Origin: Pseudomonas graminis
Lineage (GTDB): Bacteria; Pseudomonadota; Gammaproteobacteria; Pseudomonadales; Pseudomonadaceae
Reading direction: 5' to 3'
DNA length: 64,000 nucleotides
Assembly: GCF_001705435.1 (NCBI RefSeq)
Contig: NZ_MDEN01000059.1
Span: 62,001-126,000 of the forward strand
Shown here in pieces: positions 1-64,000 of the stretch. The position numbers and the translations under genes were made by a program. The number at the start of each line of letters is the position of its first letter. Within the stretch, counting starts at the first letter, position 1. The notes under the pieces are model-generated. The model was not told the origin of the DNA and ran no database searches. It saw nothing but the letters and a program-made list of their open reading frames with translations.

Positions 1-200
1 TTGTTCACCCGCGTGCCAAGTTCTGTCGGGATCGATTGCCCCTGGGCATTAAGAGTGTCGGAATAACCGCAGTGCACGCATTGACGGTGCGGCACGTCGT
101 CTTCGTTCCACATCATCAACTTGTCAGGCTCGCTGCACGCCGGGCAGACAGCCCCGGCGATGAAGCGTTTCTTGGTAATCACCTGCGGTGTCTCGGTCAT
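1..200 (-). CDS. yheV: YheV-family zinc-ribbon protein, 3' end outside window
   Basis: Small putative metal-binding protein of unknown role. The visible 66 residues begin MTETPQVITKKRF and hold two CxxC pairs (residues 19-22 and 41-44), the usual four-cysteine zinc ribbon of the YheV family (about 65-75 residues). The ATG overlaps the prlC TGA by four bases (ATGA), so the gene is translationally coupled to prlC and lies downstream of it in one operon. The frame is still open at the window edge, so the C-terminus is missing. The family assignment comes from the motif and from its known position next to prlC. Confidence 0.8.
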   Translation of the reverse strand, partial: MTETPQVITKKRFIAGAVCPACSEPDKLMMWNEDDVPHRQCVHCGYSDTLNAQGQSIPTELGTRVN

Positions 201-2248
201 GCTGCCGCTTCCTCACTCAAGCCCGAATGGCGCAAGAGTGCGTCAATCGAAGGCTCGCGTCCGCGGAAGTCGACGAACAGCACCATCGGCGCCTGGGACC
301 CGCCCCGCGCCAGGATGGCCTCACGGAAAGCCCGGCCGGTCTGCTCGTTGAATACGCCTTCTTCCTCGAACTTGGAGAACGCATCGGCAGATAGCACTTC
401 GGCCCACTTGTAGCTGTAATAGCCCGCCGCATAACCGCCGGCAAAGATGTGTGCGAAGCTGTTCGGGAAGCGGTTGTACGCGGGCGGACGCATGACCGAC
501 ACCTCGTCACGCACGGCTTCGAGCACTTGCAGCGTGGTGCGGCCGTCGCCGTGGGTGGCGTGCAGCTCGAAGTCGAACAGTGAGAATTCCAGTTGGCGAA
601 CCATCATCAGCCCGGACTGAAAATTCTTCGCCGCGAGCATTTTTTCCAGCAGGTCCTGAGGCAGCGGTTCACCGGTTTCGTAATGACCGGAGATCAGCGC
701 CAGGCCGTCCGGCTCCCAGCACCAGTTTTCCATGAACTGGCTAGGCAGTTCGACCGCATCCCACGCCACGCCATTGATGCCCGACGCGCCCGCATGCTCG
801 ACGCGGGTCAGCAGGTGATGCAGGCCGTGGCCAAATTCGTGGAACAGGGTGGTGACTTCATCGTGGGTAAGCAGCGCAGGCTTGCCGCTGACCGCCGGGG
901 TGAAGTTACAGACCAGATTGGCCACCGGGCTTTGCAGTGTGCCTTCAGCGGTGCGACGACGATCGCGGGCGCCGTCCATCCACGCGCCGCCACGCTTGTT
1001 GGCGCGGGCGTAGAGATCAAAGAAGAAGCGGCCGACGTGCTGGCCGTTTTCCTTGATTTCGAACAGGCGAACGTCCGGGTGCCAGGTGTCGAAGCCCTTC
1101 TGCTCGGCGATTTCAATGCCGTACAGTTTTTGTACGATCGCGAACAGGCCGGTCAGCACTTTGTCGACCGGGAAGTAGGCGCGCAGGGCTTCCTGGGAAA
1201 CGCTGTAACGCTGTTCACGCAGTTTCTCGCCATAGAAACCGCTGTCCCAGCTTTGCAGGTCCGGGCAGCCTTGCTCGGCGGCATAGGCTTTCAGCTGCTG
1301 CAGATCCTGAACGGCAAACGGCTTGCTGCGCTTGGCCAGATCACGGAGGAAGCTAAGAACGTGATCGCTCGACTCAGCCATCTTGGTGGCCAGACTCAGC
1401 TCGGAGAAGCTGGCGAAACCCAGCAGTTTGGCCAGTTCCTGACGCAGATCGAGAATCTGCTCCATGATCGGACCGTTGTCGTTTTTGCCTGCGTTCGGCC
1501 CCTGGTCAGACGCGCGGGTGCAATACGCCGCGTAGACTTCTTCACGCAGCGCGCGGTCTTCGGCGTAGGTCATGACGGCGTAGTAGCTCGGGAACTCGAG
1601 GGTGATCAGGTAGCCTTCCAGGTCTTTCGCCTGGGCAGCGGCGGCCATTTGGGCTTTGGCCGAATCGGTCAGGCCGGCGAGGGCGGCGTCATCAGTGACG
1701 TGCTTGCTCCAGGCTTGAGTCGCGTCGAGCAATTGGTTGGAGAACTGGCTGCCCAGCTCGGACAGCTTGCTCTGCACCTCGGCGTAGCGTTTTTGCTGCT
1801 CCGGCGGCAGATCAATGCCCGACAGGCGGAAGTCGCGCAGCGATTGCTCGAGAATGGTCTTCTGGGCGACGTCGAAATTCGCCGCTTCCGGGCTGTTGGC
1901 CAAGGCTTCGAAGGCCTGGAACAGCTCGCGATTCTGGCCCATTTCTGTCGAATAGGCGCTCAGGGCCGGCAGACAAGACTCATAGGCTTCGCGCAGTTCC
2001 GCGCTGTTGCACACGGCGTTAAGGTGACTGACCGGGCTCCAGGCGGCGCCCAGGCGATCGTTGAGTTCGTCCATCGCCAGCACCAGGCCAGCCCATGTAG
2101 GCTGCGAACCTTGCTTGGTGAGGATGTCGGCAATCGCGGCGCGATTGTCGGCGAGAATCTGTTCGATGGCAGGTTTTACATGCTCGGCACGAATCGCCGA
2201 GAAAGGTGGCAGGTCGTAGGATTGCAACAGAGGGTTGTTCGCGCTCAC
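197..2248 (-). CDS. prlC: Oligopeptidase A (M3 zinc metallopeptidase)
   Basis: Cytosolic endopeptidase that degrades short peptides, including cleaved signal peptides. The 683-residue length is normal for the M3 family (thimet oligopeptidase/PrlC). The zinc site HEFGH is at residues 470-474, followed by the conserved GLHHLL segment; the third ligand should be the glutamate about 25 residues later in the VELPSQFMENW segment. The N-terminus MSANNPLLQSYDLPPF matches the family start. No signal peptide is visible. It overlaps the downstream zinc-ribbon gene by four bases and is divergent from the carbonic anhydrase-like gene, with a 90-base shared promoter gap. Confidence 0.96.
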   Translation of the reverse strand: MSANNPLLQSYDLPPFSAIRAEHVKPAIEQILADNRAAIADILTKQGSQPTWAGLVLAMDELNDRLGAAWSPVSHLNAVCNSAELREAYESCLPALSAYSTEMGQNRELFQAFEALANSPEAANFDVAQKTILEQSLRDFRLSGIDLPPEQQKRYAEVQSKLSELGSQFSNQLLDATQAWSKHVTDDAALAGLTDSAKAQMAAAAQAKDLEGYLITLEFPSYYAVMTYAEDRALREEVYAAYCTRASDQGPNAGKNDNGPIMEQILDLRQELAKLLGFASFSELSLATKMAESSDHVLSFLRDLAKRSKPFAVQDLQQLKAYAAEQGCPDLQSWDSGFYGEKLREQRYSVSQEALRAYFPVDKVLTGLFAIVQKLYGIEIAEQKGFDTWHPDVRLFEIKENGQHVGRFFFDLYARANKRGGAWMDGARDRRRTAEGTLQSPVANLVCNFTPAVSGKPALLTHDEVTTLFHEFGHGLHHLLTRVEHAGASGINGVAWDAVELPSQFMENWCWEPDGLALISGHYETGEPLPQDLLEKMLAAKNFQSGLMMVRQLEFSLFDFELHATHGDGRTTLQVLEAVRDEVSVMRPPAYNRFPNSFAHIFAGGYAAGYYSYKWAEVLSADAFSKFEEEGVFNEQTGRAFREAILARGGSQAPMVLFVDFRGREPSIDALLRHSGLSEEAAA

Positions 2249-2338
2249 GGTTTGGCACCTTGGCTAAAAGAAACACCCACGCATCTTAATTAGAATCGGC
2301 GCCGACCGCAGCTATCGGCGCCAGAGAAGGAGCCTATC

Positions 2339-2887
2339 GTGGCCATTCGCACGTTCCAGAACCACACCCCGGCCCTTGGCGAGCGGGCGTTTGTCGACCA
2401 TTCGGCGGTTGTGATCGGCGATGTCGAAATCGGCGCCGACAGTTCGGTCTGGCCGCTGACGGTCATCCGCGGCGACATGCACCGCATCCGCATCGGCGCG
2501 CGCACCAGCGTGCAGGACGGCAGTGTGCTGCACATCACCCATGCCGGGCCGTTCAACCCCGACGGTTTCCCGCTGTTGATCGGCGATGAAGTGACCATCG
2601 GCCACAAGGTCATGCTGCACGGCTGCGCCGTCGGCAATCGCATTCTGATCGGCATGGGCACCACGATCATGGATGGCGCGGTGGTGGAGGACGAGGTGAT
2701 CATCGGCGCGGGGAGCCTGGTGCCGCCCGGCAAACGCCTCGAGAGCGGGTTTCTCTACGTCGGACGTCCGGTGAAGCAGATGCGCCCGCTGACCGAGAAA
2801 GAGATCGCTTTCTTCCCCTACAGCGCGACCAATTACGTGAAGTTGAAAGACCAGCACCTGGCCGAAGGCTTCGACAAACCCTGCTGA
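2339..2887 (+). CDS. Gamma-class carbonic anhydrase-like protein (YrdA type)
   Basis: A 182-residue protein built of hexapeptide repeats that fold as a left-handed beta-helix trimer. Histidines fitting the gamma-carbonic anhydrase metal site are seen at residues 65/68 (LHITH), 89 (IGHK) and 94 (MLHG). Bacterial members of this YrdA/CaiE-like group bind zinc, but carbonic anhydrase activity is often weak or unproven. The start is GTG at 2339, supported by GAAGGA 8 bases upstream. The HAD phosphatase follows after 8 bases, so the two are probably cotranscribed. Confidence 0.9.
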   Translation: MAIRTFQNHTPALGERAFVDHSAVVIGDVEIGADSSVWPLTVIRGDMHRIRIGARTSVQDGSVLHITHAGPFNPDGFPLLIGDEVTIGHKVMLHGCAVGNRILIGMGTTIMDGAVVEDEVIIGAGSLVPPGKRLESGFLYVGRPVKQMRPLTEKEIAFFPYSATNYVKLKDQHLAEGFDKPC

Positions 2888-2895
2888 GAGCACAC

Positions 2896-3546
2896 ATGCA
2901 TTACCAGAATATTTTGTTCGACCTGGACGGCACCCTGACCGATCCGCGCGAAGGCATCACCCGGTCCATCCAGTTTGCCTTAAGCAAGCTGGGTATCGAC
3001 GAACCCGACATCACCCGGCTCGAGCATTTCATCGGCCCGCCGCTGTTGCAGCAATTCATGCGCGCCTACGATTTCGACGAAGCGAAGGCCTGGGACGCGG
3101 TGGGCTTTTACCGCGAGCGTTTCAAGGTGACGGGCCTGTACGAGAATCTGGTGTTCGACGGCATCTTCGAACTGCTCGAGATGCTCTCGGATCAGGGCCG
3201 TACGCTGTTCATCGCGACATCCAAGCCCTGGGTGTTCGCCCATGAAATCGCCCGGCATTTCGACTTCGCGCGCCATTTCAAGGTGATCTACGGCAGCGAG
3301 CTGGACGGCACCCGCACTGACAAGGTCGAGCTGATCCGGCACTTGCTGGACGAAGAGCAGCTCGACCCAAAACAGACGCTGATGATCGGGGACCGCAAAC
3401 ACGATTTGATTGGCGGCAAGCGCAACGGCTTGGACGTGGCAGCGGTGGGGTACGGGTTTGGCAGTCGTGACGAGCTGGAAGCCGAGGCGCCGACGTATCG
3501 CTTTGAGTCTGTCAGCGCGCTGCATCAGGCGTTTCTCGATACCTGA
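2896..3546 (+). CDS. HAD-superfamily phosphatase (Gph/PGP-like)
   Basis: A 216-residue haloacid dehalogenase-type hydrolase. Motif I is FDLDGTLTD with the nucleophile D9 and acid/base D11. Motif II is the TSKP segment, and motif III/IV is the MIGDRKHDLIGG segment near residue 175. A helical cap lies between motifs I and II, as in phosphoglycolate phosphatase-like members. The substrate cannot be read from sequence; phosphoglycolate or another small phosphate ester is possible. It lies 8 bases after the carbonic anhydrase-like gene and converges with the aminopeptidase. Confidence 0.9.
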   Translation: MHYQNILFDLDGTLTDPREGITRSIQFALSKLGIDEPDITRLEHFIGPPLLQQFMRAYDFDEAKAWDAVGFYRERFKVTGLYENLVFDGIFELLEMLSDQGRTLFIATSKPWVFAHEIARHFDFARHFKVIYGSELDGTRTDKVELIRHLLDEEQLDPKQTLMIGDRKHDLIGGKRNGLDVAAVGYGFGSRDELEAEAPTYRFESVSALHQAFLDT

Positions 3547-3578
3547 GGCCAGTCATTCTGTAGGAACGATCATGCCGC

Positions 3579-4643
3579 TCAGGCTTTTTGGGCCAGCCGC
3601 TGCAGCGCCACCTTGCGTTCCTCCATGGGCAATTTGCCCAGCTTTTCCACCGCTGAATAGAACGCGGGCCAATCGCCGTTGACCTGCCTGAACAACGCCT
3701 CGAACGCCGGCACCCACTGATCGTACAAACCGATGGGCAGCAGGCGTGCGTTGTTCATCGGTGCGTACACCCAGCCGTCGAAACGCTTGTCGCCGCCCCA
3801 CTGGCTGTCGCGCAACTGCCGATACTCCCTGCGCAGACGCTCGAACTCAGCGGCCTTACGTTCGCGCATCACCTGGGGGCTCAGCGGCTCGGCGTACAGC
3901 GCTTTCAGCCGATCCCGGGTGTCGAGGGCCAGTTGAGTCAGCTGATCCCGTCGCCGCGCTTCCGAAGACCCACCTTCGGCAGGCAATCCCCGCGCCGCGC
4001 GCCACTGACGCGTGCCTTCCTGCTCCACGAAACTGGCGTAGGACTCGTTGAATTCACTGTCGTCCTTCACGTAAAACCGCTGGTGCGCCAGCTCGTGGAA
4101 GATCAGCGTGGCCAGTCGCTCATCGCCCCAGTTCATCATCGAGCTCATGATCGGGTCATCGAACCAGCCGAGCGTCGAATACGCCTCAACGCCGCTGACA
4201 TACACGTCCTTGCCCGCAAGCTTCTGAACGGCCGCATCCCCGCGCGCTGCGCCCTGGGTGTAATAGCCGCGATAGGCCACGCACCCGGCGATGGGGAAGC
4301 AATGGGTGACAGGATCAAGGGAAAATTCGCCGGTCGCGAAGACGTTCCAGACGACAAACGGGCGATGGATGTCGGCGTACAGGCGGTAGCTGCGGTTATC
4401 CGGCAGATGCAGATGCTCGGTCGCAAACGCACGGGCCTGCTGAGATGTGCGCAGATGATCCCGCAGCTTAGGGTCGCGATTGGGGTCAGCGATGACGTCC
4501 GCAACCGGTTCACGCGCCCGCAACAGGGCCATTTGGCCGCTGGCCAGTTGTGAGTAATAGGAAAGACTGGAGCAGCCCCCGAGGAGTAAAGTCGCCAGCA
4601 CCGGGAGACCATATTGCAGCCAGGCCGTTTTCGATCGAATCAT
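3579..4643 (-). CDS. Lipoprotein aminopeptidase (PF10023-type)
   Basis: A 354-residue predicted zinc peptidase anchored by a lipid. The N-terminus has a hydrophobic stretch ending in the lipobox LLGGC, so mature Cys24 would be lipidated; the next residues are SSL, not Asp, which favours outer-membrane sorting. The zinc motif HELAH is at residues 183-187, followed by FNESYASFVEQEG with the probable third ligand. This matches the conserved proteobacterial putative aminopeptidase family (DUF2265), for which the physiological substrate is unknown. It is transcribed towards the HAD gene and away from the small lipoprotein gene. Confidence 0.85.
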   Translation of the reverse strand: MIRSKTAWLQYGLPVLATLLLGGCSSLSYYSQLASGQMALLRAREPVADVIADPNRDPKLRDHLRTSQQARAFATEHLHLPDNRSYRLYADIHRPFVVWNVFATGEFSLDPVTHCFPIAGCVAYRGYYTQGAARGDAAVQKLAGKDVYVSGVEAYSTLGWFDDPIMSSMMNWGDERLATLIFHELAHQRFYVKDDSEFNESYASFVEQEGTRQWRAARGLPAEGGSSEARRRDQLTQLALDTRDRLKALYAEPLSPQVMRERKAAEFERLRREYRQLRDSQWGGDKRFDGWVYAPMNNARLLPIGLYDQWVPAFEALFRQVNGDWPAFYSAVEKLGKLPMEERKVALQRLAQKA

Positions 4644-4751
4644 GCAGCAGCCTTAACGTCGATATTCATGAAGTCCAAACACCAGCGTTATGCCGGACAG
4701 CCCGCCGCTGACGCAACCATCATCGCCATTTGCCCTGCTGCGGAGTTCATC

Positions 4752-5168
4752 ATGCGCTTGCCTCTGTCCCTCGTTGCCCTGAGTCTTCTGGCTGGATGCG
4801 CGGGACCGCTGCCTGCGGTCGATCCCCAACAGGCGTGGGTCGACCTGCACACCTTCACCGGCAAAACCCTGATGGCCGACAAACTGGACGGCGTGCGCAC
4901 CTACGACGGTCGCTTCTTTCAGGTGACGCCCGGCCGACACAAGCTCGAAGTGCGTTACGACTACGACTACGCGCCCGGCGCGATGGGCTTGTCGATGGAC
5001 ATCTACAACGAGCGAACCTGCTACGTGACAATCAACTACGACCGCTTCGAGGCCGGCCACCGCTACCGTCTGGATGTGCGCAATATCACCAACAGCATCG
5101 ACGCACAGTTGCGGGACGAGCAACGCAACGTGCTCGCGGAGGAGGGGGACATCTTCTGTATTCCATAA
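4752..5168 (+). CDS. Small predicted lipoprotein, unknown function
   Basis: A 138-residue protein with a short signal peptide and lipobox LLAGC (Cys16). The mature part is rich in charged and aromatic residues (KLEVRYDYDY, CYVTINYDRFEAGHRYRLDVRN), which suggests a compact beta-rich domain, perhaps like other PEGA-type or DUF lipoproteins. I do not recognise a characterised relative. An upstream in-frame ATG at 4614 would place about 46 residues before the signal peptide, so ATG 4752 with GGAG just upstream is preferred. It is divergent from the aminopeptidase, with about 108 bases between starts. Confidence 0.75.
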   Translation: MRLPLSLVALSLLAGCAGPLPAVDPQQAWVDLHTFTGKTLMADKLDGVRTYDGRFFQVTPGRHKLEVRYDYDYAPGAMGLSMDIYNERTCYVTINYDRFEAGHRYRLDVRNITNSIDAQLRDEQRNVLAEEGDIFCIP

Positions 5169-5277
5169 GGCTTCTGCGTCCCACGACGCTGCTGCATTCC
5201 GTGACCCGTGACCGCGACGGCAACGCACAGGGATTCGCTTATTCAAGGCTCACGAAACACTTTGCTCAACGCCCGGG

Positions 5278-5511
5278 CTACCGATCGTTGTTCTGATAGA
5301 TGATCTTTTTTGTGCCGTTTTCGCAGGTGCCGACGACCATGTTCTGGTCATGGACCTCTTCATTGGTCACCACTTCCAGCGTGTAAGAGCTGACATTCTG
5401 AGCCTGGATTTTGGCCTCGATTTCGTCCTTGAGCTCATCGCAGGGCTTGGGCGCAGCGAAGGCACTGGTGGTCAGCGCACCGAGAATCAGTATTGCGGCG
5501 ATACGTTTCAT
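5278..5511 (-). CDS. DUF1161-family secreted small protein (copy 1)
   Basis: A 77-residue protein with a cleavable signal peptide (MKRIAAILILGALTTSAFA) and a short mature domain with two cysteines (KPCDEL and VGTCENG) likely to form a disulfide in the periplasm. The ending KKIIYQNN is typical of DUF1161. The start is ATG 5511 with AAGGAG upstream; a longer in-frame extension to 5610 lacks a signal peptide and crosses the hairpin at 5599-5622. A paralogue lies at 7444-7668. The function is unknown; small families of this kind are often stress induced. Confidence 0.85.
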   Translation of the reverse strand: MKRIAAILILGALTTSAFAAPKPCDELKDEIEAKIQAQNVSSYTLEVVTNEEVHDQNMVVGTCENGTKKIIYQNNDR

Positions 5512-5598
5512 GATCGACTCCTTCGACACCGTGCGATACGCATCGGCCTTGCATGTGACCGTGGGGGCGCACGCCGGTTCTGGCGCGTCCATAACGAA

Positions 5599-5622
5599 GA
5601 TGGCCCGCAATTGCGGGCCATC
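5599..5622. terminator. Palindromic hairpin between osmC and the DUF1161 gene
   Basis: A perfect 24-base palindrome whose two arms are GATGGCCCGCAA and TTGCGGGCCATC. On the minus strand, just after the osmC stop, it is followed by TTCGTTAT, a weak T-tract. It probably ends osmC transcription. Its unbroken symmetry would also suit a dimeric protein site, so the call is moderate. Confidence 0.55.
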
Positions 5623-5642
5623 GAGTACAGCGGTGAAGCAAA

Positions 5643-6074
5643 TCAGCTCACGAGCGTGGCATCGAGCGTGATTTTGGCGTTCAGCACTTTCGAAACCGGG
5701 CAGCCTTCCTTCGCATCGTTGGTCAGCTTTTCGAACTGCTCCTGAGTCGCGCCAGGGATCTTGGCTTTCAGTGTCAGGTGCACTGCGGTGATTGCAAAAC
5801 CGCCATCGACTTGATCCAGGGTGACGTCAGCGGTGGTGTCGATGCTGTCAGCTTTCAGGTTGGCATTGCCGAGGATCATCGACAGGGCCATCGAGAAGCA
5901 GCCAGCGTGGGCTGCGCCGATCAGTTCTTCCGGATTGGTGCCCTTGCCGCCTTCAAAACGGGCCTTGAAGCCGTACGGCGCTTCGCGCAGGACGCCGGTT
6001 TCAGTAGAGATGCTGCCGATACCCGACTTCAGGTCACCTTCCCAGTGGGCGGATGCTTTCTTGACGATGCTCAT
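5643..6074 (-). CDS. osmC: OsmC-family hydroperoxide reductase
   Basis: Thiol peroxidase that reduces organic and inorganic hydroperoxides in the cytosol. Length is 143 residues, normal for OsmC. The two reactive cysteines are Cys59 (HAGCFSMAL) and Cys125 (EGCPVSK). The N-terminus MSIVKKASAHWEGDLKSG and the alpha/beta repeat match OsmC more closely than Ohr. It is monocistronic by context, with a hairpin downstream and a 287-base gap upstream facing the monooxygenase gene. In the family, expression is often osmotic or stationary-phase dependent; I did not identify a sigma-S promoter with confidence. Confidence 0.93.
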   Translation of the reverse strand: MSIVKKASAHWEGDLKSGIGSISTETGVLREAPYGFKARFEGGKGTNPEELIGAAHAGCFSMALSMILGNANLKADSIDTTADVTLDQVDGGFAITAVHLTLKAKIPGATQEQFEKLTNDAKEGCPVSKVLNAKITLDATLVS

Positions 6075-6361
6075 GGTGTCTCCTCATGAAAAAGTGCGAT
6101 TTCGCTCGCACGCGGACCAAAGTTCTGAGGAGTGTAGGCGAGACTTAGTTCAACGCTTGTGCCGCACGTGCTTTTTTGCGGACGGTCGCACCGTCAAAAT
6201 CCGACCAAATTAGTAGGAAATTTCGCATTGCCCATTGCAACTCTGAAATCCGCCCTTATCCTATGGCTTAACGCAAATATTTAGTCTTAATGCCGGTTTG
6301 CTCGCGTGATGTCCCCCGACGGATGCGCCGATTCAAGCCTCAAGAGGATCAACAACGGCCT

Positions 6362-7363
6362 ATGAAACGATTAGCTGATGTGAAGATTTCGACGCTCGAT
6401 CTGGTGCCCGTCCGCGAAGACAAAGGCCCGGCGGAATCGCTGCGTAACGCGCTGGATCTGGCGCAACACGTCGAGAAATGGGGCTACAACCGTTTCTGGG
6501 TGGCCGAGCACCACAACATGGATGGCATCGCCAGTTCGGCGACTTCTGTTCTGCTGGCCTACCTGGCCGGTGGGACATCGACCATCCGGGTTGGGTCGGG
6601 CGGGATCATGCTGCCCAACCACGCGCCGCTGGTGGTCGCCGAGCAGTTCGGCACGCTGGAAAGCCTGTTCCCGGGGCGTATCGATCTGGGCCTCGGCCGC
6701 GCGCCGGGTTCCGATCAGATGACCGCCAGGGCCCTGCGTCGCGAGCGCTCCGGCAGTTCCGATGATTTCCCGGATGACGTGACTGAACTGGTCAACTACC
6801 TCGGACCGCGTCAGCCTCATCAGCGGGTTCTCGCTGTGCCCGGTACCAATACCAACGTGCCGATCTGGTTGCTGGGTTCGAGTCTGTTCAGCGCTCAACT
6901 GGCCGGTGAGCGAGGGCTGCCGTATGCATTCGCGTCACACTTCGCGCCGCGTTTCATGCACGAAGCGATTCGCGTCTACCGCAGCCACTTCAAACCTTCC
7001 GAGGTGCTCGACAAGCCCTACGTGATGCTCGGCGTGCCGCTGGCCGCCGCAGAAACCGACGAGCAAGCCGAGTATCTGGTGACGTCGGTGTATCAACGGA
7101 TTCTGAGCCTGATGCGTGGGCAGAGCTTGATGCAGAAGCCGCCCGTCGAGAGCATGAATGGCCTGTGGCTGCCCCATGAACGCGACGCAGTGATGGATTT
7201 CCTGGGGCTGGCGGTCGTCGGCGGCCCGGAGAAGATTCACGCGAAGCTGGACGTGCTGCTTGAACAGACCGACGCGGACGAGCTGATCTTCACCTGCGAC
7301 ATGTACGAACATGCCGATCGCCTTCGCTCTTACGAGATCCTGGCGCAAGCAGCGAGGGGCTGA
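6362..7363 (+). CDS. LLM-class flavin-dependent oxidoreductase (MsnO8/YhbW-like)
   Basis: A 333-residue luciferase-like monooxygenase. The N-terminal [19 protein letters not shown], the [20 protein letters not shown] motif and the [13 protein letters not shown] segment are typical of the MsnO8 branch of bacterial luciferase-like enzymes, which use reduced FMN. The substrate is unknown. The family start MKRLADVK sits at ATG 6362, preceded by AAGAGGA 14 bases upstream; a further in-frame start at 6290 would add 24 unrelated residues. A strong hairpin terminator follows. Confidence 0.88.
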
Positions 7364-7392
7364 TACAGGGCCACGCGCTAAAACGGTCTGCC

Positions 7393-7427
7393 AAAAAAAA
7401 CCGACGCCAGATGCGTCGGTTTTTTTA
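7393..7427. terminator. Bidirectional rho-independent terminator
   Basis: Seven-base stem CCGACGC/GCGTCGG (7401-7407 with 7413-7419), loop CAGAT, flanked by a run of A upstream and T downstream. It works in both directions and separates the monooxygenase gene from the convergent DUF1161 gene. Confidence 0.92.
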
Positions 7428-7443
7428 TGTCAGCGGGCCGGTA

Positions 7444-7668
7444 TCAGCCGCGCTTGTAAACGATTTCCATGCTGCCGCCTTCGCAGGTGCCGACGACTTT
7501 GCCATCCGCCGAGCTGCCTTTTTCAACAGCTTCCAGCGTGTAGGAAGAAACGCCTTTGTCTTTGATCTTCGCGTCGATATCGGCTTTCACGTCATCGCAC
7601 GATTTGCCAGCGGCCATGGTAGTGCCCGCGATGCTCAACAAGCCTATGGCCAACAGAACTTTTTTCAT
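7444..7668 (-). CDS. DUF1161-family secreted small protein (copy 2)
   Basis: A 74-residue paralogue of the protein at 5278-5511. Its signal peptide MKKVLLAIGLLSIAGTTMA is followed by a mature domain with the same plan: KSCDDVKADIDAKIKDKGVSSYTLE, then VGTCEGG and a C-terminal IVYKRG. The two cysteines probably form a periplasmic disulfide. It converges on the terminator at 7393-7427. The function is unknown. Confidence 0.88.
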   Translation of the reverse strand: MKKVLLAIGLLSIAGTTMAAGKSCDDVKADIDAKIKDKGVSSYTLEAVEKGSSADGKVVGTCEGGSMEIVYKRG

Positions 7669-7707
7669 CGGTACATCCCCTCGTCAGGCGCAATTTTCGG
7701 ATCAACA

Positions 7708-7730
7708 AGGCCGCTCCAATCGAGCGGCCT
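7708..7730. terminator. Hairpin between dodecin and DUF1161 genes
   Basis: Nine-base perfect stem AGGCCGCTC/GAGCGGCCT with a five-base loop. It lies downstream of the dodecin gene on the minus strand, but only TTGTTGAT follows, so termination would be weak. It may instead act as an mRNA 3' end stabiliser. Confidence 0.45.
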
Positions 7731-7827
7731 GACTACATGAACCTGCGTCGTCACCTTGGAAAAGTCACGACTGCGCGGTATGTATAGCGAAGGTTGTGGC
7801 ACTCGGCCACTGCAAAAGTTCAGCGAC

Positions 7828-8043
7828 TCAGCTGTTGTCGATGCGGAAGCCGACCTTGATGGTGACCTGGAAGTGGCCCACTTTGCCATCTTCAATGTGA
7901 CCGCGGGTTTCCAGCACTTCGAACCATTCCATGAGTTTCACGGATTTGGCCGCCTGGGCAATTGCGTTCTGAATCGCGTCGTCGGTGCTCACAGTCGATG
8001 AGCCAACCAGTTCCAGCATTTTGTAAGTGTGATGATCAGACAT
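7828..8043 (-). CDS. Dodecin, flavin-storage protein
   Basis: A 71-residue dodecin that would assemble into a hollow dodecamer binding flavins (FMN/riboflavin), buffering free flavin and protecting it from light chemistry. Family marks are the KMLELVGSS start of the first strand, the single helix DDAIQNAIAQAAKS, the flavin-stacking Trp in MEWFEV, and the closing strand FQVTIKVGFRI. Length is exactly typical. GGAG precedes the start. It is divergent from the DUF883 gene. Confidence 0.94.
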   Translation of the reverse strand: MSDHHTYKMLELVGSSTVSTDDAIQNAIAQAAKSVKLMEWFEVLETRGHIEDGKVGHFQVTIKVGFRIDNS

Positions 8044-8225
8044 GGCAGTTCTCCTGAAGGGTGTTGCGCGGTGGCAGCGCCGCAGTGATTGTGTTCACTA
8101 CCTCTGTGCCGAAATGCGCCCTAAAAGTTCAGAAGAAACGGTACTTCACATCACGCACTGCACTTTCTCGAAACCCTGTAGTCGGAAACAACACACGCCA
8201 CTCATCACAGCAGGAGAGTCAAATC

Positions 8226-8549
8226 ATGGCATTCACGTCATCCCGTAAAGCGTCGTTGCAAAGCATGGAAGCCGAGATCGAGAGTCTGCTCAAGTCGCTG
8301 GAAGGCTTGAAGTCCGACGCTTCCGACGAGTCGCGCAAGACCCTGAAAAACCTGAAAGCCAACGCTGAAAGCGCGCTGAGCCATTCGCGCAGCCTGTTGA
8401 GCGATGTCTACGAAGACGTCAAAGTCAAAACTCGCGAAACCAGCGTTGCGACCCGTGATTACGCCCAAGAGCACCCTTGGACCACCGCAGGCGTCGCCGT
8501 CGGCGCAATCGGCCTGCTGGCAGCCTACCTGCTGTGCAAGCGCGGCTGA
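8226..8549 (+). CDS. DUF883/ElaB-YqjD-family membrane-anchored protein
   Basis: A 107-residue protein with a long amphipathic helical N-terminal part (SMEAEIESLLKSLEGLKSD, then Lys- and Ser-rich helices) and one C-terminal membrane segment (TTAGVAVGAIGLLAAYLL) ending CKRG. This is the plan of ElaB/YqjD/YgaM, which bind ribosomes at the inner membrane in stationary phase in E. coli. The start is ATG 8226 with CAGGAG upstream; in-frame codons before this are not family-like. The stop is directly next to the trpI stop (convergent, no gap). Confidence 0.88.
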   Translation: MAFTSSRKASLQSMEAEIESLLKSLEGLKSDASDESRKTLKNLKANAESALSHSRSLLSDVYEDVKVKTRETSVATRDYAQEHPWTTAGVAVGAIGLLAAYLLCKRG

Positions 8550-9449
8550 TCAAGTCCGCCCCGATCGCTCGAGTTCCTGTTTGAGCCATCTAGCCAGGTG
8601 CTGAGCGCGCCCATCAGCGGCGCGCTTTGGTACCCATAACGCCAGCTGCGCCGGGGTTTCACTGAACCCCCATGGCGCAGCCAGGCGTCCGGCCTTCAAG
8701 TCCTCAGCCACCAATGGCTCTGGTGCGATCGCAACCCCCAGGCCCGCGACGGCCGCCTCCAGTAAATAATACAAATGCTCGAAATCCTGTCCGTAGCTCA
8801 GCGCGTCGGGCTCGATGCCGTTTTGCGTCGCCCATGTCGGCCAGGCTTGCAGCCGCGATGTGGTCTGTAGCAAGGGCTCACCCAACAGCGCGTGGACCGG
8901 TGCGTGCCGTAGCTCGTCGAACCGTGCGAATCGTGGACTCATCACCGGCCCGATGCGCTCGCTGGCAAGCTCGAAGACCTGCATGTCCGCAGGCCACGGC
9001 GGCTCGGCGAATATCAGCAGCGCGTCCAGCCCCGGGCGCCGTGGGTCGAGGTCTCCTTCTCCCGCGGACAAATGCAGGCGCAGGTCGGGGAGGTCGGCAT
9101 TCAGGCGCCCCAGCCGCGGGATGAACCAGCGCGCCAGCAAGCTTCCTGAACAACCCAGTACGAACGGCGCATCTGCGCTGCCCTGGCTAAGCTCGGCACA
9201 GACGGTGCGCAGACGGTCGAACGCTTCAGCGCTCGCGTCGCGCAGACGGATCCCTGCATCTGTGAGTTTCAGGCCACGACCTTCCTTGATGAACAGGCCA
9301 ACGCCCAAGTGCTCTTCCAGCACTTTCAGCTGACGACTCACGGCACCATGGGTTACGTGCAATTGCTCGGCCGCCTGGCTGACGCTGTTCAGCCGGGCGG
9401 TGGCTTCAAACGCACGCAGGGCGTTGAGGGGCGGAAGATCTCTGCTCAT
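8550..9449 (-). CDS. trpI: LysR-type regulator of tryptophan synthase genes
   Basis: A 299-residue LysR-family activator. The N-terminal helix-turn-helix is at about residues 18-40 ([20 protein letters not shown]), and the C-terminal effector domain follows. It is divergent from trpBA, the classic Pseudomonas arrangement in which TrpI with indoleglycerol phosphate activates trpBA and represses its own gene. The gene identity rests on this context as much as on sequence. It ends flush against the DUF883 gene. Confidence 0.92.
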
Positions 9450-9569
9450 GGGATAGGTGAGTTTTCCTGACAGGTTGCGCCGATCTTATCGGTTTTCATC
9501 GTCGCTGGCGCTGGTTAGAGTGTGATCACTGCCTGACGGCTCATCCAATTCGCATCCCCGGAGGTCCAC
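9450..9569. promoter_or_regulatory. trpI-trpB divergent control region
   Basis: A 120-base gap between divergent starts. By analogy with known Pseudomonas trpI-trpBA it should hold two TrpI-binding sites and overlapping divergent promoters. I see TGATCACTGCCTGACGG-like sequence near 9520-9540 and a good ribosome site (GGAGG) just before trpB, but I could not mark the operators with confidence. Confidence 0.55.
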
Positions 9570-10802
9570 ATGACCCAGACCCAGACACAAAATGCCTACA
9601 GCAGCGGCCCGGACGACCGCGGTATGTTTGGCGGGTTCGGCGGCCGATATGTCGCTGAAACGCTGATGCCGCTGATTCTTGATCTGAGCCGCGAGTATGA
9701 AATCGCGAAGACTGATCCAGCATTTCTCAACGATATTGCCTACTTCCAGCGCGACTACGTGGGCCGTCCCAACCCGCTGTATTTTGCCGAACGCCTGACC
9801 GAATACTGTGGCGGCGCGAAGATTTACTTGAAGCGCGAAGAGCTCAACCACACCGGCGCGCATAAGATCAACAATTGCATCGGCCAGATTCTGCTGGCGC
9901 GGCGCATGGGCAAAAAACGCATCATTGCCGAGACCGGCGCCGGCATGCACGGCGTTGCAACGGCGACGGTCGCCGCGCGCTTCGGGCTGGAATGCGTCAT
10001 CTACATGGGCACCACTGACATCGAACGTCAGCAGGCCAACGTATTTCGCATGAAGCTGCTGGGTGCCACGATCATTCCGGTGGTCTCCGGCACCGGCACG
10101 CTGAAAGACGCCATGAACGAGGCGCTGCGTGACTGGGTCACCAATGTCGACAGCACCTTCTACCTGATCGGCACCGTCGCCGGGCCGCATCCTTACCCGG
10201 CCATGGTCCGCGATTTCCAGGCCGTCATCGGCAAGGAAACACGTGTACAGATGCAGGAGCATGAAGGTCGCCTGCCGGACAGTCTGGTGGCGTGCGTTGG
10301 CGGTGGCTCCAATGCCATGGGCCTGTTTTATCCGTTTCTGGATGACAAGAGTGTGCGCATCATCGGCGTGGAGGCGGCTGGTCACGGCATCGAAACCGGC
10401 AAGCACGCCGCCAGCCTGAACGGCGGCGTTCCGGGCGTGCTGCATGGCAACCGTACTTTCCTGCTGCAGGACGACGATGGCCAGATCACCGACGCCCACT
10501 CGATTTCAGCCGGCCTCGATTACCCAGGCATTGGTCCTGAGCACGCCTGGTTGCACGACGTTGGCCGGGTCGAATACACCTCCGTCACTGACGACGAAGC
10601 GCTGGCTGCCTTCCACCGATGCTGCCGCCTCGAGGGCATCATCCCGGCGCTGGAAACCGCTCACGCCCTGGCTGAAGTCTTCAAACGCGCACCATCGCTG
10701 CCAAAGGATCACCTGATGGTGGTCAACCTGTCCGGTCGTGGTGACAAAGACATGCAAACCGTGATGCACCACCTTGATTTGTCCCAGCAGGAGAAACACT
10801 GA
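9570..10802 (+). CDS. trpB: Tryptophan synthase beta chain
   Basis: Joins indole and serine to make tryptophan, as the beta subunit of the alpha2-beta2 complex in the cytosol. Length is 410 residues. The PLP Schiff-base lysine is Lys99 in HTGAHKINN, and the PLP phosphate loop is GGGSNAMG near residue 245. The start ATG 9570 has GGAGG 9 bases upstream. Its TGA shares one base with the trpA ATG, so translation is coupled and subunits are made in equal amounts. Confidence 0.98.
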
Positions 10803-11662
10803 TGAGCCGCCTGCAAACACGTTTTGCCGAACTGAAAGAACAAAATCGCGCAGCCTTGGTGACCTTCGTCACCGCAGGCGATCCGGGCTATGACACCTCG
10901 CTGGCTATTCTCAAGGGATTGCCGAAGGCAGGTGCCGATGTGATCGAACTGGGCATGCCATTCACTGACCCGATGGCCGACGGCCCGGCGATTCAGCTGG
11001 CCAATATTCGAGCGCTCCACGCCAAGCAAAATCTCGCAAAAACGCTGCAGATGGTGCGTGAGTTTCGCGAAGAGGACAGCACGACGCCACTGGTACTGAT
11101 GGGTTACTACAACCCGATTCATAATTACGGGATTGAGCGCTTCATCTCCGAAGCCCATACCTCGGGCGTTGACGGATTGATCGTGGTGGATCTGCCGCCA
11201 GAGCACAACGCCGAGCTGTGCGACCCTGCGCAGGACGCTGGCCTGGACTTCATTCGTCTGACCACACCGACCACCGATGACGTTCGTTTGCCTACGGTGC
11301 TCAACGGTAGCTCAGGTTTCGTCTACTACGTGTCGGTAGCGGGCGTAACGGGTGCAGGTTCGGCGACGATCGATCACGTTAAAGACGCCGTGCAGCGCCT
11401 TCGCCGCCATACCGATCTACCCATCAGTGTCGGCTTCGGGATTCGCACGGCTGATCAGGCAGCGGCCATTGCACGCGTTGCCGACGGTGTGGTCGTCGGC
11501 TCGGCATTGATCGACCAGATCGCCAATGCGTCTTCGCCAGAACAAGCAGTCAGCGGCGTGCTGGGTTTGTGCGCGCAGTTATCGGAAGGCGTGCGTAAAG
11601 CCCGCGTAGCCGAAGGTAAAGTTTCTGATACAGAGGAATCTCGTTCTCTGGCAGCACACTAA
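10802..11662 (+). CDS. trpA: Tryptophan synthase alpha chain, with C-terminal tail
   Basis: Cleaves indole-3-glycerol phosphate to indole and glyceraldehyde 3-phosphate, channelling indole to TrpB. The catalytic pair Glu49 (VIELGMPF) and Asp60 (DPMADGP) is present, and the TIM-barrel phosphate loops follow. At 286 residues it is some 15-18 longer than the usual 268-271; the extra part is a polar C-terminal tail ([13 protein letters not shown]). The fold itself is complete. A strong terminator follows, closing the trpBA operon. Confidence 0.97.
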
Positions 11663-11673
11663 GCCGTACAGCG

Positions 11674-11707
11674 AAGGGGTTCAGGACCACGTTCTGAACC
11701 CCTTTTT
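11674..11707 (+). terminator. trpBA terminator
   Basis: Eleven-base stem AAGGGGTTCAG/CTGAACCCCTT (11674-11684 with 11694-11704), nine-base loop, then a T-run. It is placed 12 bases after the trpA stop. Confidence 0.93.
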
Positions 11708-11737
11708 GCTGCCCGTATTGGCTCAGGAGCGCGCTAC

Positions 11738-12247
<510 letters not shown>

Positions 12248-12271
12248 AGCAGCTTCGGTATCACGACCATC

Positions 12272-12361
12272 AGGAGTGAGCTTGCTCGCGAAAGGGGCCG
12301 TCCAGCCGCGATAAATTTAGCGGCTGTACTGGCCTATTCGCGAGCAAGCTCGCTCCCACAG
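12272..12361. repeat. REPIN: inverted pair of Pseudomonas REP sequences
   Basis: Two inverted copies of the common Pseudomonas REP (GGAGTGAGCTTGCTCGCGAA at 12273-12292, and TTCGCGAGCAAGCTCGCTCC from 12338) flank a central part that is itself an inverted repeat (AGCCGC...GCGGCT). The pair would form one long hairpin. Such elements are spread by RAYT transposases; none is encoded here. It lies between the convergent CigR-like gene and LysR gene and may serve as a transcription end. Confidence 0.92.
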
Positions 12362-12435
12362 GTTATGCATCTGCGTGAAAGTCGGCGTCGTCGCCATGCT
12401 CGTAGCGACGTCCAACAGAATGCTGATGCCAGGTG

Positions 12436-13386
12436 CTAAACCGCAATCGACGGCAGGGCCTTGCCCTTCAGCAAATCCCCGCTCAACGCCTGCTCACTTC
12501 TTAACCAATCCACAAATCTTTGGACGATCTGCACGCGGCGTTTGCGTTGCGGCAGGACGATGTAATAACCGTATCCGGAGACGGCGCTGGCTTCGATCGG
12601 GCGGCACAACAAGCCCTGCTCCAGCAAATCATCCACCAAGTGTCGCCAGCCGATGGCCACGCCCTGGCCGCCGATCGCCGCTTGAATCATCAGTGTGTAG
12701 TTATCGAATCGCAGCTGCCCCGGCGCGGGTGCCTGGAGGATATTCAGGGCGCGGAACACGCCACTCCAGTCAAACCAGTTGTTGCCGCCTTCGCCACGAA
12801 GGTGCAGCAGCGCGAAGTCTTTCAGCGCCTCAGTGGGCAGGGGCAGGTCGCGCCCCTTCAGCAATTGCGGACTGCACACCGGGAACACCTCCTCGCTGAA
12901 TAACCAGTGGCTTTCACCCTGCTTGAATCGCCCGTCACCGAACAACACGGCCACATCGATATCCGCGCGCAGCATGCTGTGACTGCGTTCGCTGGTGACC
13001 AGGCTGACGTCGACGTCGGGGTTGTCCTTATGGAAACGGTGCAGGCGCGGCATTAGCCAATAGGCAGCGAAGGCGAAGTCGGTCGCCACTTGCAGCACCT
13101 CATGCTGATGCTGCTCGGTGATTGCGCTGAGGCCAGCGTCCATCGACTCCAGCCCGGTCTGTACGTGATTGAACAGGATCTGCCCGGCGTCCGTCAGCTC
13201 GATGCCGCGGTAGATGCGATCAAACAGCCGCGTCGCCAGTTGCTCCTCCAGCCGCTTGATTTGCTGGCTGATGGCCGGCTGAGTGGTACCGAGCTCGATG
13301 GCCGCAGCGGTAAAACTGCGCAACCGTGCGGCGGCTTCGAAGCCGCGAAGTAAATCCAGCGACATGACACCAAGGGCTTCAAACAT
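12436..13386 (-). CDS. LysR-type regulator of choline-sulfate use
   Basis: A 316-residue LysR regulator. The N-terminal helix-turn-helix (SFTAAAIELGTTQPAISQQIKRLEEQL, about residues 24-50) is followed by a substrate-binding-type effector domain. The start MFEALGVMSLDLLRGFEAAARL matches regulators next to choline-sulfatase genes; a GTG nine bases upstream is also possible. It is divergent from betC, with 114 bases between starts, which supports local control of betC and the choline-binding protein. The inducer is presumably choline sulfate or choline, by inference from context. Confidence 0.85.
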   Translation of the reverse strand: MFEALGVMSLDLLRGFEAAARLRSFTAAAIELGTTQPAISQQIKRLEEQLATRLFDRIYRGIELTDAGQILFNHVQTGLESMDAGLSAITEQHQHEVLQVATDFAFAAYWLMPRLHRFHKDNPDVDVSLVTSERSHSMLRADIDVAVLFGDGRFKQGESHWLFSEEVFPVCSPQLLKGRDLPLPTEALKDFALLHLRGEGGNNWFDWSGVFRALNILQAPAPGQLRFDNYTLMIQAAIGGQGVAIGWRHLVDDLLEQGLLCRPIEASAVSGYGYYIVLPQRKRRVQIVQRFVDWLRSEQALSGDLLKGKALPSIAV

Positions 13387-13500
13387 AAGCTGCACTTATC
13401 CTAGGCATTGCCTCTCATGGGCTTTACCGCAGACGGCATGGGCACCATCCTCGGTCGGAGCACTTTCGCATAAATAATGACTATGGGATGCCGCGAATAC

Positions 13501-15006
13501 ATGAAGCGCAAGAACATTCTTTTCATCATGGCCGATCAAATGGCCGCGCCCATGTTGCCGATGTACGCCTCTTCTCCCATCAAGATGCCCCACTTGAGTC
13601 GCCTCGCTGCTGAAGGCGTGGTGTTCGACGCCGCCTACTGCAACAGCCCGCTCTGCGCACCGTCACGCTTCACTCTGGTGAGCGGTCAGTTGCCGAGCAA
13701 GATCGGCGCCTATGACAATGCGGCTGATTTCCCCGCTGATGTGCCGACCTACGCCCACTACCTGCGGCGTCTTGGCTATCGCACCGCACTGTCCGGCAAG
13801 ATGCATTTCTGCGGGCCTGATCAATTGCACGGCTACGAAGAACGCCTGACCAGCGACATCTATCCGGCCGACTACGGTTGGGCCGTGAACTGGGACGAAC
13901 CGGACGCGCGCCCGACCTGGTACCACAACATGTCATCGGTGCTGCAAGCGGGACCTTGCGTACGCACCAATCAGCTCGATTTCGACGAAGAAGTGGTGTT
14001 CAAGGCTCAGCAGTATCTGTTCGACCATGTGCGCGAAGACGGCGATCAGCCGTTTTGCCTGACGGTGTCGATGACCCATCCCCACGATCCGTACACCATT
14101 CCCAAGCCTTACTGGAATCTGTACAGCGACGAAGAAATCCCGATGCCCCATGCGCCGTTGGCCCAGTCCGAACTGGACCCGCATTCCAAGCGCCTGCTGA
14201 AGGTCTATGACCTGTGGGACAAACCGCTGCCCGAGCAAAAGATTCGTGATGCGCGCCGCGCCTATTTCGGTGCCTGCAGCTACATTGATGACAACGTCGG
14301 CAAACTGATGAAAACCCTGGAGGAAACCGGCCTGGCCGACGACACCATCATCGTGTTCTCCGGCGACCATGGCGACATGCTGGGTGAGCGCGGGCTCTGG
14401 TACAAAATGCACTGGTTCGAGATGTCGGCGCGGGTGCCGCTGCTGGTCTACGCTCCGGGGCAGTTCAAGGCCGGCCGCGTGCAGGCTGCAGTGTCCACCG
14501 CCGACCTGTTGCCGACGTTTGTTGCGTTGGCGGATGGTCAGCTGGACGCCGGTTTGCCGCTCGATGGGCGCTCACTGCTGCCGCATCTGCAAGGCGAGGG
14601 TGGTCACGACGAGGTCTTCGGCGAGTACATGGCCGAGGGCACCAACAGTCCGCTGATGATGATTCGTCGCGGCGCGTACAAATTTATTTATTCGGAACGG
14701 GACCCCTGTCTGCTGTATGACGTGCGCAACGATCCGAAGGAGCAGGAAGAGCTGAGTCGATCCGAGGCTCATCGCGACCTGTTCGCTGCGTTCCTGGCCG
14801 AAGCAAAGGCCAAGTGGGACATTCCGGCGATACACCACCAGGTGCTCGCCAGCCAGCGTCGTCGGCGTTTCGTCGCCGAGTCGCTGGCCATCGGCAAGCT
14901 GAAGAGTTGGGATCACCAGCCGCTGGTCGACGCCAGTCAGCAGTACATGCGCAACCATATTGATCTGGACGATCTGGAGCGCAAGGCCCGTTATCCGCAA
15001 CCTTGA
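13501..15006 (+). CDS. betC: Choline-sulfatase
   Basis: Hydrolyses choline O-sulfate to choline and sulfate in the cytosol, feeding glycine betaine synthesis and supplying sulfur. It has 501 residues from ATG 13501. The sulfatase signature CAPSR (residues 52-56) carries Cys52, which is converted to formylglycine; metal ligands are Asp12 (ADQM) and the FSGDHGDMLGE segment. The C-terminal tail (KLKSWDHQPLVDASQQYMRN) is specific to BetC. In-frame starts up to 13477 lack family similarity. The ribosome site is weak. The choline-binding protein gene follows after 38 bases. Confidence 0.95.
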   Translation: MKRKNILFIMADQMAAPMLPMYASSPIKMPHLSRLAAEGVVFDAAYCNSPLCAPSRFTLVSGQLPSKIGAYDNAADFPADVPTYAHYLRRLGYRTALSGKMHFCGPDQLHGYEERLTSDIYPADYGWAVNWDEPDARPTWYHNMSSVLQAGPCVRTNQLDFDEEVVFKAQQYLFDHVREDGDQPFCLTVSMTHPHDPYTIPKPYWNLYSDEEIPMPHAPLAQSELDPHSKRLLKVYDLWDKPLPEQKIRDARRAYFGACSYIDDNVGKLMKTLEETGLADDTIIVFSGDHGDMLGERGLWYKMHWFEMSARVPLLVYAPGQFKAGRVQAAVSTADLLPTFVALADGQLDAGLPLDGRSLLPHLQGEGGHDEVFGEYMAEGTNSPLMMIRRGAYKFIYSERDPCLLYDVRNDPKEQEELSRSEAHRDLFAAFLAEAKAKWDIPAIHHQVLASQRRRRFVAESLAIGKLKSWDHQPLVDASQQYMRNHIDLDDLERKARYPQP

Positions 15007-15044
15007 ACCCTGCCAACACTTAGAAAACCAAAAAGGGGCACACC

Positions 15045-15971
15045 ATGAATAAGCTGTTCACCACGCTGGCGGTTGGGGTCTTGACTTTGAGCAGCGTCGT
15101 GGCCTATGCCGCCGACGCTAGCTGCAGCACCGTGCGGATGGCCGATCCAGGCTGGAGCGATATCGCCGCGACCAACGCCACTGCAGGCTTTTTGCTCGAT
15201 GGCATGGGCTACAAAACCAAGATCGACACCCTCGCGGTGCCGATCGCCTATGGCGGCCTGAAGGATGGGCAACTCGACGTTTTCCTGGGCAACTGGATGC
15301 CGGCGCAGCAAGCTTTCTACGACAAGTTCATCGCCACGGGTGACGTGACGCAATACGCGAAAAATCTGGAAGGCACGGAGTTCACCCTCGCCGTCCCTGA
15401 TTACGTGTATGACGCAGGCGTCCACAACTTCGCCGACCTCAACAGATTCGCCGACAAATTCCACAAGAAGATCTACGGCATCGGTTCGGGGGCTCCGGCC
15501 AACGCGTCGATTCAGGAAATCATCAAAAAGAACGAGTTCGAACTGGGGGACTGGAAGCTGGTGGAGTCCAGCGAGCAGGCGATGCTGGCCGAAGTGCAGC
15601 GCAACGTGAAGAAGGCGGAGTTCGTGGTGTTCCTCGGCTGGACGCCGCACCCGATGAACGTGCAGGTCAAAGGCATGCACTACCTCAAAGGCGGCGAGAA
15701 ATACTTCGGCGATACCGGCAGCGTCTACACCGTGACCCGCAAAGGTTACGCCGACGCCTGCCCGAACGTGGCCAAGCTGCTTTCCAACCTGGTCTTCACC
15801 CAGGACATGGAAAACTCGATCATGCAAACCGTGGTGGATAAGAAGGTCAGCAACACCGAAGCGGTGAAAGCGTGGCTGAAAGCCAACCCGGCGGTGCTGG
15901 ACAAATGGCTGAGCGGCGTGAAAACCGTTGACGACAAAGATGCGCTGCCAGCGGTGAAAGCCAAGTTGTAA
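15045..15971 (+). CDS. Choline ABC transporter substrate-binding protein (ChoX-like)
   Basis: A 308-residue periplasmic protein of the ProX/ChoX family. The signal peptide ends near VVAYAADA. Aromatic residues placed to form the cation-pi choline box are Trp37 (DPGWSDI), Trp84 (GNWMPAQ), Tyr120/Tyr122 (VPDYVYD) and Trp199 (LGWTPHP). No permease or ATPase gene is adjacent, so it probably feeds a CbcWV-like transporter encoded elsewhere, as known for orphan binding proteins in Pseudomonas. Context with betC suggests choline or choline sulfate as ligand. AAGGGG precedes the start. Confidence 0.92.
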   Translation: MNKLFTTLAVGVLTLSSVVAYAADASCSTVRMADPGWSDIAATNATAGFLLDGMGYKTKIDTLAVPIAYGGLKDGQLDVFLGNWMPAQQAFYDKFIATGDVTQYAKNLEGTEFTLAVPDYVYDAGVHNFADLNRFADKFHKKIYGIGSGAPANASIQEIIKKNEFELGDWKLVESSEQAMLAEVQRNVKKAEFVVFLGWTPHPMNVQVKGMHYLKGGEKYFGDTGSVYTVTRKGYADACPNVAKLLSNLVFTQDMENSIMQTVVDKKVSNTEAVKAWLKANPAVLDKWLSGVKTVDDKDALPAVKAKL

Positions 15972-16049
15972 CGCTGGCGGCCAGCATAGAGTGAGCTCAC
16001 TCTTATCAGGCATGACGACACCGCTGATGTTCTGCCGATAGATGAACTA

Positions 16050-16130
16050 TGGGAGCGAGCTTGCTCGCGAAGAAGCCGGTGCATTCGCTGGATCTTCAGC
16101 GGCTGGAATGCCGTCTTCGTGAGCAAGCTC
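16050..16130. repeat. Degenerate REP pair after the choline-binding protein gene
   Basis: An intact REP (TGGGAGCGAGCTTGCTCGCG from 16050 to 16070) faces an eroded inverted copy (TTCGTGAGCAAGCTC, 16116-16130) that has lost its outer end. It is the same family as the element at 12272-12361. The rest of the 246-base gap (15972-16217) shows nothing else clear. Confidence 0.88.
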
Positions 16131-16217
16131 AAGGGGATTGCGTTTGCAGCGTGACAGTGCGGCGTCTGGACGACCAGGCATCCACCACAAAATAAGTATC
16201 AGCCTGGAGCGTGTGCG

Positions 16218-17047
16218 TTATCCGTTCTGCGCCATCAGCCGTCGCAGTTCCGCCAGCACTGGCGCCGATTCCGGTCGCACGCCGCGCCACAGGTAAAACG
16301 CCTCGGCAGCCTGCTCGACCAACATCCCCAACCCATCCACTGCCTGCCCGGCGCTGTGTTCAGAGGCCCAGCGGCAGAATGCGGTTGGCTCCTTGGCGTA
16401 CATCATGTCGTAGCAGAATGTCACGCCCGGCTGAATCAGACTGGGCGAAATCGGCGGTACTTCCCCCGAAAGGCTGGCCGACGTGGCATTGATGATGATG
16501 TCCACCGGTTCCTCCAGCCAGTCGTAGCCTGCGGGCAGCACCGGACCGACGTCGGCGAATTCCTGAGCCAGCTGTTCAGCCTTTTCCACGGTGCGGTTGG
16601 CGACCACCAGCACGTAGGGATCTTCCGCCAGCAAGGGCTCAAGTGCGCCACGCACTGCACCGCCAGCCCCTAGCACGAGAATGCGTTTGTCCTTGAGCGT
16701 GACGCCATGACTGACCTTCAGGTCCCGAACCAGGCCTGCTCCGTCCGTGTTGTCGCCGAGCAGGCTGCCATCCGCTTGAACGGCGAGGGTATTGACCGCG
16801 CCGGCACGACGGCCGCGCTCGGTCAACTGATCGGCCATCCGGTACGCTTCTTCCTTGAAGGGCACGGTGACGTTGGCGCCACGGCCTGTCTCGAAAAACG
16901 CCCTGGCGAAGGCGGTGAAGCCGTCCAGCGGCGCGAGTGAGGTCTGGTAGTCGAGCGCCTGACCGGTCTGCTCGGCGAACAGGCGATGGATCAGCGGGGA
17001 TTTGCTGTGGCCAATGGGATTGCCGAAGACAACGTACTGGTCAGTCA

Positions 17048-17048
<1 letters not shown>
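16218..17048 (-). CDS. aroE: Shikimate dehydrogenase
   Basis: NADPH-dependent reduction of 3-dehydroshikimate to shikimate in aromatic amino acid synthesis. It has 276 residues from ATG 17048. Substrate serines are in [13 protein letters not shown] near the N-terminus; the catalytic Lys is in [10 protein letters not shown], the catalytic Asp in [11 protein letters not shown], and the NADP loop is [15 protein letters not shown] three bases upstream is a possible alternative start. The start overlaps the hemF stop by one base (TGATG), so the pair is coupled. Confidence 0.97.
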
Positions 17049-19171
<2,123 letters not shown>

Positions 19172-19199
19172 TCACACCCGGCCAGACGGTGGAAGGGCA

Positions 19200-19757
19200 T
19201 TACCCCGCCCTTACCACCTCAGCCGTGACCAGATCCCGTATCACACTCGGATTGCGGCGCCCGCCGAGACTTCCCCCCAGAACCAAGTCCAACTGCTCGT
19301 GGAAATACTGCTCGACCCGCAGCCGCGAGCGGGCGGCAGGGCGGCCGGTGGGGTTTGCGGAAGTCGACACCAGCGGGCCGGTCAAGGCGCACAGCTCCCG
19401 GACGATGGGGTGATCGCTGACGCGAAGGGCGACGGTGTCGTGCTTTCCGGTGATCCAGTCCGGCAACAGGCCTTGATGGGGCACCAGCCAGGTGTTCGGC
19501 CCCGGCCAGGTGCTGGCCATGCGATCGATCCACAGCTCGGGGAAGTCCTCGAAAAGGAAATCAAACTGACGGATGTTGTCTGCGATCAGGATCAAGCCCT
19601 TATCAACCGGCCGCGCCTTGATTGCCAGCAGGCGATACACCGCCTCCGCATCCCAAGGGTCACAGCCCAACCCCCACACCGCTTCGGTTGGATAGGCAAT
19701 CACCGCCCCGGCCCGAATTTCTCGTGCGGCTTGCTGCACTCGCCAACTGCTGACCAT
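19200..19757 (-). CDS. tsaC: Threonylcarbamoyl-AMP synthase (YrdC domain)
   Basis: Makes threonylcarbamoyl-AMP from threonine, bicarbonate and ATP for the t6A37 modification of ANN-decoding tRNAs. It has 185 residues from ATG 19757 ([17 protein letters not shown]), the normal length for a single-domain TsaC without the Sua5 extension. Conserved segments are [26 protein letters not shown] and [12 protein letters not shown]. In-frame codons to 19772 add five residues only. It follows dprA by 39 bases in a dprA-tsaC unit, as in other gammaproteobacteria. Confidence 0.95.
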
Positions 19758-19796
19758 CGTCCGTTCTCCCAAATTACGCAGGCGGGCAGTTTAACC

Positions 19797-20909
19797 TCAG
19801 CGTGCCCGGGCAAACCATCGCCCGGCTTCGCAAGCCACGCTGCTGTCGAGTTCCAGCTCGGTCAGCGCCGCCAGGACTTTGGGCAAAGGCCAACCGCTGT
19901 TGTGGGCCAGCGCCTCGCCGGTTTGCGGCGCTGCGTGCAATAGGGCGAGCAGCGGATGGAGCGGCGTCGACGGCTTATCAACGACCTCATGGCTCGGCGC
20001 AATGTTTTTCCAGCCCTGCAGCGCTTCAAGAATGTGGTCGATGGTTTCCACCAGCACCGCCCCTTCACGGATCAACTGGTGACACCCCCTGGCACCCGGA
20101 TGATGGATCGAGCCGGGAATGGCGTAGACCTCACGGCCCTGCTCGGCGGCAAGACGTGCCGTGATCAGCGATCCGCTGGCGACGCTGGCCTCGACCACCA
20201 GCACACCCAGGGACAAACCGCTGATGATTCGATTGCGCCGGGGAAAGTTGCTGGCGTGGGGACCTGCGTCCAGTGGCAGCTCGGAAATCACCGCGCCGCC
20301 GTCGGCCACCATGCGCGCTGCAAGCTGGCGATGCCGCTGTGGATAAAGTTTTTCGATGCCCGTGCCCAGCACGCCGATTGTCCCGCCTTTTACGTCCAGC
20401 GCACCTTGATGCGCGGCGCCGTCGATACCCAGCGCCAACCCGCTGGTGATGACAAAACCGGCACCTGCCAGGCTCCGCGCGAACGCTGCAGCGGTGTCGA
20501 GTCCGGGCTTGGACGCGCGTCGACTGCCCACCATTCCCAGCTGCGGACGATCAAGCAAAGCGCGGTTTCCGGCGATGAAAAGCAGGGGCGGCGGATCAGG
20601 GATTTCTGCCAGCAACGCGGGGTAATCAGGGTCGTCCCACATCAGCAAATGCTGGCCCGGACGCTCTAACCAGGCCAGTGCCGCGCTGGCGCCGTCGCGT
20701 ACTTCGGGGCTGCGACGGGCCTCGGCACTGGCCGCCGGCAGACGTAAAGATCGCCACGCTGAAGCCGGCGCACTCAATGCCGCGCCGGCGCTGCCGAACG
20801 CATCGATGAGGGTGTGGAAACGTTTTGGACCGACTTCCGGCAGCCGATGCAAACGCAAGCGTGCTTCCAGCTCGGCCGGCGACTGACCGGCCTTTTCGAA
20901 CAACGGCAT
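19797..20909 (-). CDS. dprA: DNA-processing protein A
   Basis: Binds incoming single-stranded DNA and loads RecA during natural transformation; it is also kept in species not known to be competent. It has 370 residues: an N-terminal SAM-like domain (about 1-80), the Rossmann DprA core with GSRRASKPGLDTA and ITSGLALGIDGAAHQGAL, and a C-terminal winged-helix-like domain starting near residue 300. A good family start is ATG 20909. It lies downstream of the LysM gene, with a 124-base gap that contains a perfect DnaA box (20955-20963). Confidence 0.95.
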   Translation of the reverse strand: MPLFEKAGQSPAELEARLRLHRLPEVGPKRFHTLIDAFGSAGAALSAPASAWRSLRLPAASAEARRSPEVRDGASAALAWLERPGQHLLMWDDPDYPALLAEIPDPPPLLFIAGNRALLDRPQLGMVGSRRASKPGLDTAAAFARSLAGAGFVITSGLALGIDGAAHQGALDVKGGTIGVLGTGIEKLYPQRHRQLAARMVADGGAVISELPLDAGPHASNFPRRNRIISGLSLGVLVVEASVASGSLITARLAAEQGREVYAIPGSIHHPGARGCHQLIREGAVLVETIDHILEALQGWKNIAPSHEVVDKPSTPLHPLLALLHAAPQTGEALAHNSGWPLPKVLAALTELELDSSVACEAGRWFARAR

Positions 20910-21033
20910 GTGATCTTCCTTGATCCGTGGTCCACCCTATTCAGTGAACCAAGCTGTGGATAAGTCTGTTAACAACAATTTGATAAGTGAAGCATGCCGG
21001 TGGAGAAAAGTGAGTTACAGCTGATACATAGCA

Positions 21034-22059
21034 TTACGGATTGCGGACTTTGTCCTGCACCGCCAGAGATCGAGTTGCGTGCAGCACCATGCCGTAGCTC
21101 AGTCGCTCGTACGTGCGAAAGACCATCAGCAGTCCTGAACGCTCGTCGGGAATTTTGACTTGATCACCGTTGACCCGGTCGCGCACCGTCTCACCGGTCT
21201 TGTAGATCGCCAACACGTTGCCTTCGGCCAAGCCATCGAGCCGGCCACGGTCGATGGTCACCACGTCGAACTCGCCGATCTGGGTCACGCCCCGAGGCAC
21301 GTCGATGATGTTGCCGTCGACTGCCTGCTGGGGTTCGCTGGGGACAAAAGTCGAATTGATTCGGCGCTCTTCGCTGACAAAGAGGCGGTCGCCAAGGCGC
21401 ACTTCCTGGGTCGAACGCTGCATTTGCAACGTCGCCACATCACCTTCCGTGGCGATGACTTCGCCGCTGCCGATGTCATCGGCATTGATGCCCAGCACCA
21501 CGCCGGTGACCGGATCGACGTAGGTCTTGCCCTTGCGATAGATGCCGTACGCCACATGGCTCGGCTCGAACTGTCCGCGCGCATAGATGCGGTCACCCGC
21601 GCCACTGAGCACCCGCTCGCCAGGACCGGCCACGACATGGGGCGCGGTTTCGAACTGGCTGGCGTTATCGATGATTCGGTTGTTCAGCAGAAAGGCATTG
21701 ATTGCGCCCAGCGGTATGGTCGGAATCGCCTCGGCAATCGGCGTACTGCGCACGCGCGGGGACAATTTGATGGTGCCCCGGGACGCGCCGCGATTGACCA
21801 CGATGCGTGGCTGACCATCGACGTAAATCAGATTGAGCGTATCGCCGGGGTAGATCAGATCAGGGTCGTGAACCTGTGGATTGGCGCGCCAGAGCTGCGG
21901 CCACTTCCAGGGCTGATTGAGAAATTTTCCGGAAATGTCCCAAAGTGTGTCACCGGCGACGACGGTGTAACTCTGTGGATGGCCATCCCTGAGCTGTACT
22001 TGCGCCTGGACAAGGCCGGTCGCGGCCAACAGCAGCAGGGCGAGTAGTGATTTCCTCAT
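21034..22059 (-). CDS. LysM-domain exported protein
   Basis: A 341-residue protein with a signal peptide (MRKSLLALLLLAATGLVQA), then one LysM domain at about residues 30-80 (YTVVAGDTLWDISGKFLNQPWKWPQLW), then a long conserved C-terminal region of unknown function. LysM binds N-acetylglucosamine-containing glycans such as peptidoglycan. This is the conserved Pseudomonas gene upstream of dprA and divergent from def. A role in envelope maintenance is an inference. Confidence 0.88.
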   Translation of the reverse strand: MRKSLLALLLLAATGLVQAQVQLRDGHPQSYTVVAGDTLWDISGKFLNQPWKWPQLWRANPQVHDPDLIYPGDTLNLIYVDGQPRIVVNRGASRGTIKLSPRVRSTPIAEAIPTIPLGAINAFLLNNRIIDNASQFETAPHVVAGPGERVLSGAGDRIYARGQFEPSHVAYGIYRKGKTYVDPVTGVVLGINADDIGSGEVIATEGDVATLQMQRSTQEVRLGDRLFVSEERRINSTFVPSEPQQAVDGNIIDVPRGVTQIGEFDVVTIDRGRLDGLAEGNVLAIYKTGETVRDRVNGDQVKIPDERSGLLMVFRTYERLSYGMVLHATRSLAVQDKVRNP

Positions 22060-22200
22060 GCGGTGAATCCCTTTATCATGTTGGCTTCGCGTGAAACGCT
22101 GAGTCTTGCGAGACTTCCCGTTTTACTAGGGCTGCAGCTTGTGACGTCCCAAGCCTAGCAGCCGATTTTGACTTTACCCTACAGTGCATCCCTTACGCAT

Positions 22201-22707
22201 ATGGCCATTCTAAACATCCTCGAATTTCCCGATTCGCGCCTGCGCACCATCGCCAAGCCGGTGGCTGAAGTGGACGACGGCATTCGCCAGTTGGTCGACG
22301 ACATGTTTGAAACCATGTACGAAGCCCCCGGCATCGGTCTGGCCGCGTCGCAGGTTAACGTACACAAGCGCGTGGTGGTGATGGATCTCTCCGAAGATCG
22401 CAGCGAGCCGCGGGTGTTCATCAACCCCGAGATCGAGCCGCTGACCGACGAGATGGACCAGTACCAGGAAGGCTGTCTGTCTGTTCCAGGTTTCTACGAG
22501 AACGTGGATCGCCCGCAACGGGTCAAGGTCAAGGCGCTGGACCGTGATGGCCAGCCCTATGAATTCATCGCCGAGGGCCTGCTCGCCGTGTGCATCCAGC
22601 ACGAATGCGACCACCTGAACGGCAAGCTCTTCGTTGATTACCTGTCCAATCTCAAGCGCGACCGGATCAAGAAAAAGCTGGAAAAACTCCACAAGCAAAA
22701 CGCCTGA
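22201..22707 (+). CDS. def: Peptide deformylase
   Basis: Removes the N-formyl group from nascent proteins. It has 168 residues from ATG 22201 ([15 protein letters not shown]). The three metal motifs are all present: [17 protein letters not shown] with the Cys ligand, and QHECDHLNG with two His ligands and the catalytic Glu. An in-frame start at 22168 would add 11 unrelated residues. fmt, the enzyme that adds the formyl group, follows after a REP-like spacer. Confidence 0.97.
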
Positions 22708-22729
22708 TCCCGCCATCCTCCTTTCTACC

Positions 22730-22818
22730 GTAGGAGCCCGAGTGCCCGCGATAGCGACCTGTCCTCCGCCGCATTTGTCGGCCGACACCACGCCATCGCG
22801 GGCAAGTGCGTTTCTACA
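22730..22818. repeat. Second-type REP inverted pair between def and fmt
   Basis: Inverted arms GTAGGAGCCCGAGTGCCCGC (22730-22749) and GCGGGCAAGTGCGTTTCTAC (22798-22817) enclose a GC-rich centre. The sequence differs from the REPs at 12.3 and 16.1 kb, so it is another REP class. It is transcribed within the def-fmt unit and could affect the mRNA. Confidence 0.82.
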
Positions 22819-22839
22819 GCCTTACTTCAAGAGAAGCCC

Positions 22840-23799
22840 ATGACTGAGCCACTGCGCATCGTGTTCGCCGGCACCCCGGAATTCGCCGCCGAGCATTTGA
22901 AAGCCCTGCTCGACAGTCCCCATGACGTCATTGCGGTGTACACCCAGCCAGATCGCCCGGCCGGTCGTGGTCAGAAGCTGATGCCCAGCCCGGTCAAGCA
23001 GCTTGCCCTCCAGCACAATATTCCTGTCATGCAGCCGCCTACCTTGCGCGCACCCGAAGCCCAGGCCGAGCTGGCTGGGTTAAAGGCGGACCTGCTGGTC
23101 GTAGTCGCCTATGGCTTGATCCTGCCGCAGACCGTGCTGGATATCCCGCGTCTGGGCTGCATCAACAGTCACGCCTCGTTGCTGCCACGCTGGCGCGGTG
23201 CTGCGCCGATTCAGCGCGCGGTGCAGGCGGGCGATGCCGAAAGCGGCGTGACGGTCATGCGCATGGAAGCGGGCCTGGACACCGGCCCGATGCTGCTCAA
23301 GGTGACGACCCCGATCACAGGCGACGACACCGGCGGTACGCTGCACGATCGACTTGCCGAGCTCGGCCCACCTGCAGTGATTCAAGCCATTGCAGGGCTG
23401 GCGGACGGCACGCTGGTTGGCGAAGTGCAGAACGACAGCCTCGCCACTTACGCGCACAAACTGAACAAAGACGAAGCACGCATCGACTGGACCCGCCCGG
23501 CCGTTGAGCTGGAGCGACTGGTACGCGCCTTCAACCCATGGCCGATCTGCCACACCACGCTCAAGGGCGAATCACTGAAAGTGCTGGCCGCGCAGATCGC
23601 CGACGGGGAGGGCACGCCCGGCAGCATCATCGACGCAAGCAAAGACGGCCTGCTGGTCGCGTGCGGTGAAGGCGCGCTGCGTCTGACCCGTCTGCAACTA
23701 CCGGGCGGCAAACCTATGGGCTTCGCTGACCTGTTCAACAGCCGTCGCGAGAAGTTCGCCGTTGGCACCGTCCTCGGCCAAGCGGTGGATGCGCAATGA
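22840..23799 (+). CDS. fmt: Methionyl-tRNA formyltransferase
   Basis: Formylates initiator Met-tRNA with 10-formyl-tetrahydrofolate. It has 319 residues. The N-terminal formyltransferase domain carries [19 protein letters not shown] (catalytic Asn/His) and the [19 protein letters not shown] loop; the C-terminal OB-like tRNA-binding domain starts near residue 205. The stop overlaps the rsmB start by four bases (ATGA). Confidence 0.98.
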
Positions 23800-25115
23800 A
23801 CCCGCGTCTGGCCGCGGCCAAGGCACTGGCTGCCGTACTGAGCGGCAAGGCATCTCTGAACAGCTCTCTGCCCACGCAACTGGACAAGGTTGAAGACCGC
23901 GACCGCGGGCTGACCCAGGACCTGGCATTTGGCACCGCGCGCTGGGAGCCAAGGCTGTCCGCGCTGGCGGCCAAGCTGCTGCAGAAACCATTTAAAACCG
24001 CTGATAACGACGTGCAGGCCTTATTGCTGGTGGGTCTGTATCAGCTGTTCTATTCGCGAATTCCTGCCCACGCCGCTATCGGCGAAACCGTGGGCTGCGC
24101 TGACAAGCTAAAAAAACCGTGGGCAAAAGCGTTGCTCAACGCTGTGCTGCGTCGTGCTCAACGGGAAGGCGAGGCATTGCTGACGGAGCTGGAACACGAT
24201 CCGGTGGTGCGTACCGCTCATCCACGCTGGCTGCAAAAAGCGTTGAAAGCCGCGTGGCCTGAGCATTGGGAAGCGATTTGTGCGGCGAACAACGCCCACC
24301 CGCCGATGATTTTGCGGGTCAACCGCCGGCATAAAACCCGTGAGCAGTACCTTCAGCTGTTGCTGGACGCAGGCATCGGCGCAACGTCCAGCACGTTCAG
24401 CCAGGACGGCATCGTGCTCACCGAACCGGGCGATGTTCGCTCACTGCCGGGTTTCGCCGAGGGCTGGATCAGCGTTCAGGATGAGGCAGCGCAACTGGCC
24501 GCCGACTTGCTGGAGCTGGCGCCGGGTCAACGTGTGCTGGACGCCTGTTGCGCGCCGGGTGGCAAAACTTGCCATCTGCTGGAAGTACAACCGGGCCTGG
24601 CGGGCGTGGTCGCAGTGGATCTTGAAGCCAAGCGCATGGTGCGGGTCAAAGAGAACCTTGATCGCCTGGGCCTGAGTGCCGAACTCATCGCCGCCGATGC
24701 CCGCGCCACCGACCTATGGTGGGACGGCAAACCGTTCCAGCGCATTCTGCTCGACGCGCCGTGCTCGGCAACCGGCGTGATTCGTCGCCACCCCGACATC
24801 AAGCTGACCCGTCAGGCGGATGACATTCCCCCCCTCGCAACGCTGCAAGGCGAATTGCTCGACGCGCTGTGGCCGACGCTGCAGGTTGGCGGGATCTTGC
24901 TGTACGCCACATGCTCGACGCTGCCCACTGAAAATACCGAAGTCATCGCTGCATTCCTGGCGCGTACGTCGGGTGCTCGGGAGCTGGACATTGCCGGTCA
25001 GCAAGGCAAGCCACCGCCCGGTCTGAAACAGCCCCACGGCCGTCAGCTGCTGGCGCAGGAAGGCGGGCATGACGGGTTTTACTACGCCAAACTGATCAAG
25101 ATTGCGGCGGCGTGA
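23796..25115 (+). CDS. rsmB: 16S rRNA m5C967 methyltransferase
   Basis: Methylates C967 of 16S rRNA. It has 439 residues: an N-terminal NusB-like RNA-binding domain (about 1-140), then the Sun/NOL1 methyltransferase domain with the SAM loop [15 protein letters not shown], motif [18 protein letters not shown] and motif [15 protein letters not shown]; the two cysteines of motifs IV and VI are the catalytic pair. It is coupled to fmt by a four-base overlap. Confidence 0.97.
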
Positions 25116-25162
25116 AGACGATTGCCCGGTATGACGGAATCATCATTTCAAGGAGAGACTGA

Positions 25163-26536
25163 TTGAAGATCATCATTCTCGGCGCAGGGCAGGTCGGCGG
25201 TACGCTGGCTGAGCACTTGGCGAGCGAAGCCAACGACATCACCGTCGTGGACGCCGATCAGGATCGTCTGCGAGCGTTGGGTGATCGTCTCGATATCCGT
25301 ACCGTCCATGGTCGCGGCTCGTTCCCGACCGTACTGCGTCAGGCCGGCGCCGATGACGCCGACATGCTGGTGGCCGTGACCAGCAGCGACGAGACCAACA
25401 TGGTCGCCTGCCAAGTCGCCTACACGCTGTTTCAGACCCCGACCAAGATTGCCCGTGTTCGCGAGTCGGCGTACCTGACCCGCTCAGGCCTGTTCGCCAA
25501 CGGCGCCATTCCCGTGGACGTGCTGATCAGCCCTGAGCAAGTGGTGACCCATTACATCAAACGGCTCATCGAATACCCCAGTGCCCTGCAAGTCATCGAC
25601 TTCGCCGGCGGCAAGGTGCAGATGGTGGCGGTCAAGGCGTACTACGGCGGGCCTCTGGTGGGCCAGCAGCTGCGTCAACTGCGCACGCACATGCCGAATG
25701 TGGAGACTCGCGTTGCGGCTATTTTCCGTCGCGACCGCCCGATCATTCCCCAGGGCGATACGGTTATCGAGGCTGACGACGAGGTCTTTTTCATCGCTGC
25801 CAAGGCGGATATTCGCGCCGTCATGGGCGAGATGCGTCGCCTGGATGTGAGCTACAAGCGCATCGTGATTGCCGGCGGCGGTCAGATTGGCGAGCGGCTG
25901 GCGGAAGCCATCGAGAACCGCTACCAAGTCAAGATCATCGAGATGAACCCCGCCCGATGCCGTCACCTCTCAGACACGCTGAACAACACGGTCATCCTGC
26001 AAGGCAGCTCTTCGGATCGCGACCTGCTCGTGGAAGAGAACATCGATAACGCCGACCTGTTTCTGGCGCTGACCAACGACGACGAGGCAAACATCATGTC
26101 GTCGTTGCTGGCCAAACGTCTCGGTGCGAAGAAGGTGATGACGATCATCAACAACCCGGCGTATGTCGATCTGGTGCAAGGGGGAGAGATTGATGTCGCC
26201 GTCAGCCCTCAGCTCGCCACCATCGGTACGTTGCTGGCCCACGTACGGCGCGGCGATATCGTCAGCGTGCATTCATTGCGTCGGGGCGCGGCGGAAGCCA
26301 TCGAGATCGTCGCCCATGGCGATGCCAAATCCAGCAAGGTGATTGGCAAAGCCATCATGCACATCAACTTGCCGCCCGGCACGACCATCGGCGCCATCAC
26401 ACGCGCCGACCAAGTGATCATCGCCCATGACAGCACCGTGATCGAATCGGGCGACCACGTGGTCATGTTCCTTGTGGATAAAAAGTACATCCGCGACGTG
26501 GAGCGGCTGTTTCAGGTGGGCTTGAGCTTTTTCTAG
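25163..26536 (+). CDS. trkA: Trk potassium uptake NAD-binding protein
   Basis: Peripheral regulatory subunit of the Trk K+ transporter at the inner membrane. It has 457 residues with two tandem RCK units: Rossmann motif [15 protein letters not shown] at the N-terminus and [15 protein letters not shown] near residue 235, each followed by a TrkA-C domain. The start is TTG at 25163 with AGGAGA 7 bases upstream. It is the last gene of def-fmt-rsmB-trkA. A perfect DnaA box lies inside its 3' end (26473-26481). Confidence 0.97.
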
Positions 26537-26540
26537 AGGC

Positions 26541-27428
26541 TCAATACCAGCGCTTCTCACCTTCGGGGCGTTTCTTGAAGCGCTTCATGGTCCACATGTA
26601 TTGGCTTGGGTAGGCTCGCACGTACTTTTCAACCACCTTGCTCATGGCAGCTGCCGACGTTGCGGTGTCGGTGCTGTACATGTCGTCCGGCGCGGCTTCG
26701 AGTACGACTTTGTAGCCAGAACCATCCTCCAGACGCATCGCGTGGAGGAACACGCCAACGGCTTTGCCGCCCGCCAGCATGTTCGGTACGAACTTGCTGG
26801 TCAGCGCCATTGTTCCGCAGAAGGGCACGAATATGCCTGCCGACTCAGCGGGTTCCGGGTCCGCCGGAATGCCGACGGCGCCGCCTTTGCGCACTTCCTT
26901 GATGACGCTGAGAATGCCTTCCTTGGTCGAGGCTGCAACGCGGTTACCCAACTGGACGCGCTGCTTGCGCAGCAGATCGTCCACGGCCTTGAGCTTGGGT
27001 GGCCGGTAGAAAATGATCGGTTTGCACTGGCTGCAGTAGAAGTGGTTGAGCACTTCCCAGTTGCCCAGATGGCTGGTGATACCGACGACGCCCTTGCCCG
27101 ACGCCAGGGCATCTTTCAACACCTGAAGCCCTTCGACTTCGCGAACCAGATTGATCGACTTCTGCGCCGGCCAGATCCACGCGCAGGCGCTCTCGGTCAG
27201 GGTCTTGCCGATGTCCATCAGACTGCGGCCGACCAGTGCTTCGAGCTCTTCAGGGCTCAGTTCGGGGAAGCACTTGGACAGGTTGATGCGCGCGACGTCG
27301 CGGGACCGGTTAGGCAACTTCCACATCAGCCAGCCGATGCAGGTGCCGACCCATTGCACTGCGCGCCACGGCAACAGGGCAAACAGGCGCAATGCCCCAA
27401 CCATCAAGGCGCCTTTGAACTTATCCAC
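26541..27428 (-). CDS. LpxL/HtrB-type lipid A acyltransferase
   Basis: Predicted inner-membrane acyltransferase that adds a secondary acyl chain to lipid A. It has 295 residues with an N-terminal membrane segment (VGALRLFALLPWRAVQWVG). The catalytic HX4E motif is His120 to Glu125 (SHLGNWE), the normal version in LpxL/LpxM. The P. aeruginosa neighbour of tag is, as I recall, one of two HtrB-type late acyltransferases. The start is GTG 27428, with GGGAG upstream; that GTG lies inside a perfect DnaA box. Confidence 0.88.
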   Translation of the reverse strand: MDKFKGALMVGALRLFALLPWRAVQWVGTCIGWLMWKLPNRSRDVARINLSKCFPELSPEELEALVGRSLMDIGKTLTESACAWIWPAQKSINLVREVEGLQVLKDALASGKGVVGITSHLGNWEVLNHFYCSQCKPIIFYRPPKLKAVDDLLRKQRVQLGNRVAASTKEGILSVIKEVRKGGAVGIPADPEPAESAGIFVPFCGTMALTSKFVPNMLAGGKAVGVFLHAMRLEDGSGYKVVLEAAPDDMYSTDTATSAAAMSKVVEKYVRAYPSQYMWTMKRFKKRPEGEKRWY

Positions 27429-27467
27429 AGATCACTCCCGAATACATGAGGCGGCCATTGTAACCGT

Positions 27468-28040
27468 TCATGGGAGCCGATTATCCACATCACCCGCCAG
27501 CTCGGCGTATCGATCACAGTCAACCGTATGATCCATCACCATTCCGGTGGCCTGCATGTAGGCGTAACAGATCGTCGGGCCGACGAAGGTGAAGCCGGCT
27601 TTCTTCAGCGCTTTGCTCATCGCTTCGGCCTCGGGCGTAATGGCCGGGACTTCGCTGCGGTCCTTGAAGTGATTGACCTTTGGCTTGCCGCCGACGAATG
27701 ACCAGACGAACGCAACCGGGTCCTCCAGCCGTAGCCAGGCCAGGGCGTTCTTGCGCGCGGCATTGAGTTTGAGACGGTTGCGCACAATGCCGGGCTCCAG
27801 CATCAGCGCTTCGACTTCAGCATCGGTCATCGCAGCGATGCGCTGGACGTCGAAGCCGAACATCACTTCGCGGTAGCGCTCACGCTTTTTCAGGATGGTG
27901 ATCCACGACAGTCCGGCCTGGAACCCTTCGAGCAACAGGAACTCGAACAGCATCTGCGCATCGCGCAACGGCACACCCCACTCTTGATCGTGGTAGTCCA
28001 TGTAAAGCGGATCTTCGTTGCACCAAAAGCAGCGTGGCAT
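27468..28040 (-). CDS. tag: DNA-3-methyladenine glycosylase I
   Basis: Removes 3-methyladenine from alkylated DNA. It has 190 residues. The structural zinc ligands are Cys4, His17, His171 and Cys175 (MPRCFWC..., [14 protein letters not shown]); the active-site region is EAQAGLSW-like [15 protein letters not shown]. It is divergent from glyQ, with 82 bases between starts. A DnaA box is written into its last codons (27481-27489). Confidence 0.96.
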
Positions 28041-28122
28041 AGGGCTCCCAAGGGTGGAGGCGCGGCCGAATCGGGTATACTCCCGCTCTTTAAATCGCAG
28101 CCCCCCAGTACAGGTGAATTTC

Positions 28123-29070
28123 GTGAGCCAGCCTACGCCAGCCGTGCGTACCTTCCAAGACTTGATCCTCGCCCTCCAGCAATACTGGGCTGAGCAAGGT
28201 TGTGTGGTACTTCAGCCCTACGATATGGAAGTGGGCGCCGGCACTTTCCACACCGCTACGTTTCTGCGCGCCATCGGCCCGGAAACCTGGAACGCCGCCT
28301 ACGTACAACCGAGCCGTCGTCCTACCGATGGCCGTTATGGCGAGAACCCGAATCGCCTGCAGCACTACTATCAATTCCAGGTCGTCCTCAAGCCCAACCC
28401 GGACAACTTCCAGGAGCTGTACCTTGGCTCGCTGAAGCACGTGGGCCTTGACCCGCTCGTGCACGACGTCCGCTTTGTCGAAGACAACTGGGAGTCACCC
28501 ACCCTCGGCGCCTGGGGCCTGGGTTGGGAGATCTGGCTGAACGGCATGGAAGTGTCGCAATTCACCTATTTCCAACAAGTCGGCGGCATCGAGTGCTACC
28601 CGGTCACGGGTGAAATCACCTACGGCCTCGAGCGTTTGGCGATGTACCTCCAAGGCGTCGAGTCGGTCTACGACCTGGTCTGGACTGACGGCCCGTTCGG
28701 CAAAGTCACCTACGGCGATGTGTTCCATCAGAACGAAGTGGAGCAATCGACCTACAACTTCGAGCACGCCAACGTCGACAAACTGTTCGAGCTGTTCGAT
28801 TTCTATGAAAGCGAAGCCGTGCGCCTGATCGAAGTGGAGCTGCCATTGCCGAGCTACGAAATGGTCCTCAAAGCCTCTCACACCTTTAACTTGCTGGATG
28901 CCCGTCGCGCGATTTCCGTGACGGCGCGTCAGCAGTACATTCTGCGCGTCCGCACCCTGGCTCGCTCCGTGGCCCAGGCGTACCTGATGGCCCGGGCCAA
29001 GCTCGGCTTCCCGATGGCCGCACCCGATATTCGCGATGAAGTGTTGGCCAAGCTGGAGGCTGCGCAATGA
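28123..29070 (+). CDS. glyQ: Glycyl-tRNA synthetase alpha chain
   Basis: Catalytic subunit of the alpha2-beta2 glycyl-tRNA synthetase. It has 315 residues from GTG 28123 ([16 protein letters not shown]), the normal length. The class II motifs are seen in [20 protein letters not shown] and [19 protein letters not shown]. An upstream in-frame start at 28018 lies inside the divergent tag gene and is rejected. A TATACT at 28076-28081 is a possible -10. The stop overlaps the glyS start by four bases. Confidence 0.98.
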
Positions 29071-31121
29071 GTGCTCAAGATTTTCTGGTTGAACTGGGCA
29101 CCGAAGAACTGCCACCCAAAGCATTGAATACCCTGGCTGATGCGTTCATGGCCGGTATCGAAAAAGGCCTGCAGGCTGCCGGTCTGACCTACAGCGCCAA
29201 GCAGGTCTATGCCGCGCCACGCCGTCTCGCCGTGCTGATTACTCAGCTCGCCACCGAGCAGCCGGATCGCAGCGTCAACCTGGACGGCCCGCCACGCCAG
29301 GCAGCGTTCGATGCCGAAGGCAATCCGACCCAGGCTGCCCTGGGTTTCGCCAAGAAGTGCGGTGTTGACCTGAGCGAAATCGATCAGAGCGGCCCGAAGC
29401 TGCGCTACAGCCAGAGCATCCCTGGCAAGCCAACGTTGAGCCTGCTGCCGACGATCATTGAAGATTCGCTGAACGACCTGCCGATTCCGAAGCGCATGCG
29501 CTGGGGGGCGCGCAGGGAAGAGTTCGTGCGTCCGACCCAGTGGCTGGTGATGCTGTTCGGCGATCAAGTCGTCGACTGCACCATTCTTGCCCAGACGTCC
29601 GGCCGTGAATCCCGTGGCCATCGCTTCCATCATCCGGACAGCGTGCGCATTTCGTCCCCTGCCAATTACGCCAGCGACTTGCGCGCGGCCCACGTGCTCG
29701 CGGATTTCAACGAGCGTCGTCAGTTGATCAGCAAGCGCGTCGAAGAGCTCGCCACGCAACACGAAGGCACCGCCATCGTGCCGCCGGCATTGCTTGATGA
29801 AGTGACTGCGCTGGTCGAGTGGCCGGTGCCGCTGGTGTGCTCGTTCGAGGAACGTTTCCTTGAAGTGCCGCAGGAAGCCCTCATCACCACGATGCAGGAC
29901 AACCAGAAGTACTTCTGCCTGCTGGATGCCGACGGCAAGCTGCTGCCGCGCTTCATTACGGTCGCTAACATCGACAGCAAGGACCCGTCCCAGATCGTCC
30001 ACGGTAACGAGAAGGTCGTTCGCCCGCGTCTGACCGACGCCGAGTTCTTCTTCAAGCAGGACAAGAAGCAAAAGCTGGAGACCTTCAACCAGCGCCTGCA
30101 GAACGTGGTGTTCCAGGCGCAATTGGGCACGGTGTTCGACAAGGCCGAGCGCGTTTCCAAGCTGGCCGCGTTCATCGCGCCCCGCATTGGCGGCGATGCC
30201 CAGCGCGCCGCGCGTGCAGGTTTGCTGTCCAAGTGCGACCTGGCGACCGAGATGGTCGGCGAGTTCCCGGAGATGCAGGGCGTTGCAGGCTACTACTACG
30301 CCTTGGCCGACGGCGAACCCGAAGACGTCGCACTGGCGTTGAACGAGCAATACATGCCGCGCGGGGCTGGCGCTGAATTGCCAGGCACGTTGACCGGCGC
30401 CGCAGTTGCCATCGCTGACAAGCTCGACACACTTGTGGGCATCTTCGGCATCGGCATGCTGCCGACCGGCAGCAAAGACCCGTACGCACTGCGCCGGGCT
30501 GCCCTCGGCATCCTGCGCATCCTGATCGAGAAGAAGCTGGATCTCGATCTGGTCAAAACCGTGCAGTTTGCCGTCGCTCAGTTCGGTGTGAAGATCAAAC
30601 CTGCCGGTCTGCCGGAACAGGTGCTCGAATTCATCTTCGATCGTCTGCGCGCGCGCTATGAAGACGAAGGCGTCGACGTTTCGGTCTACCTGTCGGTGCG
30701 CGCCTTGCAGCCCGCTTCGGCTCTGGACTTCGATCAACGTGTTCAGGCTGTCCAGGCCTTCCGCAAATTGCCTGAGGCTGCAGCACTGGCCGCCGTGAAC
30801 AAGCGGGTTTCGAATCTGCTGAGCAAGGCGGACGGCAACATCGCCCAGACCGTCGAACCGAAGTACTTCGATAACGCCAACGAGTTCTCGCTGTACTCGG
30901 CCATTCAGCAGGCAGATCAGGCGGTAGCGCCGATGTCTGCGAGCCGTCAGTACAACGAAGCGCTGACGCGTCTTGCGGCACTTCGCGAGCCTGTAGATGC
31001 CTTTTTCGAGGCAGTGATGGTCAATGCGGAAGACGCTGGCGTGCGAGCCAACCGTTACGCCTTGCTCGCCCGTCTGCGCAATCTCTTCCTCGGCGTTGCC
31101 GACATCTCCTTGTTGAGCTGA
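29067..31121 (+). CDS. glyS: Glycyl-tRNA synthetase beta chain
   Basis: tRNA-binding subunit of the heterotetrameric glycyl-tRNA synthetase. It has 684 residues, a normal length. Conserved segments are [13 protein letters not shown] at the N-terminus, the GSLN-like [20 protein letters not shown], the HD-domain region around residues 330-480, and the C-terminal DALR-like anticodon-binding helix bundle. It is translationally coupled to glyQ (ATGA). Confidence 0.98.
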
Positions 31122-31132
31122 CGGCGGAGCGC

Positions 31133-31690
31133 ATGCCAGTGAAGTTGCTGATTCTCGATAGGGACGGGGTGATCAACCAGGATTCCGACGCCTACATCAA
31201 GTCGGTCGAAGAGTGGGTTCCGATTCCTGGCTCTATCGAGGCTATTGCGCAACTGAGCAAAGCCGGCTGGACGGTGGCAGTGGCCACCAACCAGTCCGGC
31301 ATCGCTCGCGGTTACTACGATCTGGCCACCCTCGATGCCATGCACGCACGCTTGCGTGAACTCGTGGCGGAGGAGGGCGGCGAGGTCGGACTGGTTGTTT
31401 ATTGCCCTCACGGCCCGGACGCGGGCTGCGATTGCCGCAAGCCAAAACCGGGCATGCTGAAGACCATTGCCCGCCATTACGCCGTGGATTTACGCGGCGT
31501 TTGGTTTGTGGGCGACAGCAAGGGTGACCTGGAGGCGGCGGTGGCCGTCGATTCACAACCTGTTCTGGTCATGACCGGCAAAGGTCAGAAGACGCGAAGC
31601 GGTGCATTACCCGCAGGCACGTTGGTTTTTGACGATCTGGCGGCGGTTGCCGCAGAACTTATTCACAACAGCGCCCCGTTGAACGGCTAA
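31133..31690 (+). CDS. gmhB: D-glycero-beta-D-manno-heptose 1,7-bisphosphate 7-phosphatase
   Basis: HAD phosphatase of ADP-heptose synthesis for the lipopolysaccharide inner core. It has 185 residues. Nucleophile Asp9 and acid Asp11 are in LILDRDGVIN; the zinc loop is Cys91, His93, Cys99 and Cys101 (CPHGPDAGCDC); the last motif is VGDSKGDLEAA. It lies 11 bases after glyS and 57 before the acyltransferase, in one run of genes reading towards the origin. Confidence 0.95.
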   Translation: MPVKLLILDRDGVINQDSDAYIKSVEEWVPIPGSIEAIAQLSKAGWTVAVATNQSGIARGYYDLATLDAMHARLRELVAEEGGEVGLVVYCPHGPDAGCDCRKPKPGMLKTIARHYAVDLRGVWFVGDSKGDLEAAVAVDSQPVLVMTGKGQKTRSGALPAGTLVFDDLAAVAAELIHNSAPLNG

Positions 31691-31747
31691 CAGCTCTTCA
31701 ACGGCTCGCTCAATTCGGGCAATTGCCCCGTAACGGTAAAAGCAGCT

Positions 31748-32518
31748 ATGTCGATTGTGCAGGCCATCAGGATTTTCTTCTTTTACCTGCTGCTGGGCAC
31801 TACCGCCCTGCTGTGGTGTTCGCTGAGTTTCTTTATTGCACCTTTCCTGCCGTTCCGTCTCCGCTATCGTTTCATCAATGTTTACTGGTGCCGCTGCGCC
31901 CTGTGGCTGACTCGCGTGTTCCTGAACATTAAGGTCAACATCACCGGCCAGGAACACATCCCCGACACACCCTGCGTGATCGTCTCCAATCACCAGAGCA
32001 CGTGGGAGACGTTTTTTCTCTCGGCCCACTTTCAGCCTTTGAGCCAGGTGCTCAAGCGGGAGCTGCTGTACGTGCCGTTCTTCGGCTGGGCCATGGCGAT
32101 GCTGCGTCCCATCGCCATTGATCGCAATAATCCCAAGGCGGCGCTGAAGGTTGTCGCGAAGAAAGGCGATGAGCTGCTTAAAGATCGGGTCTGGGTGCTG
32201 ATCTTCCCTGAAGGCACACGCGTACCTTACGGCCAGATCGGAAAGTTCTCGCGCAGCGGTTCGGCGCTGGCAGTAAACGCGGACTTGCCCGTCCTGCCTA
32301 TCTCCCATAATGCCGGCCGCTATTGGCCGAAAGAGGGGTGGGGTAAGAAGCCGGGCACCATTGAAGTCGTGATTGGCAAACCGATGTACGCAGAGGGCAC
32401 TGGCCCACGCGCAATCGCTGCGCTGAACGATCGCGTGTCGGCGTGGAACGAGCAAACCCAGCGTGATTTGGGGTCGCCCGCAGTACCTGCGCCAACCCCA
32501 GAGAAATCACCGGCCTGA
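31748..32518 (+). CDS. 1-acylglycerol-3-phosphate acyltransferase (PlsC family)
   Basis: Acylates lysophosphatidic acid in phospholipid synthesis at the inner membrane. It has 256 residues with an N-terminal membrane segment (IFFFYLLLGTTALLW). The catalytic motif is NHQSTWE, i.e. His82-X4-Glu87 instead of the textbook HX4D; block III FPEGTRVPYG is present. The HX4E variant is usual in this branch. The equivalent P. aeruginosa gene is called lptA, a name I avoid because it also denotes an LPS export protein. The TGA is followed two bases later by a perfect DnaA box. Confidence 0.92.
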   Translation: MSIVQAIRIFFFYLLLGTTALLWCSLSFFIAPFLPFRLRYRFINVYWCRCALWLTRVFLNIKVNITGQEHIPDTPCVIVSNHQSTWETFFLSAHFQPLSQVLKRELLYVPFFGWAMAMLRPIAIDRNNPKAALKVVAKKGDELLKDRVWVLIFPEGTRVPYGQIGKFSRSGSALAVNADLPVLPISHNAGRYWPKEGWGKKPGTIEVVIGKPMYAEGTGPRAIAALNDRVSAWNEQTQRDLGSPAVPAPTPEKSPA

Positions 32519-32702
32519 ATTGTGGATAACCTGTGCACGAATAAATCGAAATTCGAAAAATTCGGTGCTAACTCGTTAATTTAAATGCTTATTTCCTCCA
32601 GCACTTAGCGCGTCCGATGCGTGCATAAGTTTTTTCTTACCGTTCCCCACTGACCTGAAAAGACCCGGTCTTGAGCCTGTGCAGCCAAGACCGTAGTGTG
32701 AA
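32519..32702. other. Intergenic region with DnaA box and hairpin
   Basis: A 184-base convergent gap, notably AT-rich in its middle (TAATTTAAATGC). It contains a perfect DnaA box at 32521-32529 and a hairpin (CGGTCTTG 32666-32673 with CAAGACCG 32686-32693, 12-base loop) that on the minus strand is followed by GGTCTTTT and may terminate the MFS gene. Confidence 0.6.
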
Positions 32703-33890
32703 TCAAGCCGTTCTGGCCGGCGCCGATATTCTCAGGTTGCAGAGCGCCCCCATACCCACCAATACAATCCCTCCGCACGCGGCTGCGACGAATCCCATGG
32801 CGGGGGAAACGCTGTCGATCGCGAATCCCACCATCGGCGCGGACAGTGTCTGGCCTATTCGATAAGCCGAATCGTGCAGCCCCATCACTTCACCTCTCAC
32901 GCTGGAAGGCGCCAGCTTGGCAACCGCTTCCGAGCCTGCAGCCAGCGTCGGCGTGCACAGCAGATTAGTGGGCAACAGCGCGAGCATCAGCCACCACCAG
33001 ACGTCATCAAAGAACACCACGGGAAGCAGCAGCAGGCTCATTGCCAGGGCAAGTTTCATCTGTGACCACGACCGGTGGACAACACCGTGGACATACCCGC
33101 CCACGATGGACGCGATAGACATTGCGGCGATGACATACCCGGTAAAGGCGAGCTGATCGCTGGCGCGCAGCACAGCAATGAGTGCCAACTCGGTGCCATA
33201 CAGCACGAATAACGCCCCCGCACTGACAAACATGACGGCCAATAAGCGGCCGCTCATCCATGTGCGGAGTTTGGGTCGGACACGATCCGGATTCGCTGCA
33301 ACCTCGTCCACATTGCGCGTGGGCCAATTCAACACATAGAGCACGACGTAGGAGAGCGCTCGCCAAAGGCCTATGCCCGCCAGAGTGGCTGTCGCCGAAT
33401 AGGTAGTGATCAACAGAATACCGCTGGCGGGCCCGATGACGAATGAAAGCTCCATAAGCATCATGTTGAGCGAGTACGCAGGCCGGCGCTGATCTTCCGG
33501 AACCAGGCTGGCGACGAACTGCCGGGCTAGCGATCCTGTCGGCACGGTAAACAGCCCGGCCACAAACGCCAGAAGCACGTAAAGCCAATAGCTCACCATG
33601 GGCAGCAGTATCCAGGCGAGAGTCGACAGTGTTCCGCATACGGCCACCACCGGGCGCAGGCCGTGACGGTCAATCATTCGACCGAGGAGGGGAGAGCCCA
33701 CCGCGAAGCCAAGTGCGGTCGCCGTCCCCACCACGCCTGCATCAAAATAACTGCCACCCATTTCGTTGAGCACATGCAGGCTCAGGGTGAGGCCCATGAT
33801 GGTCAGCGGCAGGCCTGCGACGAACATGAACAATGTGGCAGGCAACACTCGAGGGATAGCCAGCACTCTTTGGTATTTACGAATCGACAT
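32703..33890 (-). CDS. MFS transporter, substrate unknown
   Basis: A 395-residue major facilitator with about 12 hydrophobic segments. The cytoplasmic loop 2-3 motif A is GRMIDRHGLRPVV. The layout is like small drug or sugar efflux proteins, but no specificity motif is clear. The start ATG 33890 (MSIRKYQRVL) leads straight into the first membrane segment; codons upstream to 33977 form a Cys/Arg-rich leader and are rejected. It is the first gene of the block between plsC and gyrB and is divergent from the acyltransferases. Confidence 0.85.
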   Translation of the reverse strand: MSIRKYQRVLAIPRVLPATLFMFVAGLPLTIMGLTLSLHVLNEMGGSYFDAGVVGTATALGFAVGSPLLGRMIDRHGLRPVVAVCGTLSTLAWILLPMVSYWLYVLLAFVAGLFTVPTGSLARQFVASLVPEDQRRPAYSLNMMLMELSFVIGPASGILLITTYSATATLAGIGLWRALSYVVLYVLNWPTRNVDEVAANPDRVRPKLRTWMSGRLLAVMFVSAGALFVLYGTELALIAVLRASDQLAFTGYVIAAMSIASIVGGYVHGVVHRSWSQMKLALAMSLLLLPVVFFDDVWWWLMLALLPTNLLCTPTLAAGSEAVAKLAPSSVRGEVMGLHDSAYRIGQTLSAPMVGFAIDSVSPAMGFVAAACGGIVLVGMGALCNLRISAPARTA

Positions 33891-34231
33891 ATGAATGAGG
33901 CTCCTTTGTCTTACATCTGTCCTGATGCAACGGGTGGATCGACAGGTATCCGGGTGTTTTGGGCAGTCATCGGTCAATTAGCGCGCAACGACACGGTCTC
34001 GCCCAACAAAAGCTATCGATCGAGTTTCATGGCCAAATTATTGGCTGACAAGGCATGCAGGTAATCCGCGTCCCGATTGGAGATGCCAATTAGACGTGCA
34101 GCGCCCCCAGTGTATCGTTCAAACTCAAAAACCATTTCCAACCCTCTCGGTATCGCGCGTCCCCGACGGCGTGAGCGTCACAGCGGTGAATGGATCGAAC
34201 CGGTACGACCCTGACCGCGCGCGGAGGCAGT
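33891..34231. other. Divergent intergenic region of the accessory block
   Basis: A 341-base gap between the MFS gene and the first acyltransferase gene. Codon-like structure is absent and base composition is less GC-rich than the neighbours. It should contain both promoters, but I cannot mark them with confidence. GGAGG lies just before the acyltransferase start. Confidence 0.5.
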
Positions 34232-35347
34232 ATGAATACGTTGGGTGACCTGGCGTCCAGACGAAACAACCACTTCAACCTGATCAGATTGCTTGCCGCC
34301 ACGGCGGTATTGATTTCCCACAGTTACCCTCTTGCACTTGGGCATGATGCGGTTGAGCCGCTCTCTGACTGGATCGGACTGTCCCTTGGTGACGTGGCGG
34401 TGATTACGTTCTTCTGCATCTCCGGCTTTTTTATTTCGCTTAGCCGCGATCGGGCGGACAGCACGATGGATTTTTTCACCGCCCGGTTTCTGCGCATCTT
34501 TCCTGGATTGATACTTGTGCTGCTGCTGAGCGTATTTCTGATCGGCCCCCTGCTTACGACACTGAGTGCGTCAGAATATTTCAGGTCAGGGGAAACATAC
34601 GGCTATCTCGCCCACAACCTGACGCTGTTCAGCATGAAGTTTCAGCTGCCTGGTCTGTTCCAGAACAACCCTTGGCCCGGCATCAACGGTTCGCTGTGGA
34701 CACTCTTTTATGAGGTGGCCCTCTACCTTCTGGTCGGCGCGCTTGGGACAGTCTCCTTCTTCAGTGAAGGCCGGAAATTCACCGGCTTTGTCATGTCTTA
34801 TGCCGCCCTTTACGTCTCGTTCAAAGCCTTGATGCTGAACAGCGCTTTGGTCAGTGACTTCTACGGCACCGAATCTTTCTTCACGTGGAGCTTGCCGTTC
34901 GTGCTGGGCATGTCCTTCTACCGATATCGCCAGCATATCGAGCATCGATTTATCGGCCTCCTGCCTTTTGTCGTATTAGCCGCCTGCACGTGGCGCACAG
35001 GATATTTCTTCGAGTGCTTTGTGCTGGCCTGGACGTATCTGATCTTCTACCTCGGGTATGCAACCCAGCCCGCGATAGAGCGTTACAACCAGCTGGGCGA
35101 TTACTCGTACGGGGTTTATATCTATGCCTTCCCGATTCAGGAAGTAATTGCCCACCTGTTCAAAGGCCTCGGCCCTGGCAGTCTGATGCTGCTCGCCTTC
35201 CCACTGGTGTTACTGGCGGCCATATTCTCTTGGCACTTCATCGAAAGGCCATCCATGGCCCGGCGCCGTGAGCTTGCCAAGCGCTTAAGCAGTCGCTTGG
35301 ACCACATGAAAACTCGTTGGAACACGACCGGGAAAGGTAACGCATGA
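34232..35347 (+). CDS. Acyltransferase 3 family membrane protein (OafA/YrhL-like), first copy
   Basis: A 371-residue integral membrane protein with about 10 hydrophobic segments. The family catalytic pattern R-X10-H is seen at the end of helix 1 (NLIRLLAATAVLISHSYPL), followed by FFCISGFFISLSRDR and FTARFLRIFPGL. Members transfer acetyl or other acyl groups to exported glycans such as O-antigen, exopolysaccharide or Nod factors. The acceptor here is unknown. The start ATG 34232 has GGAGG upstream. A second acyltransferase follows after 61 bases. Arg/Ser-rich codon use is less biased than in flanking core genes. Confidence 0.87.
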   Translation: MNTLGDLASRRNNHFNLIRLLAATAVLISHSYPLALGHDAVEPLSDWIGLSLGDVAVITFFCISGFFISLSRDRADSTMDFFTARFLRIFPGLILVLLLSVFLIGPLLTTLSASEYFRSGETYGYLAHNLTLFSMKFQLPGLFQNNPWPGINGSLWTLFYEVALYLLVGALGTVSFFSEGRKFTGFVMSYAALYVSFKALMLNSALVSDFYGTESFFTWSLPFVLGMSFYRYRQHIEHRFIGLLPFVVLAACTWRTGYFFECFVLAWTYLIFYLGYATQPAIERYNQLGDYSYGVYIYAFPIQEVIAHLFKGLGPGSLMLLAFPLVLLAAIFSWHFIERPSMARRRELAKRLSSRLDHMKTRWNTTGKGNA

Positions 35348-35408
35348 TGACCTACGCCCAGAGGGCGGATCTAAACGCATTCAGCATGGATTCAACAGGG
35401 AGTTCGCG

Positions 35409-36557
35409 ATGAAGAGATTTCAAGTGCTGGACGGATTCAGGGGCATCTGTGCACTCAGCGTTGCGGTCTATCACATCCACATGCCACTGAGCTTTGGCGA
35501 ATGGGCGTTCTTCAGAAATGCTCATTACCTGGTGAGCTTCTTCTTCGTCCTGAGCGGCTTTGTCATGGTCCACACCTACGGCCAGCGACTGGCCACGACC
35601 GATCAGTTCAGGCAGTTCTTCATTACTCGCACCTTCCGGCTCTATCCACTGCACGTCTTCGTGCTCCTGTTCGCCATCGCATTGGAGGTCGTGAAGATGG
35701 GCGCCGAGCATGCCGGTATAACGTTTAATCAAGCCAGCTTCACCGGGCAGCGAGCGCCTCAGGAAATCATCCCCAATCTGCTGCTGTTGCAATCCTGGTG
35801 GCCGGGATTCAACCCCCAGTCGTTCAACTTTCCGGCGTGGAGCATCAGTGTCGAGTACTACATCTACATGATATTCGCGGGGATACTCCTGTGTACCCCG
35901 CGCTTCGCCACGGCGATATTTCTCATGACTTCATTGATCGCTACTGTGTGCTTGTCGCTGGGACTTGCCTATCTGATGGAGCCCGCACTGCAGGGGCTGT
36001 CTTGTTTCTTTGCAGGTGTGATGACTTACCAGCTCTACCAAGTTATCCACAACAAAACCATGGCCCGCTGGCTGCACACCGTCCTGGAACTTGTCGGCAT
36101 CTGTTTGGCAGTGAGCTTGCTGGTGAGTGACATTGATCATAAGCAGATCATCCTGATGGTGGTGTTCTGCGTGCTTATGTTGATTTTCTCTTTTGAGGGA
36201 GGGGTGATCTCGACGTTGCTGAAGGCTAGCCCATTCGAGAAATTGGGCACGCTGTCGTACTCGATCTACATGACTCATGCGATGGTTCTTTTCGCCTTCA
36301 CCCTCGCCATGCTTCTAATAGGGAAAGTCACCGGCTTCACGATCGTGACTTATGCTGCTGCCGCCCCAGGTCCACTGCTTTCCTTTCACAATGCAGCAGC
36401 TGACAACTCCGTGCTCATCGGTCTGTTAATCGTCATCGTGGGTATATCCGCTATCAGCCATCGGTTCATTGAACTGCGCGGTATCGAATGGGGCAAACGG
36501 TTGAGCAGGAGAGGGCGGAACCCAGCGCCGATCAGTCCGATTAAAACAGTGAGCTGA
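35409..36557 (+). CDS. Acyltransferase 3 family membrane protein (OafA/YrhL-like), second copy
   Basis: A 382-residue membrane protein, related in fold but clearly divergent from the preceding gene, so not a recent duplicate. The catalytic pattern R-X10-H is LDGFRGICALSVAVYHIHMP; FFFVLSGFVMVHTYG and FFITRTFRLYPLHVFV follow. About ten membrane helices are visible and there is no SGNH domain at the C-terminus. It is probably cotranscribed with the first copy; GGGAG precedes the start. A DnaA box lies within the coding region at 36043-36051. The acceptor glycan is unknown. Confidence 0.88.
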   Translation: MKRFQVLDGFRGICALSVAVYHIHMPLSFGEWAFFRNAHYLVSFFFVLSGFVMVHTYGQRLATTDQFRQFFITRTFRLYPLHVFVLLFAIALEVVKMGAEHAGITFNQASFTGQRAPQEIIPNLLLLQSWWPGFNPQSFNFPAWSISVEYYIYMIFAGILLCTPRFATAIFLMTSLIATVCLSLGLAYLMEPALQGLSCFFAGVMTYQLYQVIHNKTMARWLHTVLELVGICLAVSLLVSDIDHKQIILMVVFCVLMLIFSFEGGVISTLLKASPFEKLGTLSYSIYMTHAMVLFAFTLAMLLIGKVTGFTIVTYAAAAPGPLLSFHNAAADNSVLIGLLIVIVGISAISHRFIELRGIEWGKRLSRRGRNPAPISPIKTVS

Positions 36558-36568
36558 ATGCCTAAACG

Positions 36569-36607
36569 AAAACAGCCCCAATCGATTCACATCGTTGGGG
36601 CTGTTTT
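36569..36607. terminator. Bidirectional terminator between acyltransferase and gyrB
   Basis: Thirteen-base perfect stem AAAACAGCCCCAA/TTGGGGCTGTTTT (36569-36581 with 36595-36607) and a 13-base loop, with A-run and T-run ends. It serves both convergent genes. Confidence 0.95.
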
Positions 36608-36622
36608 ATTTACGGGTGAACC

Positions 36623-40148
<3,526 letters not shown>

Positions 40149-40161
40149 TGATCAACTGCTG

Positions 40162-41265
40162 TTACAGACGCATCGGCATAACGACATAGGCCGAGTCGTC
40201 ATTACCGGATTCCTGCACCAAAGCACTGCTGTTGGAATCAGAGAGGATCAGACGGACTTGCTCCGTGGTCATGACACCCAGTACGTCGAGCAGATAGCTC
40301 ACGTTGAATCCGATCTCGAGAGAGCTGCCATTGTAGTCGACGCTGATTTCTTCCTCGGCCTCTTCCTGCTCGGGGTTATTCGCTTGAATCTTCAACTGAC
40401 CGTTGGCCAGTTGTAGGCGAATGCCCCGGTACTTCTCGTTCGAGAGAATCGCGGTACGGCTGAACGCTTCCCGCAATGCCTGACGATCACCTACGACGAG
40501 CTTGTCGCCGCCCTTTGGAAGTACTCGCTCATAGTCTGGGAATTTACCGTCGACCAGCTTGGACGTGAACGTGAACTCACCCGTGGTTGCACGAATGTGA
40601 TGTTGACCCAATACGATACTGACCAGGCCATCTTGCTCGGTCAGTAACCGGGCCAATTCCAGGATGCCCTTACGCGGCACGATCACCTGATGACGGTCAG
40701 CCTGCTCGATCTCGGCGGCCATGGAGCACATCGCAAGACGGTGCCCGTCGGTTGCAACCGCGCGCAGAATGCCCGACTGAACCTCAAGCAGCATACCGTT
40801 AAGGTAGTAGCGAACGTCCTGCTGGGCCATTGCAAAGCTGGTGCGCTCGATTAACCGGCGCAATTTGCTTTGAACGAGGCTGAATGTAAGCGAACCCGGG
40901 CCTTCTTCGACGGTAGGAAAGTCGTTGGCAGGCAGGGTCGAAAGCGTGAAACGGCTGCGGCCCGCTTTGACGATCAGCTTCTGCTCGTCGAGCTTGATGT
41001 CGATGAGCGCATCATTCGGAATACTTTTGCAGATGTCCATCAGCTTGCGCGCAGGAACCGTGATCTCGCCAGGCTCTGCAGGCTCTTCCAACTGCACGCG
41101 GCCGACCAGCTCGACTTCGAGGTCAGTACCAGTCAAAGACAGCTGCTGGCCCTCCACGACCAGTAGCACGTTCGACAGAACCGGCAAGGTCTGACGGCGT
41201 TCAACGACGCCCGCGACCAGTTGCAGGGGTTTCAACAGGGCTTCGCGTTGAATGGTGAAATGCAT
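40162..41265 (-). CDS. dnaN: DNA polymerase III sliding clamp beta
   Basis: Ring-shaped processivity clamp. It has 367 residues and is made of three similar domains of about 120 residues. The N-terminal MHFTIQREALLKPLQLVAGVVERRQTLPVLSNVLL and the C-terminal SGNDDSAYVVMPMRL are typical. It starts 35 bases after dnaA and ends 13 before recF. Confidence 0.99.
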   Translation of the reverse strand: MHFTIQREALLKPLQLVAGVVERRQTLPVLSNVLLVVEGQQLSLTGTDLEVELVGRVQLEEPAEPGEITVPARKLMDICKSIPNDALIDIKLDEQKLIVKAGRSRFTLSTLPANDFPTVEEGPGSLTFSLVQSKLRRLIERTSFAMAQQDVRYYLNGMLLEVQSGILRAVATDGHRLAMCSMAAEIEQADRHQVIVPRKGILELARLLTEQDGLVSIVLGQHHIRATTGEFTFTSKLVDGKFPDYERVLPKGGDKLVVGDRQALREAFSRTAILSNEKYRGIRLQLANGQLKIQANNPEQEEAEEEISVDYNGSSLEIGFNVSYLLDVLGVMTTEQVRLILSDSNSSALVQESGNDDSAYVVMPMRL

Positions 41266-41300
41266 GGTCTAGTCCCTTGCCTTGATAAGCTGCGTCGGCA

Positions 41301-42836
41301 TCACGTTGTCAAAGTCCGCAGCAGGTTCTTGTAGTCCTCGCGGATGTCCGCATCGGATTCTTTAAGCTCATTGATCTTCCGGCACGCGTGCAAGACCGTC
41401 GTGTGGTCCCGGCCGCCAAACACATCGCCGATTTCAGGAAGGCTGTGATTGGTCAGCTCCTTTGACAAGGCCATCGCCACTTGCCGCGGTCGCGCAACAG
41501 ACCTGGAGCGGCGTTTGGAAAGCAGGTCGGAGATCTTTATCTTGTAGTACTCAGCAACAGTCCGCTGAATGTTATCCACACTCACCAGTTTGTCCTGCAG
41601 CGCGAGCAAATCTTTCAGCGATTCACGGATCAGCTCGATCGTGATGTCCCGACCCATGAAGTGTGAGTGAGCGATGACGCGCTTCAGCGCACCCTCAAGC
41701 TCACGCACATTGGAGCGGATTCGCTGCGCGATAAAAAATGCGGCGTCGTGAGGCAGATCGACTTTCGCCTGATCCGCCTTCTTCATCAAAATCGCCACGC
41801 GTGTTTCAAGTTCCGGTGGCTCGACTGCCACCGTCAGACCCCAGCCGAAGCGTGACTTGAGCCGCTCTTCAAGGCCTTCGATTTCCTTGGGGTAGCGGTC
41901 ACTCGTGAGAATAACCTGCTGACCGCCTTCGAGAAGGGCGTTGAAGGTGTGGAAAAACTCTTCCTGAGAACGTTCCTTACGCGCAAAAAATTGAATGTCA
42001 TCAATCAATAGTGCGTCGACGGAGCGATAGAAGCGTTTGAACTCATTAATGGCATTGAGCTGTAGCGCCTTGACCATATCCGCCACGAATCGCTCGGAGT
42101 GCAGATACACGACCTTGGCGTTAGGATTCTTCTTGAGCAGGTGGTTACCCACAGCATGCATCAAGTGGGTTTTACCCAGACCCACACCTCCATAAAGGAA
42201 GAGTGGGTTGTACCCATGCTTGGGATTGTCAGCTACCTGCCAGGCAGCAGCCCGCGCCAGTTGGTTCGATTTACCTTCGACAAAGTTCTCGAACGTGAAG
42301 GTCCTGTTCAGATAGCTGGTGTGCTTCAGCGCTCCCTCAACCTGAACATTACGCTGCTCGGCGCGCGCAGGAGCTTGCTGAGAACTGGCGCCAGCCATTG
42401 GATCGAAGCTCGCCCTGGAAGGCTCATCCTCGACATTCAATGAGGTTTGAATCATCGGAGCAGGTGTCGCTACGGACTGCGGCGCTCGTGCTGCAGCCGG
42501 TGCTTCGCTGGTGGCTGCCAACTCGGCGGCCTGAGAAGCGGCAGCGGCTGCTGCAAGCGGAGCGTTCGGAGCGGCGCGTGGAGCAGAGCTGCGCTTGCTG
42601 CCTATTAATAAGGACAGCGCCGGCGCAATTCCCAGGCCATGCTCGCCCAGCAACTCGAGCAATCGACCCAGGTACTTTTCATTCACCCAGTCCAGCACAA
42701 ATCGGTTGGGCGCATACACGCGCAATTCGTCGCCTTCAGCTTCAACTTGTAAAGGTCGGATCCAGGTGTTGAATTGCTGGGCAGGCAGCTCATCGCGCAA
42801 AAGCTCAACGCATTGCTGCCAAAGTTCCACTGACAC
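41301..42836 (-). CDS. dnaA: Chromosomal replication initiator DnaA
   Basis: Binds DnaA boxes and melts oriC. It has 511 residues from GTG 42836 ([17 protein letters not shown]). Domain I spans about 1-85; domain II is a long Ala/Pro/Gln-rich linker (about 86-175); domain III is AAA+ with Walker [14 protein letters not shown] and Walker [10 protein letters not shown]; domain IV is the DNA-binding helix-turn-helix with [21 protein letters not shown] perfect DnaA box is found inside the gene at 41572-41580. Confidence 0.99.
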
Positions 42837-42882
42837 AAATATCCCCTAGATTCTGAAGCCGGCGTGGCAAAAACAAGCGGCC

Positions 42883-42913
42883 ATTGTAACCACCCGTAGC
42901 TGACTTATCCACA
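42883..42913 (-). promoter_or_regulatory. dnaA promoter overlapped by a DnaA box
   Basis: Read on the minus strand, TACAAT (42888-42883) is a good -10, about 47 bases before the dnaA GTG. The -35 position 16-17 bases further upstream is occupied by the DnaA box 42905-42913 (TGTGGATAA on this strand). This arrangement suggests that DnaA represses its own gene, as in E. coli; that is an inference. Confidence 0.65.
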
Positions 42914-43331
42914 CGAAGGTAGAGCCCCAGCGCACGAAAGCCTGCAAAAAGCGCCTAAAAAGACGACAGCCGGTGGATAGTTAAGCTCTGTGGATAACTG
43001 AGGGTTAGCTCTCTGCATAACGATGGGTTGAAGTCTGTGGATAAAGCAGCTGTGGATAACTGACCTTTCTATGCACAGCTTGTCGCCAGCTGTCACACAG
43101 CTGCGGCACTGCTTGTGGACAGACTTTCATCCCTCTGTACATCAAGCAGTACGTGGTCTGCAGCGGTTTATCCACAGAAATCCTCTCCCTAAGCTTTTAT
43201 AAGCTTTACAAAGAAGCTTTAAATACCTTCCTTCTTTATTTCTATATCTACGTCCCAAGAATGTAACGACGGATAGATCGCTGTCGACGAAATGGACCCA
43301 GGAACTAAATGCAAGAAACATTGGTTGGAAA

Positions 43332-43360
43332 TTGACCTGCGAGCCCGCTTTCTCTAGAAT
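43332..43360 (+). promoter_or_regulatory. rpmH promoter
   Basis: TTGACC (43332-43337), 17-base spacer, TAGAAT (43355-43360): a near-consensus sigma-70 promoter 60 bases before rpmH, at the right border of oriC and directed away from it. Confidence 0.88.
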
Positions 43361-43420
43361 CCCCGGTCTCTTAAAACGGGGGCCATTCCGGCCCGTTGTG
43401 GACGAACCAGGTAACACGCC

Positions 43421-43555
43421 ATGAAACGTACTTTCCAACCCAGCACTATCAAGCGCGCTCGCACCCACGGTTTCCGTGCTCGTATGGCCACCAAAAACGG
43501 TCGCGCAGTTCTTTCGCGTCGTCGCGCCAAAGGCCGTAAGCGTCTGGCAGTTTGA
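43421..43555 (+). CDS. rpmH: 50S ribosomal protein L34
   Basis: A 44-residue basic ribosomal protein ([18 protein letters not shown]... ending KGRKRLAV), identical in plan to other bacterial L34. The start is ATG 43421 with CAGGTAA upstream. It is the first gene of the rpmH-rnpA-yidD-yidC operon, the conserved right neighbour of oriC. Confidence 0.99.
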
Positions 43556-43568
43556 TTAATCGGCACAG

Positions 43569-43973
43569 GTGGTGAGTCAGGACTTCAGTCGGGAAAAGCG
43601 TTTGCTGACACCCCGGCATTTCAAGGCAGTCTTTGACTCCCCCACCGGCAAGGTTCCGGGAAAAAATCTCCTGCTCCTTGTGCGCAACAACGACCTTGAT
43701 CATCCCCGTCTAGGGCTGGTGATCGGGAAGAAGAGCGTGAAGCTCTCCGTCGAGCGCAACCGTTTGAAACGCCTGATGCGTGAGTCGTTTCGCCTTCACC
43801 AGGACAACCTGGTCGGATGGGATATCGTCGTCGTTGCACGCAAAGGCTTGGGTGATATTGAAAACCCCGAATTGATTCAGCATTTCGGCAAGCTCTGGAA
43901 ACGTCTGGCGCGCAGCCGGCCCGATCCCGAACTTAAAACCGAAACTGCGGGGGTAGACAGTACTGATGCGTAA
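43569..43973 (+). CDS. rnpA: Ribonuclease P protein component
   Basis: Small basic protein of RNase P, which removes tRNA 5' leaders. It has 134 residues from GTG 43569; a second GTG directly follows and is equally possible. Signature: [28 protein letters not shown], with the RNR motif. The polar C-terminal tail ([16 protein letters not shown]) is longer than in E. coli. It overlaps yidD by eight bases. Confidence 0.97.
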
Positions 43974-44211
43974 ACTGGCGCTCGTTCCGATCCAGTTTTA
44001 CCGCTATGCCATCAGTCCTCTGATGGCCAGTCACTGTCGTTTCTACCCCAGTTGCTCCTGCTACGCGTACGAGGCCATTGAAAATTATGGTCTGGTGCGC
44101 GGTGGCTGGCTGACCTTACGTCGCTTAGGTCGGTGTCATCCGTGGAATCCCGGTGGTTATGACCCGGTTCCACCTGCTCCCACCTCCCGTTCCTCTTCGA
44201 TGGCCGAGTAA
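43966..44211 (+). CDS. yidD: Membrane protein insertion efficiency factor YidD
   Basis: An 81-residue protein with a conserved [20 protein letters not shown] block holding three cysteines, and a C-terminal [17 protein letters not shown] motif. In E. coli, YidD lies on the inner face of the membrane and helps YidC-dependent insertion. It overlaps rnpA and is followed by yidC after two bases. Confidence 0.95.
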
Positions 44212-44213
44212 TC

Positions 44214-45893
44214 ATGGATATTAAACGCACGATCCTGATCGTCGCCCTGGCAATCGTGACCTATGTCGGTGTCCTGAAATGGAACCAGGACTATGGTCAG
44301 GCTGCCTTGCCGACTCAGAATGTTGCTGCCAACACCAATACATCCGCTATTCCTGATGCTCCGCAAGGTTCAGCGACTGCCAATGCAGACGTTCCTAGCG
44401 CTACCGGCGAAGTGGCTGCGCCGGCGGAAATGCCGGTGGCTACCAGCAAAGATCTGATCCAGGTGAAGACAGACGTCCTTAATCTGGAAATCGATCCGGT
44501 CGGCGGCGACGTGGTGCAGCTTCGTTTGCCACTTTATCCACGCCGTCAGGATCATCCCGAGATTCCTTTCCAGCTGTTCGATAACGGCGGCGAACGGATC
44601 TTTCTCGCTCAGAGCGGTCTGACTGGCGCAAACGGCCCTGATGCCCGAGCCACTGGTCGCCCGGTCTACTCGGCTACGCAGAAAAGCTACCAGTTGACTG
44701 ATGGTCAGAACGACTTGGTCGTCGACCTGAAATTCAGCGACGGCGGCGTCAACTACATCAAGCGCTTTACGTTCAAACGCGGTCTGTATGACCTGACCGT
44801 TTCTTACGTGATTGACAACCAGAGCGCCCAGCCTTGGAACGGTAACCTGTTCGCACAGCTGAAACGTGATTCGAGCGCTGACCCATCCTCGACGACTGCC
44901 ACTGGCACGGCCACCTATCTGGGGGCTGCGATGTGGACTCCTTCGGAGCCTTACAAAAAGGTTTCCATGAAGGACATCGACAAAGGTTCGGTGAAGGACA
45001 CCGTTCAGGGTGGTTGGGTTGCCTGGTTGCAGCATTACTTCGTGACCGCCTGGATTCCGAACAAAACTGATAGCAACACCGTCACCACCCGTAAGGACAG
45101 TGCCGGCAATTACATCATCGGTTTCACAGGCCCGGCACTGACAGTCGCACCGGGCGCAAAAGCCGAGACCACTACAACGCTTTACGCCGGGCCGAAGAGT
45201 CAGGCAGTCCTGAAGGAGTTGTCCCCAGGTCTGGAATTGACGGTGGATTACGGGATTCTGTGGTTTATTGCCCAGCCTATTTTCTGGCTTCTGCAACATA
45301 TCCACAGCATCGTGGGCAACTGGGGCTGGTCGATCATCTTCCTGACCATGCTGATCAAAGGGCTTTTCTTCCCTCTGTCGGCGGCCAGTTACAAGTCGAT
45401 GGCACGCATGCGTGCAGTCGCTCCGCGCCTTGCCGCGTTGAAAGAGCAGCATGGCGACGATCGTCAGAAGCTTTCTCAGTCGATGATGGAGCTGTACAAG
45501 AAAGAGAAGATCAACCCGTTGGGTGGATGCTTGCCGATTCTGGTACAGATGCCTGTGTTCCTGTCGCTGTACTGGGTACTGCTTGAAAGCGTCGAGATGC
45601 GCCAGGCGCCGTGGCTGCTGTGGATAACCGACCTGTCGATCAAAGACCCGTTCTTTATTCTGCCGATCATCATGGGCGCTACCATGTTCATCCAGCAGCG
45701 TTTGAACCCGACACCGCCGGACCCGATGCAGGCCAAGGTCATGAAGCTGATGCCAATCATCTTCACGTTCTTCTTCCTGTGGTTCCCGGCTGGTCTGGTG
45801 CTGTACTGGGTTGTGAACAACACCTTGTCCATTACCCAGCAGTGGTACATCACCCGCAGCATCGAAGCGAAAGCCAAGAAAGCTGAAGCCTGA
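44214..45893 (+). CDS. yidC: Membrane protein insertase YidC
   Basis: Inserts and folds inner-membrane proteins, alone or with SecYEG; ATP synthase subunits a and c, encoded downstream, are classic substrates. It has 559 residues: an N-terminal membrane segment (ILIVALAIVTYVGVL), a large periplasmic beta-domain (about 60-340), and the conserved five-helix core from about 355 with GWSIIFLTMLIKGLFFPL, MYKKEKINPLGGCLP-like sequence and the lysine-rich tail. A DnaA box lies in the gene at 45619-45627. Confidence 0.98.
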   Translation: MDIKRTILIVALAIVTYVGVLKWNQDYGQAALPTQNVAANTNTSAIPDAPQGSATANADVPSATGEVAAPAEMPVATSKDLIQVKTDVLNLEIDPVGGDVVQLRLPLYPRRQDHPEIPFQLFDNGGERIFLAQSGLTGANGPDARATGRPVYSATQKSYQLTDGQNDLVVDLKFSDGGVNYIKRFTFKRGLYDLTVSYVIDNQSAQPWNGNLFAQLKRDSSADPSSTTATGTATYLGAAMWTPSEPYKKVSMKDIDKGSVKDTVQGGWVAWLQHYFVTAWIPNKTDSNTVTTRKDSAGNYIIGFTGPALTVAPGAKAETTTTLYAGPKSQAVLKELSPGLELTVDYGILWFIAQPIFWLLQHIHSIVGNWGWSIIFLTMLIKGLFFPLSAASYKSMARMRAVAPRLAALKEQHGDDRQKLSQSMMELYKKEKINPLGGCLPILVQMPVFLSLYWVLLESVEMRQAPWLLWITDLSIKDPFFILPIIMGATMFIQQRLNPTPPDPMQAKVMKLMPIIFTFFFLWFPAGLVLYWVVNNTLSITQQWYITRSIEAKAKKAEA

Positions 45894-45915
45894 TCTATCC
45901 TGTTAACAAGTTATT

Positions 45916-45942
45916 CAAAACGCCCCCTAGTGGGGCGTTTTG
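45916..45942 (+). terminator. yidC terminator
   Basis: Eleven-base stem CAAAACGCCCC/GGGGCGTTTTG with loop CTAGT. It lies 23 bases after the yidC stop and ends in TTTTG. It separates yidC from mnmE. Confidence 0.93.
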
Positions 45943-45971
45943 CTATCCGTCGGTTGTCCAGGAGTCGGTCC

Positions 45972-47342
45972 ATGAATGTTCTGTCAGAAACCATTGCGGC
46001 CATTGCAACGGCTCCAGGACGAGGAGGCGTGGGTATCGTCCGTATTTCCGGCCCGAAAGCTTGCAAATGCGCCGAGATGATTCTTGGCAAATTGCCACAG
46101 CCTCGTTACGCACATTACGGCGCTTTCAAGGGAGAAAGCGGCGAAGTGATTGACGAGGGTATTGGTCTGTATTTTTTAGGACCTCACTCGTTCACCGGGG
46201 AGGATGTGCTCGAGCTTCAGGGGCATGGCGGGCCTGTGGTTCTGGATATGTTGCTGCAGCGTTGTGTGCAGCTGGGGTGCCGCCTGGCACGGCCGGGTGA
46301 ATTCAGCGAACGCGCATTTCTCAATGACAAGCTTGACCTGGCCCAAGCCGAGGCGATCGCGGACCTCATTGAGGCGAGTTCTGCGCAAGCTGCGCGTAAC
46401 GCCTTGAGGTCGCTGCAGGGTGCATTTTCCCAGCGAGTGCATGAGCTCACTGAGAAACTCATCAGCCTGCGCATTTACGTTGAAGCGGCCATCGACTTTC
46501 CAGAGGAGGAAATCGACTTTCTCGCGGACGGTCACGTGCTGACCATGTTGGATAACGTACGCAATCAGTTATCCACAGTGTTGCATGAGGCCAATCAGGG
46601 AGCGTTACTCAGGGATGGCATGAATGTGGTTATCGCCGGCAGGCCCAATGCCGGTAAATCCAGTCTCCTGAATGCACTGGCGGGTAAAGAAGCGGCGATC
46701 GTAACTGAGATTGCCGGCACAACCCGGGATGTCCTCCGTGAACATATCCACATTGACGGGATGCCACTTCATGTTGTGGACACTGCCGGTCTGCGTGATA
46801 CCGACGATCAGGTGGAAAAGATAGGCGTTCAACGCGCGCTTCAGGCGATTGGCCAGGCAGATCGCATTTTGTTGGTGGTCGATGCAACGGCGCCCGAGGC
46901 CAGCGATCCCTTTGCACTGTGGCCAGAGTTCCTCGATCAACGGCCTGACCCGGCCCATGTCACCCTGATTCGTAACAAGGTGGACTTGAGCGACGAACCA
47001 GTGGAACTGGTGACCAGCGTCGATGGCCACGTGACCATCAGCCTGAGTGCAAAGGCCGGTGGGGAAGGTGTGGAGCTTTTGCGCGAGCATCTGAAGGCGT
47101 GCATGGGGTATCAGCAAACAGCCGAGGGAAGCTTCAGTGCACGCCGGCGCCATCTTGAGGCGTTGCACACGGCAAGTGCTTCTCTCGAGCATGGACGCTC
47201 GCAGCTGACCTTAGCCGGCGCGGGTGAGCTACTTGCCGAGGACCTGCGCCAAGCCCAGCAGTCCCTTGGCGAAATTACCGGCGCCTTCAACTCGGACGAC
47301 TTATTGGGGCGGATTTTCTCCAGCTTTTGCATCGGCAAATAG
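45972..47342 (+). CDS. mnmE: tRNA modification GTPase MnmE
   Basis: With MnmG, forms the cmnm5 group on U34 of some tRNAs. It has 456 residues from ATG 45972 ([19 protein letters not shown]), with AGGAG upstream. The N-terminal folate-binding domain is followed by a helical domain and an inserted GTPase: G1 GRPNAGKS at 223-230, G3 DTAG, G4 NKVD; the catalytic C-terminal ending is FCIGK. In-frame codons from 45930 lie in the yidC terminator and are rejected. A DnaA box is in the gene at 46569-46577. Confidence 0.98.
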
Positions 47343-47862
47343 CACCACGCCCTATCCCCAGGCAGGTCAATCTCTCCGGACCTGCCTCATATCGATTCAC
47401 TCATCCCATTTTTCGTGACTTCCGATCAGCGCGCCGGCGGATAAGTGCACCTCGAATTTAACCGTTCAGCACCTGAATGCTCGGATAAGCCCTGTGTATA
47501 ACCGCAACTGAGCTCGGTTGATAAACAGGCATCAGACCTGAGGATAATCGTGCCTGTGGACAACTGGTCATTTAATCCACAGGCTTAGACCCGTTATCCA
47601 AGGGTCTCTTGGTCACATGGACACAGGGTTTTGATTCTCTGTACAGCACGTAGATAAAGGCCCTCATGACTTTATCCACAGAAAGGGTGCTCAGTAGAAA
47701 TAAACATAAAAACAAAGATCTTATAAATTTCTTTCTTTTTAATTTCTATAACCGCTATTCATCCACAGCTGGTTAGATTTTGCGCAACGGGTTTCTTAAG
47801 GGGGGGTAAGTCCCTATACTTGCCGCCATTCCTATTCCCCCCAATCAACAGGCACGAGGTGC
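47343..47862. other. Second origin-like intergenic region (mnmE-mnmG)
   Basis: A 520-base gap with no gene. It contains one perfect DnaA box (47672-47680), imperfect boxes near 47493, 47555, 47573, 47594 and 47758, and an AT-rich segment (47698-47750). The part 47671-47750 matches oriC 43167-43246: both start TTTATCCACAGAAA, end ATTTCTATA, and share the same internal spacing. Autonomously replicating fragments from this part of Pseudomonas chromosomes have, as I recall, been reported. The 3' end carries the mnmG promoter. Confidence 0.75.
47815..47820 (+). promoter_or_regulatory. Candidate -10 of mnmG
   Basis: TATACT, 43 bases before the mnmG start and just after a G-run at 47801-47807. The -35 (TTTCTT, 47792-47797) is poor. 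The box context CCCTATACT resembles the atpI promoter (CCCCTATACT). Confidence 0.5.
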
Positions 47863-49764
47863 GTGGTGGATTTCCCTTCCCGTTTTCAAGTGATCGTCAT
47901 CGGCGGCGGTCATGCCGGTACCGAGGCAGCACTGGCGTCCGCACGTATGGGTGCTACCACCCTGCTGCTTACGCACAACGTGGAAACCCTCGGCCAAATG
48001 AGTTGCAACCCGGCCATTGGTGGCATCGGTAAGAGTCATCTGGTCAAAGAGATCGATGCGCTTGGCGGAGCAATGGCAACGGCCACTGACAAAAGTGGTA
48101 TTCAGTTCCGCGTGCTCAATGGCCGCAAAGGCCCAGCTGTCCGGGCAACGCGTGCCCAGGCTGACCGGGTGTTGTACAAGGCGGCGGTCAGGGAAATTAT
48201 TGAAAACCAGCCCAACCTCTGGGTATTCCAGCAGGCATGCGATGACCTGATCGTTGAGCAAGACCAGGTGCGCGGCGTAGTGACTCAGATGGGCCTGCGG
48301 TTTATGGCCGACTCCGTGGTTCTCACCACGGGTACCTTTCTGGGCGGACTTATCCACATTGGTCTACAGAACTATTCAGGCGGTCGCGCCGGTGATCCGC
48401 CATCCATTGCGCTTGCACGCAGGCTCCGTGAGCTACCGCTGAGAGTGGGTCGCCTGAAAACGGGCACACCTCCGCGCATCGATGGCCGATCCGTGGATTT
48501 CTCGGTGATGACCGAACAGCCTGGGGATACGCCGATCCCGGTGATGTCGTTCATGGGCTCAAAGGCTCAACACCCGAGCCAGGTCAGTTGCTGGATTACT
48601 CACACCAATTCCCAGACCCACGAAATCATTGCGGCCAATCTGGATCGGTCGCCGATGTATTCTGCTGCCGGGGAGATCGAAGGGGTCGGCCCGCGCTATT
48701 GCCCGTCGATTGAGGACAAGATCCATCGTTTTGCCGACAAGGAAAGCCATCAGGTGTTTATCGAACCGGAAGGTTTGACGACCCATGAGCTTTATCCAAA
48801 CGGTATATCGACCTCGCTGCCGTTCGATGTACAGCTCCAGATCGTCCGGTCTATTCGCGGGATGGAAAACGCCCACATTGTTCGGCCTGGCTATGCCATC
48901 GAGTACGACTACTTCGACCCGCGCGACCTGAAGTACAGCCTGGAAACCAAGGTTATCGGTGGTTTGTTCTTTGCAGGCCAGATCAACGGTACGACCGGTT
49001 ACGAAGAAGCCGGTGCGCAAGGTTTGCTCGCCGGTGCCAACGCGGCCCTCAGGGCTCAAGGCAAGGACAGCTGGTGTCCGCGTCGCGATGAAGCTTACAT
49101 CGGCGTGCTGGTGGATGACCTGATTACGCTGGGCACACAAGAGCCGTACCGGATGTTCACCTCGCGCGCCGAATACCGGCTGATTTTGCGCGAAGACAAC
49201 GCGGACTTGCGTCTGACTGAACAGGGTCGGGCGCTGGGGTTGGTCGACGACGCCCGCTGGGCGGCGTTCTGTGCCAAGCGTGAGGGCATCGAGCTGGAAG
49301 AACAACGCCTGAAGTCCACCTGGATTCGTCCGGGTACCGAGCAGGGCGATGCGGTCTCGGCGCACTTCGGCACGCCATTGACCCACGAATACAATCTGCT
49401 GAATCTGCTGAGCCGCCCCGAAGTGGATTACGCCAGCCTGGTTGCGCTGACCGGCCACGGCTCGCCTGACCCGCAGGTCGCTGAACAGGTCGAAATCAAG
49501 ACCAAGTACGCCGGTTACATCGACCGTCAGCAAGATGAAATCACTCGTCTGCGTGCCAGCGAAAATACTCGACTCCCTGCTGACATCGACTACACCGGGA
49601 TTTCCGGTCTGTCCAAAGAAATCCAGAGCAAGCTGGGGATAACTCGTCCGGAAACCCTAGGCCAAGCCTCGCGGATTCCCGGCGTTACCCCGGCGGCGAT
49701 TTCTCTGTTGATGATTCATTTGAAAAAACGCGGCGCGGGCCGTCAGTTGGAGCAAAGCGCTTGA
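47863..49764 (+). CDS. mnmG: tRNA uridine 5-carboxymethylaminomethyl modification enzyme MnmG
   Basis: FAD-dependent partner of MnmE in U34 modification. It has 633 residues from GTG 47863 (a second GTG follows directly). The FAD-binding loop is [19 protein letters not shown]; GidA signatures are [23 protein letters not shown] and [24 protein letters not shown]. The C-terminal helical domain binds MnmE. The stop overlaps the putative rsmG TTG start. A DnaA box is in the gene at 48350-48358. Confidence 0.98.
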
Positions 49765-50405
49765 GTTCGATGGTTTCCCCGCAGCACGCAGAAGAGCTGA
49801 CGCTCGGCGCTCGAGAGCTCGGCGTCGATTTGAGCGAGAGCCAACATAGTCAGTTGCTGGCGTATCTGGCCTTGCTGATCAAGTGGAACAAGGCCTACAA
49901 CCTGACCGCAGTTCGTGATCCGGATGAGATGGTCTCTCGCCATCTGCTGGACAGCTTGAGCGTGGTGCGTTTCATCGAAGGTGAGCGTCAGCTGGATGTC
50001 GGCAGTGGCGGCGGGATGCCGGGTATCCCGCTGGCCATCCTGTTTCCAGAGATGAAAGTCACCGTGCTGGACAGCAATGGCAAAAAGACTCGGTTTCTGA
50101 CGCAGGTCAAACTCGAGCTGGCGCTGGCCAATCTTGAAGTTATCCACAGCCGTGCCGAAGCATTCCAGCCTGAGCTGCCGTTCAACGGGATTATCTCCCG
50201 CGCTTTCAGCAGCCTGGAAGACTTTACCCAGTGGACTCGGCACATGGGCGACGGTGAAACGCGCTGGTTGGCAATGAAGGGTCTGCATCCGGTGGATGAA
50301 CTGGTAGCATTGCCCGCAGATATTCATCTGGAAAGCGCGCAAGCCTTGGCCGTACCCGGTTGCCAAGGTCAACGGCATCTGCTGATACTGCGCCGCACGG
50401 CATGA
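49761..50405 (+). CDS. rsmG: 16S rRNA m7G527 methyltransferase
   Basis: Methylates G527 in the 530 loop of 16S rRNA. It has 214 residues if started at TTG 49761, or 211 from ATG 49770; the TTG is preferred because it overlaps the mnmG stop and gives the MSSMV N-terminus usual in Pseudomonas. The SAM loop is [17 protein letters not shown] near residue 78. A DnaA box is in the gene at 50140-50148. parA follows after 18 bases. Confidence 0.96.
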
Positions 50406-50423
50406 CAGGGAACACACGCAAGA

Positions 50424-51218
50424 ATGGCTAAGGTATTCGCGATAGCGAACCAAAAAGGGGGGGTGGGTAAGACCACAACCTGCATCAACCTCGCGGCTTC
50501 GCTGGTGGCTACCAAGCGTCGGGTGCTGTTGATCGATCTCGATCCGCAAGGCAATGCCACCATGGGCAGCGGTGTGGATAAGCATGCGCTCGAGCATTCG
50601 GTCTACGATTTGCTGATTGGCGAATGCGACCTGAATCAGGCCATGCACTTTTCCGAACACGGGGGCTATCAGCTGCTGCCGGCAAACCGTGATTTGACGG
50701 CTGCCGAGGTGGTCCTGCTCGAAATGCAGATGAAGGAATCGCGTCTGCGTTCGGCACTGGCGCCCATCCGCGAGAATTACGATTACATCCTCATCGACTG
50801 CCCTCCATCGCTTTCGATGCTGACGCTGAATGCGCTGGTTGCGGCCGATGGCGTCATTATCCCCATGCAGTGCGAGTATTTCGCGCTCGAAGGTTTGAGC
50901 GACCTTGTGGATAACATCAAGCGCATCGGTGAGTTACTCAACCCTCAACTCAAGATCGAAGGCTTGCTGCGGACCATGTACGACCCGCGGCTCAGCCTGA
51001 TCAACGATGTTTCGGCGCAGCTAAAAGAGCACTTTGGCGACCAGCTGTACGACACCGTTATCCCGCGCAATATTCGACTGGCTGAGGCGCCCAGCTTCGG
51101 CATGCCGGCGTTGGCGTACGACAAGACATCTCGCGGCGCGCTGGCTTACCTGGCGCTTGCGGGCGAGATGGTCCGTCGCCAACGTCGCGGCAGTCGTGCC
51201 GCGGCCCAGCCCACTTAA
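50424..51218 (+). CDS. parA: Chromosome partitioning ATPase ParA (Soj)
   Basis: Walker-type ATPase that moves ParB-parS complexes during segregation. It has 264 residues. Deviant Walker A KGGVGKTT is at residues 11-18 with signature Lys11; the DNA for it contains an A5G7 run. Walker B region: YILIDCPPSLSML. Two perfect DnaA boxes occur in the gene (50573-50581 and 50906-50914). parB follows after nine bases. Confidence 0.97.
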   Translation: MAKVFAIANQKGGVGKTTTCINLAASLVATKRRVLLIDLDPQGNATMGSGVDKHALEHSVYDLLIGECDLNQAMHFSEHGGYQLLPANRDLTAAEVVLLEMQMKESRLRSALAPIRENYDYILIDCPPSLSMLTLNALVAADGVIIPMQCEYFALEGLSDLVDNIKRIGELLNPQLKIEGLLRTMYDPRLSLINDVSAQLKEHFGDQLYDTVIPRNIRLAEAPSFGMPALAYDKTSRGALAYLALAGEMVRRQRRGSRAAAQPT

Positions 51219-51227
51219 GGAAATTCC

Positions 51228-52100
51228 ATGGCCGTTAAGAAACGTGGACTCGGACGTGGGCTGGACGCACTGCTGAGCAGCCCCACCGTCACCGCCCTGG
51301 AAGAACAGGCGGTGAAGGCCAGTGAGCGCGAGCTTCAGCACATTCCGCTGGACCTTATTCAACGAGGCAAATATCAGCCACGTCGTGATATGGATCCCCA
51401 GGCATTGGAAGAACTGGCGAACTCGATCAAGGCGCAAGGGGTGATGCAGCCGATCGTGGTCCGTCCGATTGCTGACAACCGCTTCGAAATCATCGCAGGA
51501 GAGCGCCGCTGGCGCGCGAGCCAGCAGGCAGGGATCGAAACCATCCCTGCCATGGTGCGCGACGTGCCTGATGAAGCGGCCATCGCGATGGCGCTGATCG
51601 AGAACATTCAGCGCGAGGACTTGAATCCGATCGAGGAAGCGATTGCACTGCAGCGTCTGCAGCAGGAATTTCAGCTGACCCAACAGCAAGTGGCCGAGGC
51701 GGTGGGTAAATCGCGAGTCAGCGTCGCGAATCTGCTGCGACTGATCGCATTGCCGGAAGCGATCAAGACAATGCTTTCCCATGGTGATCTGGAGATGGGC
51801 CACGCCCGTGCGCTGCTGGGTCTACCCGAAGATCAGCAGGTTGATGGGGCGCGACACGTTGTCGCACGCGGTCTGACTGTGCGTCAGACCGAGGCACTGG
51901 TTCGCCAGTGGCTCAGCGGGAAGCAGGACGCTGCGGAGCCAGTGAAGGCCGATCCTGACATCACACGTCTGGAGCAGCGCCTCGCCGAGCGGCTGGGCTC
52001 CGCGGTGCAAATCCGCCATGGACAGAAGGGCAAAGGTCAGTTGGTTATCCGTTATAACTCTCTGGATGAGCTGCAGGGTGTGCTCGCCCACATTCGCTGA
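51228..52100 (+). CDS. parB: Chromosome partitioning protein ParB (Spo0J)
   Basis: CTP-dependent DNA clamp that loads at parS and spreads. It has 290 residues. The CTP-binding motif GERRWRA is at residues 91-97; the helix-turn-helix is LTQQQVAEAVGKSRVSVANLLRL (about 145-167); the C-terminal dimerisation domain is at the end. The N-terminal MAVKKRGLGRGLDALL holds the ParA-stimulating segment. Its target sites are the two parS copies in recF. Confidence 0.97.
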   Translation: MAVKKRGLGRGLDALLSSPTVTALEEQAVKASERELQHIPLDLIQRGKYQPRRDMDPQALEELANSIKAQGVMQPIVVRPIADNRFEIIAGERRWRASQQAGIETIPAMVRDVPDEAAIAMALIENIQREDLNPIEEAIALQRLQQEFQLTQQQVAEAVGKSRVSVANLLRLIALPEAIKTMLSHGDLEMGHARALLGLPEDQQVDGARHVVARGLTVRQTEALVRQWLSGKQDAAEPVKADPDITRLEQRLAERLGSAVQIRHGQKGKGQLVIRYNSLDELQGVLAHIR

Positions 52101-52144
52101 AACAAATCATGCGTAGCGCGTAGTCGGAAATCACTACCTGGCAG

Positions 52145-52173
52145 TTGAATAGGGGCTGAACCGCCCCTATACT
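52145..52173 (+). promoter_or_regulatory. atp operon promoter with palindromic spacer
   Basis: TTGAAT (52145-52150), exactly 17 bases, then TATACT (52168-52173), a good sigma-70 promoter 74 bases before atpI. The 17-base spacer is largely a hairpin-forming palindrome: ATAGGGGC (52149-52156) and GCCCCTAT (52163-52170) around TGAACC. The symmetry may be an operator or a small parB terminator; no T-run follows. Confidence 0.7.
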
Positions 52174-52246
52174 CTGCGCGCATTTTGTCGGCACAATTTA
52201 TGCCAAGTTATTGATTTTGGCGGCCGGCTCACGAGGAGCCCATGTG

Positions 52247-53935
<1,689 letters not shown>

Positions 53936-53992
53936 TCACTCGAATTTTCGAGTTGATTGGTGTGATGGACAACGAACGAGCGAGGTGTTGGC

Positions 53993-54463
53993 GTGAACAT
54001 TAATGCAACCCTGATTGGCCAGTCCGTTGCGTTCTTCATTTTTGTGCTGTTCTGCATGAAGTTCGTGTGGCCTCCGGTCATCGCGGCTTTGCACGAACGT
54101 CAGAAGAAGATTGCGGATGGACTGGACGCTGCTACACGAGCAGCTCGCGACCTGGAGCTGGCCCAAGATAAAGTGGGTCAGCAACTGCGCGAAGCTAAGG
54201 CTCAGGCAGCTGAGATCATTGAGCAAGCCAAGAAACGCGGTACCCAGATTGTCGACGAAGCCCGTGAACAGGCTCGCGTCGAAGCTGACCGCATCAAGGC
54301 TCAGGCTCAGGCCGAGATCGAACAGGAACTGAACGGCGTCAAAGACGCGCTGCGCGCCCAACTGGGTAGCCTGGCAGTCAACGGCGCAGAGAAGATCCTG
54401 GGTGCCACAATCGATCAAAACGCGCACGCGGAGCTGGTAAACAAACTGGCTGCTGAAATTTAA
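53993..54463 (+). CDS. atpF: ATP synthase Fo subunit b
   Basis: Peripheral stalk subunit: one N-terminal membrane helix ([17 protein letters not shown]), then a long charged coiled coil ([21 protein letters not shown]). It has 156 residues, starting at GTG 53993 with GAGGTG upstream. The gap to atpH is 12 bases. Confidence 0.98.
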
Positions 54464-54475
54464 GCGAGGGCGATC

Positions 54476-55012
54476 ATGGCAGAACTGACCACGTTGGCCC
54501 GACCTTACGCTAAGGCAGCCTTCGAGCATGCACAGGCGCACCAGCAACTGGCCAATTGGTCAGCCATGCTCGGCCTGGCTGCTGCAGTGTCGCAAGACGA
54601 CACGATGCAGCGCATGCTCAAGGCCCCGCGACTGACGAGCGCAGACAAGGCCGCCACTTTTATTGAAGTGTGCGGCGACAAGTTCGATGCCAAGGCACAG
54701 AATTTCATTCACGTCGTTGCTGAAAACGACCGTCTCCAGCTTCTGCCGGAGATCTCCGAACTGTTCGAGCTTTACAAGGCCGAACAGGAAAAATCGGTAG
54801 ATGTGGATGTAACCAGTGCCTTCGCATTGAACCAAGAACAGCAAGACAAACTCGCCAAGGTTCTCAGTGCACGGCTCGGCCGGGAAGTGCGCCTGCACGC
54901 TGCGGAGGATGCTGCCCTGATAGGTGGTGTCATCATCCGCGCCGGCGACCTGGTTATCGATGGCTCAGTTCGCGGCAAACTCGCGCAACTAGCCGAAGCA
55001 TTGAAATCTTGA
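54476..55012 (+). CDS. atpH: ATP synthase F1 subunit delta
   Basis: Links the b stalk to the top of F1. It has 178 residues with N-terminal [17 protein letters not shown] and C-terminal [25 protein letters not shown], the OSCP/delta signature. It lies between atpF and atpA. Confidence 0.98.
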
Positions 55013-55033
55013 GTTTGAAGGGGCAGCAGAGCA

Positions 55034-56578
55034 ATGCAGCAACTCAATCCTTCCGAAATAAGTGAAATCATCAAGGGCCGCATCGAGAACCTCGATGTAG
55101 CCTCCCAAGCCCGAAACGAAGGCACTGTCGTCAGCGTGTCTGACGGTATCGTGCGGATTCACGGTCTCGCCGACGCTATGTACGGCGAAATGATCGAGTT
55201 CCCGGGCGGCGTTTACGGTATGGCACTGAACCTGGAGCAAGACTCCGTGGGTGCTGTCGTACTGGGCGCTTACACCTCTCTGGCTGAAGGCATGAGTGCC
55301 AAGTGCACCGGCCGCATCCTGGAAGTTCCGGTTGGTAAGGAACTCCTGGGTCGCGTGGTCGACGCACTGGGCAACCCTGTCGACGGCAAAGGTCCGCTGA
55401 ACAACACCGAGACCGATGCGGTCGAGAAAGTTGCTCCAGGCGTGATCTGGCGTAAGTCGGTAGACCAGCCTGTACAGACTGGCTACAAGGCTGTCGATGC
55501 GATGATCCCCGTCGGCCGTGGCCAGCGTGAGCTGATCATCGGCGACCGTCAGATCGGTAAAACCGCTCTGGCGATCGACGCGATCATCAACCAGAAGAAC
55601 AGCGGCATTTTCTGCGTCTACGTAGCAATCGGTCAGAAGCAATCGACCATCGCCAACGTTGTTCGCAAGCTGGAAGAAAACGGCGCTCTGGCCAACACGA
55701 TCATCGTGGCGGCCAGTGCTTCGGAATCTCCTGCGCTTCAATTCCTGGCTCCGTATGCCGGTTGCACCATGGGCGAGTACTTCCGCGACCGCGGTGAAGA
55801 CGCACTGATCGTTTATGACGATCTGTCCAAGCAGGCCGTGGCTTATCGCCAGATCTCCCTGCTTCTGCGCCGTCCACCAGGCCGTGAAGCTTACCCAGGC
55901 GACGTGTTCTATCTCCACTCCCGTCTGCTGGAGCGTGCATCCCGCGTTTCGGAAGAGTACGTAGAGAAGTTCACCAATGGCGCAGTGACCGGCAAAACCG
56001 GTTCCCTGACCGCATTGCCGATCATCGAAACCCAGGCTGGCGACGTTTCCGCGTTCGTTCCGACCAACGTGATTTCCATCACTGACGGTCAGATCTTCCT
56101 GGAATCGGCCATGTTCAACTCCGGCATCCGCCCGGCAGTGAACGCCGGTGTTTCGGTATCCCGTGTGGGTGGTGCCGCTCAGACCAAGATCATCAAGAAG
56201 CTCTCCGGTGGTATCCGTACCGCTCTGGCTCAGTACCGTGAACTGGCAGCATTTGCCCAGTTCGCCTCTGATCTGGACGAAGCGACCCGTAAGCAACTTG
56301 AGCATGGTCAGCGCGTGACCGAGCTGATGAAGCAGAAGCAATATGCGCCAATGTCGATCGCTGACATGTCGCTGTCGCTGTATGCCGCTGAGCGTGGGTT
56401 CCTGACTGACGTCGAAATCGCCAAGGTTGGCAGCTTTGAACAAGCGCTGATTGCTTACTTCAACCGAGATCACGCCGATTTGATGGCGAAGATCAACGTG
56501 AAGGGTGACTTCAATGACGAAATCGATTCTGGCCTGAAAGCCGGTATCGAGAAGTTCAAGGCCACCCAAACCTGGTAA
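55034..56578 (+). CDS. atpA: ATP synthase F1 subunit alpha
   Basis: Non-catalytic nucleotide-binding subunit. It has 514 residues. The P-loop is GDRQIGKTA (about 169-177); the conserved segment [17 protein letters not shown] contains the family signature. The start ATG 55034 follows GGGGCAG. It forms the alpha3-beta3 ring with AtpD. Confidence 0.99.
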
Positions 56579-56628
56579 GCCGCAGCGGGAGCCGCGAGGT
56601 TCCCGCTTGCTAACCTGATAGGTGTTAC

Positions 56629-58894
<2,266 letters not shown>

Positions 58895-58938
58895 TCCAGG
58901 CGCCCGGCAACGGGCGCTAATCAGGTTGAGGCAGGCAA

Positions 58939-59364
58939 ATGGCTATGACAGTCCATTGCGATATCGTCAGCGCGGAAGGAGAGATTTTCTCCGGTCTGGT
59001 CGAGATGGTGATTGCACACGGTAACCTGGGTGATATCGGTATTGCTCCAGGTCACGCACCGTTGATCACCGATCTGAAGCCAGGTCCGATCCGCCTGATC
59101 AAGCAGGGTGGCGAAGCCGAGGTGTTTTACATCTCCGGTGGTTTCCTTGAGGTTCAACCGAACATGGTCAAAGTGCTTGCCGATACCGTGCAACGCGCTG
59201 CTGATCTGGACGAAGCCTCAGCTCAGGAAGCCGTCAAGGCTGCCGAGCGTGCTCTGAATGAAAAAGGCGCAGATTTCGATTACGGATCTGCTGCTGCACG
59301 TCTGGCGGAGGCCGCGGCTCAGCTGCGCACCGTTCAGCAAATTCGCAAGAAGTTCGGCGGCTAA
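58939..59364 (+). CDS. atpC: ATP synthase F1 subunit epsilon
   Basis: Regulatory rotor subunit that inhibits ATP hydrolysis. It has 141 residues: N-terminal beta-sandwich ([31 protein letters not shown]) and a C-terminal helical hairpin rich in Ala. The first ATG is 58939; a second at 58945 is possible. It is the last gene of the atp operon. Confidence 0.98.
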
Positions 59365-59391
59365 CCCCGACGTCTCGTTGCGCGATTGAGT

Positions 59392-59418
59392 AAAAGGGTA
59401 GCCTCGGCTACCCTTTTT
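59392..59418 (+). terminator. atp operon terminator
   Basis: Stem AAAAGGGTAGC/GCTACCCTTTT with a four-base loop CTCG and a T-run, 28 bases after the atpC stop. Confidence 0.96.
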
Positions 59419-59485
59419 CTTTTTTCGGCTTTCTCGCCCGAATCATCAGCTTGGCTAATGTGGCCTGCTCGTCTGGAATCCCTTC

Positions 59486-60853
59486 ATGTCTCTCGATATC
59501 GTCATTCTTGCTGCGGGTCAGGGCACTCGCATGCGTTCTGCTCTGCCCAAGGTGTTGCATCCTGTGGCCGGTAAATCGATGCTCGGTCATGTTATCCATA
59601 GCGCACGGCAGCTTTCACCCCAAGGCATTCATGTGGTTATCGGGCATGGCGCCGAGCGGGTCCGCGAGCAACTGGCCAGCGATGATCTGAGTTTTGTTCT
59701 GCAGGACAAACAATTGGGGACAGGCCATGCAGTCGCGCAAGCGCTGCCGGTATTGACCGCCGAAACCGTCCTGATTCTTTACGGCGACGTCCCGCTCATA
59801 AACGTGGAGACCTTGCACCGCTTGCTTGCCCTGGTAAACCATCAGCAACTGGGCCTGCTGACAGTCACCCTGGATGACCCAACCGGCTACGGTCGGATTG
59901 TTCGTGACACGGAGCACCGCGTCACTGCCATCGTCGAGCACAAGGATGCAACGGAAGCGCAGAAGGCTATCAAGGAAGGGAACACCGGAATACTCGCAGT
60001 ACCGGGCAAGCACCTGGCCGACTGGCTGGGCCGCCTTTCCAATAACAATGCTCAAGGTGAGTATTACCTGACCGATGTTATCGCGATGGCCGTCAGCGAT
60101 GGCTTGGTAGTCGCCACCGCACAGCCTGAAGATGCGATGGAAGTGCAGGGCGCCAATGATCGTAAACAGCTTGCCGAGCTCGAGCGTCATTACCAGCAGC
60201 GCGAAGCCCGCCGACTCATGGCGTTGGGCGTCACCCTTCGGGACCCGGCGCGTTTCGACGTTCGTGGCGACGTCACCACGGGCCGCGACGTGATGATCGA
60301 CGTGAACGTCATCCTTGAAGGCCGAGTGGTGATCGAAGACGACGTTTCGATTGGGCCAAACTGCGTGATCAAGGACAGCACCTTGCGCAAAGGCGCAATC
60401 ATCAAGGCAAACAGTCACCTGGAAGGCGCAATCGTGGGCGAAGGCGCGGATGCGGGGCCTTTCGCTCGTCTGCGCCCAGGCAGTGTGCTCGACGCCCGCG
60501 CCCACGTGGGTAACTTCGTAGAATTGAAGAATGCTCATCTGGGCGAGGGTGCCAAGGCGGGTCATCTGACCTACCTGGGTGACGCGGTCATCGGCGCGCG
60601 TACCAACATCGGGGCAGGCACCATTACGTGCAACTACGATGGCGCGAACAAGCACAAGACGGTGATGGGCGAAGACGTGTTCATCGGCTCGAACAACTCG
60701 CTGATCGCTCCTGTGTATATCGCTTCGGGCGCGAGCACTGCCGCCGGCTCTGCCATCAATCAGGATGTACCCGCCGAACAGCTTGCGGTCGCCCGTGCGC
60801 GTCAACGCAACATAGAAGGCTGGAAGCGTCCGGTGAAAATCAAGAAAGACTAA
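59486..60853 (+). CDS. glmU: Bifunctional GlmU (N-acetyltransferase/uridyltransferase)
   Basis: Makes UDP-N-acetylglucosamine from glucosamine 1-phosphate for peptidoglycan and LPS. It has 455 residues. The N-terminal uridyltransferase has [20 protein letters not shown]; the C-terminal left-handed beta-helix acetyltransferase begins near residue 245 with hexapeptide repeats and the conserved [11 protein letters not shown] loop. The stop is followed after one base by a perfect DnaA box (60855-60863). Confidence 0.98.
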
Positions 60854-61006
60854 GTTATCCACAGGTCTGTTCGGCTGCTTGCCAGACAAGCAGCCGATGC
60901 CGGGTGTTGAACGGATCCGTTCAAGCAAATCCCTGATTCCTTCTCTAGAAACGCCTCTCTCCCCCTTGACGTATATCTTTCGATGAGCTTTCATTGCGAT
61001 CGTTAA

Positions 61007-61020
61007 CTTTCGAATCGAAA
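61007..61020. promoter_or_regulatory. Candidate operator of the DeoR-type regulator
   Basis: A 13-base perfect palindrome TTTCGA-A-TCGAAA lies 12 bases before the regulator start. Together with two more CTTTC copies at 60977-60981 and 60988-60992, it gives three CTTTC motifs. DeoR-family repressors such as AgaR often bind such repeats, so autoregulation is likely but inferred. Confidence 0.5.
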
Positions 61021-61032
61021 CTTAAGATCATC

Positions 61033-61800
61033 ATGTCGAAACGTAATACGCCCCAGCGCCGCCATAACATCCTTGCTTTGCTCAATGAGCGGGGCGAGGT
61101 AAGTGTGGATGAGTTGGCCAAGCGCTTTGAGACCTCCGAGGTGACGGTCCGGAAGGATCTGGCTGCGCTCGAAAGCAACGGGTTGCTGCTTCGTCGTTAC
61201 GGCGGCGCCATCCCGATGCCCCAGGAATTGATCGGCGAACCCGGCCAGCCCGTTTCCAGGTTCAAACAAGCCATCGCACGCGCGGCGGTTGCCCGCATTC
61301 GGGAACACGCACGGATCATCATCGACAGCGGCAGTACAACGGCTGCGATGATCCCGGAACTGGGGTTGCAGCCGGGCCTCGTGGTGATGACCAATTCACT
61401 GCATGTCGCCAACGCGCTGGGTGAACTGGAGCACGAACCGGTCCTGCTGATGACCGGCGGCACGTGGGACCCGCATTCAGAGTCGTTTCAGGGCCAGGTG
61501 GCAGAGCAGGTGCTGCGTTCCTACGATTTTGATCAGCTGTTTATCGGTGCCGATGGCATTGATCTGACTCGCGGCACAACCACATTCAACGAACTGCTCG
61601 GCCTCAGCCGGGTGATGGCCGAAGTCGCCCGGGAAGTGATCGTGATGGTCGAGGCTGACAAGGTCGGGCGCAAGATTCCCAATCTGGAGCTGCCCTGGAG
61701 CAGCGTCCATACCCTCATTACCGATGATCGCCTGCCTCAAGAGGCACGCGAACAAATTCAGGCTCGCGGCGTAACCTTGATTTGCGCTGCTGTTTCCTAG
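61033..61800 (+). CDS. glmR: DeoR-family regulator upstream of glmS
   Basis: A 255-residue DeoR-type repressor: N-terminal winged helix (RRHNILALLNERGEVSVDELAKRFETSEVTVRKDLAAL), linker RRYGGAI, and a C-terminal sugar-phosphate-sensing domain with IIDSGSTTAAMIPEL. The name glmR is given to this position in P. aeruginosa. It starts at ATG 61033; the frame is open to 60994. It ends nine bases before glmS, so both are probably cotranscribed and tied to amino-sugar supply. Confidence 0.88.
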   Translation: MSKRNTPQRRHNILALLNERGEVSVDELAKRFETSEVTVRKDLAALESNGLLLRRYGGAIPMPQELIGEPGQPVSRFKQAIARAAVARIREHARIIIDSGSTTAAMIPELGLQPGLVVMTNSLHVANALGELEHEPVLLMTGGTWDPHSESFQGQVAEQVLRSYDFDQLFIGADGIDLTRGTTTFNELLGLSRVMAEVAREVIVMVEADKVGRKIPNLELPWSSVHTLITDDRLPQEAREQIQARGVTLICAAVS

Positions 61801-61809
61801 GAGAAGACC

Positions 61810-63645
61810 ATGTGTGGAATTGTCGGCGCTGTTGCTGAACGGAATGTGACTGCGATCCTGCTGGAGGGCCTCAAGCGCCTGGAATACCGGGGCTACGACA
61901 GCGCTGGCGTAGCGTTATTCAACAACGCCGGCGTGCTCGAGCGTCGTCGTCGAGTCGGCAAGGTGAACGAACTGGAGCGGGCTCTTGCCGGCGAACCGGT
62001 GACAGGACGCCTCGGCATTGCCCACACCCGTTGGGCGACCCATGGCGCACCGCTGGAGCACAACGCGCACCCGCATTTCTCCAACGAGCAATTGGCGGTG
62101 GTCCACAACGGCATCATCGAAAACCATGAGCCGCTTCGCGAGCGCTTGAAGGGTCTGGGTTACGTGTTCACGTCTGACACGGACACCGAGGTCATTGTCC
62201 ACCTGCTGCACCACAAACTGCGGGACACCCCTGACCTGGCCGCTGCCTTGAAGGCTACGGTCAAAGAACTGCACGGCGCGTATGGTCTTGCGGTCATCAG
62301 CGCACAGCAACCGGATCGCCTGATTGCCGCTCGCAGTGGCAGTCCGCTGGTGGTGGGCCTGGGCCTTGGGGAAAACTTCCTCGCCTCCGATCAACTGGCA
62401 TTGCGTCAGGTCACCGATCGCTTCATGTACCTGGAAGAGGGCGACATCGCCGAGATCCGCCGCGACAGCGTGCAGATCTGGGACGCCTCCGGCCTGCCCG
62501 TCGAGCGGGAGACCGTTCAGTACCACGAGGGCGCAGAAGCGGCGGACAAAGGCGAGTACCGCCACTTTATGCTCAAGGAAATCCACGAGCAGCCAAAAGT
62601 CGTGCAGCGCACCCTGGAAGGCCGCCTCGGTCAGCAGCAGGTTCTGGTGCAGGCATTCGGGCCGCAAGCGGCGGAGCTGTTCGCTAAAGTGCGCAACGTG
62701 CAAATCGTCGCCTGCGGCACCAGCTATCACGCCGGCATGGTCGCGCGTTACTGGCTCGAAGGCCTGGCTGGTATTCCCTGCCAGGTCGAGGTGGCCAGCG
62801 AATTCCGCTACCGCAAAGTCGTGGTCCAGCCGGACACGCTGTTCGTTTCGATCTCCCAGTCCGGCGAGACGGCTGACACCTTGGCCGCGCTGCGCAATGC
62901 TAAGGAACTGGGTTTTCTTGCCAGCTTGGCGATCTGCAACGTGGGCATCAGTTCGCTGGTGCGTGAGTCCGATCTGACCCTGCTCACTCAGGCCGGCCCG
63001 GAAATCGGCGTCGCGTCGACCAAAGCGTTCACCACCCAGTTGGTCGCGCTGATGCTGCTGACGCTGTCTCTGGGTCAGGTCAAAGGCACGCTGGGCGCTG
63101 GCGTGGAAGCAGAACTGGTGGAAGAACTGCGCCGCCTGCCGACCCGCCTGGGTGAAGCGCTGGCGATGGACACAACGGTGGAGAAAATTGCCGAACTGTT
63201 CGCCGAGAAGAATCACACCCTGTTCCTGGGCCGTGGCGCGCAATTCCCGGTGGCGATGGAAGGGGCGTTAAAGCTCAAGGAAATCTCCTATATCCACGCC
63301 GAGGCCTATCCGGCCGGCGAACTGAAACACGGCCCGTTGGCCTTGGTGGACAGCGACATGCCTGTTGTCACCGTGGCACCAAACAACGAGCTGCTGGAGA
63401 AGCTGAAATCCAACCTGCAGGAAGTGCGGGCCCGGGGCGGCGAGCTGATCGTCTTCGCGGACGAACAGGCCGGGCTGGTCAACGGAGAGGGCACCCATGT
63501 GGTTTCCATGCCTCATATCCTCGATGCACTGACGCCGATTCTCTACACCATCCCGCTGCAACTGCTTTCGTATTACGTGGCAGTGCTGAAGGGGACGGAC
63601 GTGGATCAGCCGCGTAACTTGGCGAAGTCTGTGACGGTGGAATAA
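61810..63645 (+). CDS. glmS: Glutamine--fructose-6-phosphate aminotransferase
   Basis: Makes glucosamine 6-phosphate, the first step to UDP-GlcNAc. It has 611 residues. Cys2 (MCGIVGA) is the N-terminal nucleophile of the glutaminase domain; two SIS sugar-isomerase domains follow ([16 protein letters not shown] and [20 protein letters not shown]), with the C-terminal ending NLAKSVTVE. The last codons are the conserved TnsD target of Tn7. Confidence 0.99.
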
Positions 63646-63672
63646 GTTATCCACTGCATACTGTTATTGAGC
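63610..63672. other. attTn7: attTn7 site, unoccupied
   Basis: The conserved 3' end of glmS (AAGTCTGTGACGGTGGAATAA at 63625-63645, without gaps) is the TnsD-binding part. Tn7 would insert about 25 bases after the stop, near 63670. No transposon end or tns gene follows in the visible sequence. Confidence 0.75.
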
Positions 63673-63697
63673 TTCAGAGCAGTCGCAGGTTGTTACC

Positions 63698-63721
63698 GTG
63701 TAGGCAAAGGAGTGCCTACAC
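63698..63721 (+). terminator. Hairpin after glmS
   Basis: Nine-base stem GTGTAGGCA/TGCCTACAC with a six-base loop, 53 bases after glmS. No T-run follows, so it is a weak terminator or a rho-assisted 3' end. Confidence 0.45.
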
Positions 63722-63827
63722 GCTGGATTAAATGCTTGATCTGTACCAGCCATCAGTATGATGGCCATGTTGCTCAAGGTTTCCCTCGCCGCGTCGATAG
63801 CTTCTCAAGTCAATGCGAGCGCCCCTC

Positions 63828-64000
63828 ATGTTCAATACCCGGTTGAAAAATAGAATCCAGCAATTGGAAAAACAGCTGGGAGCCCTGGAGCAGGTAAAGG
63901 CAACTCTGGATCTCGAAACCGTGTCCGTCACTCTGGATGCGGGAGGCGTCATCCTGGAGGTGAATGCTCAGTTCGAGAAAGAGTTGGGATTCAAACAGGC
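63828..64000 (+). CDS. PAS-containing methyl-accepting chemotaxis protein, 5' end only
   Basis: The visible 57 residues (MFNTRLKNRIQQLEKQLGAL...) form an N-terminal coiled coil followed by the start of a PAS domain (TLDAGGVILEVNAQFEKELGF). This is the typical opening of a cytoplasmic or Aer-like chemoreceptor in Pseudomonas. The rest is outside the window, so the signalling domain is not seen. An in-frame ATG at 63813 is a possible alternative start; neither has a clear ribosome site. Confidence 0.65.
   Translation, partial: MFNTRLKNRIQQLEKQLGALEQVKATLDLETVSVTLDAGGVILEVNAQFEKELGFKQ

Follow-up and report, generated by a model that had tools for sequence, protein, structure and literature searches.

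Introduction

The locus between mnmE and mnmG raises the question of whether a Pseudomonas chromosome carries a second replication origin module besides oriC, and, if so, what it does there. According to the textbook rule a bacterial chromosome has one start site. The window, which is the whole 64-kb stretch of DNA analysed here, is a Pseudomonas-type origin region. Its minus strand carries gyrB-recF-dnaN-dnaA (dnaA at 41301-42836), followed by oriC, and the plus strand then reads rpmH (43421-43555), rnpA, yidD, yidC, mnmE (45930-47342), the gap under study, mnmG, also called gidA (47863-49764), rsmG, parA, parB and the atp genes; all gene names were taken from the translations. The Pseudomonas oriC was reportedly placed between dnaA and rpmH by Yee and Smith in 1990. 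The same position, between rpmH and dnaA, is given in passages of several genome papers (PMC3056050, PMC3596284, PMC6053426). Two autonomously replicating segments, which the initial annotation mentioned as known in Pseudomonas, are in print for P. aeruginosa: a passage of Gao 2015 (PMC4403523) refers to Yee and Smith 1990 and to Smith 1991 for two such elements and, with Jiang 2006 as its source, presents only one as essential in usual laboratory growth and the other as maybe a once-used origin. The likeness to these elements, as far as that passage describes them, lies in there being two origin elements per chromosome, one of them dispensable; the second P. aeruginosa element may or may not be the mnmE-mnmG gap. 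Searches of the open-licence PMC literature turned up no paper that places a Pseudomonas origin between mnmE and mnmG. The paralogy and geometry of the module in that gap come from this work.

In the window the cumulative skew reaches its minimum at ~45-46 kb, between oriC and the mnmG-side module, and the four-fold-site skew of the genes between both sites does not tell which of them starts replication. No RNA family reached its gathering threshold between 42 and 49 kb. A plasmid origin was considered as a reading of the gap and rejected, since the plasmid records held no similar DNA.

Match between the mnmE-mnmG gap and oriC

The mnmG-side module as a whole occupies 47483-47750 on the plus strand, as delimited by the match of a profile built from oriC copies, and the profile of the mnmG-side copies spans 47454-47800. 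Its sole comparable partner in the window is the canonical oriC module of the dnaA-rpmH gap (42976-43252, plus strand), delimited in turn by the match of the mnmG-side profile. It had been noted at the outset that both sites start with TTTATCCACAGAAA (43167 and 47671), that TTTCTATA follows 72 bases on in each, and that about 30 of the final 39 bases are identical, with ACAAAGA at equal offset. These coordinates hold, and a count from the alignment bore out the 30 of 39. Over the end part as a whole, 51 of 80 bases are identical without gaps. Within the 5.96-Mb genome the 14-mer TTTATCCACAGAAA has no further occurrence, and its reversed control has none at all; of 298 genus genomes 32 contain it, four of them twice, so that its exact form is local.

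Several imperfect DnaA boxes had also been seen upstream, as in oriC. This is right and understated, the offsets and strands of these boxes being equal to those of oriC. When boxes are called at no more than 2 mismatches and offsets are counted from the end box, six boxes are common to both sites, with the same strand and with spacing within 1 bp. In the gap these are TTATACACA at -179 (47493-47501, minus), in the place of the E. coli box R4 (-180); the weak box TTATCAACC at -156 (47516-47524, minus); TTATCCTCA at -133, against -132 in oriC (47539-47547, minus); TTGTCCACA at -117 (47555-47563, minus); TAATCCACA at -99 (47573-47581, plus); and, at 0, the perfect box TTATCCACA (47672-47680, plus), which is the equivalent of R1. 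The R1 box of oriC has the same sequence (43168-43176, plus). Two called boxes are peculiar to oriC (-196 and -54, both minus) and two to the gap (-78, plus, and -23, minus). The inner boxes of the mnmG side carry 1-2 mismatches, whereas oriC has perfect boxes at -179, -132 and -117. A further perfect DnaA box (42905-42913, plus) lies beyond the shared module, in the part of the oriC gap that is nearer dnaA.

The likeness extends over the whole length of the two modules. Between -195 and +84 the ungapped identity is 151 of 280 bases, against 58-89 when the sequences are slid by 1-6 bases. A five-box score reached 39 of 45 in the gap and 41 of 45 in oriC; random sequences, drawn as two sets of 20,000, gave maxima of 25 and 24. 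When the same boxes were placed at random, a single trial in 100,000 produced five shared positions. In the window the mnmG-side profile finds oriC with an E value of 1.1e-39, 277 columns being aligned with 277 bases; the reciprocal match, of the oriC profile to the gap, has 6.5e-35. These matches score 130.0 and 114.1 bits, the next ones in the 64 kb at most 12.8; both profiles were built from Pseudomonas loci, and the mnmG-side profile included the window sequence. Chance similarity is ruled out by the random sequences, the sliding and the whole-genome counts. As read from sequence, the mnmE-mnmG gap contains a complete paralogue, ~275 bp long, of the dnaA-rpmH oriC, beyond a similar end. 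This paralogue resembles the Pseudomonas dnaA-rpmH oriC in box geometry, strand, spacing between R1 and the DUE, AT-rich block and ungapped sequence match, and differs from it in being at another locus and in its weaker inner boxes.

A motif other than a DnaA box, CTCTGTACA, is present at -35 in both modules (43133-43141 and 47637-47645). It was found within the 60 bases before R1 in 28 of 43 oriC copies and 40 of 70 mnmG copies from Pseudomonas.

Candidate unwinding regions

Next to R1 each module has an AT-rich block. Of all 60-bp stretches in the 64 kb, none is less stable than the candidate DUE of the mnmG side (47691-47750); the candidate unwinding region of oriC (43190-43249) comes second. 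Their nearest-neighbour stabilities are -1.042 and -1.113 kcal per step (third stretch, -1.213). In all 43 Pseudomonas loci that have both modules, no other stretch of the fetched DNA is as weak as the two DUEs; the mnmG-side one is the weaker in 36 of the 43, and the value for E. coli oriC is -1.091. In Pseudomonas copies the mean AT content is 0.68-0.82 at +20 to +80 and falls to 0.43-0.44 in the following 20 bases. For P. aeruginosa, a passage of PMC5109545 reports opening in vivo 18-46 nt past R1 at the dnaA-rpmH origin and makes no mention of the mnmG side. A primer printed in that paper, used to look for P. aeruginosa among the genomes, matched 0 of 398 from the genus and 0 of 148 from the family.

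An alignment of many Pseudomonas genomes had been proposed as a check on the 72-base geometry. In its literal form this geometry proved a minority feature: oriC has TTTCTATA at that spacing in 11 copies out of 43, the mnmG side in 12 out of 70. What is fixed is therefore the box array and the length of the block, not the octamer. A refutation that hinges on the exact motif, as set out in the initial annotation, would discard the second module wrongly, since the conserved parts are the arrangement of the boxes and the AT-rich block. DnaA-trios, looked for as at least three in a run after the box, were not found at either site. The longest run is two at the gap and at oriC alike, so that trios do not separate the two sites; under the same rule the longest run at E. 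coli oriC is three. Trios are not universal according to a passage of PMC8287927, in which 1755 of 2070 predicted origins have them. A strict pattern for IHF gave no match at either site, nor in E. coli oriC itself. Save for the DnaA-trios, the cis parts of an origin that were looked for, namely a box cluster and an AT-rich block by R1, are present at the mnmG side.

Conservation within Pseudomonas

Both gaps were followed through 72 Pseudomonas loci (71 fetched plus the window). Two of these (L057 and L059) yielded no mnmE-mnmG gap and 29 no dnaA-rpmH gap, because the stretch or contig ended or an anchor gene was missing. The mnmG-side module was present in 70 of 70 measurable loci and scored 44-48 of 54; for the oriC module the figures are 43 of 43 and 38-50 of 54, L053 being the weakest copy at 38. 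Each profile also matches the opposite copies on the plus strand throughout, the mnmG-side profile in 43/43 oriC copies and the oriC profile in 70/70 mnmG copies. Whole genomes of the genus (99) were scanned for three boxes at exact spacing, allowing up to 3 mismatches in 27 bases. Exactly two same-strand matches were obtained in 95 of them and never three, and the reversed pattern was found in 0 of 99. The exceptions are G028, G036 and G054, with one match each, and G080, with none (86% complete). In the genome studied here the two matches are oriC and the mnmG-side site. The distance from R1 to R1 is 4.3-5.6 kb in the 43 loci with both modules in the fetched stretch, and the match pairs listed in the genus scan include some that are ~8-9 kb apart.

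Divergence was gauged by the four-fold sites of the first 99 mnmG codons, the pairs of loci being non-independent. In pairs with less than 80% four-fold-site identity the mnmG module is conserved better than oriC; at 50-60% the module values are 0.608 for mnmG and 0.533 for oriC, and those for the DUE 0.640 and 0.478. In closer pairs both modules are alike or oriC is ahead (DUE at 80-90%, 0.856 for oriC vs 0.838 for mnmG). The better conservation of the mnmG module persists with weak oriC copies omitted. Along the mnmG copies, conservation is 0.86 at -190 to -171 and drops to ~0.3-0.5 upstream, and the most conserved 20-base bin of the module lies within the DUE (+30 to +49, 0.91). On the face of the alignments, this is the pattern expected of selection on an intact module.

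The same data bear on an unlikely alternative, in which the module would be a DnaA reservoir or nucleotide-switch site comparable to datA or DARS, titrating DnaA or altering its ATP state and thereby tuning oriC 4.5 kb away, with no initiation of its own. Such a role would suit the weaker boxes of the mnmG side and the closeness of the two copies, which are replicated almost at once, and it would agree with the report of only one essential origin in the passage of Gao 2015 (PMC4403523). However, titration needs neither a fixed R1-DUE spacing nor an unwinding block, and here the DUE is both the weakest duplex of the window and the site of the most conserved bin.

The module keeps close to mnmG. 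R1 lies 190-386 bp from mnmG in Pseudomonas copies (median 218; 191 bp in the window), and in the 25 of 70 loci with more than 1 kb between mnmE and mnmG the median is still 218 bp (191-322). Past the DUE and ahead of mnmG, the window carries an extra box, TCATCCACA, at +87 (47759-47767, plus); of the 70 mnmG copies 45 have a box-like 9-mer at this offset, which is not among the common oriC positions. The +87 box may link the module with mnmG transcription. The closeness to mnmG, kept where more than 1 kb separates mnmE and mnmG, and the +87 site would both be accounted for by a DnaA-controlled promoter region, in which boxes and AT-rich DNA time mnmG transcription with replication, but this explanation is improbable: it leaves unexplained a geometry equal to that of oriC, and no sigma-70-type promoter was found by consensus in 47300-47900, though shuffles average just 1.0.

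Five of the loci with such a long gap were read out (L004, L012, L028, L041 and L047), and the module is intact in all of them. From their translations, L004 and L012 have apparent FecI/FecR/siderophore-receptor cassettes between mnmE and the module. The stretch in L041 contains a two-component system and an MsrP-like protein and that of L047 a RhuM-like protein; in L028 nothing clear was recognised.

History and occurrence outside the genus

In a tree of 86 modules, 42 of 43 mnmG copies fall in one clade without any oriC copy (support 0.919), and one lies outside. The copies thus group by site and not by genome, from which it follows that the duplication predates the genus. Recent duplication and strong gene conversion were ruled out as explanations by this same split. 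The module identity of the two copies is 0.494 within a genome and 0.483 between genomes, and 0 of 2000 random matchings reach the own-genome value; the excess possibly reflects weak homogenisation or shared base composition. The likeness of the two DUEs of the window, 0.56, is the highest of 43.

For the other genera of the family, 36 genomes were taken, of which G317 (already represented by L141) and G579 (contig edge) were not newly fetched; the set examined comprised 34 loci from 18 genera. The mnmG side was found in 30 of these 34 Pseudomonadaceae loci; this count includes L233, of which only the R1-DUE end matches. Of the 34 dnaA-rpmH gaps, 19 could be delimited and 15 could not, and the dnaA side was found in 18 of the 19. 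The four loci without an mnmG-side match, together with the reduction of L233 to the R1-DUE end, show that the module can be lost. In L245, L253 and L254, of the same family, neither profile matches at 1e-3 on the plus strand of the fetched stretches, and both modules have possibly been lost or relocated.

The initial annotation spoke of a functional or decayed second origin, or a DnaA regulatory copy, rather than chance. A second module is strongly supported; decay is contradicted by its presence in all 70 loci at 44-48 of 54, and a functional origin is, as far as the sequence tells, possible. That the module is a relic of a former E. coli-type origin, decaying without function, is very improbable. 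Imperfect boxes and absence from four family loci would be expected of a relic; presence in every measured Pseudomonas locus and retention of exactly two copies in 95 of 99 genomes would not. Decay is rejected because beyond close relatives the conservation of the mnmG side is at or above the level of oriC.

Farther out, in 140 genomes of the order outside the family, the strict three-box pattern was found only in G350, G345 and G729, once in each; the match in G350 adjoins mnmG. Stretches were fetched from 51 of the 55 order genomes with a match and from 29 of the 91 class genomes, mostly for matches away from contig edges. Under a looser geometry, the loci whose mnmG side beat each of 200 shuffles number 18 of 67 in the named set, 15 of 48 in the order and 0 of 28 in the class; for the dnaA-rpmH gap the corresponding counts are 1 of 10, 5 of 31 and 0 of 4. 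Both sites passed in L141, of the same family, and, within the named set, in the Alteromonadaceae locus L114. Profile matches below 1e-3 upstream of mnmG came from 9 of the 67 named loci, Erwinia, Halomonas, Amphritea and Porticoccus being among them, and from 9 of the 51 order loci, one of which belongs to the family; none of the 29 class loci gave one. In the dnaA-rpmH gap such matches were seen in 0 of 12, 2 of 31 and 0 of 5, respectively. The reversed sequence of the named loci gave no profile match below 0.05. In the order member L184 the dnaA-rpmH gap has boxes at -179, -157, -136 and 0, and upstream of mnmG there is none at up to 1 mismatch; L184 is possibly, to judge by these boxes, a lineage that keeps only the dnaA-side copy.

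Comparison with bipartite origins and with E. coli oriC

Two DnaA-box clusters near each other are also a feature of the bipartite origins of B. subtilis and H. pylori. In these, according to a passage of PMC4285127, the DUE is located in one of the two subregions and dnaA usually lies between them; in contrast, each Pseudomonas module has its own AT-rich block, and the genes from rpmH to mnmE lie in between. A single bipartite or composite origin, whose modules would loop together via DnaA and each aid the opening of the other, has little probability. It would explain the common strand in 95 of 99 genomes, the R1 boxes 4.3-5.6 kb apart in 43 loci and the retention of both modules across the family. 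It is harder to reconcile with the listed pairs ~8-9 kb apart, with the geometry being found outside the family mostly at one site only (L114 passes at both) and, as far as PMC4285127 describes the known cases, with the presence of a DUE in each module.

E. coli oriC adjoins mnmG on the upstream side. Toward mnmG it carries the boxes R4 (-180, minus), R2 (-106, minus) and R1 (0, plus), the last of which is 176 bp from mnmG. The mnmG-side module is likewise located directly upstream of mnmG, in the same orientation and with the DUE facing mnmG. The spacing between R4 (minus) and R1 (plus) is 179 bp in this module and 180 bp in E. coli oriC, on the same strands, and the distance from R1 to mnmG is 191 bp in the window against 176 bp in E. 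coli. Differences are found in R2, whose position at -106 is unmatched in the module (nearest boxes -117 and -99), and in the number of GATC sites within -230 to +130, which is 1 in the module and 15 in E. coli oriC. GATC sites serve SeqA/Dam control. The profiles match E. coli oriC in short pieces only; at the same place they match Erwinia with E values of 5e-5 and 3e-6 and Kluyvera with 0.002. By position the gap module is taken to correspond to E. coli oriC, the dnaA-side oriC being the paralogue of the gap module; the link to E. coli is made by place, orientation and R1-R4 spacing and not by a direct sequence score.

Proposed function

With an estimated probability of about 60%, the gap contains a second DnaA-dependent origin module that has been maintained at the E. 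coli-type locus upstream of mnmG. This paralogue of oriC would serve as a reserve or conditional start or as an accessory (helper) DnaA assembly beside the main origin. In the usual orisome model, DnaA on R1 and an R4-like box seeds an oligomer over weaker boxes and the DUE is melted. At the mnmG side DnaA would accordingly be predicted to bind R1 and the R4-like box and then to fill the weaker boxes between them, and an oligomer extending from R1 would melt the adjacent AT-rich block, as at oriC. Since the inner boxes are weaker here, more DnaA-ATP is expected to be needed; the module would load later or only in some conditions, at higher DnaA-ATP. Counted against an mnmG-side origin are, among other things, the mismatches of the inner boxes, the report that only one of the two P. 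aeruginosa origins is essential, the opening reported at dnaA-rpmH and the genome papers that give oriC as lying between rpmH and dnaA.

A bolder reading, to which somewhat less than even odds are given, is that Pseudomonadaceae keep two homologous, competent origins side by side, at the dnaA locus and the mnmG locus, the latter being used conditionally. If this is true, the two known origin locations of gammaproteobacteria would be paralogues that were once present together, of which lineages kept one, the other or both. A family with two matching origin modules ~4-9 kb apart is a natural test of the reason for the one-origin rule, and it suggests in concrete terms how the gammaproteobacterial origin could have shifted between the dnaA and mnmG loci.

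The two sites differ in the usual sequence of R1: on the mnmG side 42 of 70 copies read CTATCCACA, and at oriC 34 of 43 read TTATCCACA. A passage on gammaBOriS (PMC7174414) gives TCTATCCACAGAA as a Pseudomonas R1 motif, listed only as a DnaA box. At R1, TCTATCCACAGAA was found in 39 of 70 mnmG copies and in 1 of 43 oriC copies, which suggests that the Pseudomonas set of gammaBOriS holds mnmG-side sequences; Pseudomonas origin predictions may mix two paralogous sites.
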